Assembly (NCBI RefSeq): GCF_009696275.1
Contig: NZ_VUMI01000032.1
Coordinates: forward strand, 1-64,000
DNA: 64,000 nucleotides
Source: Eisenbergiella porci
Lineage (GTDB): Bacteria; Bacillota; Clostridia; Lachnospirales; Lachnospiraceae
Reading direction: 5' to 3'
A program made the position numbers and the translations under genes. The notes beneath the pieces are model-generated. The model ran no database searches. It was not told where the DNA came from and saw nothing but the letters and a program-made list of their open reading frames with translations. This document shows positions 1 to 64,000 of this stretch, in pieces. The first letter of the stretch is position 1. The number at the start of each line of letters is the position of its first letter.

Positions 1-1
1 T

Positions 2-1375
2 TCTCTTCTTGATGAAACCATTAACCTTGATGAAATTGTTCCGGTATCCTTTGTTTCCCATTTTCATGCTGCCACCGGCAGGCCCCGCAGGCATCTTCTT
101 TATCCCATGCTTAAGGCTCTGTTATTACAGCTTATTTTCTCTATCCCAACGGTATCCCTCCTGATTATTTTTCTGAAGTATTCTCAGGAATTACGGGATT
201 TCTGTGGGTGTGATGTTGTTCCCGACGCTTCTAAATTCACCCGCTTTAAACAGGATTTCCTTCCGGATTTACAATCCATGTTTGACAGGCTTGTTGACCT
301 GACCGAACCGATTTGCCAGAAGATTGATGTCCAAAAAGCATCTATGGTATTGTTTGATACCTCTGGTATTGAAGCATGGGTAACGGAGAACAACCCCAAA
401 TATGCCAATTCCATTATCAAGCAGCTCAAAGCTTTTAAGAAAGCAAAAAAGCTGGATGATTCCTATGACCCTTATAAAGCCGCTTATGCCTCCATGCCTT
501 CCCATGCCGCCTCCAATCCGGCTATCCAGCAGATGTATATCAACGGGCATTTCTGCTATGCCTATAAATTCGGCATTATCACTAATGGGCTTGGCATTGT
601 CCGGGATATCACTTTTTACAACAAGGACTTTCTTAAGGCACACCCGGATATCGTCGTGGAAAAGAAATCTGATTCTCCGGATGAGGATAAGAGCCTTGCA
701 GATTCCAAAGCTTTGATCCCTGTATTAAAGGATTTTTTTCTAAAACACCCTCTAATCAATCCCAAAACCTTCCTCGGTGACGCGGCTTTTGATTCCATTG
801 AGATCTACAAATACCTTCTTCAGGAAACGTCTTTTGAAAAGGCTTTTATCCCACTCAATGGAAGGCTTTCCCTGCCGGAATCGGACTGTCCACTGAATGC
901 AGAGGGCATCCCCTGCTGTCCCAAAGACCCCTCTCTTCCTATGAAAAGAGAAGGAAGCAAAACGCATCTGCGCTGCGGACTCTCTACCATGAAGTTTGTA
1001 TGCCCAAAAATGAAATGGGAATACAACAAACAAGATAAGTCCAAACGGCGTGTCTGCCATTGTGAAGACCCATGCACAACTTCTTCCTGTGGCAGGATGT
1101 TCTATATCTATCCGGAAAAGGATCTGCGTGCCTATCCGGGAACTGCACGCGGAACAGAAGAATGGGACAGCACATATAAGATACGTGTCAATGTGGAAAA
1201 ATCCATTAACCACCTCAAAGACAGTTTTTGCGTTGCCGGCAGGAAGACCCAAAATGAGAAAACGCTGCATGCCGACTTACTGCTTGCCGGGATTACCCAA
1301 CTGATTACTGTAATGGTGGCTGATAAAATCCATAAGCATCAATACATCAGAAGTTTGAAACCTCTGATTGCTTAA
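2..1375 (+). CDS. DDE transposase (IS1182/IS5-like), 5' end outside window
   Basis: Transposase of an insertion sequence, acting in DNA cleavage and strand transfer. The reading frame is open to the left edge, so the protein is cut off by the window; the first internal ATG (107) is not a credible start because upstream codons continue in frame. DDE-type features: an Asp in FDTSGIEAWV, a second Asp in the LGDAAFDSIEIY strand, and a Cys-rich segment (CPKMKWEYN, HCEDPC) typical of IS1182-like C-terminal halves. The C-terminus is intact and ends at TAA. A hairpin with a T-run follows about 90 bases later. It borders a degraded gene and the BMC locus, so it probably marks an insertion or rearrangement boundary. 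The family assignment is from recognition of the sequence, not from a search. Confidence 0.82.
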   Translation, partial: SLLDETINLDEIVPVSFVSHFHAATGRPRRHLLYPMLKALLLQLIFSIPTVSLLIIFLKYSQELRDFCGCDVVPDASKFTRFKQDFLPDLQSMFDRLVDLTEPICQKIDVQKASMVLFDTSGIEAWVTENNPKYANSIIKQLKAFKKAKKLDDSYDPYKAAYASMPSHAASNPAIQQMYINGHFCYAYKFGIITNGLGIVRDITFYNKDFLKAHPDIVVEKKSDSPDEDKSLADSKALIPVLKDFFLKHPLINPKTFLGDAAFDSIEIYKYLLQETSFEKAFIPLNGRLSLPESDCPLNAEGIPCCPKDPSLPMKREGSKTHLRCGLSTMKFVCPKMKWEYNKQDKSKRRVCHCEDPCTTSSCGRMFYIYPEKDLRAYPGTARGTEEWDSTYKIRVNVEKSINHLKDSFCVAGRKTQNEKTLHADLLLAGITQLITVMVADKIHKHQYIRSLKPLIA

Positions 1376-1466
1376 TGGCAGCTATTCTATTCCTTCCTTT
1401 CGGCAGGTGTTCACAGCTGCCTTATTCTGTTGCCATAAAAACCTGTTCTCTGCATCAGCCTCCCAC

Positions 1467-1488
1467 AAACCCGGCTTTGCCGGGTTTT
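1467..1488 (+). terminator. Hairpin terminator after the transposase
   Basis: A perfect 9-bp stem (AAACCCGGC / GCCGGGTTT) with a 3-nt loop ends in TTTT. It lies about 90 bases after the transposase stop and probably ends its transcript, shielding the downstream region. The outer end of the insertion sequence could not be placed. Confidence 0.6.
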
Positions 1489-1561
1489 ATCCTTATCGGA
1501 ATCAAGATTGTGAACTCGTTTCGCAATTACCTAGTAGTTTGATGCATTTAATCTGGGGAAA

Positions 1562-1964
1562 ATGGAGGCGGCGAGAAATCTCCAGATCTATAAATACTTT
1601 GCTTCCATAGTGGATGAGTATGATATGATTTTAGGTTATATAGCTGACGACAGGATGTTTGTTGTTCTGGACAGGTTTTTCAATGGAGATATCACGGAGC
1701 TTGCATTAATTCATAGCCTGTCGGCACTTAAGCTGGGAAAACAATACGCAGCGTTGACACAAAAAGCATGTGATCAGATAAAAATTCTGGAAGAAAAAGA
1801 ACTTTCCGAAGAAGTGGCATTATTACACCAATGAGGACAGCAGAGAAATTTATAAAACCGCGGATGAAGAGACGATGAAGGACCGTTGGTTTGGATTCCA
1901 TACCTATGATGTTGAGATGGCAATTGAAGATTTGAAAGATAAAACAACAAAAAAACACGACTAA
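1562..1964 (+). pseudogene. Frameshifted gene remnant (DUF3990-like C-terminal part)
   Basis: The first frame (1562-1834) reads a segment with IADDRMFVVLDRFFNGDI and LGKQYAALTQKACDQI, which resembles my recollection of the C-terminal part of DUF3990 proteins of Firmicutes. At about 1811-1815 the sensible reading moves to another frame (1815-1964), which continues with WHYYTNEDSREIY and ends KKHD-stop. No good start or ribosome-binding site precedes 1562, and the N-terminal half is missing, apparently replaced by the insertion sequence. It is therefore best read as a 5'-truncated, frameshifted relic. Family identity is tentative; the frame switch is directly visible. Confidence 0.55.
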
Positions 1965-1978
1965 ACATGCGGTATTTA

Positions 1979-2007
1979 TTGACATTTCTCCTGGCAAGAA
2001 CTATACT
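1979..2007 (+). promoter_or_regulatory. Sigma-A promoter of the BMC operon
   Basis: TTGACA (1979-1984) and TATACT (2002-2007) are separated by exactly 17 bases. The first gene starts at 2165, giving a leader of about 150 nt. The leader contains TGTACA-GCA-TGTACA (about 2111-2125), a short dyad that could be an operator, though this is unproven. Confidence 0.7.
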
Positions 2008-2164
2008 GAATCTGGAAAACCACAAAAATAAGGCGAAATATATGCCGAAAACAACATAAAACAACGATACACAGTAGATACAGTGCCTTTCGGAGCAGGA
2101 ACCTCCTATATGTACAGCATGTACAGCCCCTGCCCCGGAAGAGAAATATGGAGGGAAAGCAGGG

Positions 2165-4693
2165 ATGAGCAGTAAAATCAACAACAATCCTACGGCCAAG
2201 TCGGAACGCATTACCAGACTGGTTGAAAATCTGTACCGCAACATGCCGGAAATCGAACCGGCCAGGGCGGTGCTGCTGACGGAAAGCTACAAGGAAACGG
2301 AAGGGGAGCCGATTATCATGCGCAGGGCCAAAGCCTTCGCGCACATTCTGGCCAATATCCCCATTACCATTAGGGATGAGGAACTGATCGTGGGAAGCTC
2401 CACGCTGGCGCCCAGGGGCTGCCAGACATTTCCCGAATTTTCCTATGAATGGCTGGAAGCGGAATTCGACACAATAGAAAAAAGAAGCGCCGATCCCTTC
2501 TACATTTCAGAAGAAACGAAGAAGCAGCTGGCAGAGGTACATAAATACTGGAAGGGAAAAACAACCAGTGAACTGGCGCTTTCCTATATGGCGCCCGAAG
2601 CCGCCAGGGCGATTGAACATAATATTTTTACGCCGGGCAACTATTTTTATAATGGCGTGGGACATGTTACCGTGCAGTATGACAAGGTGCTGGAAATCGG
2701 TCTGGAAGGCATTATCAGGGAAGCGGCCGCCGAACTGGCAGGCTGCAGCGTGGGAGACGGAGATTATGCCAGAAGGCACTGCTTCCTGGAGGCTGTGATC
2801 ATGAGCTGTGCAGCCGTAATCGGTTACGCGGGCCGCTATGCGGCTCTTGCCGCGAAAGAGGCGCAGCAGTGTACGGATGCGGAAAGAAAGCAGGAGCTTT
2901 TACAGATAGCATCCAATTGTGAGAGGGTTCCCGCAAAGGGGGCGCGCAGCTTCCAGGAAGCCTGCCAGAGCTTCTGGTTCATCCAGCAGCTTTTACAGAT
3001 GGAATCCAGCGGACACTCCATTTCTCCGGGACGCTTTGACCAGTACATGTATCCTTATTATAAAAAGGATTTGGACGAAGGCAGGATTACCAGGGATCAG
3101 GCTCAGGAACTGGTTGACTGTATCTGGGTGAAGCTGAATGACCTGAATAAGGCCAGAGACGCGGCCAGCGCAGAAGGCTTTGCGGGCTACAGCCTGTTCC
3201 AGAACCTGATTGTGGGAGGTCAGGATGAAGACGGCCGGGATGTGACCAACGATCTTTCCTTCCTGTGCATCTGGGCATCCGCCCATGTGTTCCTTCCCCA
3301 GCCGTCCCTGTCCGTCAGGGTTTGGAACTGCACGCCCCATGAGCTTCTTGTGGAGGCAGCCAGGCTGACAAGAACCGGAATCGGGCTTCCGGCCTACTAT
3401 AATGATGAAGTGATCATCCCTTCCCTGATGAACCGGGGACTGACGCTGGAGGATGCCAGGACCTACAACATCATCGGCTGCGTGGAACCGCAGAAGGCGG
3501 GAAAAACAGAAGGCTGGCATGATGCGGCGTTCTTTAACATGTGCCGTCCGCTGGAGCTTGTTTTCTCCAACGGCAGGGACAAGGGAGAGCAGGTTGGCCT
3601 GCAGACCGGGGCCGTGGAGGATATGACCACCTTCGACCAGTTCTTTGACGCCTATAAGAAACAGATGGAGTACTGCATCAGCCTGCTGGTAAACGCGGAC
3701 AATGCCATTGATACAGCCCATGCGGACCGCTGTCCGCTGCCGTTCCTTTCCAGTATGGTGGACGACTGCCTGAAGCGTGGAAAAACAGTACAGGAGGGCG
3801 GCGCTGTTTACAATTTCACAGGCCCCCAGGGCTTTGGGATTGCCAATGTGGCGGACTCCCTGTTTGCCATAAGAAAGCTGGTATTTGAAGAAAATAAGGT
3901 GACGCTTGCGGAATACAAGAGAGCGCTTGCCCTGAATTTTGGAAAGGGCTTTGACTCCATCACCGTTTCGGAGATGACCGGTGAAATTATCAAAGAGCTG
4001 CAGAAAGCGGGACAGAAGCCCAGCGAGGCTCAGGTTGCAGGCATTGTGAAGGGTATCGTGGACACTCAGCTTTTCGACAAAGACAGACAGCTGTGCGAAA
4101 AGCTGTATGATATGATCGAAGAGGTTCCCAAATTTGGCAATGATCTGGAAGAGGTGGACTTGTTTGCCAGGGAAGTAGCTTATACCTACACCAGACCTTT
4201 ACAGAATTACCGCAACCCGAGAGGCGGCACCTTCCAGGCGGGTCTGTATCCTGTATCCGCCAATGTGCCTCTGGGAGCGCAGACCGGCGCTACGCCCGAC
4301 GGACGTCTGGCCCATACCCCGGTGGCGGATGGGGTTTCCCCAACCGCGGGCAAGGATGTGAACGGGCCGACGGCTACGGCCAATTCCGTTTCCAAGCTGG
4401 ATCACGGCATTGCCTCCAACGGAACGCTCCTTAACCAGAAATTCCACCCCTCCGCCCTCAGCGGCGATGAAGGACTGAATAATTTCGTGGCTCTCATCCG
4501 TTCCTATTTTGACCAGAAGGGCAGCCATATGCAGTTCAATGTGGTGGATAAAAATACCCTGATTGACGCACAGAAGCACCCGGAGAATTACAAGCATCTG
4601 GTCGTGCGTGTGGCGGGCTACAGCGCCTTGTTTACCACGCTGTCACGCTCCCTTCAGGATGATATTATCCGCAGGACGGAGCAGGGCTTCTGA
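2165..4693 (+). CDS. Glycyl radical diol dehydratase (B12-independent, BMC type)
   Basis: Pyruvate-formate-lyase-fold enzyme that dehydrates a vicinal diol, most likely (S)-1,2-propanediol to propionaldehyde, in the microcompartment lumen. At 842 aa it matches diol-dehydratase GREs. The catalytic cysteine is Cys439 in the IIGCVEPQKAG motif (GCVEP), and the radical-bearing Gly818 lies in RVAGYSALF near the C-terminus. Start: ATG with GGAGGG just upstream. Choline lyase and glycerol dehydratase are relatives; the aldolase, PduP and rhaBA context favours propanediol. No obvious long N-terminal targeting extension is present. It is the first gene of the locus and is followed 25 bases later by its activase. 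Confidence 0.88.
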   Translation: MSSKINNNPTAKSERITRLVENLYRNMPEIEPARAVLLTESYKETEGEPIIMRRAKAFAHILANIPITIRDEELIVGSSTLAPRGCQTFPEFSYEWLEAEFDTIEKRSADPFYISEETKKQLAEVHKYWKGKTTSELALSYMAPEAARAIEHNIFTPGNYFYNGVGHVTVQYDKVLEIGLEGIIREAAAELAGCSVGDGDYARRHCFLEAVIMSCAAVIGYAGRYAALAAKEAQQCTDAERKQELLQIASNCERVPAKGARSFQEACQSFWFIQQLLQMESSGHSISPGRFDQYMYPYYKKDLDEGRITRDQAQELVDCIWVKLNDLNKARDAASAEGFAGYSLFQNLIVGGQDEDGRDVTNDLSFLCIWASAHVFLPQPSLSVRVWNCTPHELLVEAARLTRTGIGLPAYYNDEVIIPSLMNRGLTLEDARTYNIIGCVEPQKAGKTEGWHDAAFFNMCRPLELVFSNGRDKGEQVGLQTGAVEDMTTFDQFFDAYKKQMEYCISLLVNADNAIDTAHADRCPLPFLSSMVDDCLKRGKTVQEGGAVYNFTGPQGFGIANVADSLFAIRKLVFEENKVTLAEYKRALALNFGKGFDSITVSEMTGEIIKELQKAGQKPSEAQVAGIVKGIVDTQLFDKDRQLCEKLYDMIEEVPKFGNDLEEVDLFAREVAYTYTRPLQNYRNPRGGTFQAGLYPVSANVPLGAQTGATPDGRLAHTPVADGVSPTAGKDVNGPTATANSVSKLDHGIASNGTLLNQKFHPSALSGDEGLNNFVALIRSYFDQKGSHMQFNVVDKNTLIDAQKHPENYKHLVVRVAGYSALFTTLSRSLQDDIIRRTEQGF

Positions 4694-4718
4694 GAAAAGA
4701 AGAAAAGAGGAATAAACG

Positions 4719-5510
4719 ATGGACTACCTGGACACAACAGGCCGGATTTTCGACATACAAAGATATTCCATCCATGACGGCAGGGGAATCCGCACCATTG
4801 TATTTTTAAAAGGCTGTGTACTTCGGTGCCGGTGGTGCTGCAATCCGGAATCCCAGGAATATGCGGTGCAGACCATGATGGTACAGGGTAAACCGAAAAT
4901 CATCGGCGAAGATGTAACTGTCCGTCAGGTCATGGAAACCGTGGTAAAGGACCGGCCGTACTACAGACGTTCCGGCGGCGGCCTCACGCTTTCCGGCGGA
5001 GAAAGCCTCTGCCAGGCGGAATTTGCAGCGGCGCTGCTTCGGGCGGCCAAGGAAGAGGGAATCAACACAGCGATGGAAAGCATGGCCTGCGCTCCCATGG
5101 AAACCATAGAAAAGCTTTTGCCCTGGCTGGATCAGTATCTGATGGATATCAAGCATATCAACAGTGCAAAGCATAAGGAGTTTACCGGCAAGGGGAACGA
5201 ACTGATGCTGGAAAACGCCAGGAAGGTGGCGCAGAGCGGCAAAACAGAGCTGATTATCCGCGTCCCCGTAATTCCCGCCTTTAATGATACGGAGAGGGAA
5301 ATTGAGGAAATCGCCCGGTTTTCAGATGCGCTTCCCGGCGTGAAGCGCATCCATCTCCTGCCTTACCACAGGCTGGGACAGGATAAATATGACGGACTGA
5401 ACCGGGAATATCTCATGAAGGATATCCTGCCTCCCACCAATGAGCATATGGCGCAGCTGAAACGCACGGTGGAGCGCGTAAGCAGCCTGGAATGCCATAT
5501 CGGCGGATGA
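4719..5510 (+). CDS. Glycyl radical enzyme activating enzyme (radical SAM)
   Basis: Radical SAM activase that generates the glycyl radical on the upstream dehydratase using S-adenosylmethionine and a [4Fe-4S] cluster. The CxxxCxxC motif is Cys33/Cys37/Cys40 in KGCVLRCRWCCNPE, and the SAM-binding GGE appears in TLSGGESL. The protein is 263 aa and runs from the cluster motif almost straight into DVTVRQVMETV. The 8-cysteine ferredoxin-like insert found in many GRE activases (for example choline lyase and glycerol dehydratase activases) is absent, as in the short PflA type. Start: ATG preceded by AAGAGGAA. Confidence 0.88.
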   Translation: MDYLDTTGRIFDIQRYSIHDGRGIRTIVFLKGCVLRCRWCCNPESQEYAVQTMMVQGKPKIIGEDVTVRQVMETVVKDRPYYRRSGGGLTLSGGESLCQAEFAAALLRAAKEEGINTAMESMACAPMETIEKLLPWLDQYLMDIKHINSAKHKEFTGKGNELMLENARKVAQSGKTELIIRVPVIPAFNDTEREIEEIARFSDALPGVKRIHLLPYHRLGQDKYDGLNREYLMKDILPPTNEHMAQLKRTVERVSSLECHIGG

Positions 5511-5538
5511 CGGAAGGAAAAATGGAGGCACGCAGTAC

Positions 5539-5913
5539 ATGAATTTTCAACAATATGATTCTGAAAAAAAACAGAGAATTGTGCAGGAGCTGGTTCCGGG
5601 AAAACAGATAACGCTGGCCCATATCATTGCCAATCCTGACGGAGAGCTGTACGAAAAGCTGGGACTGGACCCGAAGGTGGAGCTGAACCGAGCGGCCATC
5701 GGCATCATGACGGTAACCCCTGCGGAGACAGCGATTATCATGGCGGACATTGCCATCAAATCTTCCGGCGTGGATCTGGGCTTTGTGGACCGCTTCAGCG
5801 GATCCCTCATTGTGACCGGCACGGTTTCCCAGGTGGAGGCATCCACCACGGCGATTCTGGAATATACGGAGAATAAGCTGGGCTATGAGGTCTGCAGCAT
5901 AACAAGAACATGA
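5539..5913 (+). CDS. BMC shell protein, PduU/EutS type (permuted BMC-H)
   Basis: Hexameric facet protein of the microcompartment shell. The 124-aa sequence carries the EutS/PduU hallmark order: an N-terminal strand with ELVPGKQITLAHIIANP (beta-barrel cap and permuted start of the BMC fold), then AAIGIMTVTPAETAIIMADIA and DRFSGSLIVTGTVS. The N-terminus is about 15 residues longer than EutS. Its stop overlaps the start of the next gene (ATGA, 5910-5913), so the pair is translationally coupled, as eutS/eutP and pduU/pduV often are. Confidence 0.9.
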   Translation: MNFQQYDSEKKQRIVQELVPGKQITLAHIIANPDGELYEKLGLDPKVELNRAAIGIMTVTPAETAIIMADIAIKSSGVDLGFVDRFSGSLIVTGTVSQVEASTTAILEYTENKLGYEVCSITRT

Positions 5914-6377
5914 AAAAAATAATACTTATCGGCAGGAGCGGCGCGGGAAAGACAACGCTGACACAGGCGCTGAAGGGCGAAGAAATCAAATATCATAAAA
6001 CGCAGTATGTGAATTATTTTGAATGCATCATAGATACGCCCGGAGAATATGCCCAGACCCATGAGCTGGGTTACGCGCTGGCGCTCTATTCCTATGAAGC
6101 GGATGTGGTGGGACTTCTTCTGTCGGCCACGGAGCCCTATTCCCTGTATCCGCCCAACATAACCTGCATGGTGAACCGGGAAGTGGTGGGAATTGTAACC
6201 CAGATCAATGACCCGAAGGCGAACCCGGAGCGATCGGCCAGATGGCTGCGGCTGTCCGGCTGTAAAAAGATTTTTTTCGTGGATTCCAAGGCCGGAACCG
6301 GAGTTTCGGATATCCTGGATTATCTGAATGAGGAACAGACAGAAGAAATACATACAAACAACAAAAACAACAGTTGA
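5910..6377 (+). CDS. EutP/PduV-like small GTPase
   Basis: P-loop protein of the EutP/PduV family: GRSGAGKT at residues 8-15, a DTPGEY motif (switch II/G3) and TQIND in place of the usual NKxD. At 155 aa it has family length. PduV is reported to associate with the shell of Pdu compartments and may help position them; EutP-type proteins have also been reported to have acetate kinase activity, so a role in making propionate cannot be excluded, especially as no separate kinase lies in this window. It is the last gene before a new promoter at 6416. Confidence 0.85.
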   Translation: MKKIILIGRSGAGKTTLTQALKGEEIKYHKTQYVNYFECIIDTPGEYAQTHELGYALALYSYEADVVGLLLSATEPYSLYPPNITCMVNREVVGIVTQINDPKANPERSARWLRLSGCKKIFFVDSKAGTGVSDILDYLNEEQTEEIHTNNKNNS

Positions 6378-6415
6378 AAAACCTATAAAAACAAATAAAA
6401 ACCACAGGTAAAATG

Positions 6416-6444
6416 TTGACATGTGTTGTATTTAGGACTATAAT
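6416..6444 (+). promoter_or_regulatory. Consensus promoter of the second BMC transcript
   Basis: A perfect TTGACA (6416-6421), 17-bp spacer and TATAAT (6439-6444), placed 39 bases after the GTPase gene. It would give the aldolase-to-shell segment its own transcription, with a leader of about 125 nt. Confidence 0.8.
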
Positions 6445-6483
6445 GAACACGAGCTAACAAAGCGGACAGTCAGCATGTATGAA

Positions 6484-6560
6484 AAATGGAAAAGCAGGGC
6501 TTTTCCATACAAAATCCGCACAAAGTGCGAACATATTTTTTTACGCCGCGGGAAGGCGGC
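6484..6560 (+). promoter_or_regulatory. Structured leader upstream of the aldolase
   Basis: Three consecutive dyads: ATGGAAAAGC/GCTTTTCCAT (10 bp, 3-nt loop, about 6486-6508), CGCAC/GTGCG (5 bp) followed by AACATATTTTTTT, and GCCGC/GCGGC just before the ribosome-binding site. The middle weak hairpin plus T-run could be an attenuator, with the third covering the Shine-Dalgarno region. No known riboswitch class was recognised. Confidence 0.4.
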
Positions 6561-6575
6561 AGAATGGAGGAAACA

Positions 6576-7385
6576 ATGCAGAACGAGTACGAACTTAAGA
6601 AATTGATGTGCGACATCGGAAAGAGAATTTATGACCGTAATATGGTGGCTGCCAATGACGGCAATATTTCAGTAAAGCTGAACGACAATGAATTCCTTTG
6701 CACACCCACAGGTGTTTCCAAGGGCTTTATGACACCCGATTTTATCTGCAAGGTTGACGCGCAGGGCAATGTAATCCAGGCAAACAAGGGCTTCCGTCCT
6801 TCTTCCGAAATCAAGATGCATATGCGTGTTTACCAGAAGCGTCCCGATGTGGGAGCAGTAGTACATGCCCATCCTACGTTTGCAACCTCCTTTGCTATTG
6901 CAGGCATCCCGCTGACACAGCCCATCATGCCCGAAGCCGTTATCGCCCTGGGATGTGTTCCGATTGCTGAGTACGGTACGCCTTCCACGATGGAAATTCC
7001 TGATAATGTGGAGAAATATCTTCCTTACTACGATGCGGTTCTGCTGGAAAGCCACGGCGCCCTTACCTGGAGCACGGACCTGACCGCAGCCTATATGAAG
7101 ATGGAATCTGTTGAATTCTATGCAGAGCTTCTCTATAAGTCCAAAATGCTGGGCGGCCCGAAGGAATTCGATAAGAATACCATTGAGAAGCTGTATGAAA
7201 TCAGAAGAAAAATGGGACTCCCCGGAAAGCATCCGGCCAACCTGTGCCAGAACAAGGGCAAGAAGAACTGCCACAACTGCGGCAACGGCTGCGGTTCCGT
7301 ATCCTCACCCGCGCCTGCTTCCAACGAAGTGAGCGAAGAAATGGTTGCTGAAATCGTGAAAAAGGTTATGGAGCAAATGAAATAA
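6576..7385 (+). CDS. Class II sugar-phosphate aldolase (rhamnulose/fuculose-1-P), encapsulated
   Basis: Zinc aldolase that splits L-rhamnulose-1-phosphate or L-fuculose-1-phosphate into DHAP and L-lactaldehyde. The AraD/FucA fold shows NDGNISVK (29-34), Glu78 in SSEIKMH, the zinc ligands His97/His99 in VHAHPTF, and the LLESHGAL histidine. The start at 6576 is chosen because GGAGG (6566-6570) lies 5 nt upstream; in-frame ATGs at 6486 and 6564 lack one. After the 225-residue enzyme comes a Cys-rich linker (CHNCGNGCG) and a C-terminal amphipathic helix, SEEMVAEIVKKVMEQMK, a typical encapsulation peptide. An aldolase inside the BMC is the mark of the fucose/rhamnose GRE compartments (GRM5 type, as I recall the naming). 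Confidence 0.87.
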   Translation: MQNEYELKKLMCDIGKRIYDRNMVAANDGNISVKLNDNEFLCTPTGVSKGFMTPDFICKVDAQGNVIQANKGFRPSSEIKMHMRVYQKRPDVGAVVHAHPTFATSFAIAGIPLTQPIMPEAVIALGCVPIAEYGTPSTMEIPDNVEKYLPYYDAVLLESHGALTWSTDLTAAYMKMESVEFYAELLYKSKMLGGPKEFDKNTIEKLYEIRRKMGLPGKHPANLCQNKGKKNCHNCGNGCGSVSSPAPASNEVSEEMVAEIVKKVMEQMK

Positions 7386-7864
7386 TGGATGAAAATCTGA
7401 TTGCAAGAACTGTCCGCAGGGTCCTTTCGGAAACCGGCAGCGCGGCGCACATGTCGCTGAAGCTGGCGGAAGCGCTGGCGGCAAAGGTGGAGGAAAGAGC
7501 GGAAAGCCTTGGGATGCGCGTGGTTACGGCCATCGCCGACGAGGCCGGCCATCCGAAACTTGTGCGCAGCATGGACGGGGCCTACATAGGAAGTCTGGAT
7601 GTGGCTGTGAATAAAGCATATACAAGCATAGCGTTCCAGATGTCCACAGCGGCGCTGGGAGAACTCAGCCAGCCGGGTGCCCCGCTTTATGGCATCCAGC
7701 ATACCAACGGCGGCAGGATTGTGATTTTCGGCGGCGGAGAACCGCTTATGGTAAATGGTAAGATCATAGGAGCTCTGGGTGTCAGCGGCGGAACCGCCGA
7801 ACAGGACACGGCCCTTGCGGCTTACGGAGCATCCATGTTAAAGGAGGTAATCTCGTGCCTGTAA
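7385..7864 (+). CDS. HbpS/GlcG/PduO-C-like protein of the BMC locus
   Basis: Member of the HbpS/GlcG family, the fold of the PduO C-terminal domain, of uncertain role (heme or cobalamin binding in relatives). The 159-aa protein shows DEAGHPKLVRSMDGAYIGS, ALGELSQPGAPLYGI and the GGGEPL...GALGVSGGTAEQD signature. The first 17 residues, MDENLIARTVRRVLSET, form an amphipathic helix like the targeting helices on neighbouring enzymes, which suggests it is packed inside the shell. Its ATG overlaps the aldolase stop (TAATG), so translation is probably coupled. A B12-related role is unlikely to be needed here because the dehydratase is a glycyl radical enzyme. Confidence 0.75.
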   Translation: MDENLIARTVRRVLSETGSAAHMSLKLAEALAAKVEERAESLGMRVVTAIADEAGHPKLVRSMDGAYIGSLDVAVNKAYTSIAFQMSTAALGELSQPGAPLYGIQHTNGGRIVIFGGGEPLMVNGKIIGALGVSGGTAEQDTALAAYGASMLKEVISCL

Positions 7865-9246
7865 ATGAAAGTATGGTACAGGATATTGTGAAGGAAGTAG
7901 TTGCCAGGATGCAGCTCTCCGGAACGGCCCAGTCAGCGCAGCACGGTGTGTTCAATGATATGAACCAGGCCATCGAAGCTGCCAAAGAGGCGGAGAAAAC
8001 AGTCCGCCGCATGACCATGGACCAGCGGGAACAGATCGTTTCCAATATCCGTAAGAAAACCCACGAAGCCGCGGAAATCCTTGCCCGTATGGGAGTGGAG
8101 GAAACCGGTATGGGCAATGTGGGCGATAAGATTCTGAAACATCATCTTCTGGCAGACAAAACGCCTGGTACGGAAGATATTACAACAACAGCCTGGTCGG
8201 GAGACAGAGGGCTTACCCTGATTGAAATGGGCCCCTTCGGCGTAATCGGCGCCATCACTCCCTGCACCAACCCCAGTGAAACCGTCCTGTGCAACAGCAT
8301 AGGAATGATAGCCGCAGGGAATACGGTGGTATTCAACCCCCATCCCCAGGCCATCAGGACCTCCATTTTTGCCATCAATCTGGTAAATGAAGCTTCCCTG
8401 GAAGCTGGCGGCCCGGATAATGTGGCATGTACCGTGTTCAAGCCCACACTGGAAACCAGCAATATCATGATGAAGCATAAGGATATCCCGCTGATTGCCG
8501 CAACAGGCGGTCCCGGCGTGGTTACCGCAGTCCTTTCCTCAGGTAAAAGGGGAATCGGCGCAGGCGCAGGAAATCCTCCCGCGCTGGTGGACGAAACAGC
8601 CGATATCAGAAAAGCGGCGGCGGACATCGTGAACGGCTGTACCTTTGACAATAACCTTCCCTGCATTGCAGAAAAGGAAATCGTTGCTGTGGACAGCATC
8701 GCTGATGAGCTGATGAATTACATGATCAGCGAGCAGGGCTGCTATCTGATTTCCAAAGAGGAGCAGGATAAGCTGACGGCCACCGTCCTCACACCCAAGG
8801 GACTGAACCGCAAGTGCGTGGGCAGAGATGCCAGAACCCTTCTTTCCATGATTGGGATACAGGCGCCGGAGAACATCCGCTGCATCGTATTCGAAGGGGA
8901 AAAGGAGCATCCGCTGATTTCAGAGGAGCTGATGATGCCGATTCTGGGCCTGGTAAGGGCAAAGGATTTTGACGACGCTGTGGAGAAGGCTGTATGGCTG
9001 GAGCACGGCAACAGACATTCCGCCCATATCCATTCCAAGAACATAGACAACATCACCAAATATGCCAGAGCGATCGATACGGCTATTCTGGTTAAGAACG
9101 CACCCTCTTATGCGGCGCTGGGCTTCGGCGGCGAAGGCTTCTGTACCTTTACCATCGCCAGCAGGACCGGGGAAGGACTTACCAGCACAAGCACCTTCAC
9201 CAAGAGAAGAAGATGTGTAATGTCAGACAGCCTGTGCATACGATAG
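7855..9246 (+). CDS. pduP: CoA-acylating propionaldehyde dehydrogenase
   Basis: Oxidises propionaldehyde to propionyl-CoA with NAD+ in the compartment lumen. The 463-aa protein is PduP/EutE-like: catalytic Cys270 in FDNNLPCIAEKE, the GVIGAITPCTNPSETV segment and the ATGGPGVV segment. Residues 1-20 (PVNESMVQDIVKEVVARMQ) are a classic N-terminal encapsulation helix. Start: GTG with AAAGGAGG at the right distance; the frame overlaps the preceding gene by 10 bp. The C-terminus has a basic, cysteine-bearing tail (KRRRCVMSDSLC). Confidence 0.9.
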   Translation: MPVNESMVQDIVKEVVARMQLSGTAQSAQHGVFNDMNQAIEAAKEAEKTVRRMTMDQREQIVSNIRKKTHEAAEILARMGVEETGMGNVGDKILKHHLLADKTPGTEDITTTAWSGDRGLTLIEMGPFGVIGAITPCTNPSETVLCNSIGMIAAGNTVVFNPHPQAIRTSIFAINLVNEASLEAGGPDNVACTVFKPTLETSNIMMKHKDIPLIAATGGPGVVTAVLSSGKRGIGAGAGNPPALVDETADIRKAAADIVNGCTFDNNLPCIAEKEIVAVDSIADELMNYMISEQGCYLISKEEQDKLTATVLTPKGLNRKCVGRDARTLLSMIGIQAPENIRCIVFEGEKEHPLISEELMMPILGLVRAKDFDDAVEKAVWLEHGNRHSAHIHSKNIDNITKYARAIDTAILVKNAPSYAALGFGGEGFCTFTIASRTGEGLTSTSTFTKRRRCVMSDSLCIR

Positions 9247-9310
9247 GAATCGTACGATAGAAGCCGTAGGATTGAAAATCGTATACGACAGGGCAGAAAG
9301 GGAAGGAAAA

Positions 9311-10525
9311 ATGGACGTTAATGCAACGAATATAGAAGAAATCGTAAGACAGGTCCTCAACAGCATGGAAGGCAGACAGCCTGCGGCAAGCAGCGGCGCA
9401 GGGAGCGCTCCTGCGGGAGCAATCCCGAAGACGGCGCATGTGGCCATGCTGACAAGCCTGGAGCATTACGATGTGAAGGAATTCCCCATCCCCGAAGTGG
9501 GAGACGACGATATTCTTGTAAAAGTGGAAGGCTGCGGTATCTGCGGAACCGATGCACACGAATTCAAGAAGGATCCCTTCGGACTGATTCCCGTGGCTTT
9601 GGGCCATGAAGGAACCGGCGAAATTGTCAAAATGGGAAAGAACGTTAAAAAAGACAGCGCAGGAAAAGACCTTAAGATAGGCGACAAGGTCGTAACCTGT
9701 ATGATTTTCAAGGATAACCCGGATATCACCATGTATGACCTGAACAGACAGAACGTGGGCGGCGCCGATGTATACGGCCTGCTTCCGGACGATGATATCC
9801 ATTTAAACGGCTGGTTTTCAGATTACCTGTTTATCCGCGGAGGCTCTACCGTGTTCAACGTAAGCGATCTGGATCTGTATTCCAGAATCCTCATTGAGCC
9901 CTGCGCCGTTCTCATCCACGCGGTGGAAAGAGCGAAATCCACAGGAATCCTCCGTTTTAACAGCAGAGTGGTAGTGCAGGGCTGCGGACCTATCGGCCTG
10001 ATCTGCATCGCTATCCTGCGTACGATGGGAATCAACCACATTGTAGCGGTGGACGGAGAGGAAAAACGTCTGGAATTCGCAAAGGAAATGGGCGCATCCG
10101 ATACAGTTAACTTCAAGGACCATAAGGGAATCGAAGCCCTTGCAGGCGCTGTGGAAGCCAAATTTGACGGACATCTGGCGGATTTTGCCTTCCAGTGCAC
10201 CGGTTCTCCCATGGCACATGCCAATATTTATAAATTCATCCGCAACGGCGGCGGACTGTGCGAGCTTGGATTTTTCATTAACGGCGGCGACGCCACCATC
10301 AACCCGCACTTTGATATCTGCTCCAAGGAAATCACCATCGTAGGCTCCTGGGTATATACCCTGCGCGATTATGCCACCACCTTTGAGTTCTTAAAGAGCG
10401 CAAAGAAGGCGGGCATCCCCATCGAGAAGCTGATTACCCATACCTTCCCGCTGGAGGAAATCAACGAAGCGCACAGGACCAACCTGGCGATGAGCGGCCT
10501 GAAGATAGCAATCATCAACAAGTAA
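9311..10525 (+). CDS. Zinc-type alcohol dehydrogenase with encapsulation peptide
   Basis: Medium-chain dehydrogenase/reductase. It could reduce propionaldehyde to 1-propanol (recycling NADH inside the shell) or lactaldehyde to propanediol; the sequence does not decide. The ATG at 9311 is chosen over 9272 because GGGAAGGAAAA precedes it. Residues 1-18 (VNATNIEEIVRQVLNSM) are a targeting helix, followed by an Ala/Ser/Gly/Pro linker and the catalytic domain. Catalytic zinc motifs are present (GCGICGTDAHE and GHEGTGEIV), as is a Rossmann segment (VVVQGCGPIGLI). The four-cysteine structural-zinc loop is missing: the region reads TCMIFKDNPDITMY with a single Cys. BMC loci more often carry iron-type PduQ, so the zinc type is notable. 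Confidence 0.82.
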   Translation: MDVNATNIEEIVRQVLNSMEGRQPAASSGAGSAPAGAIPKTAHVAMLTSLEHYDVKEFPIPEVGDDDILVKVEGCGICGTDAHEFKKDPFGLIPVALGHEGTGEIVKMGKNVKKDSAGKDLKIGDKVVTCMIFKDNPDITMYDLNRQNVGGADVYGLLPDDDIHLNGWFSDYLFIRGGSTVFNVSDLDLYSRILIEPCAVLIHAVERAKSTGILRFNSRVVVQGCGPIGLICIAILRTMGINHIVAVDGEEKRLEFAKEMGASDTVNFKDHKGIEALAGAVEAKFDGHLADFAFQCTGSPMAHANIYKFIRNGGGLCELGFFINGGDATINPHFDICSKEITIVGSWVYTLRDYATTFEFLKSAKKAGIPIEKLITHTFPLEEINEAHRTNLAMSGLKIAIINK

Positions 10526-10547
10526 CGACAGGTAGGAGGCGAAGCCC

Positions 10548-10862
10548 ATGGGGGAAGCCGTAGGAATTTTGGAAGTATTTGGTCTGGTATGCGCCTTTAT
10601 GGCGGCGGATGCCGGATGTAAGGCAGGCAATGTGTGGCTGGAGCCTTTTGATAAGAACAAGCCGGCCAACGCCGACAGCCTTCCGGTGCCTCTTCTGGTT
10701 ACCATCAAATTCAGAGGAAGCGTTTCCGATGTGGAAGCGGCGATGGAAGCGGGAGAACGCGTGGCCCGCAGCCTTACGGGAGTGGTGCAGAAGCACATCA
10801 TCCCCAGGCCCACGGAGGATACGGAAAAAATGCTCAAACTTTGCGCATTTGACAAGTCATAA
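10548..10862 (+). CDS. BMC-H shell protein (variant with inserted loop)
   Basis: Single BMC domain (104 aa) forming hexagonal shell tiles. It opens with GEAVGILEVFGLVCAFMAADAG and ends with IIPRPTEDTEKML, the standard BMC-H frame. The pore loop region is extended (EPFDKNKPANADSLPVPLL) compared with the canonical copy at 10965, so its pore and partners probably differ. Start: ATG after GGTAGGAGG. An internal promoter begins inside its last codons. Confidence 0.85.
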   Translation: MGEAVGILEVFGLVCAFMAADAGCKAGNVWLEPFDKNKPANADSLPVPLLVTIKFRGSVSDVEAAMEAGERVARSLTGVVQKHIIPRPTEDTEKMLKLCAFDKS

Positions 10863-10878
10863 CCGGATTCAGTACAAT
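10849..10878 (+). promoter_or_regulatory. Internal promoter before the major shell genes
   Basis: TTGACA (10849-10854), 18-bp spacer, TACAAT (10873-10878), overlapping the end of the preceding shell gene. The leader then contains the dyad GTAACTGT/ACAGTTAC (about 10895-10921). It would raise expression of the canonical shell protein at 10965. Confidence 0.6.
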
Positions 10879-10964
10879 AGACAATGAAGACTCAGGTAAC
10901 TGTGAGAGGACAGAACAGTTACAAACTTTGAACAATTATTCAGTATAAGCGGAGGAAATTAAAA

Positions 10965-11240
10965 ATGGCACAGGAAGCATTGGGAATGGTAGAAACAAGA
11001 GGTCTTACCGCAGCGATTGAAGCAGCGGATGCAATGACCAAATCTGCGGAAGTAAGACTTGTGGGAACAGAGAAAATCGGTTCCGGTCTTGTAACCGTTA
11101 TGGTACGCGGCGATGTGGGAGCTGTAAAGGCTTCCGTGGAAAGCGGATCTGCAGCGGCAAGCAAGCTGGGCGAGCTGGTAGCGGCTCATGTAATCCCCAG
11201 GCCTCATACCGACGTGGAAAAAATTCTGCCTTCCATTTAA
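10965..11240 (+). CDS. BMC-H shell protein, canonical PduA/PduJ type
   Basis: Probable major hexameric facet protein: 91 aa, one BMC domain, with [20 protein letters not shown], a pore loop in [20 protein letters not shown], and the C-terminal [15 protein letters not shown]. It is nearly identical to the core of the protein at 11644, so the two are recent paralogs. Start: ATG after GCGGAGG. It has the shortest, most canonical form of the four BMC-H copies and its own promoter, which suggests high abundance. Confidence 0.92.
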
Positions 11241-11259
11241 CAATTAGGAGAGAATGTTC

Positions 11260-11583
11260 ATGGGGAAATCATATGGCCTGATAGAAATAACAGGAGTGGT
11301 AGCGGCGATGGACGCCCTTGACATCATGTGCAAGGCCGCGGACGTAACCCTGTCAACCTGGGAGAGAAAACTGGGCGGAAGACTTGTAACCATCATAGTG
11401 GAAGGCGAAGTGGCGGCGGTTACGGCCGCTGTGGAGGCAGCCAGGACACAGGCGTTAAAGCCTCTGGCGGCTTACGGTGTGATTGCCAACCCCCATGAAG
11501 AGATCGTCGGACTGGTGGAGCGCAGTGCAAGCCGCTTTAAGGACAGTGAGCCTTCCGATGAAAGCTATCTCCAGGAGGTTTAA
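11260..11583 (+). CDS. BMC-H shell protein with C-terminal extension
   Basis: BMC-domain shell protein (107 aa from the chosen start): SYGLIEITGVVAAMDALDIMCKAAD, GGRLVTIIVEGEVAAVTAAVE, then a roughly 20-residue acidic C-terminal tail (KDSEPSDESYLQEV). The ATG at 11260 is preferred over 11254 because TAGGAG lies 9 nt upstream of it. Its central part diverges from the canonical copy (LSTWERKLGGR), so the pore differs. It is followed by a perfect 8-bp hairpin (AATGCCGC/GCGGCATT, about 11594-11614) without a T-run. Confidence 0.88.
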   Translation: MGKSYGLIEITGVVAAMDALDIMCKAADVTLSTWERKLGGRLVTIIVEGEVAAVTAAVEAARTQALKPLAAYGVIANPHEEIVGLVERSASRFKDSEPSDESYLQEV

Positions 11584-11643
11584 AGCCTGGTTTAATGCCG
11601 CATCGGGCGGCATTGCCGTGTAAGCGGCAGCAAGGAGGAAGTC

Positions 11644-12075
11644 ATGCCGGACAGCAATAAAGATAAGACAACACAATCCGAAACAGTCTCTGGCGGCGCC
11701 ATCAAAACGGCCCGCAGGACAGCAGCAAAAACAGCACAGAAACCCGAAAAGGCACAGGTTAAAGAAGAGCCTGCAGTGAAAAAGGAGGAAAAAAGAATGT
11801 CACAGGAAGCATTGGGAATGGTGGAAACAAGAGGACTTGTTGCAGCAATTGAAGCAGCGGATGCAATGTGCAAAGCGGCTAACGTAGCGCTGGTAGGCAC
11901 AGAGAAGATCGGTTCCGGACTGGTAACCGTTATGGTGCGCGGCGATGTAGGAGCCGTGAAGTCCGCAGTGGAAGCAGGCGCAAGCAGCGCAGGCAGACTG
12001 GGCGAATTAGTGGCTACCCATGTAATCCCCAGACCTCACACCGACGTTGAGATGATTCTGCCCAAGGTAAAATAA
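11644..12075 (+). CDS. BMC-H shell protein with N-terminal basic extension (dual start)
   Basis: BMC-H domain (from residue 52) nearly identical to the protein at 10965, preceded by about 51 residues rich in Lys, Ala, Thr and Glu (for example [18 protein letters not shown]). Two start sites each have an ideal ribosome-binding site: ATG 11644 with AAGGAGG 5 nt upstream, and in-frame ATG 11797 with AAAGGAGG (11781-11788) 8 nt upstream. The short product (92 aa) would be a plain shell hexamer subunit, and the long one would carry a flexible charged arm. The arrangement recalls PduB/PduB' of Salmonella, but on a single-domain protein. Confidence 0.88.
11781..11799 (+). promoter_or_regulatory. Internal ribosome-binding site and second start codon
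   Basis: AAAGGAGG (11781-11788) and ATG (11797-11799), in frame inside the extended shell gene. Codons here read KKEEKRM, so the strong Shine-Dalgarno sequence could be an accident of Lys/Glu codons, but spacing and downstream homology (residue 1 of the canonical BMC-H) fit a real start. Confidence 0.65.
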
Positions 12076-12136
12076 GATAGCGGTTCAGCCAACTGAGCTG
12101 CTGTAAACTAATTTTACCTGAAAGGCAGGAAATCAG

Positions 12137-12158
12137 TCCGGACAGGATTCTCTGTCCG
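12137..12158 (+). other. Intergenic hairpin before pduL
   Basis: CCGGACAG / CTGTCCGG, a perfect 8-bp stem with a 6-nt loop and no T-run, inside the 109-base gap between the shell gene and pduL. It could act in mRNA processing or stability. Confidence 0.45.
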
Positions 12159-12184
12159 GCCCGGTTCCCGGATTACGAAGAAAA

Positions 12185-12838
12185 GTGGGTGTGGCTGTGG
12201 AGACGAATCAAATTGAACTGATTACCAGAATGGTAATGGAAGCCATGGAAAAGAAAGAAAATGCCGGAAACGGCTATATGGTTCCCGTGGGCGTATCCGC
12301 CAGACATATACATCTTACCCAGGAGCATGTGGAAGCGCTCTTCGGTCCCGGATATCATCTGACCAAAAAAAAGGATTTGATGGGCGGCCAGTTTGCGGCA
12401 AACGAACAGGTTACCATAGTGGGCCTGAAACTGCGGGCGATAGAAAACGTAAGGGTCCTGGGTCCGGTCAGGAAAGCCTCCCAGGTGGAGATTTCCGCGA
12501 CAGATGCGATGAAGCTGGGCATTAAGGCTCCTCTGCGGGAGTCCGGAGATGTGGCGGGAAGCGCGGCGATTGCAGTCGTAGGCCCCAAAGGCGCCGTATA
12601 TCTGGATGAAGGATGCATTGTTGCAAAGAGGCACATACATATGTCTCCCCGCGATGCACAGGCTGCCGGAGTAAAGGACGGCGACTATGTTTCCGTGAAA
12701 GCGGATAACGAAAGAGGAACTGTTTTTGACCATGTGAAGATCCGCGTGGACGACAGCTTCACGCTGGAAATGCATATTGACACGGATGAAGCCAACGCGA
12801 GTAAAATCGCTACCGGGGACACTGTGAAAATTATCTGA
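12185..12838 (+). CDS. pduL: Phosphate propanoyltransferase PduL
   Basis: Converts propionyl-CoA and phosphate to propionyl-phosphate and recycles CoA inside the compartment. The PduL family duplicates a metal-binding half: VGVSARHIHLT (His41, His43) and VAKRHIHMSP (His150, His152). Residues 6-25 (ETNQIELITRMVMEAMEKKE) are an N-terminal encapsulation helix, so this is the BMC-lumen form. Length 217 aa. Start: GTG at 12185; the upstream region has only a weak GAAGAAAAG, and GTG 12191 or 12197 are alternatives. Confidence 0.9.
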   Translation: MGVAVETNQIELITRMVMEAMEKKENAGNGYMVPVGVSARHIHLTQEHVEALFGPGYHLTKKKDLMGGQFAANEQVTIVGLKLRAIENVRVLGPVRKASQVEISATDAMKLGIKAPLRESGDVAGSAAIAVVGPKGAVYLDEGCIVAKRHIHMSPRDAQAAGVKDGDYVSVKADNERGTVFDHVKIRVDDSFTLEMHIDTDEANASKIATGDTVKII

Positions 12839-12840
12839 AG

Positions 12841-12881
12841 GTTCTCCCGGTATTCTTTCTTATTAAAAAGGATACCGGGAA
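12841..12881 (+). other. Intergenic hairpin after pduL
   Basis: GTTC-T-CCCGGTAT pairs with ATACCGGGAAC, an 11-bp stem with one bulge and a long AT-rich loop. No T-run follows, so it is more likely an RNA stability or processing element than a terminator. Confidence 0.4.
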
Positions 12882-12902
12882 CTATGGAATAAGGGGAGCG
12901 CT

Positions 12903-13169
12903 ATGATAGTAGGAAAGGTAACAGGAAGCATAGTTTCCACACGCAAAAGTGAGAAACTGATAGGCAATAAATTCATGATCGTTGAGCCCCTGGAATCCAT
13001 GAAAAGTCATGCGGACCGACTGGTGGCTATTGATAATATCGGCGCGGGAATCGGCGAATATGTACTGGTAGCCCAGGGCAGCGCCGCAAGAATCGGCTGT
13101 GATATGCAGGACGCTCCTGTGGATGCGGCCATTGTTGGAATCATAGACGACGCAAGCCGGTTGGAATAA
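12903..13169 (+). CDS. BMC vertex protein (EutN/CcmL, BMC-P)
   Basis: Pentameric protein that caps the vertices of the shell. 88 aa, EutN/CcmL/PduN family: MIVGKVTGSIVSTRKSEKLIG at the N-terminus, VAIDNIGAGIGEYVLVAQGSAAR in the core and DAAIVGIIDD at the end. Start: ATG after AAGGGGAG. It is the only pentamer gene seen, enough in principle for a closed shell. Confidence 0.93.
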   Translation: MIVGKVTGSIVSTRKSEKLIGNKFMIVEPLESMKSHADRLVAIDNIGAGIGEYVLVAQGSAARIGCDMQDAPVDAAIVGIIDDASRLE

Positions 13170-13181
13170 GTGGGGCAGGCT

Positions 13182-14510
13182 ATGGATAGTAAGGAACTGA
13201 GCAAAATCATAAAGGATAACGGCATTGTCGGTGCAGGCGGCGCCGGCTTTCCGACTTATATGAAGATTGACGAAAGAGCGCAGGCGATTCTGCTTAACTG
13301 CGCGGAATGTGAACCGCTGCTGAAGCTGCACAGACAGCTTTTGCAAAGGCATGCGGAAGAAATCCTGGAGACGTTCCAGCTGGTGGCTGACACCGTGGGC
13401 GCCGAAAGGGCGATTGTCGGAATTAAAGAAGAATATAAAGACACTGTGGCGGCCTTAAAGGAATGTATCCATAAATTTCCCAAGGTATCCCTTCATCTTC
13501 TGGACAGTGTATATCCCATGGGAGATGAAGTGGCGCTGATTTACGAGGCAACGGGAAAGGTGGTCAGGCCCGGTGGACTTCCCATAGAAGAAGGCATTGC
13601 TGTCTTCAATGTAGAGACCATGTATAATATCCACAAGGCGCTGGTGAAAAAAGAGCCGGTTGCCGATAAGCTGGTAACCATTGTGGGAGAGGTGGCGTCT
13701 CCTGTCACCATCAGAGTCCCTCTGGGAACCTCTTTGGAAAAATGTGTGGATTTTGCAGGAGGGGCTGTAATAAAGAACCCTGTATTCCTGGTAGGAGGCC
13801 CTATGATGGGCAATATCAGGGAGGCGGCTTTTCCGGTCACCAAAACCACCAATGCGGTGCTTGTGCTGTCTGAGGAGCATCCGTTGATCCAGAAGAAAAA
13901 ACTGAATCCGGCCATTGGGCTGAAACGTGCGGCCTCTGCCTGCTGTCAGTGCCAGATGTGTACGGATTTATGCCCCAGGCATGCGCTGGGACACCCGATA
14001 GAGCCGCATAAATTCATGCGCGCTGCAGCGAACCGGGATTTCCGGGACGCCAATCCCTTTGTCAATACATACTTCTGCAGCTCCTGCGGGTTATGTGAAC
14101 TGTATTCCTGCCCACAGGGCCTGTCGCCCAGAAGCCTTATGGCAGAATACAAGGCGGGGCTCAGAAATGCCGGAGTAAAGCCTCCGGCAGGCGTAATCCC
14201 CGCTCCCGTAAAGGAGTCCAGGGAATACCGCAAGGCGCCGGAGGAGAGGCTGGAGGCAAGGCTTGGACTTTCCGCCTATGACAGGGAAGCTCCCATGGAT
14301 GATGAAGTGAAAAAGGTAAATACCGTTACGATTCTGCTCAGCCAGCATATCGGCGCCCCGGCCCGTCCGGTGGTTTCCGAGGGGGATATGGTAGCCAGAG
14401 GACAGATGATTGCATCCGCTGCGGACGGCCTGAGCGTACCCATTCATGCATCCATCAGCGGAAAAGTAATGAAAGCAGACAAAAACATGGTGGTTCTGGC
14501 GGCGGTTTAG
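13182..14510 (+). CDS. PduS/RnfC-like flavo-iron-sulfur NADH oxidoreductase
   Basis: RnfC-related protein of the PduS type. It moves electrons from NADH through FMN and Fe-S clusters; in a GRE locus without B12 it might reduce the activase or exchange electrons across the shell. Features: glycine-rich GIVGAGGAGFPTYMKI (nucleotide/FMN binding), CAECEPLL, then cluster motifs CxxCxxC beginning at about Cys254 (CCQCQMCTDLCP) and about Cys299 (CSSCGLCELYSCP), and a C-terminal SLBB/biotinyl-like end (GKVMKADKNMVVL). The ATG at 13182 is preferred; the in-frame GTG at 13170 directly follows the previous stop. Confidence 0.85.
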   Translation: MDSKELSKIIKDNGIVGAGGAGFPTYMKIDERAQAILLNCAECEPLLKLHRQLLQRHAEEILETFQLVADTVGAERAIVGIKEEYKDTVAALKECIHKFPKVSLHLLDSVYPMGDEVALIYEATGKVVRPGGLPIEEGIAVFNVETMYNIHKALVKKEPVADKLVTIVGEVASPVTIRVPLGTSLEKCVDFAGGAVIKNPVFLVGGPMMGNIREAAFPVTKTTNAVLVLSEEHPLIQKKKLNPAIGLKRAASACCQCQMCTDLCPRHALGHPIEPHKFMRAAANRDFRDANPFVNTYFCSSCGLCELYSCPQGLSPRSLMAEYKAGLRNAGVKPPAGVIPAPVKESREYRKAPEERLEARLGLSAYDREAPMDDEVKKVNTVTILLSQHIGAPARPVVSEGDMVARGQMIASAADGLSVPIHASISGKVMKADKNMVVLAAV

Positions 14511-14535
14511 ACGTGCAGATGAGAGGTAGAAATAG

Positions 14536-15084
14536 ATGAGCAAGGCAATAGGCATGATTGAATTTAAAACGGTTTCAGCAGGCATTACCGCTGCGGACGC
14601 GATGGTAAAGACCGCGGATGTTAAGCTGCTGGAGGCACAGACGGTCTGTCCCGGAAAATACATTGCTTTAATTACCGGTTCCCTGAGCACGGTGAACGCG
14701 GCTGTTGAGGCGGCACAAAAGACACGGCAGGAGGAGCTGATTGACAGCTTTGTCCTGGGGAATCCTCATGAAAGTATTTTCCCGGCCATCTACGGAACGA
14801 CCCAGATAGAAAAGGTAAACGCCTTCGGTATTCTGGAAACCTATGATGCGGCATCCATAATCGTTGCTGCGGATGTGGCTGCCAAAACAGCAATTGTTGA
14901 TCTGATCGAACTGCGGATCGCCAAGGGAATGTGCGGAAAATCCTATCTGATTCTCACCGGGGAGGTAGCGGCAGTGGAATCTGCAATTGAGAAGGCAAAA
15001 CAATCTGTTGCAGGCAATGGAATGTACCTGGATTCCTCTGTGATTGCCCATCCGGATGAACAGATCTGCCGATCCATACTATAA
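14536..15084 (+). CDS. Tandem BMC-T shell protein, PduT type
   Basis: Two BMC domains in one 182-aa chain forming pseudohexameric trimers: domain 1 from AIGMIEFKTVSAGITAADAMVK, domain 2 from AFGILETYDAASIIVAADVAAK. Cys38 sits in the pore loop of domain 1 (AQTVCPGKY), the position of the [4Fe-4S] ligand of PduT (Cys38), so a central cluster is likely; a second Cys lies in GMCGKSY of domain 2. Location directly after the PduS-like gene matches the known PduS-PduT pairing for electron transfer through the shell. Start: ATG after GAGAGG. Confidence 0.9.
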   Translation: MSKAIGMIEFKTVSAGITAADAMVKTADVKLLEAQTVCPGKYIALITGSLSTVNAAVEAAQKTRQEELIDSFVLGNPHESIFPAIYGTTQIEKVNAFGILETYDAASIIVAADVAAKTAIVDLIELRIAKGMCGKSYLILTGEVAAVESAIEKAKQSVAGNGMYLDSSVIAHPDEQICRSIL

Positions 15085-15106
15085 AGAAAGGCTGGTTTTT
15101 GGGGTT

Positions 15107-15874
15107 ATGTTAGCGGTAGAGAGAAGAAATCTGATTCTTGAAAAGCTTCAGGAGGATAAGAAGGTTATTGTCAGCGAACTGAGTCAGGAATTCCGGGTAT
15201 CGGAGGAAACCATACGCCGGGATCTGGATAAGCTGGATAAGGACGGCCTTGCCGTTAAAAGCTACGGCGGAGCGGTGCTCAACGAAAATACAAGTCTGGA
15301 TATGCCCTTTAATATCCGGAAGAAAAACAATCCGGCGGGAAAACAGAAAATAGCCAAAATCGTGGAAACCTTGATAGAAGACGGAGATCATATCATCCTT
15401 GATCCCAGCACCACGGCGGTATTCATTGCCAAGGCGCTCAAGGCCAAGGAACGTCTCACCGTGATCACCAATTCCATAGAGGTTATCCTGGAACTGTCCG
15501 ATGTTTCGGATTGGAATATCATCTCCTCCGGCGGAAGCCTGAAGGAAGGGTATCTGGCCCTGGTAGGCCCCCGCGCCATTGAAGGACTGGGTGCCTTCAA
15601 CGTGGAGAAGGTGGTGCTTTCCTGTAAGGGGCTGGACATGGAAAAAGGAATTACCGATGGTAATGAACTTTTTTCCCAGGCAAAGCAGACCATGCTCAAA
15701 TCTGCGAAGCAGTGTATTCTTGCGGTGGATCACACCAAGTTCGGAAGAGTTGCTTTTTCCAAAATCTGTGACATCAACCACGTTCAGGTGGTAGTCACAG
15801 ATGAAAAGCCCTCCGATGTGTGGCTGGAAACCTTTGAACGTTCCGGCATTACCTGCCTGTATCCTGAGAATTAA
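15107..15874 (+). CDS. DeoR-family transcriptional regulator
   Basis: Sugar-phosphate-responsive repressor, probably of this locus. The N-terminal DeoR helix-turn-helix reads AVERRNLILEKLQEDKKVIV and FRVSEETIRRDLDKLDKDG; the C-terminal DeoRC sensor domain shows DGDHIILDPSTTAVFIAKAL and GITDGNELFSQAKQ. The ATG at 15107 is chosen because the HTH domain begins there and GGGG precedes it; the longer frame from 15044 lies inside the shell gene. The predicted length is 255 aa. Its 3' end overlaps the convergent AraC gene by 26 bp. Confidence 0.88.
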   Translation: MLAVERRNLILEKLQEDKKVIVSELSQEFRVSEETIRRDLDKLDKDGLAVKSYGGAVLNENTSLDMPFNIRKKNNPAGKQKIAKIVETLIEDGDHIILDPSTTAVFIAKALKAKERLTVITNSIEVILELSDVSDWNIISSGGSLKEGYLALVGPRAIEGLGAFNVEKVVLSCKGLDMEKGITDGNELFSQAKQTMLKSAKQCILAVDHTKFGRVAFSKICDINHVQVVVTDEKPSDVWLETFERSGITCLYPEN

Positions 15875-16841
15875 CAGCCTCATGGGCAAGGCGGTAGGCG
15901 CGCGGCGTCATGCCGAACTGCTCCCGGAAAATCCGATGAAAATAACTTGTGTTGTCATATCCCACAGACGCAATAATTTCCTCCACGGGAAGTGTTGTTG
16001 TGGTAAGCAGAAAGGCTGACTGGTTCAGCCTTTTTGTCTGCAGTAAATTCTTAAAGGTCTTTCCTGTCATCCGGCGGATCAGCCGGCTCAGATAATAGGC
16101 AGGTTCACAAAGACGGACGGACAGCTCCTCCAGCGCAGCCGTCTTATAATTTTCCTCGATATATTTCATGGCCGTAAATACTATATTCTGCTCATGCTGC
16201 CCGGGATCATCCTGGTTGATCTTGTCCGTATGGTTCAAAAGCTGCAGGAAAAGAAGCCCCATGGTCGTCTGATTGATATTCCTCCGGTTAGGCTGCCTGT
16301 TCACCAAAGACCAGATAAGATTTTCCACCAGATTCTGAATGGGCAGCACCTCACTCACATGGAAATGCAGGTAATTGGTAAAGCTTCGATCCTTTTTCAG
16401 GGAACCCACCAGAAATTCCCGCAGCTCGCTGCGCTCATCCATCATGAGAAAAGCCCGGTCAAAAAACTCAGGCAGGACTATGAAATTCACTGCAATATCA
16501 TCCTCCCCCGCCGGAAGTATCTCCTGCGCGGCGTTCTGGTTCAGGAACAACAAATCCCCTGTATCCAATAAGACACGCGTCGATTCATTAATAATATGGG
16601 TCGTCGTCCCGCTGCACATGTAAATAATTTCGATATAATTATGACGGTGCTTCGGAAAACGCACAAACCGCGTATGCGGCCTGATATCGATCAGCTTTCC
16701 CGCATCCAGCATCTGCCTGCTGTCCACAATAAAATCATCGTCCGCGGTGTAAATGCTCTTCTCCACCCGGGCCTCCCCGTCCAATATCTTCCTTTCCTCC
16801 GGCGAAATCACCCTCAGCTTATCAAGCAGCTCCTGATTCAT
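15849..16841 (-). CDS. AraC-family regulator, RhaR/RhaS-like
   Basis: Probable rhamnose-responsive activator. The N-terminal cupin domain contains FPKHRHNYIEIIYMCSGTTTHII; the C-terminal two-HTH AraC domain contains LSVRLCEPAYYLSRLIRRMTGKTFKNLL and VGYDNTSYFHRIFREQFGMTPRAYR. The start ATG at 16839-16841 is chosen because GGAAGGGG lies upstream; the longer frame to 16928 adds an implausible Arg/Cys-rich leader. The predicted length is 330 aa. It is convergent with the DeoR gene and lies between the BMC genes and rhaBA, split from the latter by an AT-rich insert. A dyad near the rhaB promoter (19793-19820) is a candidate target. Confidence 0.85.
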   Translation of the reverse strand: MNQELLDKLRVISPEERKILDGEARVEKSIYTADDDFIVDSRQMLDAGKLIDIRPHTRFVRFPKHRHNYIEIIYMCSGTTTHIINESTRVLLDTGDLLFLNQNAAQEILPAGEDDIAVNFIVLPEFFDRAFLMMDERSELREFLVGSLKKDRSFTNYLHFHVSEVLPIQNLVENLIWSLVNRQPNRRNINQTTMGLLFLQLLNHTDKINQDDPGQHEQNIVFTAMKYIEENYKTAALEELSVRLCEPAYYLSRLIRRMTGKTFKNLLQTKRLNQSAFLLTTTTLPVEEIIASVGYDNTSYFHRIFREQFGMTPRAYRLAHEAVNSQDTGR

Positions 16842-16944
16842 CTGTTTCCCCTTCCGGTCCCGTCCCGGACCGCCTGTTTTACTGTCCCTGCGCCTGCTGC
16901 AGCATATCCGCTTTGCGGTTATTGGCATCCGGCGGAGTTTAGCA

Positions 16945-17014
16945 CCCGGTTTTCTGCGGTGGCTGCAGAAACCGGGATGCGCAGGTATAATGTCAGCTAC
17001 GCTGACATTATACC
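16945..17014. other. Two strong adjacent hairpins
   Basis: First: CCCGGTTTTCTGC / GCAGAAACCGGG (16945-16976), 12 bp with one bulged T. Second: GGTATAATGTCAGC / GCTGACATTATACC (16984-16997 and 17001-17014), a perfect 14-bp stem with a 3-nt loop. Neither has a clear T-run. They lie between divergent genes and mark the edge of the AT-rich island, so they could be a protein-binding dyad or a small repeat. Confidence 0.5.
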
Positions 17015-17056
17015 ATTTACGTCATCTTTCCGTCAAAAGGGATATCTCTTATATAA

Positions 17057-17114
17057 TTAGTAAAGTAAAATTTACTAAATCATAATTGACTAAAATTGAG
17101 TAAAGTGATATGAT
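17057..17114 (+). promoter_or_regulatory. Promoter with adjacent operator-like dyad
   Basis: TTGACT (17086-17091), 17-bp spacer, TATGAT (17109-17114). Directly upstream is a dyad TTAGTAAA-N6-TTTACTAA (17057-17064, 17071-17078), and AGTAAAGT recurs in the spacer. This drives the ATPase gene at 17141. Confidence 0.6.
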
Positions 17115-17140
17115 ATAAGCAGCGAAGAGGAGGAAGAAGA

Positions 17141-18529
17141 ATGTTTATTGGCAGAGAGCGTGAGCTGGCTTCTTTGAATCAATTGTATACTTCAGAAAGG
17201 TTTGAATTTGTAGTTATTTATGGCCGCCGGCGCGTAGGGAAAACTGCACTTATTAACCGGTTTATAAAAGAGAAAAATGCGATCTATTTTATGGGCGTGG
17301 AAAGTAATGCCAAACAGAATCTGGAAAACTTCAGCAGGAATATTCTGGAGTATGGAGCGGGTATTCAGGCAGAAACGGCTTTTTTATCCTTTCAGGCGGC
17401 ATTGGAGTATGTATTCAGGCTGTCGGAAAAGGAGCGCCTGATCCTTGCCATTGACGAGTACCCTTATGTAGCGCGCGCATCTAAAAGCCTTGCATCTACA
17501 CTGCAGCTTTTAATTGACAAGTACAAGGATACATCTAAGCTGATGCTGATTCTCTGTGGTTCCTCCATGTCCTATATGGAAGACCAGGTCCTGGCCTATA
17601 AAGCGCCCCTTTATGGCAGAAGGACGGCGCAGATGAAGATTCAGCCCTTTGATTTTGCAGACACCTGCCGTTATTTTCAGAATTTTTCGGAGGAGGATCA
17701 GGCACTGATTTATGGTATTGTAGGCGGGACACCTCAATATCTGCTGCAAATAAATGATCGCCTGAGTGTTGAGGAGAATATTAAGAATACATTTCTGAAT
17801 CCCATATCCTCTATGTTTGAAGAGCCTGAAAATCTGCTGAAGCAGGAGGTACGGGAGCCTGCCCTCTATAATGCTATTATAACGGCAATTGCGACCGGTG
17901 CATCCCGGATGGCGGAAATCTCCACTAAGGTTGGCGAAGATACCAGTGTATGCTCCACCTATCTGAAAAATCTGATATCGTTGGGACTGATTCGAAAAGA
18001 GACACCCTATGGTGAAAAATCGTCCCGAAAGTCAATTTACAGTATTGATGATAATATGTTCCGCTTCTGGTATCGATTTGTGCCGGAGAATTATTCCATG
18101 ATTGCCCGCGGCGCCTCCGATCTTGCATATAAACGGATTCAGCCAAACTTGCCGGATTATATGGGTAAAGTGTTTGAAGAAATCTGCAGGCAGTATCTCT
18201 GGAAATTACTGTTAAGCGGGGAATCGCCCGTAGAGTTTAAGGAGCTTGGACGCTGGTGGGGAAACGATCCGTCTGCGCGCAGTCAGACGGAAATTGATAT
18301 TATGGGAGAACAGGATAAAGAGACGGCCTTGTTTGGGGAATGCAAATGGACAAATGAGAAGGTGGATACAGGGGTACTGGAAACACTGATGAAACGGAGC
18401 CAACTGTTTCCTTACAAAAATGTCCGCCTGTATCTGTTTGCAAAGAATGGGTTTACTAAAGGTTGTATTGAGAAGGCGGACCGGCTTGGAAATGTTGCAT
18501 TGGTAACTTATTCGGATATTCTTAAATAA
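17141..18529 (+). CDS. AAA-type ATPase with C-terminal DUF234 domain
   Basis: ATP-binding protein of the archaeal-type ATPase/DUF234 family, 462 aa. Walker A: YGRRRVGKTALI (residues 27-38); Walker B: LILAIDEYPYVA. A winged-helix segment follows (MAEISTKVGEDTSVCSTYLKNLISLGLI), and the C-terminal half holds the DUF234 nuclease-like region (ELGRWWGNDPSA, EIDIMGEQ, LFGECKW). Such genes are common and scattered in gut anaerobes; the function is unknown and a defence or mobile-element role is possible. Start: ATG after AGAGGAGG. Codon use is AT-richer than the BMC genes. Confidence 0.8.
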   Translation: MFIGRERELASLNQLYTSERFEFVVIYGRRRVGKTALINRFIKEKNAIYFMGVESNAKQNLENFSRNILEYGAGIQAETAFLSFQAALEYVFRLSEKERLILAIDEYPYVARASKSLASTLQLLIDKYKDTSKLMLILCGSSMSYMEDQVLAYKAPLYGRRTAQMKIQPFDFADTCRYFQNFSEEDQALIYGIVGGTPQYLLQINDRLSVEENIKNTFLNPISSMFEEPENLLKQEVREPALYNAIITAIATGASRMAEISTKVGEDTSVCSTYLKNLISLGLIRKETPYGEKSSRKSIYSIDDNMFRFWYRFVPENYSMIARGASDLAYKRIQPNLPDYMGKVFEEICRQYLWKLLLSGESPVEFKELGRWWGNDPSARSQTEIDIMGEQDKETALFGECKWTNEKVDTGVLETLMKRSQLFPYKNVRLYLFAKNGFTKGCIEKADRLGNVALVTYSDILK

Positions 18530-18564
18530 TTGAATCATGCCAGTGAGAGGAATTTAAAGGTAGT

Positions 18565-18604
18565 AGGAGCAAAGGATAATATTATTTTTTGCTCCTGTTT
18601 TTTC
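18565..18604 (+). terminator. Terminator after the ATPase gene
   Basis: AGGAGCAAA / TTTGCTCCT (9-bp stem) followed by GTTTTTT. It overlaps the 3' end of the convergent XRE gene. Confidence 0.75.
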
Positions 18605-18929
18605 TGAGTATTGACTTAATTGAACGTGTAATTTCCAGTAGTTCTGTTTTCTCATCAGGAGTACAGTCCGATAGCAAATCCTGTAATTCTTTTAGAAATA
18701 ATTCTTCCTGATTCTGTTTAATATCATTCATAAGAAGAAAATCCATACTGGTATGAAGTACATTAGAAAGAGCCACTAAGGTTTCAATAGATGGATGAGC
18801 ATTACTCGTTTCTATATTAGATATGTGTTTAGGGGATAAACCAATCATTTCACTTAACTGTTCCTGCGTTAAATGGTTCTTTAATCGAAGTCTCTTAATA
18901 CGCGCTCCGGTTGCTGCATAATCAATCAT
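18582..18929 (-). CDS. XRE-family helix-turn-helix regulator
   Basis: Small DNA-binding repressor (115 aa from the chosen start). The HTH_3 domain is complete: IKRLRLKNHLTQEQLSEMIGLSPKHISNIE. The C-terminal region (LLSDCTPDEKTELLEITRSIKSILR) is helical. The start at 18929 is preferred because GAGGAATTTT precedes it; the upstream ATG at 18953 has none. It is divergent from the lipoprotein gene, whose promoter region has an ACAAGA/TCTTGT dyad that this protein could bind. Confidence 0.8.
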   Translation of the reverse strand: MIDYAATGARIKRLRLKNHLTQEQLSEMIGLSPKHISNIETSNAHPSIETLVALSNVLHTSMDFLLMNDIKQNQEELFLKELQDLLSDCTPDEKTELLEITRSIKSILRKNRSKK

Positions 18930-18996
18930 AAAATTCCTCAGAAATGCTTTCATATAAATATAATATAGTATGTTCTTTTTTTAAAATATAAGTATA

Positions 18997-19048
18997 TTGT
19001 AAGGTTGAAAGTATTGTGATATAATACATTCATACAAGATAGTCTTGT
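18997..19048 (+). promoter_or_regulatory. Promoter and dyad upstream of the lipoprotein gene
   Basis: TTGTAA (18997-19002), 17 bp, TATAAT (19020-19025). The dyad ACAAGA-TAG-TCTTGT (19034-19048) lies at the likely transcription start and is a candidate operator for the divergent XRE regulator. Confidence 0.6.
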
Positions 19049-19076
19049 AATACAATAGTAAATTGGAGAAAATGAT

Positions 19077-19703
19077 ATGAAGAAAAGGTTTATGTGTATT
19101 TTATTGGCAGTATTAATGATGAGCGGATGTGATAACGAAGAAAAGATAACTGAAGAAAATGAAGCTCAGGTTTCTTTAGAAGAAAATATAATACAAACAG
19201 AAAGTGTACAAGAAAGTATTGAAGAAATAGTGACTGAAATGGCAGAAGAAAGTACTGGGGGTATTTTAAAGGGAGTAGGGGATACTATAGCTATTGAGGA
19301 AACAGGAGAAGTTTTTGATATACAAGTAACGCTTGAAAAGTGTGAAGTAGTACAACAGGAAGATTATGAAAAATACGGGTTGTCAATATATAATGGAGAG
19401 GAAAAATATTCAGACAAACTTGTAAAAGCTGAATTTAGAATTTTAAATGCTTCTGAGAGAGAAATTTCGATAAATTACATTGAAAACTTTAGCGTTGAGT
19501 ATGATGAATTATATTCCCCCATGATTTTAGAAAGCGGGACTGAAAATATTCTCTTAAATGACTCGCTGAAATCTGGTGAGGAAATGACAGGCTTTGTAGT
19601 ATTTTATATGCGGGACGGAGGACCGGAAATTATTATCGAATTTTGGCCGTTTGAAATAGGTATGGATCCAAAACTTAGCTTTCACTATACTCTCATTGAT
19701 TAG
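19077..19703 (+). CDS. Lipoprotein with DUF4352/DUF5067-like domain
   Basis: Surface lipoprotein of 208 aa. Residues 1-18 are a lipoprotein signal with the lipobox MMSGC (Cys19). A Glu-rich spacer follows, then an immunoglobulin-like domain of the DUF4352/DUF5067 type (GDTIAIEETGEVFDIQVTLEKCEV, LVKAEFRILNASEREISI, LKSGEEMTGFVVFYM). Function unknown; such domains are widespread in Firmicute surface proteins. Start: ATG after TTGGAGAAAATGAT. Strongly AT-rich compared with the flanking metabolic genes, and closed by an excellent terminator. Confidence 0.7.
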   Translation: MKKRFMCILLAVLMMSGCDNEEKITEENEAQVSLEENIIQTESVQESIEEIVTEMAEESTGGILKGVGDTIAIEETGEVFDIQVTLEKCEVVQQEDYEKYGLSIYNGEEKYSDKLVKAEFRILNASEREISINYIENFSVEYDELYSPMILESGTENILLNDSLKSGEEMTGFVVFYMRDGGPEIIIEFWPFEIGMDPKLSFHYTLID

Positions 19704-19732
19704 TAAGAGTATAGTAAAATATTTCAAATATG

Positions 19733-19775
19733 AAAACCTTCTTTTAATATGATTGTTAAAAGAAGGTTTTTCTTA
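19733..19775 (+). terminator. Strong terminator after the lipoprotein gene
   Basis: Perfect 15-bp stem AAAACCTTCTTTTAA / TTAAAAGAAGGTTTT (19733-19747, 19756-19770) ending in a T-run. Confidence 0.85.
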
Positions 19776-19792
19776 AAATAGAGGTGCAAATA

Positions 19793-19848
19793 AGGACGGT
19801 AAATTTACAATTACCGTCCTAAAAAAATAACTTTCGCAGAGGTATAAT
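19793..19848 (+). promoter_or_regulatory. rhaBA promoter with operator-like inverted repeat
   Basis: AGGACGGTAA-N8-TTACCGTCCT (19793-19802, 19811-19820) is a perfect 10-bp inverted repeat that abuts the place of a -35 box. The -10 TATAAT is at 19843-19848, and the -35 position reads TAAAAA, so the promoter probably needs an activator. The AraC-family protein encoded at 15849-16841 is the natural candidate; a repressor is the alternative. Confidence 0.6.
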
Positions 19849-19884
19849 AGTAGCAGTGAAATCGGGACGAAAGAAGGTAAAATT

Positions 19885-21291
19885 ATGGCAGAGTACTATC
19901 TTGCTGTGGATATAGGCGCCTCCAGCGGCCGCCATATCCTGGGACACCTGGAAGACGGCAGAATCGTATTGGAGGAGGTATACCGTTTTGAAAACGGCAT
20001 GGAGAAAAAGGACGGCCATCTGTGCTGGAATCTTCCCCGCCTTTTCCACGAAATCAAGGAAGGCCTGAAGGCCTGCAGGGCGGCCGGGAAAATCCCCAAA
20101 TCCATGGGCATTGACACCTGGGCCGTGGATTATGTCCTCCTGGACGGGGAGGACAGGATCCTGGGAAACACCTATGGCTACCGGGACGGCAGAACCAAAG
20201 GCATGGACAAAGAGGTGTATAAAATCATACCGGAGGACGCCCTGTATGCCAGGACGGGAATCCAGAAACAGATGTTCAATACCATTTACCAGCTGATGGC
20301 GGTGAAAACCCAGGAGCCGGAGAACATGGAAAAAGCGGAGTGGCTGCTGATGCTTCCTGATTATTTCCATTTTCTGCTCACGGGCAATAAGCTGTCCGAG
20401 TACACCAACGCCACCTCCACACAGCTGGTCAGCCCGGAAACAAAGCAATGGGACTATGAGCTGATTGAACGGCTGGGCTATAAGCCCTCTGTTTTCCGGC
20501 CGCTGCATATGCCGGGAACCGTGGTGGGACCTTTTTCCAAAGAGGTGGAAGAGGAAGTCGGCTTTACCTGCGAAGTGGTGATGCCTGCAACGCACGATAC
20601 GGCATCCGCGGTTATTTCCGTACCCGCGCTTACCGATGACTGCCTGTACATAAGCTCCGGGACCTGGTCGCTGATGGGAATTGAAAATGACAGGGCAATC
20701 TGCTCCCCGGAAAGCAGGGAAAGAAACTTTACCAACGAAGGCGGATATGAGTACCGTTTCCGTTATCTGAAAAATATCATGGGGCTGTGGATGATCCAGT
20801 CCGTGCGCCATGAGCTGGGTGACAAATATTCCTTTGCACAGCTGTGTGATATGGCGGAGGCAGAAAGCGATTTTCCTTCCCGCGTGGATGTGAATGACGA
20901 CGCTTTTCTGGCGCCCGACAATATGACGGAGGCCATTAAGGCTTATTGCAGAAAGCATGGATGGAGAGAGCCGGAGACAACCGGACAGATTGCAGCCGTT
21001 ATTTATCAGAGCCTGGCGGAAAGCTATGCGGAAACCGTCAGGGAAATCGAAGCGCTCACAGGGAGAACCTTCCCGGCCATCAATATTGTGGGCGGCGGAT
21101 CCAATGCGGCATATCTGAACCAGCTGACTGCGGATAAATCCGGAAGATGCGTTTACGCAGGCCCGGGAGAGGCGACAGCTATCGGCAACCTGGCGGTACA
21201 GATGCTGAAGGACGGAAAATTTGAGGGACTTGCCCAGGTGCGCGCCTGCATTTACGATTCCTTCGGTGTGAAAAAATATGAAGCGAGGTAA
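19885..21291 (+). CDS. rhaB: Rhamnulokinase
   Basis: FGGY-family kinase that phosphorylates L-rhamnulose to L-rhamnulose-1-phosphate with ATP. N-terminal phosphate-binding VDIGASSGRHILG, MGIDTWAVDYVLLD, the HLCWNLPRLFHEI segment and a C-terminal VGGGSNAAYLNQLTADKSGR adenosine-binding motif are all RhaB-like. Length 468 aa is typical. Start: ATG after AGAAGG. It precedes rhaA by 93 bases, and its product is the substrate of the BMC aldolase at 6576. Confidence 0.92.
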   Translation: MAEYYLAVDIGASSGRHILGHLEDGRIVLEEVYRFENGMEKKDGHLCWNLPRLFHEIKEGLKACRAAGKIPKSMGIDTWAVDYVLLDGEDRILGNTYGYRDGRTKGMDKEVYKIIPEDALYARTGIQKQMFNTIYQLMAVKTQEPENMEKAEWLLMLPDYFHFLLTGNKLSEYTNATSTQLVSPETKQWDYELIERLGYKPSVFRPLHMPGTVVGPFSKEVEEEVGFTCEVVMPATHDTASAVISVPALTDDCLYISSGTWSLMGIENDRAICSPESRERNFTNEGGYEYRFRYLKNIMGLWMIQSVRHELGDKYSFAQLCDMAEAESDFPSRVDVNDDAFLAPDNMTEAIKAYCRKHGWREPETTGQIAAVIYQSLAESYAETVREIEALTGRTFPAINIVGGGSNAAYLNQLTADKSGRCVYAGPGEATAIGNLAVQMLKDGKFEGLAQVRACIYDSFGVKKYEAR

Positions 21292-21384
21292 AGGTTCATA
21301 CCCATCTGAACGGTTACCCAATTACATCATCAGTCGAAAACGTGTGAAACGCACGTCGTCCCATGGGACGGAAAGGAGATAATT

Positions 21385-22641
21385 ATGAACGTAAAAGAAA
21401 GATATGAATCCGCAAAGGAAATTTATGCGGCGATTGGCGTGGACACCGACAAGGCGGTGGAAACTCTGGAAAACATTGCGATTTCCATGCACTGCTGGCA
21501 GGGCGACGATGTTACCGGCTTTGATCAGAAGGGACCTCTTACCGGAGGAATCCAGACTACCGGAAACTATCCCGGAAAGGCAAGGACACCGGAAGAACTG
21601 ATGGCAGATATTGATAAGGTATTCAGCCTCGTGCCCGGAAAGCATAAACTGAACCTGCATGCAAGCTATGCTATTTTTGAAGATGGTGAATTTGCGGACA
21701 GAGACAAAATCGAGCCGAAGCATTTCAAAAAATGGGTTGATTTTGCGAAGGAAAAAGGAATCGGCCTTGATTTCAACCCCACCTTCTTCTCCCACAGCAA
21801 GGTAGTGGACGGCCTGACCCTTTCCAGCCCGATCGATGAAGTTCGTAATTTCTGGATTGAGCATGGAAAAGCCTGCATCCGCATTTCCCAGTATTTTGCA
21901 GAAGAGCTGGGAATCCCCTGCGCAATGAACATCTGGATTCCGGACGGCTATAAAGACATTCCCGCCGACAGACTGGGGCCCAGGGCGAGATTCAAAGATT
22001 CCCTGGATCAGATCCTTTCCATCCCTTACGATAAAACCAAGGTTCTTGTGTGCCTGGAATCCAAGGTATTCGGCATCGGCCTGGAATCCTACACTGTGGG
22101 ATCCAGTGAATTTACCGTCAATTATGCGGCAAACAACGGCATTATCAGCCTTATGGACAACGGACATTATCATCCCACAGAGATGGTATCCGATAAAATT
22201 TCCTCCATGCTCCTGTTCAATGACAAGATTGCGCTTCATGTAACAAGGCCGGTACGCTGGGACAGCGACCATGTAGTTCTTTTTGATGATGAAACAAGAG
22301 AAATTGCAAAGGAAATCGTAAGAAACGACGCCATTGACCGCGTGCTTCTTGCCCTTGATTTCTTTGATGCCAGCATCAACCGTATTTCCGCGTGGACCGT
22401 TGGTATGAGAAATATGCAGAAGGCCCTTCTTTACGCCCTGGTTTCTCCCAACAAGCGTTTTAAGGAGCTGCAGGATACCAACCAGTTTACAGAACTGATG
22501 GCAATGCAGGAAGAAATGAAAACCTATCCCTTCGGTGATGTGTGGGATTACTTCTGTGAGAAGAACAATGTTCCTGTCAAGGGAGATTGGTTCAGGGAAG
22601 TAATGAAATATGAAGAAGAGGTTCTTTCCAAAAGAGCGTAG
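21385..22641 (+). CDS. rhaA: L-rhamnose isomerase
   Basis: Mn2+-dependent isomerase of L-rhamnose to L-rhamnulose, TIM-barrel, 418 aa as expected. Recognisable segments: MHCWQGDDVTGF, GGIQTTGNYPGKARTPEEL, GLDFNPTFFSHSKVVDGLTLS, the metal/substrate region SLMDNGHYHPTEMVSDKISS, and HVTRPVRWDSDHVV. Start: ATG after AAAGGAGAT. The rhaB-rhaA gap has a palindrome (GTCCCATGGGAC, about 21357-21368). No rhamnose transporter or mutarotase is seen here. Confidence 0.95.
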   Translation: MNVKERYESAKEIYAAIGVDTDKAVETLENIAISMHCWQGDDVTGFDQKGPLTGGIQTTGNYPGKARTPEELMADIDKVFSLVPGKHKLNLHASYAIFEDGEFADRDKIEPKHFKKWVDFAKEKGIGLDFNPTFFSHSKVVDGLTLSSPIDEVRNFWIEHGKACIRISQYFAEELGIPCAMNIWIPDGYKDIPADRLGPRARFKDSLDQILSIPYDKTKVLVCLESKVFGIGLESYTVGSSEFTVNYAANNGIISLMDNGHYHPTEMVSDKISSMLLFNDKIALHVTRPVRWDSDHVVLFDDETREIAKEIVRNDAIDRVLLALDFFDASINRISAWTVGMRNMQKALLYALVSPNKRFKELQDTNQFTELMAMQEEMKTYPFGDVWDYFCEKNNVPVKGDWFREVMKYEEEVLSKRA

Positions 22642-22764
22642 TTGCAATAACACCGGAAAACGTCAGGACAAAATTGTAATTGCCGGTCATTCTGGCCCGT
22701 CCGGACTGTTACAGATTGACGGGGAATCAGAAAAAAGGCCGGAAAAACCGGCAGGGCATAAAAT

Positions 22765-22793
22765 TTGACAAAATAGGACAGGCATGATATGAT
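22765..22793 (+). promoter_or_regulatory. Promoter of the thiamin operon
   Basis: TTGACA (22765-22770), 17-bp spacer, TATGAT (22788-22793), about 45 bases upstream of the TPP riboswitch. Confidence 0.75.
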
Positions 22794-22837
22794 TTCCACG
22801 TAAAGGCCGGTTAAGCCCGGCGGGAAAAAGTACATAT

Positions 22838-22931
22838 TTTTCAGGGGAGCTTGTGAAGCAGGCTGAGAGGAAGTAATCCAACTTCGACCCTTAAACCTGA
22901 TTTGGGTAATGCCAACGTAGGAAGAAGTTGC
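22838..22931 (+). ncRNA. TPP riboswitch (THI element)
   Basis: Contains the conserved THI-box blocks: AGGGGAGC at the 5' side, GGCTGAGAGG (P2/J region with CTGAGA), and ACCTGATTTGGGTAATGCC followed by AACGTAGGAAG. Together with the terminator just downstream, this is a transcriptional OFF switch in which thiamin pyrophosphate binding stops transcription of thiC and the genes behind it. Confidence 0.95.
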
Positions 22932-22945
22932 ACAGCTTACATGAT

Positions 22946-22988
22946 ATGAAAGCGGAGTATACCGATCCTGGTATGCTTCGTTTTTTTA
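22946..22988 (+). terminator. Expression-platform terminator of the TPP riboswitch
   Basis: Stem formed by GCGGAGTATACC and GGTATGCTTCG (with a G-U pair and minor mismatches) around GATCCT, followed by TTTTTTT. It lies about 15 bases after the aptamer. Confidence 0.8.
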
Positions 22989-23115
22989 GTGAGCGTCCGC
23001 CAAAAGCCGCATTTTCTTTTGCCGCAATTCCTGTTTCCTGCATTCGCACTGCCGCACAGGCCCTGAAAAGAAAGAGAAAAACTGTGAAGGAAGCAAACGG
23101 TCAGGAGGAAACAGT

Positions 23116-24423
23116 ATGAATTATGCAACACAGATGGAAGCCGCGAGAAAAGGTTTTCTCACGGAACAGATGATAGCGGTGGCAGAAAAGGAGCATATTT
23201 CCGGGAAGGAACTGTGCAGGCTTATGGCGGAGGGCAGGATTATCATCCCCTGCAACAAAGAGCATAAGTCGATTGTGCCAAACGGTCTTGGTTCCATGCT
23301 GAAAACCAAAATCAATGTGAACCTGGGCACATCCAGAGACATGACAGATTTGGAAATGGAATATGAGAAGGTGCGAAAGGCAGTGGAAATGGGAGCGGAA
23401 GCCATTATGGACCTAAGTTCCTTCGGCGACACGAGGAAGTTCAGACGTTACCTGACGCATAACTGCCCCGCCATGATTGGAACCGTGCCGATTTATGATG
23501 CGGTGGTTTATTATCATAAGCCCCTGAAGCAGATTACGTCAGGGGAATGGATTGATATTGTGAGAATGCACGCCCGGGACGGTGTGGATTTTATGACTAT
23601 CCACTGTGGGATCAACAAAGAAACCGCCCATAAGTTTAAGAAGAATAAGCGTTTGACCAATATCGTTTCCAGAGGCGGTTCCATTATTTTTGCGTGGATG
23701 GAAATGACAGGAGAAGAAAATCCTTTTTATGAGCACTATGACGAGATTCTGGATATCTGCCGGGAATATGACGTTACCCTCAGCCTGGGGGATGCCTGCC
23801 GTCCGGGATGCCTTGCCGACGCTACCGACGCGTCCCAGATAGAAGAACTGATTACCCTTGGGGAGCTTACAAAAAGAGCCTGGGAAAAAGACGTACAGAT
23901 CATGATTGAGGGACCCGGGCACATGCCGCTTAACCAGATCGCAGCCAATATGGAAATCCAGAAAACCCTCTGCCATGGCGCGCCCTTTTACGTGCTAGGC
24001 CCCATAGTAACGGACGTGGCCCCTGGCTATGATCATATTACGGCGGCCATCGGCGGGGCGGCGGCAGCGGTGGCGGGAGCCTCCTTCCTCTGCTACGTAA
24101 CGCCAGCGGAGCATCTGCGCCTGCCTGACGTGGAGGATGTGAGGGAAGGCATCATTGCCGCCAGAATCGCAGCCCATGCGGCCGATATCGCCAAGGGCGT
24201 ACCCGGGGCCATGGACTGGGACAATCAGATGAGCCTTGCCAGAAAGAAGCTGGATTGGGAGCGGATGTTCTCTCTTGCCATGGACCCGGAGAAGGCCAGA
24301 AGCTACAGGGAATCCTCCCGGCCGGAAAAAGAGGATACCTGCAGCATGTGCGGGAACTTCTGCGCCGTAAAAAATATGAACCGCATTCTGGATGGAGAAA
24401 TCGTGTCCATCTATGAAGAGTAG
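23116..24423 (+). CDS. thiC: Phosphomethylpyrimidine synthase ThiC
   Basis: Radical SAM enzyme that rearranges aminoimidazole ribotide to HMP-phosphate. It shows [51 protein letters not shown] and the C-terminal cluster motif CSMCGNFC (Cys409, Cys412, Cys416). At 435 aa it is the short ThiC form common in Clostridia, lacking the N-terminal domain of the E. coli enzyme. Start: ATG after GTCAGGAGG. Controlled by the TPP riboswitch. Confidence 0.96.
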
Positions 24424-24457
24424 CGCAGCTGAATCTATGGAAAACGAGGGTGAAAAA

Positions 24458-25345
24458 ATGCTGAAAGAGCAACTGGAAAAAGTAAGAGGGCAGATGCCTT
24501 TAATTCACAATATTACAAATTATGTCACCGTAAACGACTGCGCCAATATCCTGCTGGCCTGCGGCGGTTCGCCGATTATGGCCGATGATTTGGAGGAAGC
24601 GGAGGAAATTACCGCTGTCTGCGGCGGCCTGAACATCAATATCGGAACACTGAACCACAATACGATTCCTTCCATGCTGGCTGCCGGTAAAAAAGCCAAT
24701 GCCTGCGGCCATCCTGTGCTGCTTGATCCGGTGGGCGCGGGAGCCAGCCGGCTGCGCACGGAAACTGCCCGGAGACCGCTTAAGGAAGTACATTTTACAG
24801 CCATCCGCGGAAACATTTCCGAAATCAAAACCCTTGCGCTGGGAATGGGAGGCGCCAAAGGCGTGGATGCCGACGGCATAGATGCGGTAACGGATGCGAA
24901 CCTGGAAAGCACGATCCTTTTTGCAGGACGCTTCGCAGAGGATACAGGAGCCATAGTGGCAATTACCGGAGCGATCGATATTGTAACAGACGGTGATTTT
25001 GCCTGTGTCATCCGCAACGGCCATCCCCTGATGAGTAAGGTGACCGGCACCGGCTGTATGCTGTCCGCCATGATGACAGCATACCTGACCGCCAATCAGG
25101 AACAGCCCCTGGAAGCGGCCGCTGCGGCCGTCTGTGCCATGGGGCTGGCAGGAGAACGGGCTTACCAGAGGCTTTCCGCCAAAGAAGGCAATGCCTCCTA
25201 CCGCAGCAAAATCATAGATGAAATTTTCCTGATGGACGGGAAAATCCTGGAGGAAGGCGCCAGGCTGTGCAAATACCGGCTCCAAAAGCAGGAAAACGGA
25301 ACTTCTGAAAAAATCATCTGCACGGAGGTTCCCCATGAAATGTGA
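24458..25345 (+). CDS. thiM: Hydroxyethylthiazole kinase
   Basis: Phosphorylates salvaged 4-methyl-5-hydroxyethylthiazole. ThiM features: PLIHNITNYVTVNDCANILLACGGSPIMADD at the N-terminus, DPVGAGASRLRT, RGNISEI, and the ATP-site VTGTGCMLSA. Of three in-frame ATGs (24392, 24437, 24458), 24458 fits family length (295 aa) and follows GAGGGTG; 24437 is possible. No thiazole-synthesis genes (thiG, thiH, thiS, thiF) are in this window, so salvage may be important. Confidence 0.94.
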   Translation: MLKEQLEKVRGQMPLIHNITNYVTVNDCANILLACGGSPIMADDLEEAEEITAVCGGLNINIGTLNHNTIPSMLAAGKKANACGHPVLLDPVGAGASRLRTETARRPLKEVHFTAIRGNISEIKTLALGMGGAKGVDADGIDAVTDANLESTILFAGRFAEDTGAIVAITGAIDIVTDGDFACVIRNGHPLMSKVTGTGCMLSAMMTAYLTANQEQPLEAAAAAVCAMGLAGERAYQRLSAKEGNASYRSKIIDEIFLMDGKILEEGARLCKYRLQKQENGTSEKIICTEVPHEM

Positions 25346-26630
25346 CAGAAGCATGCTGCTCCTCTATGCCGTAACCGACCGTGCCTGGACGGGTAAAAAA
25401 ACACTGCTGCAGCAGGTGGAGGAAGCCCTGGCAGGCGGCGCCACCTGCATCCAGCTTCGGGAAAAGGAGCTGCCGGAGGAAGAATTCCGGCAGGAAGCCC
25501 TGGCTGTGAAAGAACTCTGCCGCAGATACCATGTCCCTTTCCTCATTAACGACAACGTAGAACTGGCTGTCAGCTGCGGCGCGGACGGCGTTCATGTGGG
25601 CCAGCACGATATGTCTGCGGCGGATGTGCGCCGCAGAATCGGTCCCGGCAAAATACTGGGAGTATCCGCGCAGACGGTGGAGCAGGCCCGCCAGGCGGAA
25701 GAAGACGGCGCAGATTATCTGGGAGTGGGCGCTGTTTTTTCCACCTCCACCAAATCCGACGCAGACGCGGTATCCCATGAGACCCTGCAAAAGATCTGCG
25801 CCGCAGTATCCATCCCCGTCTGCGCCATAGGCGGCATCCATAAAGAAAATCTGCATTTGCTCAAAGGCACAGGCATCGCCGGCGTGGCCCTTGTTTCCGC
25901 CATCTTCGCAAGCCCGGATATCCGTAAGTCCTGCGAAGACCTGAAAAAACTGGCCCTGCAGATAAACGCACAGGACACACTGGAAGCACTGCTGCATACA
26001 AACATCCGCGGAGCCATCTTTGACGCGGACGGCACACTTTTAGACTCCATGGGCATCTGGGATACCCTGGGGGAAGATTACCTGCGTACAAAAGGGAAAA
26101 TCCCCCGGGAAAACCTGCGTGAAACCTTCCGTGACATGAGCCTTCTCCAGGCCGCCTGCTACTACCGGGAAAACTACGCCCTTACGGAAAGCCCTGAAAA
26201 AATAGTGGAAGAGCTTAACGCCATGATCGCCTCCTTCTATGAAAAAGAAGCCCCCCTGAAGGAAGGAGCCGCCGCCTTCCTGGAAGAGCTTTGCCAAAGA
26301 AACATAAAAATGTGCATTGCAACAGCCACCGATCACAGCCTTATCCGGGCCGCTCTGAAGCGATGCGGAGTGCTGCATTACTTTACTTTTATACTTACCT
26401 GCGGACAAGCAGGCGCAGGAAAAGACACCCCCGCCATTTATGAAGAAGCCCTGGCCCTGCTTGGAACCGGAAAAGAAGAAACCTTCGTTTTCGAAGATGC
26501 CCTGTACGCCCTGAAAACGGCGAAAACAGCCGGCTTTCCCACAGTCGGTGTAAAAGACCCCTCCTCCGCCGTACAGGAAGGGGAGATTATAAAACAAGCC
26601 GATTACTATCTTTATACCTTCACGAAATGA
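25335..26630 (+). CDS. thiE: Thiamin-phosphate synthase fused to HAD phosphatase
   Basis: Bifunctional protein of 431 aa. Residues 1 to about 213 are ThiE: LYAVTDRAW, CIQLREKEL, LINDNVELAVSCGADGVHVGQHD, and VGAVFSTSTKSDADAVS. Residues about 220-431 are a HAD hydrolase: FDADGTLLDSMGIW with Asp230/Asp232, a cap domain, and FEDALYALKTAKTAGFPTVGV. ThiE joins HMP-PP and thiazole-P to form thiamin phosphate; the fused HAD could dephosphorylate it to thiamin for ThiN (29191), replacing a ThiL route. The ATG overlaps thiM by 11 bp with GGAGG upstream. Confidence 0.93.
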   Translation: MKCDRSMLLLYAVTDRAWTGKKTLLQQVEEALAGGATCIQLREKELPEEEFRQEALAVKELCRRYHVPFLINDNVELAVSCGADGVHVGQHDMSAADVRRRIGPGKILGVSAQTVEQARQAEEDGADYLGVGAVFSTSTKSDADAVSHETLQKICAAVSIPVCAIGGIHKENLHLLKGTGIAGVALVSAIFASPDIRKSCEDLKKLALQINAQDTLEALLHTNIRGAIFDADGTLLDSMGIWDTLGEDYLRTKGKIPRENLRETFRDMSLLQAACYYRENYALTESPEKIVEELNAMIASFYEKEAPLKEGAAAFLEELCQRNIKMCIATATDHSLIRAALKRCGVLHYFTFILTCGQAGAGKDTPAIYEEALALLGTGKEETFVFEDALYALKTAKTAGFPTVGVKDPSSAVQEGEIIKQADYYLYTFTK

Positions 26631-26641
26631 GGAACAGCCCC

Positions 26642-27424
26642 ATGAAAAAGATACTTACCATAGCCGGCTCCGATCCAAGCGGAGGGGCCGGTATCCAGGC
26701 CGATATCAAAACCATAACAGTACATGGCATGTACGCCTGTAGCGTCATCACCTCCCTGACCGCCCAGAACACCACCGGCGTATACGGAATACTCAACGTC
26801 TCCCCGGAGTTCGTAGCTGCCCAGATGGACTGCGTATTTACCGATATATATCCGGATGCCGTCAAAATCGGCATGGTATCGGAGGAGCCGATACTGGCCC
26901 GGATCATCGCCGGTCTGCAGCAATACCGCCCCCAAAACCTGGTCATCGACCCTGTCATGATATCCACCAGCGGCCGCCGCCTCCTCTCAGAACCCGCTTT
27001 TTCTCTGCTGAAAGAAGAACTCCTCCCTCTGGGAACCCTCATCACCCCCAACCTCCCCGAGGCACAGGCCCTCACCGGCCTTGCCATCCGCACGCCGGAA
27101 GACATGGAAAAAGCCGCCCGCATCCTTTTCAACGCCGCTGGAACCGCTGTCCTCATAAAAGGCGGACATCTTCCGGACGATGCCACAGACCTGCTTTATG
27201 ACGGCGCCCAAACCACCCTTTTTCCCTCCGCCCGCATCCACAACCCCAACACCCACGGCACCGGCTGCACCCTTTCCTCCGCCATCGCCTGCCGCCTGGC
27301 CGAAGGAAAAAGCCTCCCCCAAAGCATAAAAGAAGCCAAAACCTACCTGACCGGAGCCCTTAATACCCCCCTGGACCTGGGAAAAGGCAACGGCCCCCTG
27401 AACCACATGTACGCCCTATCCTAA
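26642..27424 (+). CDS. thiD: HMP/HMP-phosphate kinase
   Basis: Successively phosphorylates hydroxymethylpyrimidine and its monophosphate. ThiD features: TIAGSDPSGGAGIQADIKT at the N-terminus, VIDPVMISTSG, TPNLPEAQALTG, LIKGGHLPDDATDLLYDG and NTHGTGCTLSSAIACRLAEG. Start ATG 26642 is preferred over 26627 because GAGGAA precedes it. The predicted protein is 260 aa. Codons become markedly C-rich toward the 3' end (runs of CCC). The downstream region holds the long inverted repeat. Confidence 0.95.
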   Translation: MKKILTIAGSDPSGGAGIQADIKTITVHGMYACSVITSLTAQNTTGVYGILNVSPEFVAAQMDCVFTDIYPDAVKIGMVSEEPILARIIAGLQQYRPQNLVIDPVMISTSGRRLLSEPAFSLLKEELLPLGTLITPNLPEAQALTGLAIRTPEDMEKAARILFNAAGTAVLIKGGHLPDDATDLLYDGAQTTLFPSARIHNPNTHGTGCTLSSAIACRLAEGKSLPQSIKEAKTYLTGALNTPLDLGKGNGPLNHMYALS

Positions 27425-27446
27425 AATTCAGCTGCTTTCACTTCCA

Positions 27447-27679
27447 GGTTCTGCCGCCGGCTGTTCGTGTGTTCCGCCTGGGCGCCATACCGGTTTGGGG
27501 GCGGGAGGTGGTTGCTTAGAGGGCACGCTCCCGCTCGGTTAAAAACGCAGCGGTACTAGCGTTGTAAAGGACACAACGCAAGGACCGGCGTTTTTAAACG
27601 ACCCTTACAGCAATCCACCTCCCGCCCCCAAACCGGTATGGCGCCCAGGCGGAACACACGAACAGCCGGCGGCAGAACC
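27447..27679. repeat. Giant hairpin: perfect 65-bp inverted repeat
   Basis: Arms 27447-27511 and 27615-27679 are exact reverse complements over all 65 bases. Between them, 103 bases continue the symmetry imperfectly: GGTGG-TTGCT-TA.AGGG against CCCTTACAGCAA-T-CCACC, then AAAAACGC/GCGTTTTT, then GCGTTGT/ACAACGC around AAAGGAC. The whole 233-base block could fold into one long stem. No ORF of substance lies in it. It fills most of the thiD-MATE gap (27425-27814); the rest of that gap holds a promoter. It could be a MITE-like element, a structured RNA, or an efficient insulator. Confidence 0.93.
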
Positions 27680-27707
27680 GTCCTCCCACAAGATTTTGCA
27701 TAAATTC

Positions 27708-27736
27708 TTTTCAAGGGGACAAAAAGTTGTTACAAT
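27708..27736 (+). promoter_or_regulatory. Promoter of the MATE-thiN pair
   Basis: TTTTCA (27708-27713), 17 bp, TACAAT (27731-27736). It lies just outside the giant hairpin. Confidence 0.5.
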
Positions 27737-27814
27737 AGAGTGGTGTATATATTGTGCAGTAAAAAAATGACAGGGAAGGGAAACGGCCTCCGGCTTTGAG
27801 ATCGCAAAGGTAAT

Positions 27815-29173
27815 ATGGAAAAAAGAGTAAAAAGGAAATGGAACATGCTTGAGGATTCGCCGGGAATAACGCTGTTCCTGTTTGCGCTTCCCATGATTTT
27901 AGGCAACCTGTTCCAGCAGTTTTATAACATGGTGGACTCCATGATTGTAGGACAATTTGTAGGAGAGGATGCACTGGCGGCGGTTGGAGCTTCCTATGCG
28001 CTCACCAATGTATTCGTCATGATTGCAATCGGCGGGGGAATCGGAGCCTCCGTTATCACCTCCCAGTATCTGGGGGCCGGAGAAGACAGGAAGATGAAAA
28101 CCTCCGTGTATACGGCGCTGCTTACCTTTCTGGCCATGGGAATTGTGTTGGGGGTATTCGGCTTCCTGATGAACCGGCTGATCCTCATATGGCTGAATAC
28201 GCCGGAAAATATTCTGGCGGCGGCAGGAACCTATCTGGGAATTTATTTTCTGGGCATGCCTTTTTTGTTTATGTATAATATTCTGTCTTCCATGTTCAAT
28301 GCGCTGGGAGATTCCAGGACACCGCTTTGCCTGCTGATTTTTTCCTCCGTGCTGAATGTGTTTCTGGATTTATGGTTTGTCATCGGGTTCGGGGCAGGTG
28401 TGGCGGGCGTCGCCGTTGCCACGGTAATCGCTCAGGGTACGGCCGCTGTCATTTCCTTCTGTCTGCTGATGCGCAGGCTGCATGGCTTTGCCGTGGAAGG
28501 GAAGGTGCGAAAGTACAACACGGCCATTCTGGGAGCTATGGTGAAAATAGCCATCCCCTCCATTTTGCAGCAGTCCATTGTATCCATCGGCATGCTGCTT
28601 GTGCAGTCCGTGGTGAATGGCTTTGGCTCCTCCGTTCTGGCCGGCTATGCGGCGGCGACAAGAATCGAATCCATCTGTATCGTGCCCATGATATCCACCG
28701 GAAATGCCGTATCCACTTTTACCGCGCAGAATATGGGCGCGGGAAAACCGGAGAGGGTACGCAAAGGCTACCGGGCGGCCTGCGCCATAGCAGGCGGTTT
28801 TGCCCTGCTGATATGCCTTATCCTGCTGTTCTTTGACAGACAGATAATCGGCACATTTATGGATACCTCAAGCGGAGCGGTGGCATATGCCACAGGTACG
28901 GGGTATCTGTCCTTTATCAAGTTTTTCTTCATCTGTATCGGACTGAAGGCTGTTACCGACGGCGTGCTCAGGGGAGCGGGGGATGTGGTGGTGTTCACCC
29001 TTGCCAACCTGGTGAATCTTGGCATCCGGGTATCCGGCGCCTTCCTGCTGTCTCCCGTGCTTGGCGTGGCAGCCGTATGGTATGCCATCCCCGCTGGCTG
29101 GACGGTAAATTACCTGATTTCCCTGTGCAGATATCTGACAGGAAAATGGAGTAAAAAGAATTTGATTGTATAG
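27815..29173 (+). CDS. MATE-family efflux transporter
   Basis: Polytopic inner-membrane exporter driven by Na+ or H+, 452 aa with about 12 hydrophobic segments in two MatE halves. Landmarks: FALPMILGNLFQQFYNMVDSMIVGQFVGEDALAAVGAS in the first half, and AATRIESICIVPMISTGNAVSTFTAQNMGAG in the second. Substrate unknown; the general DinF/NorM-like class pumps cationic drugs or metabolites. It is followed after 17 bases by thiN, so it shares a transcript with a thiamin gene; a thiamin-related substrate is possible but unsupported. Confidence 0.9.
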   Translation: MEKRVKRKWNMLEDSPGITLFLFALPMILGNLFQQFYNMVDSMIVGQFVGEDALAAVGASYALTNVFVMIAIGGGIGASVITSQYLGAGEDRKMKTSVYTALLTFLAMGIVLGVFGFLMNRLILIWLNTPENILAAAGTYLGIYFLGMPFLFMYNILSSMFNALGDSRTPLCLLIFSSVLNVFLDLWFVIGFGAGVAGVAVATVIAQGTAAVISFCLLMRRLHGFAVEGKVRKYNTAILGAMVKIAIPSILQQSIVSIGMLLVQSVVNGFGSSVLAGYAAATRIESICIVPMISTGNAVSTFTAQNMGAGKPERVRKGYRAACAIAGGFALLICLILLFFDRQIIGTFMDTSSGAVAYATGTGYLSFIKFFFICIGLKAVTDGVLRGAGDVVVFTLANLVNLGIRVSGAFLLSPVLGVAAVWYAIPAGWTVNYLISLCRYLTGKWSKKNLIV

Positions 29174-29190
29174 AGAAAAGGAGAAGAGTT

Positions 29191-29838
29191 ATGGCAGAAA
29201 GATGTGTAATTATCGGGGCGGGAGATTTAACCGTATCCGAAATACCTCTGCGTGAAGGGGATTATGTGATTGCGGCGGACGGGGGTTTCGCCTACTGCAG
29301 GTATCTGGAAATAGAACCGGATCTGGTTCTGGGGGATTTTGATTCCCTTGATGAAAATAATATGGAAGCCATTATGGAGATGCGCTCCAGAGAACCGGAA
29401 AAGGTCAGGGTGCTTCCGGTGAAGAAGGACGATACGGACATGCTGGCGGCCATCAAGGAGGGCCTGAAGCTGGGATATAAGGAATTCGTCATCTATGGCG
29501 GCCAGGGCGGAAGGCTGGCGCATACCATGGCAAATATCCAATGCCTGAATTATCTGAAGGAAAAAGGAGCCAGGGGCTATCTAATGGACGGCGACGGCAT
29601 GATCCTTGTGGCCAAGAATGAAACGGTCAGCTTCAAAAAGAACCTGGAAGGCCTTCTGTCCCTGTTTTCCCTGGGAGATAAGGCGGAAGGGGTCACCATC
29701 CGGAATATGAAATACCTGCTGGATAATGCCACAGTCACCAATGATTTCCCGATCGGCGTAAGCAATGAATTTATCGGCAAGGAGAGCAGCATTACCGTAG
29801 AAAACGGAACCCTGCTCATCATGATTACCTGGATTTAA
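29191..29838 (+). CDS. thiN: Thiamin pyrophosphokinase
   Basis: Transfers pyrophosphate from ATP to thiamin, giving TPP. 215 aa. N-terminal TPK catalytic domain: ADGGFAYCRYLEIEPDLVLGDFDSL, KKDDTDMLAAIKEGLKLG, YGGQGGRLAHTMANIQCL; C-terminal thiamin-binding domain: SLFSLGDKAEGVTIRNMKYLLDNA and GVSNEF. Start: ATG after AAAAGGAGAAG. Presence of ThiN in the same neighbourhood as the ThiE-HAD fusion argues for a thiamin-intermediate route to TPP. Confidence 0.93.
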   Translation: MAERCVIIGAGDLTVSEIPLREGDYVIAADGGFAYCRYLEIEPDLVLGDFDSLDENNMEAIMEMRSREPEKVRVLPVKKDDTDMLAAIKEGLKLGYKEFVIYGGQGGRLAHTMANIQCLNYLKEKGARGYLMDGDGMILVAKNETVSFKKNLEGLLSLFSLGDKAEGVTIRNMKYLLDNATVTNDFPIGVSNEFIGKESSITVENGTLLIMITWI

Positions 29839-29857
29839 AAAACAAAAAATGATGATT

Positions 29858-29889
29858 AAAAAAGCAGGAGAAATTTCTTCTGCTTTTTT
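29858..29889 (+). terminator. Terminator after thiN
   Basis: AAAAAAGCAG / CTGCTTTTTT, 10-bp stem with built-in T-run (29858-29867, 29880-29889). Confidence 0.85.
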
Positions 29890-29941
29890 AAAACCTTTTT
29901 AAGCAAAATCAGGTTATATCAGTGTAGCTATTTTTATGGTG

Positions 29942-30184
29942 GTTACAGTTTGGCCGCCGGCCTGACTGTAACTGCATCCGGCCATTAAAAAGCTATGCGG
30001 CGGGACGGATGCCTGCCGCCGTTACATATTCATGCAGTCTGTGCAGCGCCTGCACAGACACTTTAAATGCTGCATTTATTCCCGCGAGCAACGAGCCAAG
30101 TATCCATGCTTGCATGGATATTTGGCGACTGCCGCGAGGGTCAAATACCCCGCTGCTGCCCGTTGCCTGCGGCGGGGTATTTGA
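29942..30184. repeat. Cluster of four intergenic palindromes
   Basis: Four perfect-stem hairpins in a gene-free stretch of about 365 bases: GTTACAGT/ACTGTAAC (29942-29972), GTCTGTGCAG/CTGCACAGAC (30037-30059), TATCCATGC/GCATGGATA (30101-30120), and a 13-bp stem TCAAATACCCCGC/GCGGGGTATTTGA (30141-30153, 30172-30184). The last ends 21 bases before the sigma-factor start. The block GCGAGGGTCAAATA (30134-30147) recurs at 44352-44365 in the same hairpin context, so this looks like a repeat family. Confidence 0.75.
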
Positions 30185-30204
30185 ATTCACAAAGGGGCCT
30201 CTTC

Positions 30205-30729
30205 GTGGACGACAAAAAATGGATCAGGGAAATACATCAGGGAAATAATGAGCCGCTTGGACAGATTGCGGAAAAATACTATGACGATATCTACCGTTTC
30301 TGCTGCTATCAGACAGGAAATCCGGCGGATGCCTGCGACTGCGCCCAGGAAACGTTTATCAGGTTCATCCGTTACGTGGACAGTTACCGGGAGCGGAATC
30401 TGAAGGGTTATCTTTTGACTATCGCCGCCAATGTGTGCCGGGATTATTTTAAAAAGCTGTACCGGGACAGGGAACTGGAACAGGCGCAGCTGGCCCGGCC
30501 GGCCGGACAGGAACGGGATTTTACGGAAAACTGCGGGCAAAGCAGCCTGCTTCAGGCGCTTTCCCGCCTGCCCGGCGTACAAAGGGAGGCGCTGACCCTG
30601 TTTTATTTTGATGAACTGAAAATCAGGGAAATCGCCCGGATAACGGGGACAAATACAGCTACGGTAAAGTCCAGGCTGCATCAGGGCAAACAAAAGCTGA
30701 AAAAAATATTGGAGGAGGAAAGCCAATGA
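30205..30729 (+). CDS. ECF-type RNA polymerase sigma factor
   Basis: Sigma-70 family, ECF group, 174 aa. Region 2: EKYYDDIYRFCCYQTGNPADACDCAQETFIRFIRYVDSY; region 4: LSRLPGVQREALTLFYFDELKIREIARITGTNTATVKSRLHQGKQKLKKIL. The GTG at 30205 is chosen because AAAGGGG lies 8 nt upstream; the frame is open further back to 30067 but that part crosses the palindromes. It overlaps the next gene by 4 bp and heads an operon encoding an ABC transporter, which it may control in response to envelope stress or an antimicrobial. Confidence 0.88.
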   Translation: MDDKKWIREIHQGNNEPLGQIAEKYYDDIYRFCCYQTGNPADACDCAQETFIRFIRYVDSYRERNLKGYLLTIAANVCRDYFKKLYRDRELEQAQLARPAGQERDFTENCGQSSLLQALSRLPGVQREALTLFYFDELKIREIARITGTNTATVKSRLHQGKQKLKKILEEESQ

Positions 30730-31550
30730 AAAGGGACCGGGAATTAACAAGACTGTTCCGGCAGGAGCTTCCTGCGGATGTGCAGGGCAAAAAAAGGGCG
30801 CTGGAAGCGGTTGAAAAAAGCATACGGAGCAAAAGGCCGGTATTCATACCAACCTGGCAGCAGATTTTTTGTACGCAGCTTACCCTTTTTTCACGCGGTT
30901 ACTGGTGTTTCCAGGCCTTTTGGCTGCTTCTTGGCGCATCTGCCGTCCTGTGGGTGGGAGATCTGACTGTTTATGGGTTAAACAGCCTGTTTTTTACGCC
31001 ATCGGTTCCGGGCGGTCTGGTGGAACAGGGCGGTGTTTCCTATGTGGTGCTTCTGCCGGTTCTATCCGCAATTATGGCATTGGCAGGCGTAGCCGGTTTT
31101 GCGGAGCTGGGGAAATGCTTTTCCTGCCATATGTGGGAGCTGGAACACAGCTGCTGTCTGGATTTAAGACAGCTTCTGGCGGTACGCATGGCGATTACGG
31201 GACTGGTGGATCTTCTTTTGCTTGTCTGCTTCACAGCTGTTTCCCGGGGAAGGCTGCAGACAGGATTTTGGCAGACGGGAATCTATCTACTGACGCCTTT
31301 TGTGTATAATACGCTGCTGTACCTGACGGTATTCACCTTCGCCAGAGGGAATAACCGTTTCCTGCAGGCCTGCGTGCTTGCGGCGGCCTGCTGTATTTCC
31401 TTCTTTCCTGCCTGCATTCCGCATCTGTATGAAAAAACCATGCTTTGGCTGTGGGTTGCCGCACTTGCCGCAGCAGGAGGCCTTGTGGCGGCAGAGCTGT
31501 ATTGCCTGGCCGGGAAATTAGAAAGAGGAGAAGAGTTATGCTGGAATTAA
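30726..31550 (+). CDS. Membrane protein, possible anti-sigma/ABC accessory
   Basis: Integral membrane protein of 274 aa with a soluble charged N-terminus (about 55 residues, MKRDRELTRLFRQELP...) and about six hydrophobic segments. The topology, with the short cytosolic N-terminus and position right after an ECF sigma gene (ATGA-type overlap), suggests a sigma-regulating membrane partner; no zinc-finger HxxxCxxC motif is visible, so this is inference. Overlaps the ABC ATPase gene by 13 bp. Confidence 0.6.
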   Translation: MKRDRELTRLFRQELPADVQGKKRALEAVEKSIRSKRPVFIPTWQQIFCTQLTLFSRGYWCFQAFWLLLGASAVLWVGDLTVYGLNSLFFTPSVPGGLVEQGGVSYVVLLPVLSAIMALAGVAGFAELGKCFSCHMWELEHSCCLDLRQLLAVRMAITGLVDLLLLVCFTAVSRGRLQTGFWQTGIYLLTPFVYNTLLYLTVFTFARGNNRFLQACVLAAACCISFFPACIPHLYEKTMLWLWVAALAAAGGLVAAELYCLAGKLERGEELCWN

Positions 31551-32419
31551 AGCTGGACGAGGTGACAAAAAAATATAAGGATAACATAGCGGTAAATCAT
31601 ATCAGCGCTGCATTTACCCACGGGGTATACGGCCTTTTGGGAGCTAACGGCGCGGGAAAAACCACGCTCCTCAGACTGTTATGCGATATATTAAGGCCGG
31701 ATGATGGAAAAATTTTATGCAATGACAGACCGATAGATAAGCTGGGCGCCGGCTACCGGCGTTATCTGGGCTACCTACCCCAGGATTTCGGCTTTTATCC
31801 GGACTTTACGGCGGAGCGGTTTCTTATGTATATGGCGGCCCTCAAAGCGCTGCCTGTGTCGGAAGCAAAAAGGAAAACGCAGGAGCTGCTCGCCATGGTA
31901 GGTCTGGAAGAGATCAGCAAAAAAAAGATCAAAACGTTGTCCGGAGGCATGGTGCGGCGGCTGGGAATTGCCCAGGCCATGCTCAATGATCCGGAAATCC
32001 TGATTCTGGATGAGCCTACGTCAGGGCTGGATCCGAAAGAACGTATCCGTTTCAGGAACATTATCAGCGCTTTTTCCCGGGACAGGATCGTTATCCTTTC
32101 CACCCATATCGTGTCCGATGTGGAATATATCGCGGATGAAATCCTTCTTATGAAGGGCGGAAAGCTTCTGCAGCAGGGCAGTGTGGAGAATGTTGCCAGG
32201 CAGGTGCAGGGCTGGGTATGGGAGCTGGCCGCAGACAGGGAAGAGGCGGAGGCGCTGAACCGCCGCTATGCGGTGAGCAGCCTGAAAAACCAGGGGGATA
32301 AAACAGCCCTGCGCATTATATCGGAGGACTGCCCTGCCCCGGAGGCGGTCAGTGTACCGCCGACGCTGGAGGATGTATACCTTTATTACTTCAGGGAGGA
32401 GGCGGACAAATGCTGCTGA
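31538..32419 (+). CDS. ABC transporter ATP-binding protein
   Basis: ATPase subunit of a CcmA/BcrA-type exporter. Walker A GANGAGKTTLLRLL, signature LSGGMVRRLGIAQAM, Walker B LILDEPTSGLDP, H-loop LSTHIV. Length about 293 aa with a C-terminal regulatory tail. ATG 31538 chosen by the GAGGAG upstream and domain start. It overlaps the genes on both sides and works with the two membrane proteins that follow. Confidence 0.93.
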   Translation: MLELKLDEVTKKYKDNIAVNHISAAFTHGVYGLLGANGAGKTTLLRLLCDILRPDDGKILCNDRPIDKLGAGYRRYLGYLPQDFGFYPDFTAERFLMYMAALKALPVSEAKRKTQELLAMVGLEEISKKKIKTLSGGMVRRLGIAQAMLNDPEILILDEPTSGLDPKERIRFRNIISAFSRDRIVILSTHIVSDVEYIADEILLMKGGKLLQQGSVENVARQVQGWVWELAADREEAEALNRRYAVSSLKNQGDKTALRIISEDCPAPEAVSVPPTLEDVYLYYFREEADKCC

Positions 32420-33522
32420 AAATTGAACTGGAAAAGCTTTGCAGGAAACCTGCGCTCTGGACAGGTTTTCTCCTCTCATTATTGGCGGGGCTGTATCTCA
32501 TTAGGATTATGATGCCCGTGGTTTATACCGGAGAGGAGGAACTGCGGGGTATGGCCGCCGTACGCTATAACCGCAGCATTACTGCAGAATATGGAGGCTA
32601 TTTGACAGACAGGAAGGCGGAAGAAATCATCGCCCGTTATGGTTTTGCGAAATATAATGACGATGGCGGCTGCGTCTACGGAAATTATCTGAACCGTTTT
32701 ATCACGGAAAATATGACGGACTACAGATACAGTGAAAACAGGAAAAGCACAGTACTCTATTCCCTGCAGGATGAAAACGGCGGTTTTGGCAGAGCCTCCT
32801 ACGCAGACCGGCTTTATTTTTCCTATGCCGAAGGGTGGGAAGGGTTAATGGAGGTATTGATGGGAACGGCCATCCTGTGGGGGATTACCATGGTGGTGGT
32901 ATTATCTAATGTATATTCCTCCGACAGAAGCCTGAAAACTGCATCTGTGATCCGCTCCAGTGCTGAAGGGAGAAGAAAAATGCCATTTATGCGGCTGTTG
33001 GCGGGCTGGATCATCGCTTTGGGAGGCTTTTTGCTGCTTGGAGGTTTTCTGTTTCTTGTGAATGGCATCGTCTATGGTTTTGAAGGCCTGCGGGCAAATG
33101 TGCTTTGTGCGGGAGCTGCGCCATATTTGTGTCCGGACTCCATAACTACAGGACAGTTCTGGGTGTCGGTATATCTTCCGCGCACAGTGCTGGGAGTGAC
33201 GGTTCTTGTCTGCCTGACAGCCGGAGTATCAGCGGTATGCAGCTGGCCGCTGATGTCTCTTTGTGTTTCTGCCATCCTTTTTGTCTATCCCCTTATCAGC
33301 CGGATGCTGGTATTTAAGCTGGGTATTATCAGCTTCGGCCGTTTGTTTGCCCGTCTTCTGACTTTACCGAATGAAGGGCTGCCGCTGAATCTGATGATTC
33401 CTTCCTTTGATGGAGGAGCAGGTGGCAGCCGGATTTTTCCGGGCATTGCCGGAGCTGTTTTGTGCCTGGCAGGGCTTTGGATGCTTTGGCACGGCTGGTG
33501 CCGGAATGGAAAGAAGGGATAA
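32410..33522 (+). CDS. ABC-2 type permease subunit (first)
   Basis: Membrane protein of 370 aa; N-terminal anchor LLKIELEKLCRKPALWTGFLLSLLAGLYL, a long extracellular loop (about residues 45-140), then about five more hydrophobic segments. This is the ABC-2 pattern of one TM, a large ectodomain, then a TM bundle. ATG overlaps the ATPase by 10 bp. Probably pairs with the next gene. Confidence 0.75.
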   Translation: MLLKIELEKLCRKPALWTGFLLSLLAGLYLIRIMMPVVYTGEEELRGMAAVRYNRSITAEYGGYLTDRKAEEIIARYGFAKYNDDGGCVYGNYLNRFITENMTDYRYSENRKSTVLYSLQDENGGFGRASYADRLYFSYAEGWEGLMEVLMGTAILWGITMVVVLSNVYSSDRSLKTASVIRSSAEGRRKMPFMRLLAGWIIALGGFLLLGGFLFLVNGIVYGFEGLRANVLCAGAAPYLCPDSITTGQFWVSVYLPRTVLGVTVLVCLTAGVSAVCSWPLMSLCVSAILFVYPLISRMLVFKLGIISFGRLFARLLTLPNEGLPLNLMIPSFDGGAGGSRIFPGIAGAVLCLAGLWMLWHGWCRNGKKG

Positions 33523-33524
33523 GA

Positions 33525-34337
33525 ATGCGGCTGTATCTTTTCGAACTGGAAAAACTGATAAGAAAACCATTTTATCTGACGGCAGCCGCGGGAAGCTTTT
33601 TATTTACCGCCATAGGCTGGCGGGTATATGCGGAGCAGGCGGATTTTCATGCGGGAGAAGCACAGGCTGTGATGCTTTTGCTGATGGAGCTGCACGGCCT
33701 GCTTGCCGCAATGCTTATCATCATTTTTTCCGCGCCTGTATTTGCCGGGGAATATAGCCTGAAGATGGAGGAACTGCTGCAGACCGCTGCGAATGGGATG
33801 GAAAAAACGGCCTGTGGAAAAGCCGCTGCCGTACTCACCCTTTCATTGTCCATTTTGGGGATTCTTCTGGGTTCGGATTATTTATTCATCCGCTGTGTCT
33901 GGGGAAAAGAAATCTGGAGAACCGGTATGATGCGGCCTGCGGCCGAAGAACTGGATACTGTTCTGGCTGTCAGCTGCGGCCGGGCCTTTACTGCCTCATT
34001 TTTCCTGGGGATCTGCGCCGTAATTCTGCTTGCGGGAGCGGTGTACTGTCTGTCCGCTTTTTCACATACACCCTTCCAGTCCGCCGCAGGCGCGGGTATC
34101 GGTTATTTCGTCTGTCAGCTCCTGTATAACTGGGGGATCCGGGCGGGATTTTTGCCTGCGGCTTACCTGTTTTCCTTCAGCCCTGTGGTACTGGCAAGAT
34201 TTCAGCTGTTCAGGAAACCGTGGGAGGAAAAATGGTTCGGCGGTTTTTACCTTTGGCTTGTGCCTGTGATAACAATCGTGTTGTGCTATATATTTTTTCT
34301 TTCAGGCCGCCGGAGGTTTCTCAGGAAGCCGGGTTGA
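33525..34337 (+). CDS. ABC-2 type permease subunit (second)
   Basis: Membrane protein of 270 aa beginning RLYLFELEKLIRKPFYLTAAAG, closely parallel to the N-terminus of the preceding subunit, so the pair are likely paralogs. About six hydrophobic segments. ATG 33525 follows the previous stop by 2 bases with AAGGGATAAG upstream; the longer frame from 33462 is inside the preceding gene. The 125 bases after it hold no recognisable element. Confidence 0.75.
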   Translation: MRLYLFELEKLIRKPFYLTAAAGSFLFTAIGWRVYAEQADFHAGEAQAVMLLLMELHGLLAAMLIIIFSAPVFAGEYSLKMEELLQTAANGMEKTACGKAAAVLTLSLSILGILLGSDYLFIRCVWGKEIWRTGMMRPAAEELDTVLAVSCGRAFTASFFLGICAVILLAGAVYCLSAFSHTPFQSAAGAGIGYFVCQLLYNWGIRAGFLPAAYLFSFSPVVLARFQLFRKPWEEKWFGGFYLWLVPVITIVLCYIFFLSGRRRFLRKPG

Positions 34338-34462
34338 GTTTAGGATAGCTACTCCGATTCTCCGGAAATCTATCTGATATCCAGGAATTGAGCTGATTTT
34401 CAGGGAACTGATCTTATTTTAGAAAAACGGCATAGATTTCAGGGTATCGGTTTCCGGGCAAA

Positions 34463-35194
34463 TTAAGAATTTGCAGAGTCTTCAGCTTCGCCGATTGCCG
34501 TTTTTGCCCCTCGTAAGGCAGCCAGTCTTTTTTTCCAGTCTGCCAGGCTGAAGGTCTGCACGAAATCAATCAGCAGGGAAGAAATAGTAACAGTAATCAG
34601 GGAATAGGCGATGCGTCCCACCGGAATATAGGTCAGGGAAAGTACAAGCACAGTGAGATCCGTCGCCAGATAGGCCCGTGATATTTTACAGTGCGTCAGC
34701 TTGGAAATCACGAGAGCCAGCGCATCATCGCCGCCGCTGGACGCTTCCTGCCGCACCACGAGTCCCACGCCGATTCCTACAAAGCAGGCGCCGGCAATGG
34801 CAGCCAGCAGCGGTTTATCCGTCAGATCCGGAAGAAGGAAGGGAAGGCTTTCCCATACCTTCAGAAAACCTGCAAGACAGAAGGTGGCGGCGATGGAACG
34901 GATAAGAAATTCTTTCCCCAGATACCGGAAGCCGACGAGATAACACAGGGCATCCAGAATGGGGGATAAAAGGGAAGTGGGAATGGCAAACCAGTAATTA
35001 AGCAGCAAAATCATACCAAGGACGCCGCCCTCCGTAATATGGACCCTTTTATGAATATTCACCATACCGAAGGCCAGAATTGCAGTACCGGCCAGGATGG
35101 ACAGTATCGTCTTCGGAGGAAAACTCTCTTTTCCCTGTCTCTTAAAATCATTCCAATTCATAGCTTTTAACTTCTTTAGTAACATTGTACGCAA
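34463..35194 (-). CDS. YitT-family membrane protein
   Basis: Polytopic membrane protein of the YitT/DUF161 family, 243 aa: ILAGTAILAFGMVNIHKRVHITEGGVLGMILLL and GVGLVVRQEASSGGDDALALVISKLTH are family segments. It has about five to six transmembrane helices. The C-terminal DUF2179 domain of full-length YitT proteins (about 280 aa) is absent; the protein ends in a Lys/Ala/Glu-rich tail. Function unknown. It lies on the opposite strand to its neighbours. Confidence 0.82.
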   Translation of the reverse strand: MRTMLLKKLKAMNWNDFKRQGKESFPPKTILSILAGTAILAFGMVNIHKRVHITEGGVLGMILLLNYWFAIPTSLLSPILDALCYLVGFRYLGKEFLIRSIAATFCLAGFLKVWESLPFLLPDLTDKPLLAAIAGACFVGIGVGLVVRQEASSGGDDALALVISKLTHCKISRAYLATDLTVLVLSLTYIPVGRIAYSLITVTISSLLIDFVQTFSLADWKKRLAALRGAKTAIGEAEDSANS

Positions 35195-35217
35195 AATAAA
35201 ACCTCATTTCTGTAGTG

Positions 35218-35280
35218 CCGGGTTTCTTTCTCAACGCCAGGTATACATAACGCCATACCTGACGCTGAGAAAGCGCCCGG
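35218..35280. repeat. Long imperfect hairpin
   Basis: CCGGG..TTTCTCA..CG.CAGGTAT pairs with ATACCTGaCGcTGAGAAA..CCCGG around ACATAACGCC, about 63 bases in all. It lies in the 400-base gap (35195-35596) between the YitT and MerR genes. The rest of that gap has a TATAAT (35336-35341) and the palindrome CGTATA-G-TATACG (about 35505-35517), a possible MerR operator. Confidence 0.6.
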
Positions 35281-35596
35281 AATTAAACTTTTATTAATTT
35301 TTTATAACCGCATGTAAAATGATTATAAACTCTAGTATAATACTAAGGTCAATAACAAATCAGAAAAGTATTAATAGTATGGCAAATGTCGTAACGCTCA
35401 GAATATTTCAAGACCAAATTATTCTAAGGCTCCAGAGTCTTTTAGATATAAAATATTTTGTCGTGGTCTTGACAAGACAGAACTGCACATTCACCGCGTG
35501 AAGCGTATAGTATACGTTCGATTTGTCCTTGCCGCGGCAGATATCCGGGCGGAACCTGTGCCGCACGGATAAAAAAACAGGAGAAAATGCAGAACC

Positions 35597-36445
35597 ATGA
35601 AGGATTATTATACCATAAGCGAAATTTCCAAATTATATGGGATCGGCACAGATTCCCTCCGCTACTATGAGGAAGCCGGCGCGCTGGAGCCTAAAAGAGG
35701 TAAAAATAATTACCGCCTTTACCGCCTGAAGGATGTCTACCGTCTGAACATTATCAGAGACTTACTGCAGCTGGGCTTTTCCATGAAACAGGTGAAGACC
35801 TATCTGGACTGCCAGAATCTGGAGCATACACTGATTATGCTGGAGGATGAAAAAAAGAAAATACGGGAACAGGAAGAACGCCTGAAGCTGGCGGAGGAAT
35901 CCATACGGAAGCGTATGGAGCATATAAACAGATACCGGGAAGCAAAAGAAGGAGAGTGCCTGTTGAAAAAATTTCCGGACAGATACTGTCTGCAGCTCAA
36001 TGAGGATTTTACCCGGGATGAAGAGGTGGATTTTGCGGTTAAAAGGCTGCAGAAGCGCCATGAGGATAAAATAAGGAGCCTGGGCGACCAAAGCTTCGGA
36101 GCCAGCCTTTCGCCGGAGGATATCAAAAACGGAATCTATAATCTGTTCCATTCCGTATTTTTCATCCTGGAGGATGCCGAACCGGATAGCACAAGAACAC
36201 AAAACGCTGAAGATTTACGGGAAAACAGCGATATTCTTCTGCCGGCCGGCAGCTATCTGACCACCTTCTACCGCGGCCCCTACACACAATCGCCGCAGAA
36301 AATTAAAGCGCTTATGGAGGAAGCCGAGTCAAGAAGGTTTAAGATAACCGGGGATATCCTGGAACTGTACCCGATTGACAACCGCTACACAACGCAGGCG
36401 GAAGAATTCGTAACGGAAATACAGATTCGTGTCGAAAAACAATAA
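35597..36445 (+). CDS. MerR-family transcriptional regulator
   Basis: 282 aa. The N-terminal MerR winged helix reads YYTISEISKLYGIGTDSLRYYEEAGALEPKRGKNNYRLYRLKDVYRL; a dimerisation coiled coil (ILEDEKKKIREQEERLKLAEESIRKR) follows, and then a C-terminal GyrI-like/ligand-binding region (LPAGSYLTTFYRGPYTQSP), as in BltR/BmrR-type drug sensors. Start: ATG after AGGAGAAAATGCAGAACC. It is convergent with a multidrug-type ABC exporter pair, a plausible target. Confidence 0.88.
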   Translation: MKDYYTISEISKLYGIGTDSLRYYEEAGALEPKRGKNNYRLYRLKDVYRLNIIRDLLQLGFSMKQVKTYLDCQNLEHTLIMLEDEKKKIREQEERLKLAEESIRKRMEHINRYREAKEGECLLKKFPDRYCLQLNEDFTRDEEVDFAVKRLQKRHEDKIRSLGDQSFGASLSPEDIKNGIYNLFHSVFFILEDAEPDSTRTQNAEDLRENSDILLPAGSYLTTFYRGPYTQSPQKIKALMEEAESRRFKITGDILELYPIDNRYTTQAEEFVTEIQIRVEKQ

Positions 36446-36533
36446 AAAACTCATACAGGCCAGGCTAATTTATTTGCTCTCCAGAATGGACAAGCAGTTC
36501 CAAATTGTTCATAGAGGCCTCCTGATTTCTGGA

Positions 36534-36547
36534 TTACGGTACCGTAA
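36534..36547. promoter_or_regulatory. Perfect 14-bp palindrome in the MerR-ABC gap
   Basis: TTACGGT/ACCGTAA, flanked by TCCTGA (about 36519) and TCAGGA (about 36556), which extend the symmetry. It lies in the 302-base gap 36446-36747, between two convergent genes, so an operator is less expected than a structural or repeat element. Confidence 0.4.
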
Positions 36548-36658
36548 GCAGCAGTCAGGATTCAGTGGGATTGTTCTGCCTTAATCAAAGAATAGCATCT
36601 TTATGCCCAAAAAGCTTGATATTTTGGATATCTTATGCTGTTTCTTCACTTTGCGGCA

Positions 36659-36717
36659 AAAAATAACAGCCGCAAACCCTCCGTCTTATGTATCATATCA
36701 CGGAAGGCATTGCGGCT
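36659..36717 (-). terminator. Terminator of the ABC exporter operon (minus strand)
   Basis: AGCCGCAA / TTGCGGCT outer stem (36668-36675, 36710-36717) with CCTCCGT/ACGGAAGG inside. Read on the minus strand, the stem is followed by TTATTTTTT. It probably ends the exporter transcript. Confidence 0.65.
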
Positions 36718-36747
36718 GCTTCAATAAAACAGGGTTTTTAATATCTA

Positions 36748-38526
36748 TTAAACGACATTCTTAAACTGGCTCATATACAGCTGGTAATAAGCTCCCTTCA
36801 TCGCCATAAGCTGCGCGGCGTTACCCTCTTCAACGATTGTTCCGTTGTCGATGACAAAGATCCGGTCCGCCTTCTGAATCGTGGAAAGACGGTGGGCGAT
36901 AACAAAGGAGGTGCGGCCCTTTAACAGGCTTTCGATGCCGGACTGAACCAGCAGCTCTGTTTTTGTGTCAATGCTGGAGGTGGCTTCATCCAGTATCAGT
37001 ATCCTGGGATCGGATACCATGGTGCGGGCGAAGGCCAGCAGCTGTTTCTGGCCGATGGACAGCCCGCCGCCGCGTTCACTGAGAACGGTATCGTAGCCAT
37101 TATCCAGACGCATGATAAAATCGTGTGCATTTACCGCCTTGGCTGCAGCTATGATTTCCTCGTCCGTGGCGTCCAGTTTTCCGTATCGGATGTTATCCTT
37201 AATCGTTCCGGAGAACAGGAAATTATCCTGGGTCATAATGCCCATCTGGTGCCGCAGGCTTTCAATGGAAACATCCCGGACATCATAGCCGTCAATGTAT
37301 ACATGCCCGTCCTGGATGTCATAAAATCGGCTGATCAGGTTGACTATTGTTGTTTTACCGGCGCCGGTAGGGCCTACAAGGGCGATGGTTTCGCCCGGTT
37401 TGATATGGAAGCTGACTTCGTTCAGAACCTTTACCGTGCCGTCATAGGAGAAGGATACCTTATCAAAATCCACTTTCCCCTGAATGGGAGGCAGCTCCTT
37501 CACGCCCTCCCTGTCCGTAATGGCGGAAGGGGTATCCATGATTTCAAAGACACGTTCCGCGCCGGCAATGTTTGTAATCATCTGATTATAGAAATTACTC
37601 AGATTCATAATCGGATGCCAGAACATGGAGATGTAGGAGCCGAAGGCAATAAAGGTACCGATAGATACCTTATCCACGCCGATGATCAGAATTCCTGCAA
37701 AATACAGCGATACGGTGCCAAGTCCCCAGCAAAAATCAATTACGGAACCGATGGCATCATTTAAACGCACCGCATGGATAAAGGAATCCCGATGCTCCTT
37801 TGTCAGGCCACGGAAGGTATCCATAGTTTCCTCTTCCGCACCAAAGCTCTGGATAATCCGGATACCGGACAAATCCTCATGGACAAAAGCGCTAAGGTTG
37901 GAGGATTTCTTCCTGTGGATCTGCCATCTTTTGTGGGAACGTGTCTGGATATACCAGATACAGGCCGCCATCAGCGGAAGGCTGATTAAGGAAGCCGCCG
38001 CAAGTCCCGCATTTTTAATAAACATAATAGCCACCACCGCACAGATGGTAATGAAATCTGGAATCAGGGTGGTAACGCAGTTGGAGAGTACATCCTTCAG
38101 AGAATTGATATCCCCGATAATACGCGCCAGGATTTTTCCTGTAGGGCGGCTGTCAAAAAACTGGAAGTCAAGCGTCTGGATATGGGTATATAATTCCTGA
38201 CGGATGGTTACCAGAATGCTGTTGCATACCTTTGCCATAACATACATACGAAGCTTTATGCCCAGAACCATCAGGATATTCAGAACGACTGCAAATACGA
38301 TAAGCCGGCCCAGCCCTCTGAAATTCCCTTTGGAAATATAGTCATCCACCGCTGATTCCATGATAAGCGGGTTCAACAGGTTGACCACCACGCAGAAGCC
38401 CATGATAAAAAGGACTCCGATAATCTGTTTTTTATATGCAAGCAGGTACTTGAAGAGACGCATGAGCGTGGCCATTTTCCCTACTTCTATTGTTTTTTCA
38501 TCATCTTTAAATGAATTGAAGGGCAT
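36748..38526 (-). CDS. ABC exporter half-transporter, catalytic-site partner
   Basis: Fused membrane and ATPase domains, 592 aa. About six TM helices (residues 20-330), then NBD: Walker A GPTGAGKTTIV, signature LSIGQKQL (a departure from LSGGQ), Walker B ILILDEATSSID with the catalytic Glu, H-loop IAHRLST. It forms a heterodimer with the 38530-40275 product: here the Walker B Glu is kept and the signature is degenerate. This is the layout of asymmetric exporters such as BmrCD, LmrCD and TM287/288. Start: ATG after AAAGGAGG, 3 bases after the upstream gene. Confidence 0.93.
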   Translation of the reverse strand: MPFNSFKDDEKTIEVGKMATLMRLFKYLLAYKKQIIGVLFIMGFCVVVNLLNPLIMESAVDDYISKGNFRGLGRLIVFAVVLNILMVLGIKLRMYVMAKVCNSILVTIRQELYTHIQTLDFQFFDSRPTGKILARIIGDINSLKDVLSNCVTTLIPDFITICAVVAIMFIKNAGLAAASLISLPLMAACIWYIQTRSHKRWQIHRKKSSNLSAFVHEDLSGIRIIQSFGAEEETMDTFRGLTKEHRDSFIHAVRLNDAIGSVIDFCWGLGTVSLYFAGILIIGVDKVSIGTFIAFGSYISMFWHPIMNLSNFYNQMITNIAGAERVFEIMDTPSAITDREGVKELPPIQGKVDFDKVSFSYDGTVKVLNEVSFHIKPGETIALVGPTGAGKTTIVNLISRFYDIQDGHVYIDGYDVRDVSIESLRHQMGIMTQDNFLFSGTIKDNIRYGKLDATDEEIIAAAKAVNAHDFIMRLDNGYDTVLSERGGGLSIGQKQLLAFARTMVSDPRILILDEATSSIDTKTELLVQSGIESLLKGRTSFVIAHRLSTIQKADRIFVIDNGTIVEEGNAAQLMAMKGAYYQLYMSQFKNVV

Positions 38527-38529
38527 TTT

Positions 38530-40275
38530 TTACGCCTCCTTTCTTTCGTGGCCGTCGGTGCTAAGGGCGCCGTACTGTGCCTGCCATGTTTCATAATAAA
38601 GTCCCTTCTGTGCGAGCAGGCTTTCATGCGTGCCCCTCTCTTTGATAGAACCGTTTTCCAGAACAATAATTTCATCCGCATTGCGGACTGCGCTGATACG
38701 GTGGGCGATAATCAGCTTGGTGGTATCGGTAAGCTCCAGCAGAGCCTGCTGAATGGCATATTCGGTTTCCATATCCAGTGCGCTTGTGGAATCGTCCAGC
38801 ACCAGAATGGGATTTTTCTTGGCGATGGCGCGCGCAATGCTGATACGCTGCTTCTGCCCGCCGGAAAGCCCTACGCCGCGTTCACCGATAACCGTATCAT
38901 ACTGTTCATCCAGTTTTTCAATAAAATCACTGGCCTGGGCGCAGGAGGAAGCGCCGCGTATCGTAGATAAATCCACCAGGTTCCTTTTCCCGAGCTTTAC
39001 ATTTTCACTGATGGTATCCGAAAAAAGAAATACATCCTGCATGACAATGGAGATATTGCTTCGAAGCTGCTTTAAGGACATATCCCTTATGTTCACATCG
39101 TCCACATAGATAGAACCGTCCGTGGCATCGTAAAGACGCTGCAGAAGCTGGATGATGGAGGTTTTTCCCGCGCCGGTAGCGCCCATAATTCCTATGGTTC
39201 CGCCGGGTTTTACATGGAAGGAAATGTCATGAAGGATTTCATGTCCGTCCTCCTTATGAAAAGAGACGTTTTTAAACTCCACTTTTCCCTGAACGCCGGG
39301 AAGCATTTTGGGAACTTCCGGCTCAGTGATAGTAGGTTTTTCAGCATAAATCTTACGGATTTTCCGGTAGCTGCCCACGGCAGAGGAAAAGTCATTGGAG
39401 AGCCAGCCCAGCATTTCCATGGGCCATACGATATTCATGGAATATTCCACGAAGGCGCTCAGGCTGCCGATGGTGAGCCTGCCGTTGATAACAAGGCTTC
39501 CGCCGAAGAGCAGCACGATGAGCGGCAGCAGCTTGGTGATCAGTGAAAAATACGGATAGTATTTTACGAAAACCTTGGACTGACGCATATTCAGCTCGTA
39601 ATAGCGGTTGTTGTGTGAAAGGAATTTGCCGATTTCATATTTTTCCCGGGCAAAGGCCTTTACTGTCCGCACTCCGGCCAGGTTTTCTTCGGCCACCGTA
39701 TTTAGGGCCGCGTTCTCCTCACTGATATCTTCGTAGATATCGCCCAGCCGGCGTTCCTCCAAAATGGCGATGGAACCGGTGATGAGCATGGCCAGGGTAG
39801 GAATCAGCGCCAGCTTCCAGTTCAGGCTGTACATGCAGAAAAGAACGATGGCGGTATGGAAAATAACCTCCAGAATCAGCATGCTCACGTAGCTGACCGC
39901 ATTCCAGATCCGGTCGATATCATCCTTGACGCGGCTCATCAGCTCTCCGGTATTGGTTCTGTCAAAATAGTCCGCGCTCAGAGACTGGATATGGGCAAAG
40001 AGCTCCTTTCTCATATCTGTGGCGATGAAAGAGCCGATCCGGTCGAAGGTAAATTCTTTGGTATAGCCGAATACGCATCGGCCTGCGCCCACCAGAAGGA
40101 TGCCTCCCAGCAGATATTTCAGCCGGCTTAAGTCCCCGCCCACAATAACATCATCAATGATGTGTCTGGTAAGCTGAGGCGATACCATATCCAGTGATAC
40201 GGCAATTACCATGGACAGGAAACCCAGCAGATAGCCGAATTTGTGTTCCAGTAAGTAGGTAGATAGTTTTTTCAT
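38530..40275 (-). CDS. ABC exporter half-transporter, degenerate-site partner
   Basis: 581 aa, six TM helices and an NBD: Walker A GATGAGKTSII, canonical signature LSGGQKQRISIARA, but Walker B LVLDDSTSALD has Asp where the catalytic Glu should be. Paired with the Glu-bearing downstream partner, it predicts one working and one degenerate ATP site. Substrates are probably drugs or peptides. The upstream region of about 180 bases has a terminator and before it a short ORF with strong signals, which suggests attenuation control. Its ribosome-binding site GGGGG sits about 13 nt from the ATG, longer than usual. Confidence 0.93.
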   Translation of the reverse strand: MKKLSTYLLEHKFGYLLGFLSMVIAVSLDMVSPQLTRHIIDDVIVGGDLSRLKYLLGGILLVGAGRCVFGYTKEFTFDRIGSFIATDMRKELFAHIQSLSADYFDRTNTGELMSRVKDDIDRIWNAVSYVSMLILEVIFHTAIVLFCMYSLNWKLALIPTLAMLITGSIAILEERRLGDIYEDISEENAALNTVAEENLAGVRTVKAFAREKYEIGKFLSHNNRYYELNMRQSKVFVKYYPYFSLITKLLPLIVLLFGGSLVINGRLTIGSLSAFVEYSMNIVWPMEMLGWLSNDFSSAVGSYRKIRKIYAEKPTITEPEVPKMLPGVQGKVEFKNVSFHKEDGHEILHDISFHVKPGGTIGIMGATGAGKTSIIQLLQRLYDATDGSIYVDDVNIRDMSLKQLRSNISIVMQDVFLFSDTISENVKLGKRNLVDLSTIRGASSCAQASDFIEKLDEQYDTVIGERGVGLSGGQKQRISIARAIAKKNPILVLDDSTSALDMETEYAIQQALLELTDTTKLIIAHRISAVRNADEIIVLENGSIKERGTHESLLAQKGLYYETWQAQYGALSTDGHERKEA

Positions 40276-40449
40276 GTTTGTGTTAAGTCCCCCTTATGTA
40301 ATTTTAGAACTTTCCGCGCATCCGCCGCAGGCAGGAGCTGTCATGCACTCCCTGTTTTTTTGGCGGATGATGCAAAATAATCAGAGAAAAGAAAGAGGAA
40401 AGCGGCCTCCGGAAGAATTGCCGGCCGGGCTGACCGGACATTTTTCCAT

Positions 40450-40482
40450 AAAAAAACCACGCCAGAATTACCTGTCGTGGCT
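40450..40482 (-). terminator. Terminator between leader ORF and ABC exporter
   Basis: On the minus strand CCACG-A-CAG pairs with CTG-G-CGTGG, extended by a G-U pair, and is followed by TTTTTTT. It stands 60 bases after the stop of the small ORF and about 175 bases before the exporter gene. Confidence 0.75.
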
Positions 40483-40542
40483 AATGCCGCTTTGGCTCCT
40501 TATGTATGGGAATACTGTCAGTTATATACAGAATCCGGAAAC

Positions 40543-40653
40543 TTAAGAAGTGATTGTAGCATTATTATACCAGGAGGCAATTCCAAGTCTTTTCTCGTCA
40601 TCAAGCAACGTCGCACTGATTGAATTACGTAATCTTCTGTTTCCGTTAGACAT
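40543..40653 (-). CDS. 36-aa leader peptide candidate of the ABC exporter
   Basis: Short ORF, ATG at 40651-40653, TAA at 40543-40545. It has an ideal AAAAGGAGG 8 nt before the ATG, its own promoter (TTGACA, 18 bp, TAAGGT, 40705-40734) and a terminator behind it. The peptide starts MSNGNRRLRNSIS, has an acidic LLDDEK core and ends ASWYNNATITS; no Cys, no signal peptide and no TM. The order small ORF, terminator, heterodimeric ABC exporter is that of Bacillus subtilis bmrB-bmrCD, where translation of the leader under antibiotic stress lets transcription continue. That role here is inference; a free-standing small protein is the alternative. Confidence 0.7.
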   Translation of the reverse strand: MSNGNRRLRNSISATLLDDEKRLGIASWYNNATITS

Positions 40654-40704
40654 AAGTTTTACCTCCTTTTCTCGCAAATTTTTAACCGGTTACAGACTAA
40701 ATAT

Positions 40705-40734
40705 ACCTTACCACCGGGCCGTGTGTTTTGTCAA
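40705..40734 (-). promoter_or_regulatory. Promoter of the leader ORF (minus strand)
   Basis: Minus-strand TTGACA at 40734-40729, 18-bp spacer, TAAGGT at 40710-40705. A TATATT overlaps it further downstream but at 23 bp spacing. Leader to ATG about 45 nt. Confidence 0.55.
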
Positions 40735-40772
40735 TCGTCTTTTTCAAAATGAAGAAAAGAAATGTAACGGTT

Positions 40773-40904
40773 GTTACTGTTCACTCAGTACTGTGCATTT
40801 ACTGCACAGTACGTAAGAAAGTGATTCAAGAGTGCATAAAGCCCATCGCCGCAGGCGATTTTTAATGGATTTATGCAGTTACTGGTCACGGAGTGAACAG
40901 TAAC
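40773..40904. repeat. Palindromic element with 14-bp terminal inverted repeats
   Basis: Ends GTTACTGTTCACTC (40773-40786) and GAGTGAACAGTAAC (40891-40904) are exact reverse complements. Inside are GTACTGTGCA/TGCACAGTAC (40788-40812), and TGCATAAA..CCAT/ATGG.TTTATGCA enclosing ATCGCC/GGCGAT (about 40833-40877), giving a multi-arm fold. It sits in the 800-base gap 40276-41079; the remaining part (40905-41079) is GC-rich and shows no gene. Confidence 0.75.
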
Positions 40905-41079
40905 TAACGGTTTGCAATAATTCTGTTATCTGAACCGTACAAACGGTTCGGCCAGGCCTGCGGCGCAGCAGCTCAGGCCGTACGGATACGCAGCACAGCA
41001 GGCAGCCGGCTAGCGGCGCAGTGGTCCGTGGCGCTGCGATTATATAAGGCCGGATGCCAGCTGGCCGGGCCGGTATCGG

Positions 41080-42249
41080 TCAGATCGTATAATCTTTGTC
41101 AATATTAATGACAGCATAGTAGGAGGCGGATATGCTGTGGATTTTTTCTTCCATATAACGGCTGATTTCCGCGTCGCTGAGCTGAAATTTAAAGGGAACC
41201 AGAATGTCAAATATAATATTGGTATGGGTAGGGCCCTTTACAATTCTGAAATCATGGAGATTCAGAGACTTGTCCAGTTCATGGAGGCAGCAGGTGACCT
41301 GCTTTTTCAGTTCCTGGGTCTCTTCATCGTCATTCATAACAGGATCCATATGTATTACCGCGTCACAGTGCAGCTCACGGTGCAGCTGACGTTCAATATT
41401 GTCGATGGTATCGTGCAGGTGGAGCATGTCTCCGGAGGCGGGCACTTCCGCATGCAGGGAAATCATGACCCGGCCCGGGCCGTAATCATGTACGATGAGA
41501 TCATGGATGCCCAGCACCTGAGGATAGCTTTGCACAATGGATTCTATTTTTTCCACAAATTCCTTCTGAGGAGGCTGGCCGAGCAGGGGGCTGATGGTAT
41601 CCTTTGCTGCGCTGAAGCCTGCGTAAAGGATGAAAATGCCCACCAGAAGCCCGCACCAGCCGTCAATTTGAAGCCCTGTAAATTTACCGATGAGGGTTGC
41701 AATAAGGACAACGGAGGTGGAGAGCATATCGCTCAGGCTGTCGACAGCGGTAGCCATCATGGCGGCGCTGTCGATTTTGCGGCCGGTAGAGCGGTTGTAC
41801 AGATACATGTAAAGCTTGACCAGGATGGAGACAATCAGAATACCTGCCACCACTGGCGTACATTCCGTGACTTCGGGATATAGTATCTTGGACACGGAGG
41901 ATTTGATCAGCTCCACGCCCATCAGCAATATCAGCAGGGAAACGAGTAGCCCGGTCAGATATTCAATTCTGCCGTGGCCGAAGGGATGCTCCGTGTCCGG
42001 CTTCTGCCCGGCCATTTTGAACCCGATCAGGGTAATCAGCGAAGAACCTGCATCGGAAAGATTGTTGAAAGCATCCGCAGTGATAGCGATGGAATTGCTG
42101 ATAAGGCCAGCCAGAAACTTACCGATAAAAAGAAGGATATTAAAACCGATTCCCACACTTCCGCAAAGCACTCCATAGGACTGTCTGACAGAAGGGCTTT
42201 CCGTCTGTTCATAGTTTTTAATAAAAAATCTGGCCAGCAGCTGTACCAT
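41080..42249 (-). CDS. Cation diffusion facilitator metal transporter
   Basis: CDF-family H+/metal antiporter, 389 aa, probably for Zn2+, Mn2+ or Fe2+. TM2 motif ITADAFNNLSDAGSS and TM5 motif ATAVDSLSDMLSTS carry the metal-binding Asp residues (Asp in place of His in TM5, as in Mn/Fe-type members). The cytosolic C-terminal domain (from about residue 215) is extended with HDLIVHDYGPGRVMISLHAEVPA and a His-rich LHLHDTIDNIERQLHRELHCDAVIHMDP. Start: ATG after AAGGAGG. Confidence 0.9.
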   Translation of the reverse strand: MVQLLARFFIKNYEQTESPSVRQSYGVLCGSVGIGFNILLFIGKFLAGLISNSIAITADAFNNLSDAGSSLITLIGFKMAGQKPDTEHPFGHGRIEYLTGLLVSLLILLMGVELIKSSVSKILYPEVTECTPVVAGILIVSILVKLYMYLYNRSTGRKIDSAAMMATAVDSLSDMLSTSVVLIATLIGKFTGLQIDGWCGLLVGIFILYAGFSAAKDTISPLLGQPPQKEFVEKIESIVQSYPQVLGIHDLIVHDYGPGRVMISLHAEVPASGDMLHLHDTIDNIERQLHRELHCDAVIHMDPVMNDDEETQELKKQVTCCLHELDKSLNLHDFRIVKGPTHTNIIFDILVPFKFQLSDAEISRYMEEKIHSISASYYAVINIDKDYTI

Positions 42250-42403
42250 GATGCAACCTCCTTGGAATTAAAATAAAGACTGAAAATATTGTGCAGTATT
42301 CCCCTATTTTAACAGCTTCTGCAAAAAAAACAATCCCTGCTTTTGCTTTTCCGGCGGGAGCCGGGATAAACGCATCAAGGCTGGTTTTACTGGAAAAAAC
42401 GTA

Positions 42404-42432
42404 TTGCGCCCTTCAGGGAAAGCGTGTATAAT
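42404..42432 (+). promoter_or_regulatory. Promoter of gpmI
   Basis: TTGCGC (42404-42409), 17 bp, TATAAT (42427-42432). The 289-base gap before gpmI (42250-42538) otherwise shows only the CDF upstream region. Confidence 0.6.
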
Positions 42433-42538
42433 TGCTAAGGAATAGGCCGGTGCGTCATCCGGCGCGGCCGCCTTGCTGGAACAGTTATGTTATCCGGAAG
42501 TGAGATATATAGTTATAATGAAGAAAGAGGAGAAGAAT

Positions 42539-44080
42539 ATGAGCAAGAAACCGGTAGTATTAATGATTCTTGACGGCTATGGGCTGAATGAAAAGAAGGA
42601 CGGCAATGCCGTGGCAGAAGCCAAAACTCCTGTAATGGACAAGCTGATGGCGGAATGCCCCTTTGTCAGGGGAAATGCCAGCGGCATGGCAGTCGGACTT
42701 CCTGACGGACAGATGGGCAATTCTGAGGTAGGCCATCTGAACATGGGCGCAGGCCGTATTGTATATCAGGAACTGACCAGAATTACCAAGGAAATCCAGG
42801 ACGGAACCTTTTTTGAAAATCCTGCCCTGCTGGATGCGGTGGAAAACTGCAGAAAGAATGATTCCGCGCTGCATCTGTACGGCCTCGTGTCCGACGGCGG
42901 CGTCCACAGCCATATCACTCATATTTACGGGCTGCTGGAACTGGCGAAGAGAAATAATCTTTCCAAGGTTTATGTGCACTGCTTCCTTGACGGACGTGAC
43001 ACGCCCCCTTCAAGCGGAAAGGGCTATGTGGAGCAGCTGGAAGCAAAGATGAAGGAAATCGGCGTGGGCGAAGTGGCTTCCGTGATGGGCCGCTACTACG
43101 CAATGGACAGGGATAATAACTATGACCGTGTGAAGCTGGCTTACGATGCGCTGACCAAAGGGGAAGGCCTTACCGCTGAAAGCGGCCCCGCAGGCATCCA
43201 GGCTTCCTATGACAGAAATGAGACGGATGAATTCGTGAAGCCTACCGTGGTTGTAAAGGACGGCGCGCCGCTGGCAACCATTCAGGATAAGGACTCTGTT
43301 ATATTCTTCAATTTCCGTCCCGACCGTGCAAGAGAAATCACCCATGTTTTCTGTGACGATGATTTCAAGGGCTTTGACAGACCGCACAGACCGAACGTTA
43401 CCTATGTATGCTTTTCAGAATATGACCCCACAATCCCGAATAAGGAAGTGGCTTTCCATAAGGTGGATATTACAAATACCTTCGGCGAGTGGCTGGCAGA
43501 CAACAATATGACCCAGGCCAGAATCGCTGAAACGGAGAAGTATGCCCATGTTACCTTCTTCTTCAACGGCGGCGTGGAAGTGCCCAACAAAGGAGAGAAA
43601 AGAATCCTTGTGAATTCCCCCAAGGTTGCAACCTATGATCTCAAGCCGGAAATGAGCGCTTATGAAGTGTGTGACAAGCTGGTTGAGGCTATTAAGTCCG
43701 ATAAATACGATGTCATTGTAATTAATTTTGCCAATCCGGATATGGTGGGACACACAGGTGTGGAAGCAGCTGCCATCAAAGCGGTGGAAGCAGTGGATGA
43801 ATGTGTCGGAAAAGCGGTGGATGCGCTTAAGAGCGTGGACGGCGTAATGTTCATCTGTGCGGATCACGGCAATGCGGAGCAGCTGGTGGATTATCAGACC
43901 GGCGCGCCTTTTACCGCCCATACAACGAATCAGGTTCCCTTTATTCTTGTGAACTATGATCCTGCCTACACCCTGAAGGAGGGCGGCTGCCTGGCGGATA
44001 TCGTTCCTACGCTGATTCAGATTATGGGGAAGGAACAGCCTGCGGAAATGACCGGAAAGTCTTTGCTCATTAAGAAATAA
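42539..44080 (+). CDS. gpmI: 2,3-bisphosphoglycerate-independent phosphoglycerate mutase
   Basis: Glycolytic enzyme interconverting 3- and 2-phosphoglycerate with two Mn2+. The 513-aa length is normal. Metal site MILDGYGLN at the N-terminus, catalytic Ser62 in DGQMGNSEVGHLNMGAGR, HCFLDGRDTPPSSG, FFNFRPDRAREIT and the C-terminal ADHGNAEQ metal ligands. ATG 42539 is chosen over the in-frame 42473 and 42518 because GAGGAGAAG precedes it and the conserved domain starts at residue 4. Confidence 0.97.
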   Translation: MSKKPVVLMILDGYGLNEKKDGNAVAEAKTPVMDKLMAECPFVRGNASGMAVGLPDGQMGNSEVGHLNMGAGRIVYQELTRITKEIQDGTFFENPALLDAVENCRKNDSALHLYGLVSDGGVHSHITHIYGLLELAKRNNLSKVYVHCFLDGRDTPPSSGKGYVEQLEAKMKEIGVGEVASVMGRYYAMDRDNNYDRVKLAYDALTKGEGLTAESGPAGIQASYDRNETDEFVKPTVVVKDGAPLATIQDKDSVIFFNFRPDRAREITHVFCDDDFKGFDRPHRPNVTYVCFSEYDPTIPNKEVAFHKVDITNTFGEWLADNNMTQARIAETEKYAHVTFFFNGGVEVPNKGEKRILVNSPKVATYDLKPEMSAYEVCDKLVEAIKSDKYDVIVINFANPDMVGHTGVEAAAIKAVEAVDECVGKAVDALKSVDGVMFICADHGNAEQLVDYQTGAPFTAHTTNQVPFILVNYDPAYTLKEGGCLADIVPTLIQIMGKEQPAEMTGKSLLIKK

Positions 44081-44169
44081 GAACCAAAGGAAACAGGAAT
44101 TTTATAAAGTTTATAAGATAAGAAGCGGGAAAACCATAATTTCCTGCCGGCAGATCTGTGAAAGAAATG

Positions 44170-44205
44170 GAGCTTTGCTTAGATATTAAGCGGAGCTCTT
44201 TTTTT
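44170..44205 (+). terminator. Terminator after gpmI
   Basis: GAGCT-TT-GCTTA / TAAGC-GG-AGCTC (U-G pairs bridge the middle) followed by seven T. Confidence 0.75.
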
Positions 44206-44227
44206 GTAACATTTATGTAACAAATAA

Positions 44228-44256
44228 TTGCATAATATGTCAAACTATGGTATATT
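44228..44256 (+). promoter_or_regulatory. Promoter of the GntR-ABC module
   Basis: TTGCAT (44228-44233), 17 bp, TATATT (44251-44256). The same hexamer pair with the same spacing precedes the opp operon (49570-49598). Confidence 0.65.
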
Positions 44257-44331
44257 AAGCGTATCAGAATGATTAGTACACTTGATACAGCATTCAATCC
44301 CGGAAGCAGCGGTTCAAGCGGGTGCGTCTGT

Positions 44332-44380
44332 GCATCTGCCTGACAGATGCTGCGAGGGTCAAATATTCCGCAGGGAAATT
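44332..44380 (+). repeat. Two-hairpin leader repeat before the GntR gene
   Basis: GCATCTG/CAGATGC (44332-44350), then GCGAGGGTCAAATA (44352-44365), with TCAAAT..TTCC pairing to GGGAA.TTTGA around GCA. The order hairpin, GCGAGGG, hairpin opening TCAAATA is the same as at 30101-30184. Confidence 0.6.
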
Positions 44381-44400
44381 TGACTGCAGAAAGGAGTCAT

Positions 44401-44802
44401 ATGATTATACTTGACTATAAAGATGCCAGGCCGATTTACGAGCAGGTTGTGGACAAGTTTCAGAAGCTCATTCTGACAGGAGCGTTGGAGCCGAATACGA
44501 AAATGCCGTCGGTACGGAGCCTGGCGGTGGAACTGTCGATCAATCCCAATACCATCCAGCGGGCCTATGCCGAGCTTGAAAGGGAAGGATTTATTTACAC
44601 GGTAAAGGGCCGGGGGAATTTCGTCGCCTACGACGAAGGCCTGTTAAGTTACCGGAAGAAGGAAATATACAGTAAGCTGGACGAGCTTATCAGGGAAGCC
44701 GGTGAAATCGGCATCAGCAGAAGCGAGATGTCCGACTATGTGAAGGAAGGGCATGAAGCAGTGCTGCAGGGGGCAACTGGGGAGGGCTTTGGTTATGATT
44801 GA
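44401..44802 (+). CDS. GntR-family regulator, YtrA type
   Basis: Short GntR regulator (133 aa) with a single winged-helix domain: ARPIYEQVVDKFQKLILTGALEPNTKMPSVRSLAVELSINPNTIQRAYAELEREGFIYTVKGRGNFV, then a short helical YtrA dimerisation tail rather than a ligand-binding domain. YtrA-type regulators usually repress the adjacent ABC genes and respond to envelope stress. ATG 44401 is chosen by AAAGGAGTCAT. It overlaps the ATPase gene by 8 bp. Confidence 0.92.
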   Translation: MIILDYKDARPIYEQVVDKFQKLILTGALEPNTKMPSVRSLAVELSINPNTIQRAYAELEREGFIYTVKGRGNFVAYDEGLLSYRKKEIYSKLDELIREAGEIGISRSEMSDYVKEGHEAVLQGATGEGFGYD

Positions 44803-45700
44803 AATTAAAGATGTGACCAAGCGTTTTGACAAAATCAAAGCGGTGGATCATGTAAGTTTTTCTATCAGGGAAGAAAATGTGTTTGGGCTGATTGGAACCA
44901 ATGGCGCAGGGAAAAGCACGATGCTGCGTATGCTGGCGGGCGTTCTGAAGCCGGACGGCGGTATGGTGCTTGTGGACGGCATGCAGGTCTATGATAATGT
45001 AAACGCAAAGAAATGCTTCTTTTTTATCGGGGACGAGCCTTATTTCTTTTCCACTGCCACCCCCCGGGATATGGAGAAGTATTACAGCAGCGTATTCCCC
45101 TCCTTCAGCAGGGAATCCTATTATCTATACCTTGCTAACTTCGGCCTGGACAGCAGGCGGAAAATCAATACCTTTTCCAAAGGCATGAAGAAGCAGCTTG
45201 CCCTGATCTGCGGCGTCTGCTCCGGCACGAAATATCTGTTCTGCGATGAAACCTTTGACGGGCTTGACCCGGTAATGCGTCAGGGTATAAAAAGTATTTT
45301 TGCCCAGGAAATGGAACGCAGGGGACTGACTCCCGTGATTGCCTCCCATAATCTGAGGGAGCTGGAGGATATCTGCGATCATGTGGGGCTTCTCCACCAC
45401 GGCGGCGTGCTCCTGTCCAAGGAACTGGAAGAGATGAAATGCAATATTCAGAAAATACAATGCGTCTTTTCTTCCGAGGAAGAAGCGAATAGGGTACTGG
45501 AAAAGTTTGATATTGTAAAAAAGGAAAAAAGAGGCTCTCTGTTTACGCTGACGGTAAGAGGAGGCAGAGACGAGATCATTGCGCAGTTTGCGGCAGCGGA
45601 AACCTATTTTTATGAGGTGCTGCCTTTATCTCTGGAAGAAATTTTCATCAGTGAAACGGAGGTGACCGGGTATGATATCAAAAAGCTCCTTTTGGGCTAG
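44795..45700 (+). CDS. ABC transporter ATP-binding protein (YtrB-like)
   Basis: ATPase of 301 aa: Walker A GTNGAGKSTMLRML, signature FSKGMKKQLALICG (a divergent LSGGQ), Walker B YLFCDETFDGLDP (Glu present but Cys in place of Leu), H-loop ASHNLREL. The relaxed signature is typical of the YtrB/EcfA-like group in GntR operons. ATG 44795 follows GGGGAGGG. It couples by overlap to the permease. Confidence 0.9.
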   Translation: MIEIKDVTKRFDKIKAVDHVSFSIREENVFGLIGTNGAGKSTMLRMLAGVLKPDGGMVLVDGMQVYDNVNAKKCFFFIGDEPYFFSTATPRDMEKYYSSVFPSFSRESYYLYLANFGLDSRRKINTFSKGMKKQLALICGVCSGTKYLFCDETFDGLDPVMRQGIKSIFAQEMERRGLTPVIASHNLRELEDICDHVGLLHHGGVLLSKELEEMKCNIQKIQCVFSSEEEANRVLEKFDIVKKEKRGSLFTLTVRGGRDEIIAQFAAAETYFYEVLPLSLEEIFISETEVTGYDIKKLLLG

Positions 45701-47858
45701 TATGAGGGAGAATCTGAAAAGGCGGGGCTGGACGGTCCTTTTGTGTATGCTTGTTATGTTTCTGGTGCTGCCCGTGAGCCAGGCCATGGCTGTTTCCGTC
45801 AACCGCCAGAAGGTGGAGGCGGGAGGCAGCTACTATATGGCCGGCTACAACGGCCGGGAGTGGGTGGCAGAGACCTTCATGAATGCCATAAGCTTTGACA
45901 TACGCCTGGTTGCCGTTTTCGCAGCCTTTGCGGTGCTGTTTGCGATTCAGGGCTTTTCCTGGCTGTACAGCCGCAAGAAGACGGACATGTACATGAGTGT
46001 GCCTGTATCCTCCGGAAAGAGATACTTTACTATTTACCTGAATGGAATCGGTATTTTTGCAGGCTGCTATTTCTGCACGCTTCTTATGGCGCTTGCAGTG
46101 GGCGCGGCGCTGGGAGTCCTGTCGGGAAAAACTATACTGGTTGCTCTGGGTGCCTTTTTATGCAATATGATTTTTTTTGCAGCGGTCTATAACCTTTCTG
46201 TGATTGCCGTGATGATGACAGGAAATGTGCTTGTTACACTGCTTGCCTGCGGATCCTTTTTCATGTATGAGTATATGCTCCGTTTCCTGTTGGACGGGAT
46301 GCGTTCCGCTTTTTTCAGAACCTACTGCTCCTTTGCGGATGTTATGGATAAATCATGGACATCGCCGATATTGACCTATTCCCTGGGACAATCCTCTGCA
46401 AACAGCTATTGCACCGGAGGGGGCAGCAGATATCTGCGGCTTTTTATGGAAGATCTGGCCCTGGTTGCCGTACAGGCAGTTGTATACGGCGTACTTGCCT
46501 ATATTTTATACCGGAACAGGAAAGCGGAGGCAGCAGGGAAGTCCATGGCCTTTACCAGAAGCAAAAGTGTGGTGAAACTGCTGTTGATGATTCCGGTTAC
46601 CCTTATGGCTGGGCTGTGGTTCAGAGGGCTTTCCGGCGGAAGTATTTTTTTCACTGTTCTGGGAATGCTTATCGGACTGCTGCTTTGTCATGGGCTGATA
46701 CAGATTATTTATGAGTTCGACATCCGTTCCGTGCTGATGAAAAAGTGGCATCTGTTTGTGGCAGGCGGCGCGGCAGCATTTATTTTCTGCTTCTTTTATT
46801 TTGATTTTTCAGGTTATGATACATATATTCCTGAGACCGAGGATATTGCCAGCGTGGCTTTTACCCTCCAGAATGATATTTATGGCTTTGTTAATTATGA
46901 CAGATTATTCCAGAAGGATATCTACTATGTGAATCATGGGGAATATATGCTGGAACATATGGCTTCGGAGGATACGGATACCATAGAGGCGGTAAGGACT
47001 ATCGTCCGGAAGGATCATGAAGCCAATCTGGATATGAGCGTATACCATAAAGATTATACGCTTGTATATATCCGCTATAATCTGACAAACGGTAAATCTG
47101 TCTGCAGGACTGCCGCGGTAAACCTGCGGGAGGTTCTTCCGGAAATGGATGCTGTTTTTGCGGACAGAGCCTATCAGCTCGCCCGCTACCAGATCAATGA
47201 TCCCCTTATGATGGAAAATTCGGATCAGCTGTCGGCTGTTTACAGCAACGGTCTGGAAGAGGTAAATTATCTGGGGGATATGGGTCAGCTGCTCAGGGTC
47301 CTCAGTGATGAACTGAATAAATACAGCTGTACCATGATGATGAACGAACTGCCGCTGGGCAGCCTGCGGATTAAATATCAGCTGCCGGGAGCACCGGAAG
47401 AAATGTATTATTCCTGGAGCTATCCGATCTACCGGGAATTTGATGATATGCTTGCGCTTTTAAAGGAACAGGGAGCTTATGTGGAGGTTAGTGAAGACGG
47501 CATCTTCATCGATCCGGACAAGGTAGTCAGCATTACTGTCACCTGCTATAATCTGAAGGACAGCGATATCTCCTATTCGGCGGACGGAAGCCGTTCTGTC
47601 AGCTATTCCAATGAACAGGCTGTTACGGAAACCTTTACAGATCCTCAGGATATCAGGATGATAGCCCCCGCGCTGTATCCCGCCATGCTTATGGATATTT
47701 CAGGCGGATATATCACAGGGCGTCTCCAGGATGAAAATTATGATATCAGCGTGGTATTTAAACCCGGCGTGAAATACAATACACCGAATATCAGATTCAT
47801 CCCCGTGCCGGAGAAATTTCCTGAATTCGTTATCGAAAAGACATCGCCCGCACAATAA
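45672..47858 (+). CDS. Large ABC-2 type membrane protein
   Basis: 728 aa. N-terminal half with about eight hydrophobic segments (residues 18-375), including FLVLPVSQAMAVSVNRQK and an ABC-2-like SRKKTDMYMSVPVSSGKRYF segment typical of YtrC/YtrF-like permeases. The C-terminal half (about 380-728) is a soluble extracytoplasmic domain with no recognised motif. Probably forms the exporter with the upstream ATPase. Overlaps it by 29 bp; ATG after ACGGAGGTGACC. Confidence 0.75.
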   Translation: MISKSSFWASMRENLKRRGWTVLLCMLVMFLVLPVSQAMAVSVNRQKVEAGGSYYMAGYNGREWVAETFMNAISFDIRLVAVFAAFAVLFAIQGFSWLYSRKKTDMYMSVPVSSGKRYFTIYLNGIGIFAGCYFCTLLMALAVGAALGVLSGKTILVALGAFLCNMIFFAAVYNLSVIAVMMTGNVLVTLLACGSFFMYEYMLRFLLDGMRSAFFRTYCSFADVMDKSWTSPILTYSLGQSSANSYCTGGGSRYLRLFMEDLALVAVQAVVYGVLAYILYRNRKAEAAGKSMAFTRSKSVVKLLLMIPVTLMAGLWFRGLSGGSIFFTVLGMLIGLLLCHGLIQIIYEFDIRSVLMKKWHLFVAGGAAAFIFCFFYFDFSGYDTYIPETEDIASVAFTLQNDIYGFVNYDRLFQKDIYYVNHGEYMLEHMASEDTDTIEAVRTIVRKDHEANLDMSVYHKDYTLVYIRYNLTNGKSVCRTAAVNLREVLPEMDAVFADRAYQLARYQINDPLMMENSDQLSAVYSNGLEEVNYLGDMGQLLRVLSDELNKYSCTMMMNELPLGSLRIKYQLPGAPEEMYYSWSYPIYREFDDMLALLKEQGAYVEVSEDGIFIDPDKVVSITVTCYNLKDSDISYSADGSRSVSYSNEQAVTETFTDPQDIRMIAPALYPAMLMDISGGYITGRLQDENYDISVVFKPGVKYNTPNIRFIPVPEKFPEFVIEKTSPAQ

Positions 47859-47907
47859 GGCGCTGCCGAAAGCAAAATTTTTCTTACAAATTGCATACCA
47901 TAAGGTT

Positions 47908-47982
47908 AAAAATCCCTTTTTCGGAAAATACTATGTAGGATAGAAAAATCTGTCCGCGTGGTTTGCCGGAAAAGGGATTTTT
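47908..47982 (+). terminator. Long stem after the ABC module
   Basis: AAAAATCCCTTTTTCGG (47908-47924) against CCGGAAAAGGGATTTTT (47966-47982): 17 bp with one mismatch, ending in TTTTT. Likely terminator or stabilising structure. Confidence 0.6.
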
Positions 47983-48103
47983 CCACTGATTTTAAAGCTG
48001 CCCTTCGGCAGCAGAAAGAGAGGAGGCGTCCCTTCGGGCCGCCGGGGAAACCTTTGGTTTCCCACTGATTTTAAAGCTGCCCTTCGGCAGCAGAAAGAGA
48101 GGA
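47983..48103 (+). repeat. 42-bp direct repeat in the eno leader
   Basis: Two identical 42-base copies at 47983-48024 and 48062-48103, 79 bases apart, each with the hairpin GCTGCC-CTTC-GGCAGC and ending AGAAAGAGAGGA. The second copy supplies part of the eno ribosome-binding site. The spacer adds another hairpin-rich segment (CCTTCGGG, AAACCTTTGGTTT). The first copy is a ready-made duplicate of the eno leader. Confidence 0.85.
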
Positions 48104-48107
48104 AGGT

Positions 48108-49412
48108 ATGCATTTGTTTTTGGAGATTACTGATGTACGTGCGAGAGAAATTCTGGATTCCAGGGGAAATCCGACGGTTGAGGCGGAGGTGACTTTGGAA
48201 AATTCGGTTACCGGCAGGGCGGCGGTTCCTTCCGGCGCGTCCACTGGACAGTTTGAAGCGGTGGAGCTGCGTGACGGGGAGACCCGGTATTTCGGCCTGG
48301 GCGTGCAGAAAGCGGTGAAGAATGTGAATACAAAGCTGAGAGAAGCTCTGCTTGGAAAGAATGCCCTCTGCCAGCTTGAGATAGATCGTATCCTCATGGA
48401 TGCCGATGGTACGGATAATAAAGGAAACCTGGGTGCAAACGCAACATTGGGAGTTTCCATGGCAGTGGCAAAAGCAGCGGCAAAAACACTTGAGCTTCCG
48501 CTGTATCAGTATCTGGGCGGGATACATGCAAGACAGCTGCCGGTTCCCATGATGAATATCCTCAATGGAGGCAAGCATGCAGACAATACGGTGGATCTGC
48601 AGGAATTCATGATAATGCCGGTTCAGGCCGATACCTTTGCCGACGGTCTTCGCGTCTGTGCGGAAATTTACCATAACCTGAAAAAAATATGTAAAGAGAG
48701 AGGCCTTTCCACGGCAGTAGGAGATGAAGGCGGCTTTGCCCCCGATTTGGGAAGCTCATCCGACGTTCTTCGTTTGATTGTGGAATCCATAGAAGCAAGC
48801 GGCTATACTCCCGGCCAGGATATCAAAATTGCAATCGATGCGGCGGCAAGCGAGCTGTATGATGAAAAAACAAAACGCTATTATTTCCCGGGAGAAAGCA
48901 GGATGAGCGGAAGCGAGGTCTACAGGGATTCGGAAGCCATGGTAGATTATTATGAGCAACTCATCCGTGAATTCCCGATTTTGTCCATAGAGGACGGGCT
49001 TTTTGAGGATGACTGGGATGGCTGGAAAATGCTCACTGAAAGACTGGGAGAGCAGGTTCAGCTGGTTGGAGACGATCTTTTTGTTACGAATACCAAACGG
49101 CTGGATGCGGGGATCAAACTGGGCGTTGCCAATGCGATACTGATAAAGGTGAATCAGATAGGCACGCTGTCCGAAGCCTTTGAAGCCATCAGCATGGCCC
49201 AGAAAAACGGCTACAAAACGATTATATCCCACAGATCGGGCGAAACAGAGGACACCACCATTGCAGACATCGCCGTTGCGGTGAATGCTGGGCAGATTAA
49301 GACAGGCGCGCCCTGCAGGACGGACCGGGTGGCAAAATATAATCAGCTGCTTCGCATTGAAGAAGAACTGGGCTGCGCCGCATGTTATAAAGAGCCTTTT
49401 AATAAAATCTGA
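48108..49412 (+). CDS. eno: Enolase
   Basis: Converts 2-phosphoglycerate to phosphoenolpyruvate, Mg2+-dependent. 434 aa. [39 protein letters not shown], the [22 protein letters not shown] segment, Lys/Glu catalytic regions ([35 protein letters not shown]) and the SHRSGETED motif are all present. The N-terminus ([12 protein letters not shown]) is slightly unusual. Start: ATG after AGAGGAAGGT within the second leader repeat. Confidence 0.97.
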
Positions 49413-49447
49413 TTAGAATTGCTATATTAATAGAAGAAACAGGAGAA

Positions 49448-49485
49448 ACGGGGCTGTATCCCAGGTGGATGCACTCCGTTTTTTA
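49448..49485 (+). terminator. Terminator after eno
   Basis: ACGGGG / CTCCGT (one G-U) with a long loop, followed by TTTTTT. Confidence 0.55.
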
Positions 49486-49569
49486 TTTGTAAAAAAAATA
49501 AAAAATTGCCTTAATTTGTACGATTGTGTAATAAATTTTTGGAAATTCACGTTTTGCCAGGGAAAATTC

Positions 49570-49687
49570 TTGCATCGAAGTTAGTATTGTGGTATATTTG
49601 AAAAGCTGGTATGATATAGATCTGTGTAATATTATACAGATGATGTTACGACAGCAGCAGAAAATTCTGTGGGGTCCGCAGGATTTT
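49570..49687 (+). promoter_or_regulatory. opp promoter, near-perfect palindrome and leader hairpin
   Basis: TTGCAT (49570-49575), 17 bp, TATATT (49593-49598). At 49621-49640 a 20-base palindrome (TCTGTGTAAT / ATTATACAGA, one G-U) lies just after the transcription start, a good operator candidate. A 12-bp hairpin (AAAATTCTGTGG / CCGCAGGATTTT) follows at 49661-49687. The leader to oppB is about 275 nt; no T-box or known riboswitch motif was recognised. Confidence 0.55.
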
Positions 49688-49880
49688 AAATTGCAGGACG
49701 GCTGGTTTCCCAGGCGTCATTGTTTAGTGCCTGAGTGTCCGCACAAGAATAATACATGTGTTTCTGTGGAAGACACAACAGGCAAGAAGGTCAGTTTTTA
49801 AAAAAACAGCCATTGCTGTCGCTGGACTGTATTACTCAGAAGGAACAATGGCCAGTACAAACAGAAAAGGAGTGTTTCAG

Positions 49881-50792
49881 TTGACAAAATACGTTGTAAA
49901 GAGAATCCTTCTCGCAATAGTAACCATACTGATTGTCTGCGGTATCACATTCTTTGCCATGAATGCGATCCCCGGAGGACCTTTCGATGGTGAGAAGGCA
50001 GTATCCCCGGAGGTTAAAGCAGCTCTGGAAAAAAGGTACAATCTGGATAAGCCCATACCTGAACAATTTGTGATCTATATGAACAACCTGCTTCACGGAG
50101 ACTTTGGAATTTCCACCAAGACAGGCCGTGATATTAAGACTCTGATCTTCGAATCCTTCCGGGTTTCTGCAAAGCTTGGAGGCATGGCGATTCTGGTCGC
50201 TCTTGCGTTAGGTCTTGTTTTCGGCAGCCTTGCGGCTTTGACGAGAAATAAGCTTCCTGACCGTTTGATTATCTTTTTTTCAACCCTGTTTACGTCCCTG
50301 CCCAGTTTCGTGTTTGCCACGATGCTGTTGCTGGTGTTCTGTGTCCAGCTGAAGTGGATACCGGTATGGGATGCCAATCATCAGAATTATATCCTTCCGG
50401 TCATTGCGCTGGCAGCATATCCAATGGCTTATATTACGCGTCTTACCAAGACCAGCATGCTTGACGTTATGGGACAGGATTATGTCCGTACGGCGAGAGC
50501 GAAAGGCGTTGCCCGCTGGAAGGTTATCTTTAAGCATACATTAAGAAATGCCCTGATTCCCGTTATCACTTATGTGGGACCGATGACGGCATCCATTCTG
50601 ACAGGTTCCCTTGTTGTGGAGAAAATCTTCACCATCGGCGGACTCGGCGCGAAATTCGTAGACGGCATCACTAACCGTGATTATCCCATGATTATGGGTA
50701 CGACCATTTTCCTGGCGGTACTGATGGTAACCATGAATTTAGTGACGGATATTGTCTACAAGCTTGTAGACCCCCGTATTAAACTTGATTAA
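49881..50792 (+). CDS. oppB: Oligopeptide ABC transporter permease OppB
   Basis: Membrane permease of a peptide importer, about six TM helices. N-terminal TKYVVKRILLAIVTILIVCGITFFAMNAIPGGPF is typical of OppB/DppB; the EAA loop reads YVRTARAKGVARWKVIFKHTLRNALIPV. Start taken as TTG 49881 (303 aa) because AAAAGGAG lies 9 nt upstream and OppB proteins begin here. ATG 49848 with AGAAGGAA is an alternative that adds 11 residues. First gene of oppBCDF-oppA. Confidence 0.92.
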   Translation: MTKYVVKRILLAIVTILIVCGITFFAMNAIPGGPFDGEKAVSPEVKAALEKRYNLDKPIPEQFVIYMNNLLHGDFGISTKTGRDIKTLIFESFRVSAKLGGMAILVALALGLVFGSLAALTRNKLPDRLIIFFSTLFTSLPSFVFATMLLLVFCVQLKWIPVWDANHQNYILPVIALAAYPMAYITRLTKTSMLDVMGQDYVRTARAKGVARWKVIFKHTLRNALIPVITYVGPMTASILTGSLVVEKIFTIGGLGAKFVDGITNRDYPMIMGTTIFLAVLMVTMNLVTDIVYKLVDPRIKLD

Positions 50793-50806
50793 GGAGGAGG
50801 CCAGTA

Positions 50807-51886
50807 ATGGATAAAGTAAAAAATATAGATGAAATGCCGAAAAAGTCTCCTTTGAGCTTACAGATAGATTTAAAGAAATTTGAGAAAGCTACAGAGGAAG
50901 AGAAGAAGCAGCAGGATGTCATGAGCGAATCCGTTTCCTTCTTCCGTGACGGCATGCGTAAATTGATGAGGAATCCCCTTGCGGTAGGCAGTATTATCGT
51001 CCTTTTGCTTATCGTTGCAATGATTCTGATTGTACCTCATGTAGTGCCGTATTCTTATTCCCAGATCATTTCCGTAAATGGCAAACGTGACAAGACCGCT
51101 TCCAATATGGCGCCCTTCCAGTATTCTGATAAGGAACAGGCCTATATCGCAGAAGGCGGAAAGGTATTCCCTCATATTATGGGTACTGATGAAATGGGCC
51201 GTGACTACTTTGTACGTGTTGTTTATGGTACCAGGGTTTCACTGACGGTAGGTGTGTTTGCCGCAATTATCGTTCTGATAATAGGCGTGCTGTATGGAAG
51301 TATTTCCGGTTATTTCGGCGGCAAGACCGACCTTATTATGATGCGTATTGTAGATATTATATATTCCCTTCCAGATATGCTGATGGTAGTATTGCTTTCA
51401 GTCGTACTCCGTGAGGTGCTGAATGTGGATCAGTTCCCGGTGCTGCAGAAGATAGGTACGAATATGATTTCCCTGTTTATTGTATTCGGACTTCTGTACT
51501 GGACAGGTATGGCAAGACTTGTACGCGGGCAGATCCTAACAATCAAACAGAATGAATATGTTCTGGCGGCCAAGGTCAGCGGAGCAAAATCAGGCAGAAT
51601 TATCCGCAAGCATATCCTGCCCAACTGCATCAGTGTTATCATTATTTCCGCAGCCCTGCAGATTCCGTCCGCAATTTTTACGGAGTCCTTCCTGAGCTTT
51701 ATCGGTCTGGGCGTTCAGGCTCCCATGCCTTCTCTTGGTTCCCTGGCCAATGCGGCTAGAGCGGGTATCAGCGTATATCCTTACAAGCTGATTTTCCCGT
51801 CCCTGCTTATCTGTCTGATTACCCTGGCTTTCAACCTGCTGGGTGATGGTCTGCGTGATGCATTTGACCCGAGATTAAGGAGATAA
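50807..51886 (+). CDS. oppC: Oligopeptide ABC transporter permease OppC
   Basis: Second permease, 359 aa. Charged cytosolic N-terminus (about 60 residues), first TM VGSIIVLLLIVAMILIVPHVV, a periplasm-side loop with HIMGTDEMGRDYFVRVVYGTRVSLTVG, EAA loop YVLAAKVSGAKSGRIIRKHILPNCISVIII and the GVQAPMPSLGSLANAAR segment, all OppC/DppC hallmarks. ATG after AAGGAGGAGG. 14 bases after oppB. Confidence 0.95.
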   Translation: MDKVKNIDEMPKKSPLSLQIDLKKFEKATEEEKKQQDVMSESVSFFRDGMRKLMRNPLAVGSIIVLLLIVAMILIVPHVVPYSYSQIISVNGKRDKTASNMAPFQYSDKEQAYIAEGGKVFPHIMGTDEMGRDYFVRVVYGTRVSLTVGVFAAIIVLIIGVLYGSISGYFGGKTDLIMMRIVDIIYSLPDMLMVVLLSVVLREVLNVDQFPVLQKIGTNMISLFIVFGLLYWTGMARLVRGQILTIKQNEYVLAAKVSGAKSGRIIRKHILPNCISVIIISAALQIPSAIFTESFLSFIGLGVQAPMPSLGSLANAARAGISVYPYKLIFPSLLICLITLAFNLLGDGLRDAFDPRLRR

Positions 51887-51890
51887 TAAA

Positions 51891-52898
51891 ATGAGTGATA
51901 ATATACTTTCGGTAAAAGATCTTCGTACCTCCTTTACAACTGATAATGGGGAGGTAATGGCTGTAAACGGTATTTCTTTTAATCTTGACAAAGGGAAAAT
52001 CCTGGGTATTGTAGGAGAATCCGGATCCGGGAAATCCGTTACGGCATATTCAATTATGCGCATCCTTGAGAGCAACGGCAGCATTAAGGGCGGCCAGGTG
52101 CTCTATAAAGGAGAAGATGTAACTAAATTTTCAGAAAAGAAGATGAGGGAGTTCCGCGGTAAATGCTGTTCCATTATTTTCCAGGATCCCATGACCAGCC
52201 TGAATCCCGTATTCACCGTGGGCAACCAGCTTCGGGAAGCGATTGAGCTTCATACGGACAGAAAAGGTAAAGAGGCGGAAGCGCGTGCCGTGGAAATGCT
52301 CACCCTTGTGGGTGTGAATGAACCTGAAAAGCGTGTAAAGCAGTATCCTTACGAACTTTCCGGCGGTATGCGTCAGCGTGTCATGATCGCCATGGCGCTG
52401 GCATGTGAACCGGATATCCTGATCGCTGATGAACCGACTACTGCTCTGGATGTTACCATTCAGGCGCAGATACTGGAACTGATGCAGGAACTGCAGAAGA
52501 AGCTGGGAATGGCGATTATCATGGTAACCCATGATCTGGGTGTTATTGCAGATATGTGCGATGAAATTATCGTTTTGTACGGCGGACGTGTGTGTGAAAG
52601 AGGTACGGCAGAAGATATTTTCTATCGCCCTTGTCATGAATATACGAAGGGGCTTCTGCGTTCCATCCCGAACGTGGACAGAATCGGTGAAAAGCTGATC
52701 CCGATTCCGGGTACTCCCATTAACCTGCTGAATATGCCCAAGGGCTGTGCTTTCTGCCCCCGCTGTGAAAATGCCATGAAGATCTGTATTGAGGAGGTTC
52801 CCCAGGAAATGCAGATGCCTGACGGACATTACGCATCCTGCTGGCTGAATGTGAAGGCCGCAATGGAGGCGGAGCAAGGAGGCAGAAAACATGAGTAA
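51891..52898 (+). CDS. oppD: Oligopeptide ABC transporter ATPase OppD
   Basis: 335 aa. Walker A GESGSGKSVTAYSI, signature LSGGMRQRVMIAMAL, Walker B ILIADEPTTALDVT, H-loop VTHDLGV, and the C-terminal OppD/DppD region with a Cys cluster (CAFCPRCENAMKIC) that may bind an Fe-S cluster in relatives. ATG after AGGAGATAATAAA. Its stop overlaps oppF. Confidence 0.95.
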   Translation: MSDNILSVKDLRTSFTTDNGEVMAVNGISFNLDKGKILGIVGESGSGKSVTAYSIMRILESNGSIKGGQVLYKGEDVTKFSEKKMREFRGKCCSIIFQDPMTSLNPVFTVGNQLREAIELHTDRKGKEAEARAVEMLTLVGVNEPEKRVKQYPYELSGGMRQRVMIAMALACEPDILIADEPTTALDVTIQAQILELMQELQKKLGMAIIMVTHDLGVIADMCDEIIVLYGGRVCERGTAEDIFYRPCHEYTKGLLRSIPNVDRIGEKLIPIPGTPINLLNMPKGCAFCPRCENAMKICIEEVPQEMQMPDGHYASCWLNVKAAMEAEQGGRKHE

Positions 52899-53877
52899 AG
52901 AAGCAAAAACAACGAATAAAAGCGAATATCTGGTTGAGGTCAAGGATCTCAAACAGTATTTTCCCATAAAAGTCGGTTTCATGAAAACTATTCCCTTAAA
53001 AGCGGTGGATGGCGTATCCTTTGCTATCAAACCCGGTGAAACACTGGGAATGGTAGGTGAATCCGGCTGCGGCAAGACGACGGTAGGACGTTCTCTTTTA
53101 AGACTGTATACGCCCACCGGCGGAGAAGTATTTTATAACGGGGAAAAAGTGGATGGTTCCACCGTCAGGCATATGAGAAAAGAAATGCAGATGGTATTCC
53201 AGGATCCCTACTCATCCCTGAATCCCCGTATGACGGTAGAGGATATTATCGGAGAGCCTCTGGATGTACACAAGCTCTATACCTCCCGGGGAGAACGCCG
53301 TGACAAAATCATCAACCTGATGGAACTGGTCGGGCTGAATGCGGAGCATGCTACCCGTTATGCTCATGAGTTCTCGGGCGGACAGCGCCAGCGTATCGGC
53401 ATTGCAAGGGCGCTGGCAACGGATCCCAAATTCATTGTCTGTGATGAAGCGGTCAGTGCGCTTGACGTTTCCATTCAGGCGCAGGTTATTAATATGTTTG
53501 AAGAACTGCAGGAGAAGTTGGGCGTTGCATATCTGTTTATCGCCCACGACCTGTTGGTAGTGCATCATATTTCAGACAGAATTGCAGTTATGTATCTGGG
53601 AAGAATCGTGGAGATTGCGGATTCCAACGAACTCAACGAGAATCCGATCCATCCCTATACCCAGTCGCTTTTAAGCGCAGTGCCTTATCCTGATCCGAAA
53701 ATGGCAAGGGAAAGGCATCGTATCGTGCTGGAGGGAGATGTACCAAGCCCGCTGCATATGCCCAGCGGATGCGCATTCCGCACTCGCTGTAAGTATGCAA
53801 CAGAGCAGTGTGCAAAGGAATGTCCTCCCCTGACAGACAGAGGCGACGGACATCAGGTTGCATGCTGGAATAAATAA
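52891..53877 (+). CDS. oppF: Oligopeptide ABC transporter ATPase OppF
   Basis: 328 aa. Walker A GESGCGKTTVGRSL, signature FSGGQRQRIGIARAL, Walker B FIVCDEAVSALDVS, H-loop IAHDLLVVHHIS, C-terminal oligo_HPY region with CAFRTRCKYATEQCAKECPP. Start overlaps oppD by 8 bp with GCAAGGAGG upstream. After the stop a strong hairpin without T-run (53884-53918) separates it from oppA. Confidence 0.95.
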   Translation: MSKEAKTTNKSEYLVEVKDLKQYFPIKVGFMKTIPLKAVDGVSFAIKPGETLGMVGESGCGKTTVGRSLLRLYTPTGGEVFYNGEKVDGSTVRHMRKEMQMVFQDPYSSLNPRMTVEDIIGEPLDVHKLYTSRGERRDKIINLMELVGLNAEHATRYAHEFSGGQRQRIGIARALATDPKFIVCDEAVSALDVSIQAQVINMFEELQEKLGVAYLFIAHDLLVVHHISDRIAVMYLGRIVEIADSNELNENPIHPYTQSLLSAVPYPDPKMARERHRIVLEGDVPSPLHMPSGCAFRTRCKYATEQCAKECPPLTDRGDGHQVACWNK

Positions 53878-53883
53878 GCAATA

Positions 53884-53918
53884 ACAGCGGGAACGGCTGC
53901 TTTGCCGTATCCCGCTGT
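53884..53918 (+). other. Strong hairpin between oppF and oppA
   Basis: ACAGCGGGA-ACGGC / GCCGT-A-TCCCGCTGT, 14 paired bases with one bulge, 6-nt loop, no T-run. It may protect the 3' end of the opp mRNA or set relative oppA expression. A separate -10 TATAAT (54047-54052) for oppA lies downstream, with a weak -35. Confidence 0.55.
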
Positions 53919-54089
53919 AAGCATAAATATTGTAAGAAGGGCTGATAACCGCATTTTTTTTGCCGGAACCGCCTTTTTTCTGCAATATTTATCCTGTTTT
54001 TCAAATTTTGATACAATTTGTTCTTTCTTTTCTGTAAAGGACGTTGTATAATAAACCGTATCTATTATTATTCATGGGAGGAAATGATT

Positions 54090-55895
54090 ATGAAGAAAAA
54101 GTATCTGGCATTAGCGCTGGCTGCTTCCATGGTTGTAAGTGCCCTGGCCGGATGTGGTTCCAATAACGCATCTACCGGTGATACCCCTGCAACTACAGCA
54201 GATACCACCGCAGAATCTTCAGCTGAAACAACAGCAGCAGAAGAATCCACCGTAGCAGAAGAAGCAGGAACGACCGCACATGGCCCGTCCAGCGAAGCAG
54301 CACCTGCTTGGGAGCAGTATGATGAAAGAATCGCTGCAATCAGACTGGAAACAGATCTGGAGAAGCGTGAAGCGCTTATGCATGAAGCAGAAGACGAGCT
54401 GATGAGCACATGGGCTGTTATTCCGCTTTACTATTATAATGATGTTTATCTTCAGAAGACTGATGTAGAAGGTATCTATGCTAACCTGTTTGGTTTCAAG
54501 TATTTTGGATTTGCAACCACACCTACCAATACGCTGGCACTTCAGATTTCATCTGAACCCAACAAACTGGATCCGGCTCTGAACTCTACAGTAGACGGTG
54601 CATGCCTTGCAATCCTGGCTTTCTCCGGATTGTTCATGTATGATGAGAATGGACAGCTTACACCCGATCTTGTAGATACATATGAGATGTCAGAAGATGG
54701 CCTGACCTATACCTTCACTATGAAGGACGGTCTGAAATGGTCCGATGGCACAGAGCTGACTGCCAAAGATGTTGAATACAGCTGGCAGAGACTTGCTAAT
54801 CCTGATACAGGAGCTGACTATGCATACCTGACCACCGTTATTAAGACTAAAGATGACGGAACTCTGGATGTTGCTGCTTCTGAAGACGGCAAGACCTTTA
54901 CCGTAAACCTTGTAGCTCCTTGTGCATACTTCCTTGACCTGTGTGCATTCCCTGCATTCTATCCTGTTCCTCAGGCTAACATCGAAAGCGCTGAAGGATA
55001 TGCTGAGAACCCGGGAGCATGGTGTACAGAAGCTGGCTTCGTATCCTCTGGCCCGATGGTTTGTACAGGATGGAAGCACAATGAATCCATGACTTATGAG
55101 AAGAACCCTAACTACTATGCAGCTGACAGGGTTTCTCTTGAAAAAATTGAATTCATGCTCAGCAGCGATGATACAGCTATTTACAATGCATTCAAGGATG
55201 GTTCCCTGCAGTTCTCAGATACTATCGCAACAGATATGATGGCAACTGTTAAGGATACACCTGAATTCCACAAGATTCCTACTCTGGGAACATACTACTG
55301 TGGATTCAATGTTAATAGTGATCTGTTCAAGGGCAAGACCATTCAGCAGGCAGCTGATATGAGAAAAGCTCTGAGTCTGTTAATCGACCGTCAGTATATT
55401 GTTGATACAATTGCCCAGGCTGATCAGGAAATCGCCAATACCTTCATCCCTACCGGAATGTCTAATGGTAACGGTGGTGAATTCAGAAAGAATGATGATG
55501 CTTATACCTATCCTGTAGAAGATAAAGTTGGTTATTATGACCCTGAACTGACAGACGCTAATATTGAAGAAGCTCAGGCTCTTCTTGAAAGCGCTGGATA
55601 TGTATTTGATGAAAACGGCATGCTGTCCCCTGAAACTCCTATCAACATGACATACCTTACCAACGATTCCGAAGGTAACGTAAAGATTGGTGAAGCTATT
55701 CAGCAGGATCTTGCAGCTATCGGTGTTAATGTGACTGTTGAGACTCGTGAGTGGTCCGTATTCCTTGATGAAAGAAAGCAGGGACAGTTCGACTTCTGTC
55801 GTGAAGGCTGGCTGGCAGACTACAATGACCCGATCAACATGCTGGAAATGTGGGAAACCGATTCCGGTAACAACGATATGCAGTTTGGTAGATAA
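54090..55895 (+). CDS. oppA: Oligopeptide-binding lipoprotein OppA, apparently circularly permuted
   Basis: Solute-binding lipoprotein (SBP_bac_5), 601 aa. Signal peptide with lipobox ALAGC (Cys22), then a Thr/Ala/Glu linker to about residue 73. Residues about 74-143 (YDERIAAIRLETDLEKREALMHEAEDELM..., then PLYYYNDVYLQKTDVEGIYANLFGFKYFGF) look like what is normally the C-terminal end of OppA proteins. Only after that, from about 145, comes the usual N-terminal core (LQISSEPNKLDPALNSTVDGACL), and the chain ends at WETDSGNNDMQFGR, where family members usually continue with the YDALI... tail. No second tail follows the stop. Start: ATG after GGGAGG. Confidence 0.85.
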   Translation: MKKKYLALALAASMVVSALAGCGSNNASTGDTPATTADTTAESSAETTAAEESTVAEEAGTTAHGPSSEAAPAWEQYDERIAAIRLETDLEKREALMHEAEDELMSTWAVIPLYYYNDVYLQKTDVEGIYANLFGFKYFGFATTPTNTLALQISSEPNKLDPALNSTVDGACLAILAFSGLFMYDENGQLTPDLVDTYEMSEDGLTYTFTMKDGLKWSDGTELTAKDVEYSWQRLANPDTGADYAYLTTVIKTKDDGTLDVAASEDGKTFTVNLVAPCAYFLDLCAFPAFYPVPQANIESAEGYAENPGAWCTEAGFVSSGPMVCTGWKHNESMTYEKNPNYYAADRVSLEKIEFMLSSDDTAIYNAFKDGSLQFSDTIATDMMATVKDTPEFHKIPTLGTYYCGFNVNSDLFKGKTIQQAADMRKALSLLIDRQYIVDTIAQADQEIANTFIPTGMSNGNGGEFRKNDDAYTYPVEDKVGYYDPELTDANIEEAQALLESAGYVFDENGMLSPETPINMTYLTNDSEGNVKIGEAIQQDLAAIGVNVTVETREWSVFLDERKQGQFDFCREGWLADYNDPINMLEMWETDSGNNDMQFGR

Positions 55896-55941
55896 TCATA
55901 TAGATTACCACTTCTGGATATGTGATTGAATAATTAAAGGG

Positions 55942-55977
55942 CCTGTGCGCTGTGTGCGGCGTACAGGTTCTTTTTTT
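55942..55977 (+). terminator. Terminator after oppA
   Basis: CCTGT-G-CGC / GCG-GCGT-ACAGG stem followed by TTCTTTTTTT. Confidence 0.75.
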
Positions 55978-55982
55978 ACTGT

Positions 55983-56040
55983 TCAGTTCCTTCACAGTAA
56001 CCGGCGTGTAGTAACAGTTCAGACCTGTCTGACCTGTTAC
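55983..56040. repeat. Palindromic segment before secG
   Basis: GTAACAG-T-TCAGAC / GTCTGA-C-CTGTTAC (56011-56040, 13 paired bases), next to TTACTGT/ACAGTAA (about 55977-56000). Shares TTACTGTTCA with the element at 40773-40904. Confidence 0.5.
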
Positions 56041-56078
56041 GGCATGTACAGCATTTTTCAATTATTTTATTTTATATA

Positions 56079-56107
56079 TTGTAAATATCCGTCTGATGTG
56101 GTAAACT
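56079..56107 (+). promoter_or_regulatory. Promoter of secG
   Basis: TTGTAA (56079-56084), 17 bp, TAAACT (56102-56107). Confidence 0.5.
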
Positions 56108-56137
56108 AACAATTGCTTGGCATTAGGAGGTGTAGAA

Positions 56138-56377
56138 ATGGCAGTTCTGAGAATAATATTAACAGTGCTTTTTATAATAATTTGTATTGCATTGACAGTT
56201 TTGGTACTGATGCAGGAAGGCAAAGCAGCCGGTCTGGGAGCTATCAGCGGTGCGGCAGAGACATATTGGGGAAAGAACAAGGGACGTTCCATGGAAGGAA
56301 CTTTAGTAAAGATTACCAAGTACCTTGCAATCTCCTTTATTGTTATTGCAGCAATTCTGAATATATCCAAATTTTAA
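56138..56377 (+). CDS. secG: Protein translocase subunit SecG
   Basis: Accessory subunit of the SecYEG channel. 79 aa, two TM helices (RIILTVLFIIICIALTVLVLMQ and LVKITKYLAISFIVIAAILNI) around the SecG loop QEGKAAGLGAISGAAETYWGKNKGRSMEG. ATG 56138 is chosen by AGGAGGTGTAGAA. The order secG-rnr-smpB-ssrA is widespread in Firmicutes. Confidence 0.94.
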   Translation: MAVLRIILTVLFIIICIALTVLVLMQEGKAAGLGAISGAAETYWGKNKGRSMEGTLVKITKYLAISFIVIAAILNISKF

Positions 56378-56479
56378 CTACCAAAGCACTCTTGTATGCA
56401 AACAGGGGTGCTTATTTTTTTCCGGTCTGCGCAGGCTTTCCCGGGGAAAACTGCGCTGCATTACAGAAACAGAGGAGTT

Positions 56480-58657
56480 ATGACAGGAAATAAAACAGAA
56501 GCCAGAAAACTTAAGGTGCTGGGCCTGATGGAAGAACCCAGCTATGTCCCTATGCGTGAAAAGGAACTTGCCTGCATCATGCTGGTAGAGCCGGAGGATC
56601 GTCCCGAATTCAAAAGGATCCTGCAGGAGCTCCTTTCAGAAGGGAAAATTCAAATTAATAAAAGAGGAAGATATTCTAAACCTGAACAGCAGCTTTTGAC
56701 GGGGGTTTTTACCAGCCATCAGAAGGGATTCGGGTTTGTGCAGATAGACGGGCGGGAAGAAGACCTTTATATCCCTGAGGATTGTGTTAATGGTGCGTAT
56801 CATCTGGATACGGTAGAAGTACGCCTGCTTCCCGGACAGCATGGACAGAGACAGGAAGCGGAAGTATGCCGTATTATAGCAAGAGGTATGTCCAGTGTTG
56901 TTGGGACCTATCAGAAGAGCCGCAGCTTTGGATTCGTCATCCCTGATAACAGTAAGCTGCCTTCGGACATCTTTGTATCCCAGGAACGTTCCAAAGGGGC
57001 TGTGAGCGGTTCAAAAGTCGTTGTGGAAATCACTGATTATGGCGGAAGCCGCCGGAAAAGCCCGGAGGGAAAAGTGGTTGAAATACTTGGCCACATCAAT
57101 GATCCCGGCGTTGATATTATGTCCATTGTAAGAAGCTTTGATCTTCCGGAAGGTTTCCCGGAGAAGGTGATGAATCAGGCGCAGCGCTGCGGTACTGAGG
57201 TTACGGAAGCAGACCGGGCCGGAAGGCTTGATCTGCGGGAGTTGACTATGGTAACCATTGATGGTGAAGATGCCAAAGATCTGGATGATGCAGTAAGCCT
57301 GGAGAGGGATGGAGAGAATTATTGCCTGGGCGTCCATATCGCAGATGTCTCCAACTATGTGCAGGAAAATTCCGCATTGGACAGAGAAGCCTTAAAAAGA
57401 GGCACCAGCGTGTATCTTGTGGACAGGGTAATCCCCATGCTCCCGCATGCACTGTCCAATGGTATCTGTTCGCTGAATGAAGGAGAGGACCGCCTTGCTT
57501 TGAGCTGCCTTATGACGGTAAACCATAAAGGAGAAGTGGTGGATTACCGCATAGCTGAAAGCGTTATCCGTGTGGACCGTAGGATGACCTACACAAGTGT
57601 TGCAAAAATTCTTGAAAAGGAAGACCCGGAGGAATGTGCAGCTTATGAAGAACTTGTTCCTATATTCCGGGATATGGCTTATTTGTCTTCCGTAATCAGA
57701 GAGAGGCGCCGCCGCAGAGGAGCAATTGATTTTGAGTTCCCCGAAAGTAAAATAATCCTGGATCAATCCGGGCATCCGCTGGAGATAAAGCCTTATGAAC
57801 GGAATACGGCTACTAAGCTGATTGAAGATTTTATGCTGCTGGCCAATGAGACGGTAGCACAGCACTTTTACTGGCTTCAGACGCCGTTTGTTTACCGGAC
57901 CCATGATAATCCGGATCTGGAAAAGGTGCACCGTCTCAGCCTTTTTATCAATAATTTTGGTTATACCATGAAGACGGGGCAGGAAGAGATACACCCGAAG
58001 GAACTGCAGAAGCTCCTGGATAAGGTGGAAGGGACGCCGGAGGAGGCGCTGATCAGCAGACTGACGCTGCGCAGCATGAAGCAGGCGAAGTATACAACGG
58101 AATGCACGGGCCATTTTGGACTGGCGAGCCAATATTACTGTCATTTTACATCTCCCATACGGCGCTATCCGGATTTGCAGATTCACCGCATCATTAAGGA
58201 GCAGCTTCGCGGGAGGCTGGATGAAGACAGAACGGCACACTACCAGCAGATTCTTCCCCAGGTGGCAAAGCAGTCAAGCCAGCTGGAACGGAGGGCGGAT
58301 GAAGCTGAACGTGAAACTGACAAACTGAAGAAAACAGAATATATGGAACAGCATGTGGGAGAGATTTATGAAGGCGTGATTTCAGGTGTGACGGCCTGGG
58401 GACTCTATGTGGAGCTGCCTAATACCGTGGAGGGCCTGGTTCATGTATCCATGCTGCCCGGGGATTATTACTATTATGATGAAGCCGCCTGCGAGATGCG
58501 GGGAACCCAGACCGGGAAAGCATATAAGCTGGGAGAAAAGTTGAAAGTAAAAGTGAAATTTGCGGACAGGTTTACACGGACTATAGATTTTGTCCTGCCG
58601 CATGAAGAAGAGGGGATTGACGATGGCGAAGGAAGCACAGAAACTGGTTGCCAATAA
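56480..58657 (+). CDS. rnr: Ribonuclease R
   Basis: Processive 3'-5' exoribonuclease that works with SmpB/tmRNA. 725 aa. N-terminal winged helix and two cold-shock domains (FTSHQKGFGFVQIDGREEDLYIP, YQKSRSFGFVIPDN), central RNB domain with TIDGEDAKDLDDAVSLE (metal-binding Asp residues), and a C-terminal S1 domain (GEIYEGVISGVTAWGLYVELPNTVEGLVHVS). ATG 56480 is chosen by AGAGGAGTT; the upstream in-frame ATG 56396 lacks a site. Overlaps smpB by 35 bp. Confidence 0.95.
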   Translation: MTGNKTEARKLKVLGLMEEPSYVPMREKELACIMLVEPEDRPEFKRILQELLSEGKIQINKRGRYSKPEQQLLTGVFTSHQKGFGFVQIDGREEDLYIPEDCVNGAYHLDTVEVRLLPGQHGQRQEAEVCRIIARGMSSVVGTYQKSRSFGFVIPDNSKLPSDIFVSQERSKGAVSGSKVVVEITDYGGSRRKSPEGKVVEILGHINDPGVDIMSIVRSFDLPEGFPEKVMNQAQRCGTEVTEADRAGRLDLRELTMVTIDGEDAKDLDDAVSLERDGENYCLGVHIADVSNYVQENSALDREALKRGTSVYLVDRVIPMLPHALSNGICSLNEGEDRLALSCLMTVNHKGEVVDYRIAESVIRVDRRMTYTSVAKILEKEDPEECAAYEELVPIFRDMAYLSSVIRERRRRRGAIDFEFPESKIILDQSGHPLEIKPYERNTATKLIEDFMLLANETVAQHFYWLQTPFVYRTHDNPDLEKVHRLSLFINNFGYTMKTGQEEIHPKELQKLLDKVEGTPEEALISRLTLRSMKQAKYTTECTGHFGLASQYYCHFTSPIRRYPDLQIHRIIKEQLRGRLDEDRTAHYQQILPQVAKQSSQLERRADEAERETDKLKKTEYMEQHVGEIYEGVISGVTAWGLYVELPNTVEGLVHVSMLPGDYYYYDEAACEMRGTQTGKAYKLGEKLKVKVKFADRFTRTIDFVLPHEEEGIDDGEGSTETGCQ

Positions 58658-59090
58658 TAAAAAAGTTTTTCATGATTATTTCGTGGAAGAGAAATATGAA
58701 GCCGGCCTGGTGCTGCACGGAACGGAGGTAAAATCACTCCGTATGGGTAAATGCAGCATCAAGGAGGCATTTATCACCGTAGATAAGGGCGAAGTATTCA
58801 TAAATGGAATGCATGTCAGCCCGTATGAAAAAGGAAATATTTTTAATAAGGATCCGCTCCGGGTGAGAAAGCTGCTCATGCATAAGGCGGAAATTATGAA
58901 GCTGACCGGAAAGGTTGCGGAAAAAGGTTACACTTTAATGCCGCTCCAGGTATATTTCAGGGACGGAAGGGCTAAAATTGAAATAGGCCTTTGCCGAGGC
59001 AAGAAAATGTATGATAAGCGGCAGGATATTGCTAAAAAGGATGCCAGAAGGGATACGGAGAGGGAATTCAAGGTGAAGAATCTTTATTGA
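58623..59090 (+). CDS. smpB: SsrA-binding protein SmpB
   Basis: Binds tmRNA and delivers it to stalled ribosomes. 155 aa: NKKVFHDYFVEEKYEAGLVLHGTEVKSLRMGKCSIKEAF, EVFINGMHVSPYEKGN, and C-terminal basic KKMYDKRQDIAKKDARRDTEREFK. ATG 58623 is chosen by GAGGGG 8 nt upstream. The tmRNA gene follows directly. Confidence 0.96.
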   Translation: MAKEAQKLVANNKKVFHDYFVEEKYEAGLVLHGTEVKSLRMGKCSIKEAFITVDKGEVFINGMHVSPYEKGNIFNKDPLRVRKLLMHKAEIMKLTGKVAEKGYTLMPLQVYFRDGRAKIEIGLCRGKKMYDKRQDIAKKDARRDTEREFKVKNLY

Positions 59091-59106
59091 TTCCCGCCGG
59101 TGCGCC

Positions 59107-59135
59107 TTGACAAGTGCAGAAAAGGTGTGTATACT
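59107..59135 (+). promoter_or_regulatory. Promoter of ssrA
   Basis: TTGACA (59107-59112), 17 bp, TATACT (59130-59135); start about 30 bases before the tmRNA 5' end. Confidence 0.75.
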
Positions 59136-59164
59136 AACGGTACCAAAAGTTTTTAATTGAATAA

Positions 59165-59509
59165 GGGGTAGTCAAGGTTTCGACAGGGGTCTTGCAGCTG
59201 GAGAAGCTATCCGCAGGAATGCGTTAAATCCAAACCTAAATACAAACGCTGAAGACAATACTTTAGCTTACGCAGCAGCTTAATGCTGTGTTGTCTGACT
59301 TAGAGCACCTACACTTTAAGACTCAGGCATCGACTTTGTAGGAAACGGCACGGGCAAAGCTTTGAGCCTGTGGACGTATTATGAAGCTACTGAAGTTAAC
59401 CGGATGTCAATTTCCGGTTAATGGAGGGAATGTCTAAGAATTGACTATGATAGTAGAAGGACAGGGAATGGGCTTTTGGACACGGGTTCGACTCCCGTCT
59501 ACTCCATCG
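59165..59509 (+). ncRNA. ssrA: Transfer-messenger RNA
   Basis: Acceptor stem GGGGTAG (59165-59171) pairs with CTACTCC (59499-59505, one G-U); discriminator A at 59506, and CCA is apparently not genome-encoded. The T-arm GGGTTCGACTCCC is at 59484-59496, and the 5' GGTTTCGACAGGGG block is typical. The tag reading frame ends in NTNAEDNTLAYAAA followed by TAA and a stem-loop; the exact resume codon was not fixed. The 3' end is the attachment site of the adjacent mobile element. Confidence 0.95.
59481..59506 (+). other. Candidate att site in the ssrA 3' end
   Basis: The T-arm and acceptor end of ssrA, about 60 bases from an integrase gene that points towards it, is the classic target of tyrosine recombinases. 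The partner repeat must lie beyond the right edge of the window, so the crossover bases cannot be defined. Confidence 0.6.
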
Positions 59510-59510
59510 G

Positions 59511-59539
59511 AAAAGTACCGTATTTACGGTGCTTTTTTT
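59511..59539 (+). terminator. Terminator of ssrA
   Basis: AAAAGTACCGT / ACGGTGCTTTT (one T-G pair, loop ATTT) with a T-run. Its A-rich left arm also suits the convergent integrase transcript. Confidence 0.8.
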
Positions 59540-59566
59540 ATTTCGTGTTGCATTTCGTGTTGTATT

Positions 59567-60793
59567 TTAGGATATATCTTGAGCAAACTTCTGGTATTTA
59601 TCGCGTATGGATGGCGTATCTTTTAAACCCATAGCCTTTAGCCATTCCGTGTAACCGGGTAAGGATTCTGAAACATTTTCATTCATGCTAATTTGTCTTT
59701 CAAAATAATCATCAATAATATTGTCCACACGCTGTCTTTCCTCAGAAAAGGTTTGCATGTATGTTTTCTTCATAACAGCATCTGTTTTCCAACCTCCCCG
59801 TTCCTGCGCATATTTATCCGGTATTTTTAGCATGGCCATGACAGATGCGTTTACGTGACGTAAATCATGAAAGGAAATATGCGGAAGATTATTTTTCTTA
59901 AGTAATCGGCTGAACTTATTGGAAACAGCTTTTCCGCTCATCGTGACAAGCTGGTCAGTCTGCACGTTGTCTATAAGCAGCTTTATATACGATGGAATAC
60001 GATGGCGGCGGGTCCGAGTATATTCTTTAGCCTGTTTTTTCGAAATGTCCTTTCCACCCACATGTACTACCACTTCAACTATAGTAATATAGTCACCCTG
60101 GATGGACTTTGACTTTGTAAGTCCCTTTATTTCTGATATGGTAAAACTTAGCCACATAGCCAGCAAAACAGGCAGTTCAATTTCTGTACCATGCACCACA
60201 TTAAAAATAACTTCAGGAGGAATCAGCTCTTTAATATGATTTACTTTTGCAGGCAATTTTACATCAGTACTAAGTTTAGGATGATATAGGCCTAAAACTG
60301 CTGTAAGCAGGCCATATTCGTTCGAAACAGTTTTTGGTGATATTGGCTGCCCCTTGCTTCTTTTGCTCGTAGATGGGCGTTTAGACTCCTTATTAACGGC
60401 TTCCTTCAGCTTTTCATTGGTTATATCCCGGATCCGCAGATCCATTAAATCTTGAAATCCATTATCACGAATAATTTCGTAGCCTTTTATTGTGGTTGGA
60501 GATAAAACAGCGTCAGAGTCTGATATATATTTATTGATAGCATCACGAAGCGTCATTTTGGTGTACTGGTGACTTTTTTTAGACTCCAAAAAGTCAAGAG
60601 CCGCCTTTTCTGCATCCAGTTTACCAAAACGAGACGGATCGTCAGAAGTAAAGGACTCATAAATTCTCTTCTGCTTTTGCTTTCCGGTTTTCGGGTCGAT
60701 GATAGGATTGCCGTTTGCATCGAAGAGCATTTCTGTGTGACTGTAGGCCTGACAGCGCCAGGAACCGGATGGTAATTTTTTTGCTGTTGGCAT
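59567..60793 (-). CDS. Tyrosine recombinase/integrase
   Basis: Site-specific integrase of the element inserted in ssrA, 408 aa. N-terminal AP2-like/SAM-like DNA-binding parts (SGSWRCQAYSHTEMLFD, then LRDAINKYISDSDAVLSPTTIKGYEI), and a C-terminal catalytic domain with FHDLRHVNASVMAML (HxxR), ERGGWKTD and a nucleophile Tyr in KKTYMQTF. The usual first Arg (GLRxSE) position reads LSFTISEIKGL, so that Arg appears to be Thr. ATG chosen by AGGAGG TATACCT; the longer frame to 60829 has no site. Convergent with ssrA. Confidence 0.92.
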   Translation of the reverse strand: MPTAKKLPSGSWRCQAYSHTEMLFDANGNPIIDPKTGKQKQKRIYESFTSDDPSRFGKLDAEKAALDFLESKKSHQYTKMTLRDAINKYISDSDAVLSPTTIKGYEIIRDNGFQDLMDLRIRDITNEKLKEAVNKESKRPSTSKRSKGQPISPKTVSNEYGLLTAVLGLYHPKLSTDVKLPAKVNHIKELIPPEVIFNVVHGTEIELPVLLAMWLSFTISEIKGLTKSKSIQGDYITIVEVVVHVGGKDISKKQAKEYTRTRRHRIPSYIKLLIDNVQTDQLVTMSGKAVSNKFSRLLKKNNLPHISFHDLRHVNASVMAMLKIPDKYAQERGGWKTDAVMKKTYMQTFSEERQRVDNIIDDYFERQISMNENVSESLPGYTEWLKAMGLKDTPSIRDKYQKFAQDIS

Positions 60794-60916
60794 AGGTATA
60801 CCTCCTAAAATTTTGTATAAAAATAACACCTGTACAGGTGCCGTAGGTTTGTGGTAAAATAATCTTGTTGAGGGATGCTTTACCGGCCTTCGGGCCTGTA
60901 CAGTATTCAGTTAATT

Positions 60917-60952
60917 CCGCTCTGGCGTTGGCGCGCTGGGGCGGTTTTTTTT
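60917..60952 (+). terminator. Orphan plus-strand terminator
   Basis: CCGCTCTGGCG pairs with the mirror half CGCTGGGGCGG (11 bp with three G-U pairs) followed by eight T (60945-60952). There is no plus-strand gene upstream: both flanking genes are on the minus strand. It may end a small RNA of about 60-100 nt starting near 60855, where TAAAAT could be a -10 and a GGCC-TTC-GGGCC hairpin lies at about 60889-60900. Confidence 0.6.
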
Positions 60953-60954
60953 AT

Positions 60955-62328
60955 TTATGGGAATTCAACATATTTTATATTAATTCCAGGTATCGTATAT
61001 TTATCAACTGTTTTAGGTATTATTTTAGATGTGTCCTGAACCTTTATGGTTGTCAGACCATCACCGTATCCATATATTATTACAGTGTCACCTTTTACAA
61101 GTTTTGGTTCTTTATTTTCACGATCATCGTATACAGCCAGTTTATTATTAGACCCACTCATGACAGCTTCGTAGTGTCCTGGGAGGATTATTCCATCTGG
61201 TTCTACGTCAGTTATTTTTACCTTGATTTTTATAGCTGTGTTTTTATACGTATCCGGATAACGAGTTAAATCTTCATAAGTAGGAGACACAGCAGTTTCT
61301 TTAAAGGATGCTTTATATTCTTCGGCCTCAACTTCTTTTTGAGCATTATATGCAGTCAAGCCTTTATTGTATATGGATATAGCTTCACTTCCACTTTCTT
61401 CGATATGAGCATCAATAATTTCTATATAGCTTCCCTCTTTTCCTGATATTATTCCAGAGACAACAATATAATCGCCATATTCAAAATTTCTATAGTTATC
61501 AGGATAAACTTTGAAATATCCACCTTCATAGGAGGATTCGATATAATCATCTTCACAGTTTCCAACCTCAAAAGAGGTTCGTATATGCTTTCCGACGTAT
61601 TTACTCCAGTTTTCCTTCAGGTCAGAATCGAATACATCTACATAAATAATGGCATCATTTTTAATTTCCTCAGTCACTGGGATTTCAGACATTTGTTGTT
61701 TAGACTGTGATTCTTCTTCTGTGCCGTCAATTAAACTTTCAGGCTCCTGTACATGTGATTCGGATTCTGTTTCAGTCACAGATACTTCAGATTCGATATT
61801 ATTAATGTTTGCAGTATTTTGTGTATCTCGAGATGGTGTTGTAGCAACAGCAGCGAAAAAAAAGAGGATAGGAAGCAAAACTCTCAAAAATATTGGAAAC
61901 ACTTCGGGCAGTTTATTGGACAATGGAGAAACAAACACACCACACAATGAAAGAAGAGCGAAAGTAAAGAATCCACTGATTCCATAAGAGAAAAACAGCG
62001 TAAGCGCAAGAAAAAATATAAATGCTGCAAAAATCCACCTTACAGTATTTAAAATGCGTTTTTGGCGAGCCAATGATGGGGTGATTCTATTACTAAAGGT
62101 AACCTCTTTATTTTTTTTCTCGGACTTTTTTATTATTTCTCTGCATTCATCGCAGTAATAGTGATTCCCTTCTGTCAATGTTTTTCCACATCTCGCACAA
62201 GTGTCAGAATTTTCTTGCATACCAGACTCATATTTAGTAAATTCAGATTTGGGACATCCGCAGTTTGGACAAAAATCAGCTTTGTCACTAATCTCTCTTC
62301 CGCATTCTGGACATTTAATAAGTGCCAT
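60955..62328 (-). CDS. Zinc-ribbon membrane protein with paired OB-like domains
   Basis: 457 aa. Two N-terminal zinc ribbons (KCPECGREISDKADFCPNCGCP and CARCGKTLTEGNHYYCDEC), two to three TM segments (about residues 95-170), a Ser/Glu-rich linker and a C-terminal extracytoplasmic part with two similar beta-rich units (DLKENWSKYVGKHIRTSFEVGN... and DLTRYPDTYKNTAIKIKVKITD...), each resembling the nucleic-acid-binding OB/tRNA-anticodon-like folds of such proteins. Function unknown; common in mobile elements and host genomes of Firmicutes. ATG position has no strong Shine-Dalgarno (AAGGGGGATAAATAA upstream is acceptable). Confidence 0.75.
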   Translation of the reverse strand: MALIKCPECGREISDKADFCPNCGCPKSEFTKYESGMQENSDTCARCGKTLTEGNHYYCDECREIIKKSEKKNKEVTFSNRITPSLARQKRILNTVRWIFAAFIFFLALTLFFSYGISGFFTFALLSLCGVFVSPLSNKLPEVFPIFLRVLLPILFFFAAVATTPSRDTQNTANINNIESEVSVTETESESHVQEPESLIDGTEEESQSKQQMSEIPVTEEIKNDAIIYVDVFDSDLKENWSKYVGKHIRTSFEVGNCEDDYIESSYEGGYFKVYPDNYRNFEYGDYIVVSGIISGKEGSYIEIIDAHIEESGSEAISIYNKGLTAYNAQKEVEAEEYKASFKETAVSPTYEDLTRYPDTYKNTAIKIKVKITDVEPDGIILPGHYEAVMSGSNNKLAVYDDRENKEPKLVKGDTVIIYGYGDGLTTIKVQDTSKIIPKTVDKYTIPGINIKYVEFP

Positions 62329-62355
62329 TTATTTATCCCCCTTATATTAATGGAT

Positions 62356-63087
62356 TTATAATATCCCCTGCTTTTTATTCATATTATATATCCACTTATT
62401 TAACATTTGCATGTCAGCGTTGTTACTATCATACATATTTCCTCTGATTTCAGCAATTCTCTTGCATTTCTCGCAAATACGCCATTCAGAATTGACAAAT
62501 TCTTTTCCACAGTATCTACATTCCTTACGACAGTAGACAAATTTTTTATAATCATCATCATAGAAATGATAATACATGGCACGATCCAACGAAGTCATAC
62601 GGTTATGTCTGGACACGATGTATCTTCGCCATCGTCTGTAATCATCAAAAGCGTACTGAGCAGCTTCGCAGCTTATTTCAAAGATTCTTGCGACATCTGC
62701 CTCATTTTTACAATGCGCATAGTGTATAGCCATTCGAGGAGCTAGAAGATTACTTGCGAAGAAATTTGCCTCAACTTCTGTCTTTGGTGTTTCAGCCAGA
62801 TGCCCCAACACTATATGACCAAGTTCATGTGCGAGCGAAAAATATACGCGCCTTCTGGAAGCCTCGGTATTGTAGGCAACAGTTTTTGTTGCCATATCTC
62901 TGAAAGCATCATCAGAACAGGCGATACATATATCATACAATTCAGGTGATTTAGCTTTCAGTTCTTGATAGGTAAATACTCTATATCCGTACTGGTTTAT
63001 TAATTCCGTGCAATCGATAGGAAATGAATTAACTTCACATTTTTCGAAAACAGAAAGTATTTTGCTTAAAATAAAACTGTAATTCAA
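62356..63087 (-). CDS. ImmA/IrrE-family metallopeptidase
   Basis: Zinc peptidase of the ImmA type, 243 aa: SLAHELGHIVLGHL with HExxH at residues 87-91. ImmA proteases cleave the cognate XRE repressor of a mobile element and start its excision. C-terminal part carries a zinc-ribbon-like Cys pair set (CRKECRYCGKEF, CEKCKRI). It lies 15 bases after the XRE gene in the same operon, the ImmR-ImmA order of ICEBs1. The ribosome-binding site is weak (AAAAGGACTGATTATAGTTG). Confidence 0.9.
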   Translation of the reverse strand: MNYSFILSKILSVFEKCEVNSFPIDCTELINQYGYRVFTYQELKAKSPELYDICIACSDDAFRDMATKTVAYNTEASRRRVYFSLAHELGHIVLGHLAETPKTEVEANFFASNLLAPRMAIHYAHCKNEADVARIFEISCEAAQYAFDDYRRWRRYIVSRHNRMTSLDRAMYYHFYDDDYKKFVYCRKECRYCGKEFVNSEWRICEKCKRIAEIRGNMYDSNNADMQMLNKWIYNMNKKQGIL

Positions 63088-63102
63088 CTATAATCAGTCC
63101 TT

Positions 63103-63429
63103 TTATTGGATTTCAGATAATAGTTTGATTAGTCTCATTTTTTGCTCTGTAGTCATCTTCTTACCTTTACGAGCAATAAGTCTTTCTACATCCTCATAGG
63201 TAGGCTCATATTGAACATCCCTTGCTCCATCAGCCATTTGTTCTAACTGCTCAACGGTGATACCAAGGTTTCTGCAAATTATAATTATGTTATCAACACT
63301 TGCTTTACCCACACCATTTTTGATTATGCCATAAAGAGTGGTGTAAGGAATGCCACATTTTGCAGCAAATGATTTAAGATTATACCCCTGCTCTTTAATT
63401 AAATTATCTAATATTCTGGCTTTTTCCAT
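63103..63429 (-). CDS. XRE-family repressor (ImmR-like)
   Basis: 108 aa from the chosen ATG (GGGGTAAGTCAT upstream). HTH: LIKEQGYNLKSFAAKCGIPYTTLYGIIKNGVGKASVDNIIIICRNLGI, then an acidic-basic tail (EDVERLIARKGKKMTTEQKMRLIKLLSEIQ). Probable repressor of the element's divergent promoter at 63538, and target of the ImmA-like peptidase. Confidence 0.88.
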   Translation of the reverse strand: MEKARILDNLIKEQGYNLKSFAAKCGIPYTTLYGIIKNGVGKASVDNIIIICRNLGITVEQLEQMADGARDVQYEPTYEDVERLIARKGKKMTTEQKMRLIKLLSEIQ

Positions 63430-63489
63430 ATGACTTACCCCATTCATTTGATAATTACATTCTATATCATTTGCCGAATTTTGTAAACA

Positions 63490-63600
63490 GAAAATATTCT
63501 GAAAATCGAATAAATTCGGAATTCAATATTTATTGTGTTGACAAAATACTGAATAGGGAATATAATTCACTTATCCGATTCGGAATTACGAATTGAAAGG
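63490..63600 (+). promoter_or_regulatory. Divergent control region of the element
   Basis: Perfect promoter TTGACA (63538-63543), 17 bp, TATAAT (63561-63566) for the rightward genes. TTCGGAATT occurs on both sides of it (about 63516 and 63584), and AATATTTTGTAAACAG..AAAATATTCTG forms a partial dyad upstream. These repeated sites are likely operators for the XRE repressor. Confidence 0.7.
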
Positions 63601-63611
63601 AGGTTGGATAA

Positions 63612-63854
63612 GTGCTTGTATATCATAATTTTTTAAATGCCATGAAGAGTGAACGGGTAACATTTGCCCAAATTGGAGCATTGCTTGGATGTCGGTATCA
63701 AACCGTGAGCGATATTGTCAACGGGGAGACAAAAAGTGGATTTTTATATGATGACGCTATATTAATCCAAAGAGTCCTTTTCCCTAAATACAATCACGAG
63801 TATCTGTTTTCACGTATTAACACAGAGACTTCCGAACTAAAATCTGATACTTAG
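63612..63854 (+). CDS. Small helix-turn-helix protein (Cro-like)
   Basis: 80 aa, GTG start with AAAGGAGG 8 nt upstream. HTH-like core FAQIGALLGCRYQTVSDIVNGETKSGFLYDDAILIQRVLF. First gene of the rightward transcript of the element, divergent from the ImmR-like gene; in such modules the first rightward gene is often an excisionase or Cro-like regulator. Confidence 0.7.
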   Translation: MLVYHNFLNAMKSERVTFAQIGALLGCRYQTVSDIVNGETKSGFLYDDAILIQRVLFPKYNHEYLFSRINTETSELKSDT

Positions 63855-63927
63855 ATTTTAGAACAAATGTTCGAACAAATCAATAGTAAATTATTGTAAT
63901 CAGGAGAAGACGGGAGGAAATGCGATC

Positions 63928-64000
63928 ATGTGGGAACCAAACAAAGGAAAACCGCATATCGTTATGGTTCAGATAACGATAGCGGTTTTGATAGTAGGAC
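63928..64000 (+). CDS. Small membrane protein, cut by window edge
   Basis: ATG at 63928 after CGGGAGGAAATGCGATC; the frame stays open to the edge (24 codons). The start is MWEPNKGKPH, then a hydrophobic stretch IVMVQITIAVLIVG that looks like a TM helix. Continuation and identity unknown. Confidence 0.45.
   Translation, partial: MWEPNKGKPHIVMVQITIAVLIVG

Follow-up and report, generated by a model that had tools for sequence, protein, structure and literature searches.

Natural circular permutations of proteins are usually viewed as old events, the steps of which have been lost. Described cases include the DNA methyltransferases, saposin/swaposin and the transhydrogenases, and the routes considered are duplication with intermediates, or fission and fusion, with independent fusions suggested for the transhydrogenases (PMC3320104, in the sections consulted). 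Among solute-binding proteins (SBPs), Tp0684 (TpMglB-2) of Treponema pallidum is the closest precedent that we found, and the only naturally permuted example found in the open PMC literature as covered here. It is a circularly permuted glucose-binding protein, proposed to represent a 'Cluster Bc', in which strands that lie near the N-terminus of E. coli MglB are placed near the C-terminus, and homologues with this topology have been reported in Gram-positive and gut bacteria (PMC4990184). No permuted OppA/DppA-type protein was recognised among the titles and opening lines of abstracts in the open PMC literature, a scope that leaves subscription journals and bioRxiv outside; in the text covered, the PMC papers that contain both 'circularly permuted' and 'OppA' or 'oligopeptide-binding' use them without relation to each other.

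Like Tp0684, the protein examined here is a natural, circularly permuted binding lipoprotein and belongs to a probable ABC importer. It differs in family, Tp0684 being a cluster B sugar binder, and in that the sections of PMC4990184 considered describe no repeated switching between topologies. Within its own family, the protein shares its core (residues 149-595), its tail (residues 74-136) and an Opp/Dpp-type operon with the cluster C/SBP_bac_5 proteins DppE (8ay0) and OppA (8are), both of which we take to be from Bacillus subtilis. In DppE and OppA the tail, which in this family comprises a helix, a YYYN strand and the return to lobe 1, comes after the core, whereas in our protein it comes before it. 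The gene lies in a 64-kb stretch of DNA, hereafter the window, directly behind the two permeases and two ATPases of an Opp/Dpp-type operon, as identified by Pfam; an initial sequence-only reading likewise placed the gene in a complete opp operon. The features are as follows, with block boundaries taken from our own alignments (tail about 72-143, junction about 141-150, core 147-601).

49758..50792, + strand: oppB permease (Pfam BPD_transp_1 and its N-terminal domain)
50807..51886, + strand: oppC permease (Pfam BPD_transp_1, OppC_N)
51891..52898, + strand: oppD ATPase (Pfam ABC_tran, oligo_HPY)
52891..53877, + strand: oppF ATPase (Pfam ABC_tran, oligo_HPY)
54076..54081, + strand: GGGAGG, ribosome-binding-site-like (read from sequence)
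54090..54155, + strand: signal peptide and lipobox LAGC (sequence)
54156..54302, + strand: low-complexity Ala/Thr/Ser/Glu linker, residues 23-71 (sequence)
54303..54518, + strand: displaced OppA-family C-terminal tail, residues 72-143 (phmmer to DppE and OppA; dN/dS)
54510..54539, + strand: junction of old C-terminus to old N-terminus, residues 141-150 (alignment; dN/dS)
54528..55892, + strand: OppA core, residues 147-601, ending ...SGNNDMQFGR (Pfam and PDB-sequence matches)
55893..55895, + strand: stop TAA at the permutation break (sequence)
55936..55973, + strand: terminator-like hairpin, 17 pairs, then a T run (sequence)

The OppA-type reading frame (54090-55895, + strand) runs from an ATG at 54090 to the TAA at 55893-55895 and encodes 601 amino acids. 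Its lipobox, LAGC at residues 19-22, was called with what we take to be the usual pattern, and on that pattern Cys22 is the expected lipidated residue. SBP_bac_5 covers residues 190-595 (profile positions 2-367 of 368; 267 bits against a cut-off of 32.4), and no other SBP family in Pfam gives a match at E up to 1, which places the protein outside the cluster B sugar binders. The SBP_bac_5 model is described as 'Middle' and matches the core alone; the swap is therefore invisible in that match, and annotation can miss it.

The swap appears when the whole protein is searched against PDB sequences. On DppE, the core (residues 149-595) falls at 24-444 and the block in front of it (residues 74-136) at 450-512 (i-E 3.9e-7), so that two segments in swapped order cover nearly the whole of the 521-residue chain. 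In OppA, residues 147-597 align to 20-450 and, weakly, residues 79-139 to 459-519 (i-E 0.036). The sequence-only reading had claimed that a block of about residues 74-143 corresponds to the last 70 or so residues of the family, and had advised searching tail and core separately. A tail-only search (residues 64-147) bears this out, matching DppE 449-512 (E 5.5e-9), OppA 8are 457-519 (E 7e-4) and two further OppA sequences (E 0.02), while the core finds the part of that chain just before it. Seven of the eight sequences that reach E 1 or better are family members, aligned near their C-terminal end and not, as a conventional protein would require, at the N-terminus of ordinary OppA proteins; the eighth is VMS1 (E 0.2), presumably not a relative. 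Because core and tail align in swapped order on DppE and OppA, the family tail stands at the front of this protein, and the stop falls right after SGNNDMQFGR, where the core ends and the tail should begin.

A frameshift or assembly slip hiding the usual tail after 55895 was considered and rejected. Over all six frames of the window, with pieces down to 12 aa considered, the tail profile scored 125 bits for this copy and no more than 6.3 bits (E 1.3) for anything else, which gives no sign of a tail concealed behind the stop. More broadly, an assembly or annotation artefact, for which we found no supporting point, would mean that independently made assemblies all went wrong in one way: the same order was seen in 32 of the 46 loci of a genome-contig scan, including a complete Lachnospiraceae genome (AP025576.1) and isolates of Eisenbergiella tayi and Blautia caecimuris. 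We regard it as refuted. The remaining loci of that scan comprise five canonical ones and nine that are partial or distant and were left unclassed. The permuted proteins are 46-89% identical to that of the window, and one further carrier, Murimonas intestini, comes from a record flagged as contaminated.

Wider sampling gave 57 permuted and 47 canonical distinct oppA sequences. Core and tail, located separately in the reading frames, split these cleanly into tail-before-core and tail-after-core, and no frame carrying both tails was found among those examined. In a survey of the family, 39 of 397 genomes had a match at E <= 1e-105, 27 of them permuted (our own included) and 12 canonical, topology being called from where the match begins in the query and, where the locus itself was not read, from the match range. 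Surveys of the order and class, at E <= 1e-90, gave matches in 9 of 295 and 19 of 391 genomes respectively. A survey of the phylum, at E <= 1e-85, gave 4 of 348, the three besides our own having canonical-type match ranges; the four surveys overlap in genomes. Both topologies occur under one genus code, g304, in which all four genomes match, one permuted and three canonical. Canonical L212 is distant there (44% identity), and over the core the permuted L213 is more like G351, which has a different genus code (74% versus 68-69%). An in-frame TAG breaks one permuted gene, L163 (G271), the operon of which is otherwise complete.

The nearest canonical orthologues are 45-58% identical to the window protein over the core. 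In these orthologues the same two segments follow each other conventionally, and the gene usually occupies the same place in the operon. On a single solved protein the two segments of the window protein align in swapped order with almost no gap between them, and many species share the permuted arrangement. Circular permutation fits for each of these reasons, and the interpretation offered at first reading, that OppA is naturally permuted with its C-terminal tail at the N-terminus, is supported by these sequence comparisons. A domain added or recruited to the front of a truncated OppA, with no permutation, is by comparison so improbable as to be hardly worth entertaining: no point in its favour was found, and the block matches the very C-terminal segment of the family that this protein would otherwise lack, lies almost next to the core in the solved chain, is similar to the tails of canonical orthologues and holds its position in all 57 sequences. 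Furthermore, the moved tail is under strong purifying selection. Across nine permuted sequences including the window's, pooled dN/dS (NG86, our own script) was low in the tail (0.051) and core (0.078) and higher in the junction (0.24) and in the signal and linker (residues 1-71; 0.27), with synonymous sites near saturation in core and tail (dS 1.4-1.9).

In most loci with flanks, both topologies sit after oppB-oppC-oppD-oppF, many short loci showing part of the operon only. In one locus oppA comes first (L162), in another D and F lie on the other strand (L141), and in a third a second, dissimilar B/C/D/F set lies downstream (L039). Two further genes of the clade, one canonical and one permuted (L154, L178), adjoin dissimilar, Dpp-like permease and ATPase genes; the binding protein may therefore change transporter. 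Gemmiger formicilis has two tandem canonical oppA genes after oppBCDF (L063 7820-11626, L065 7835-11516), and tandem copies therefore do occur. The genome that holds the window encodes four other SBP_bac_5 proteins (contigs C67, C56, C139 and C98), all distant from the window protein (best local match 38% over about 90 residues). Further along the window, an ORF at 59567-60829 on the minus strand resembles a tyrosine-recombinase integrase, immediately preceded by an smpB-like gene at 58590-59090, both identified by eye only. The two topologies coexist as orthologues beside the same type of transporter gene, up to 72% identical over core plus tail in the closest pair (L166/L056), and the origin of the permutation, its reversal, its neutrality and the effect of shifting the tether are therefore directly addressable.

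Beyond what was first proposed, the permutation does not look like a one-off event, as permuted and canonical orthologues are interleaved on trees of both oppA and oppBCDF. A first careful oppA tree (core plus tail, 67 rows) has four changes of topology, at least three of them forced by starred branches, and a quick tree of 104 oppA sequences (without L163) has nine, at least five forced. A careful core-only tree of 68 rows, for which 15 rows of the largest permuted group were thinned out and L163, L177, L141 and L001 left out, the window copy being kept as row W, has seven changes, at least four forced (6-7 across bootstraps). Since trees without any oppA were wanted, oppB, oppC, oppD and oppF were also combined. 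The quick version, with 81 rows after omission of those with fewer than three of the four genes (including L159, L164, L177, L178, L154, L077 and L106), has six changes, at least five forced. A careful version, with 65 rows hand-picked to cover the groups (37 permuted and 28 canonical), likewise has six, at least five of them forced by starred branches (6-6 across bootstraps). Shuffling the labels on the 65-row tree gave about 21 changes; topology is therefore strongly inherited between switches.

Nesting is clear on the oppBCDF tree for the permuted pair L199/L213, which lies inside a largely canonical clade, and for the permuted L160, L161, L162, L166, L172 and L175, which share a clade with seven canonical genes. 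A single permuted clade was rejected both by oppBCDF (dlnL 598) and by the oppA core (dlnL 213, p 3e-5), the tested group having been named after seeing the tree, which the AU test ignores. Interleaving together with this rejection means that one permutation is insufficient, and that there were repeated permutations, reversions or both, a claim based on the trees of one operon.

These switches involve essentially one break, ...GNNDxQ(F/L)G(K/R) followed by (x)nAPxWxxYD.... The same final residue, ...G(R/K), is shared by 55 of the 57 intact permuted sequences; L180 and L174 extend a few residues past it, and the interrupted L163 was left out of the count. At this point canonical relatives show G(K/R/V/L/T) and, a few residues further on, in most cases a motif resembling APxW; the tail of many permuted proteins starts with this motif as well. 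Junction lengths vary between permuted groups. Such a uniform stop, with a similar loop linker in canonical proteins, would be easier to understand if each form had arisen once. An ancestor might have had one oppA of each topology next to each other, their cores homogenised by gene conversion, with one or the other copy lost at random; this would explain the identical break and shared loop motif after one permutation only, and the tandem Gemmiger copies provide a parallel in relatives, although each is a pair of canonical genes. Both copies would nevertheless have to outlast many splits and then vanish in all sampled genomes. No clade locus examined has both forms or a second close copy, and each of the 39 matching genomes of the family survey has one match only at that survey's threshold. 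We consider this explanation unlikely.

Tail sequences point instead to change within the orthologous gene. The tails of nested permuted proteins are on average closer to those of canonical sisters than to those of other permuted proteins (mean identity 0.66 versus 0.59; 0.57 versus 0.51). For L064 the tail is likewise closer to canonical sisters (0.56 versus 0.49), whereas the core is not (0.51 versus 0.52). With 57 rows compared and each protein's own group set aside, the nearest tail is canonical for eight of ten nested permuted proteins, as for L199 (82% to L153) and L172 (74% to L145); in the case of L162 and L175 it comes from a permuted protein. This also argues against the spread of a once-permuted oppA between lineages by transfer of that gene alone, which would make the patchiness horizontal. 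L154 and L178, beside their dissimilar B/C/D/F genes, indicate that oppA can move, and L064, L157/L158 and L169 are placed differently in the oppA-core and oppBCDF trees. The two trees nonetheless agree on the two main mixed clades, and the core itself rejects one permuted clade, making oppA-only transfer a very unlikely account of the pattern.

The order of events was considered on the best oppBCDF tree, with a canonical root state. At equal costs six changes are needed; without reversal, ten permutations are required, and with a single permutation, seven reversals. The twelve commonest bootstrap outcomes printed gave 5-6 changes, 8-12 without reversal, and 7-9 reversals after one permutation. 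A two-way, two-state Markov (Mk) model fitted better than one with gain only (lnL -23.8 versus -27.4) and placed the ancestor of the mixed clade in the permuted state at 0.99. Permutation without reversal is therefore disfavoured. The direction of each individual switch is unsure because the backbone branches that decide between gain and loss are partly weak.

Several relatives close to the switches were searched for intermediates. Matches were found in 12 of 145 genomes related to G351, one of them new (G1038, canonical), in 11 of 145 related to G137 with nothing new, in one of two in the genus of G042 (G042 itself, permuted) and in nine of 48 in the genus of G380, all nine canonical. No duplication or double-tail intermediate was found in the loci examined. 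In loci L029-L197 there was no double-tail ORF, and a second tail match above 9 bits occurred in four: the Gemmiger tandem copies L063 and L065, L154 (14 bits, in a nearby ORF taken as another SBP) and L045 (12.8 bits, taken as chance). Among L198-L221, a second match occurred only in L198; it scored 17 bits and fell in an ORF of 113 aa that lies at the stretch's edge and that we take for the end of another SBP.

Taken together, the comparisons of sequence make it very probable that the window gene encodes a working, permuted binding lipoprotein of an oppBCDFA operon, rearranged in place, in a gene that has switched topology several times at one break, with the usual two-lobed cluster C fold and peptide binding both predicted. 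From its N-terminus, the chain comprises a signal peptide, a flexible tether, the old C-terminal segment, a short junction, the old N-terminal core and the stop. The clade concerned consists of relatives within the class, mostly Lachnospiraceae; the oppBCDF tree gives a minimum of five switches in it, and the oppA trees a minimum of three to five. Our favoured path would begin with tandem duplication of oppA, followed by in-frame fusion or deletions and trimming at flexible linkers, to end with a stop where the conserved GNNDxQxG(K/R) loop finishes. It follows the permutation-by-duplication model covered in PMC3320104. Unlike the cases covered in the sections of that review consulted, oppA switches among orthologues of one operon, in one clade and at one breakpoint, and no intermediate was found. 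Repeated gain or reversal of the permutation at one point of this gene of gut bacteria suggests an unusual natural experiment in protein evolution.

The consequences for the fold can be considered on AliD, in which lobe 1 is formed by domain I (29-63, 191-296 and 583-617) and domain II, and lobe 2 by domain III (297-582) (PMC11192437). The three segments of domain I agree with the earlier proposal that the natural termini lie in the same lobe, from which it had been argued that a permuted chain could fold. Residue 593 of the window protein falls on position 492 of the AliD chain in 8qlc, or about AliD 517 if that chain begins near residue 26. From these limits and this alignment, the old termini would meet in lobe 1, linked by the junction, while the new termini would open a loop of domain III, and the lipid tether would therefore enter through lobe 2 instead of lobe 1. 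The linker has a median of 43 residues in 46 permuted proteins, compared with 23 in 25 canonical rows (including two repeats), and a long linker could absorb the tether's change of lobe.

We lean slightly towards a stronger reading, in which the oppA of this clade would be a recurrent and reversible permutation hot spot. Without leaving its locus, the single-copy gene would have gone back and forth between the two topologies five times or more, always at the same break and presumably by way of transient tandem copies. The permuted form would have its tether on the other lobe and could dispense with the lipid anchor. By pattern, the lipobox is absent from 12 of 58 permuted proteins (L038, L040 of Blautia caecimuris, L053, L062, L048, L054, L074, L077, L106, L164, L175 and L180) versus one of 26 canonical rows (24 distinct), and this lone canonical miss, L141, has a Cys that the pattern overlooked. 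Several of the permuted proteins without a lipobox have an AxA-like end to the signal, and the twelve are spread over several groups of the tree.
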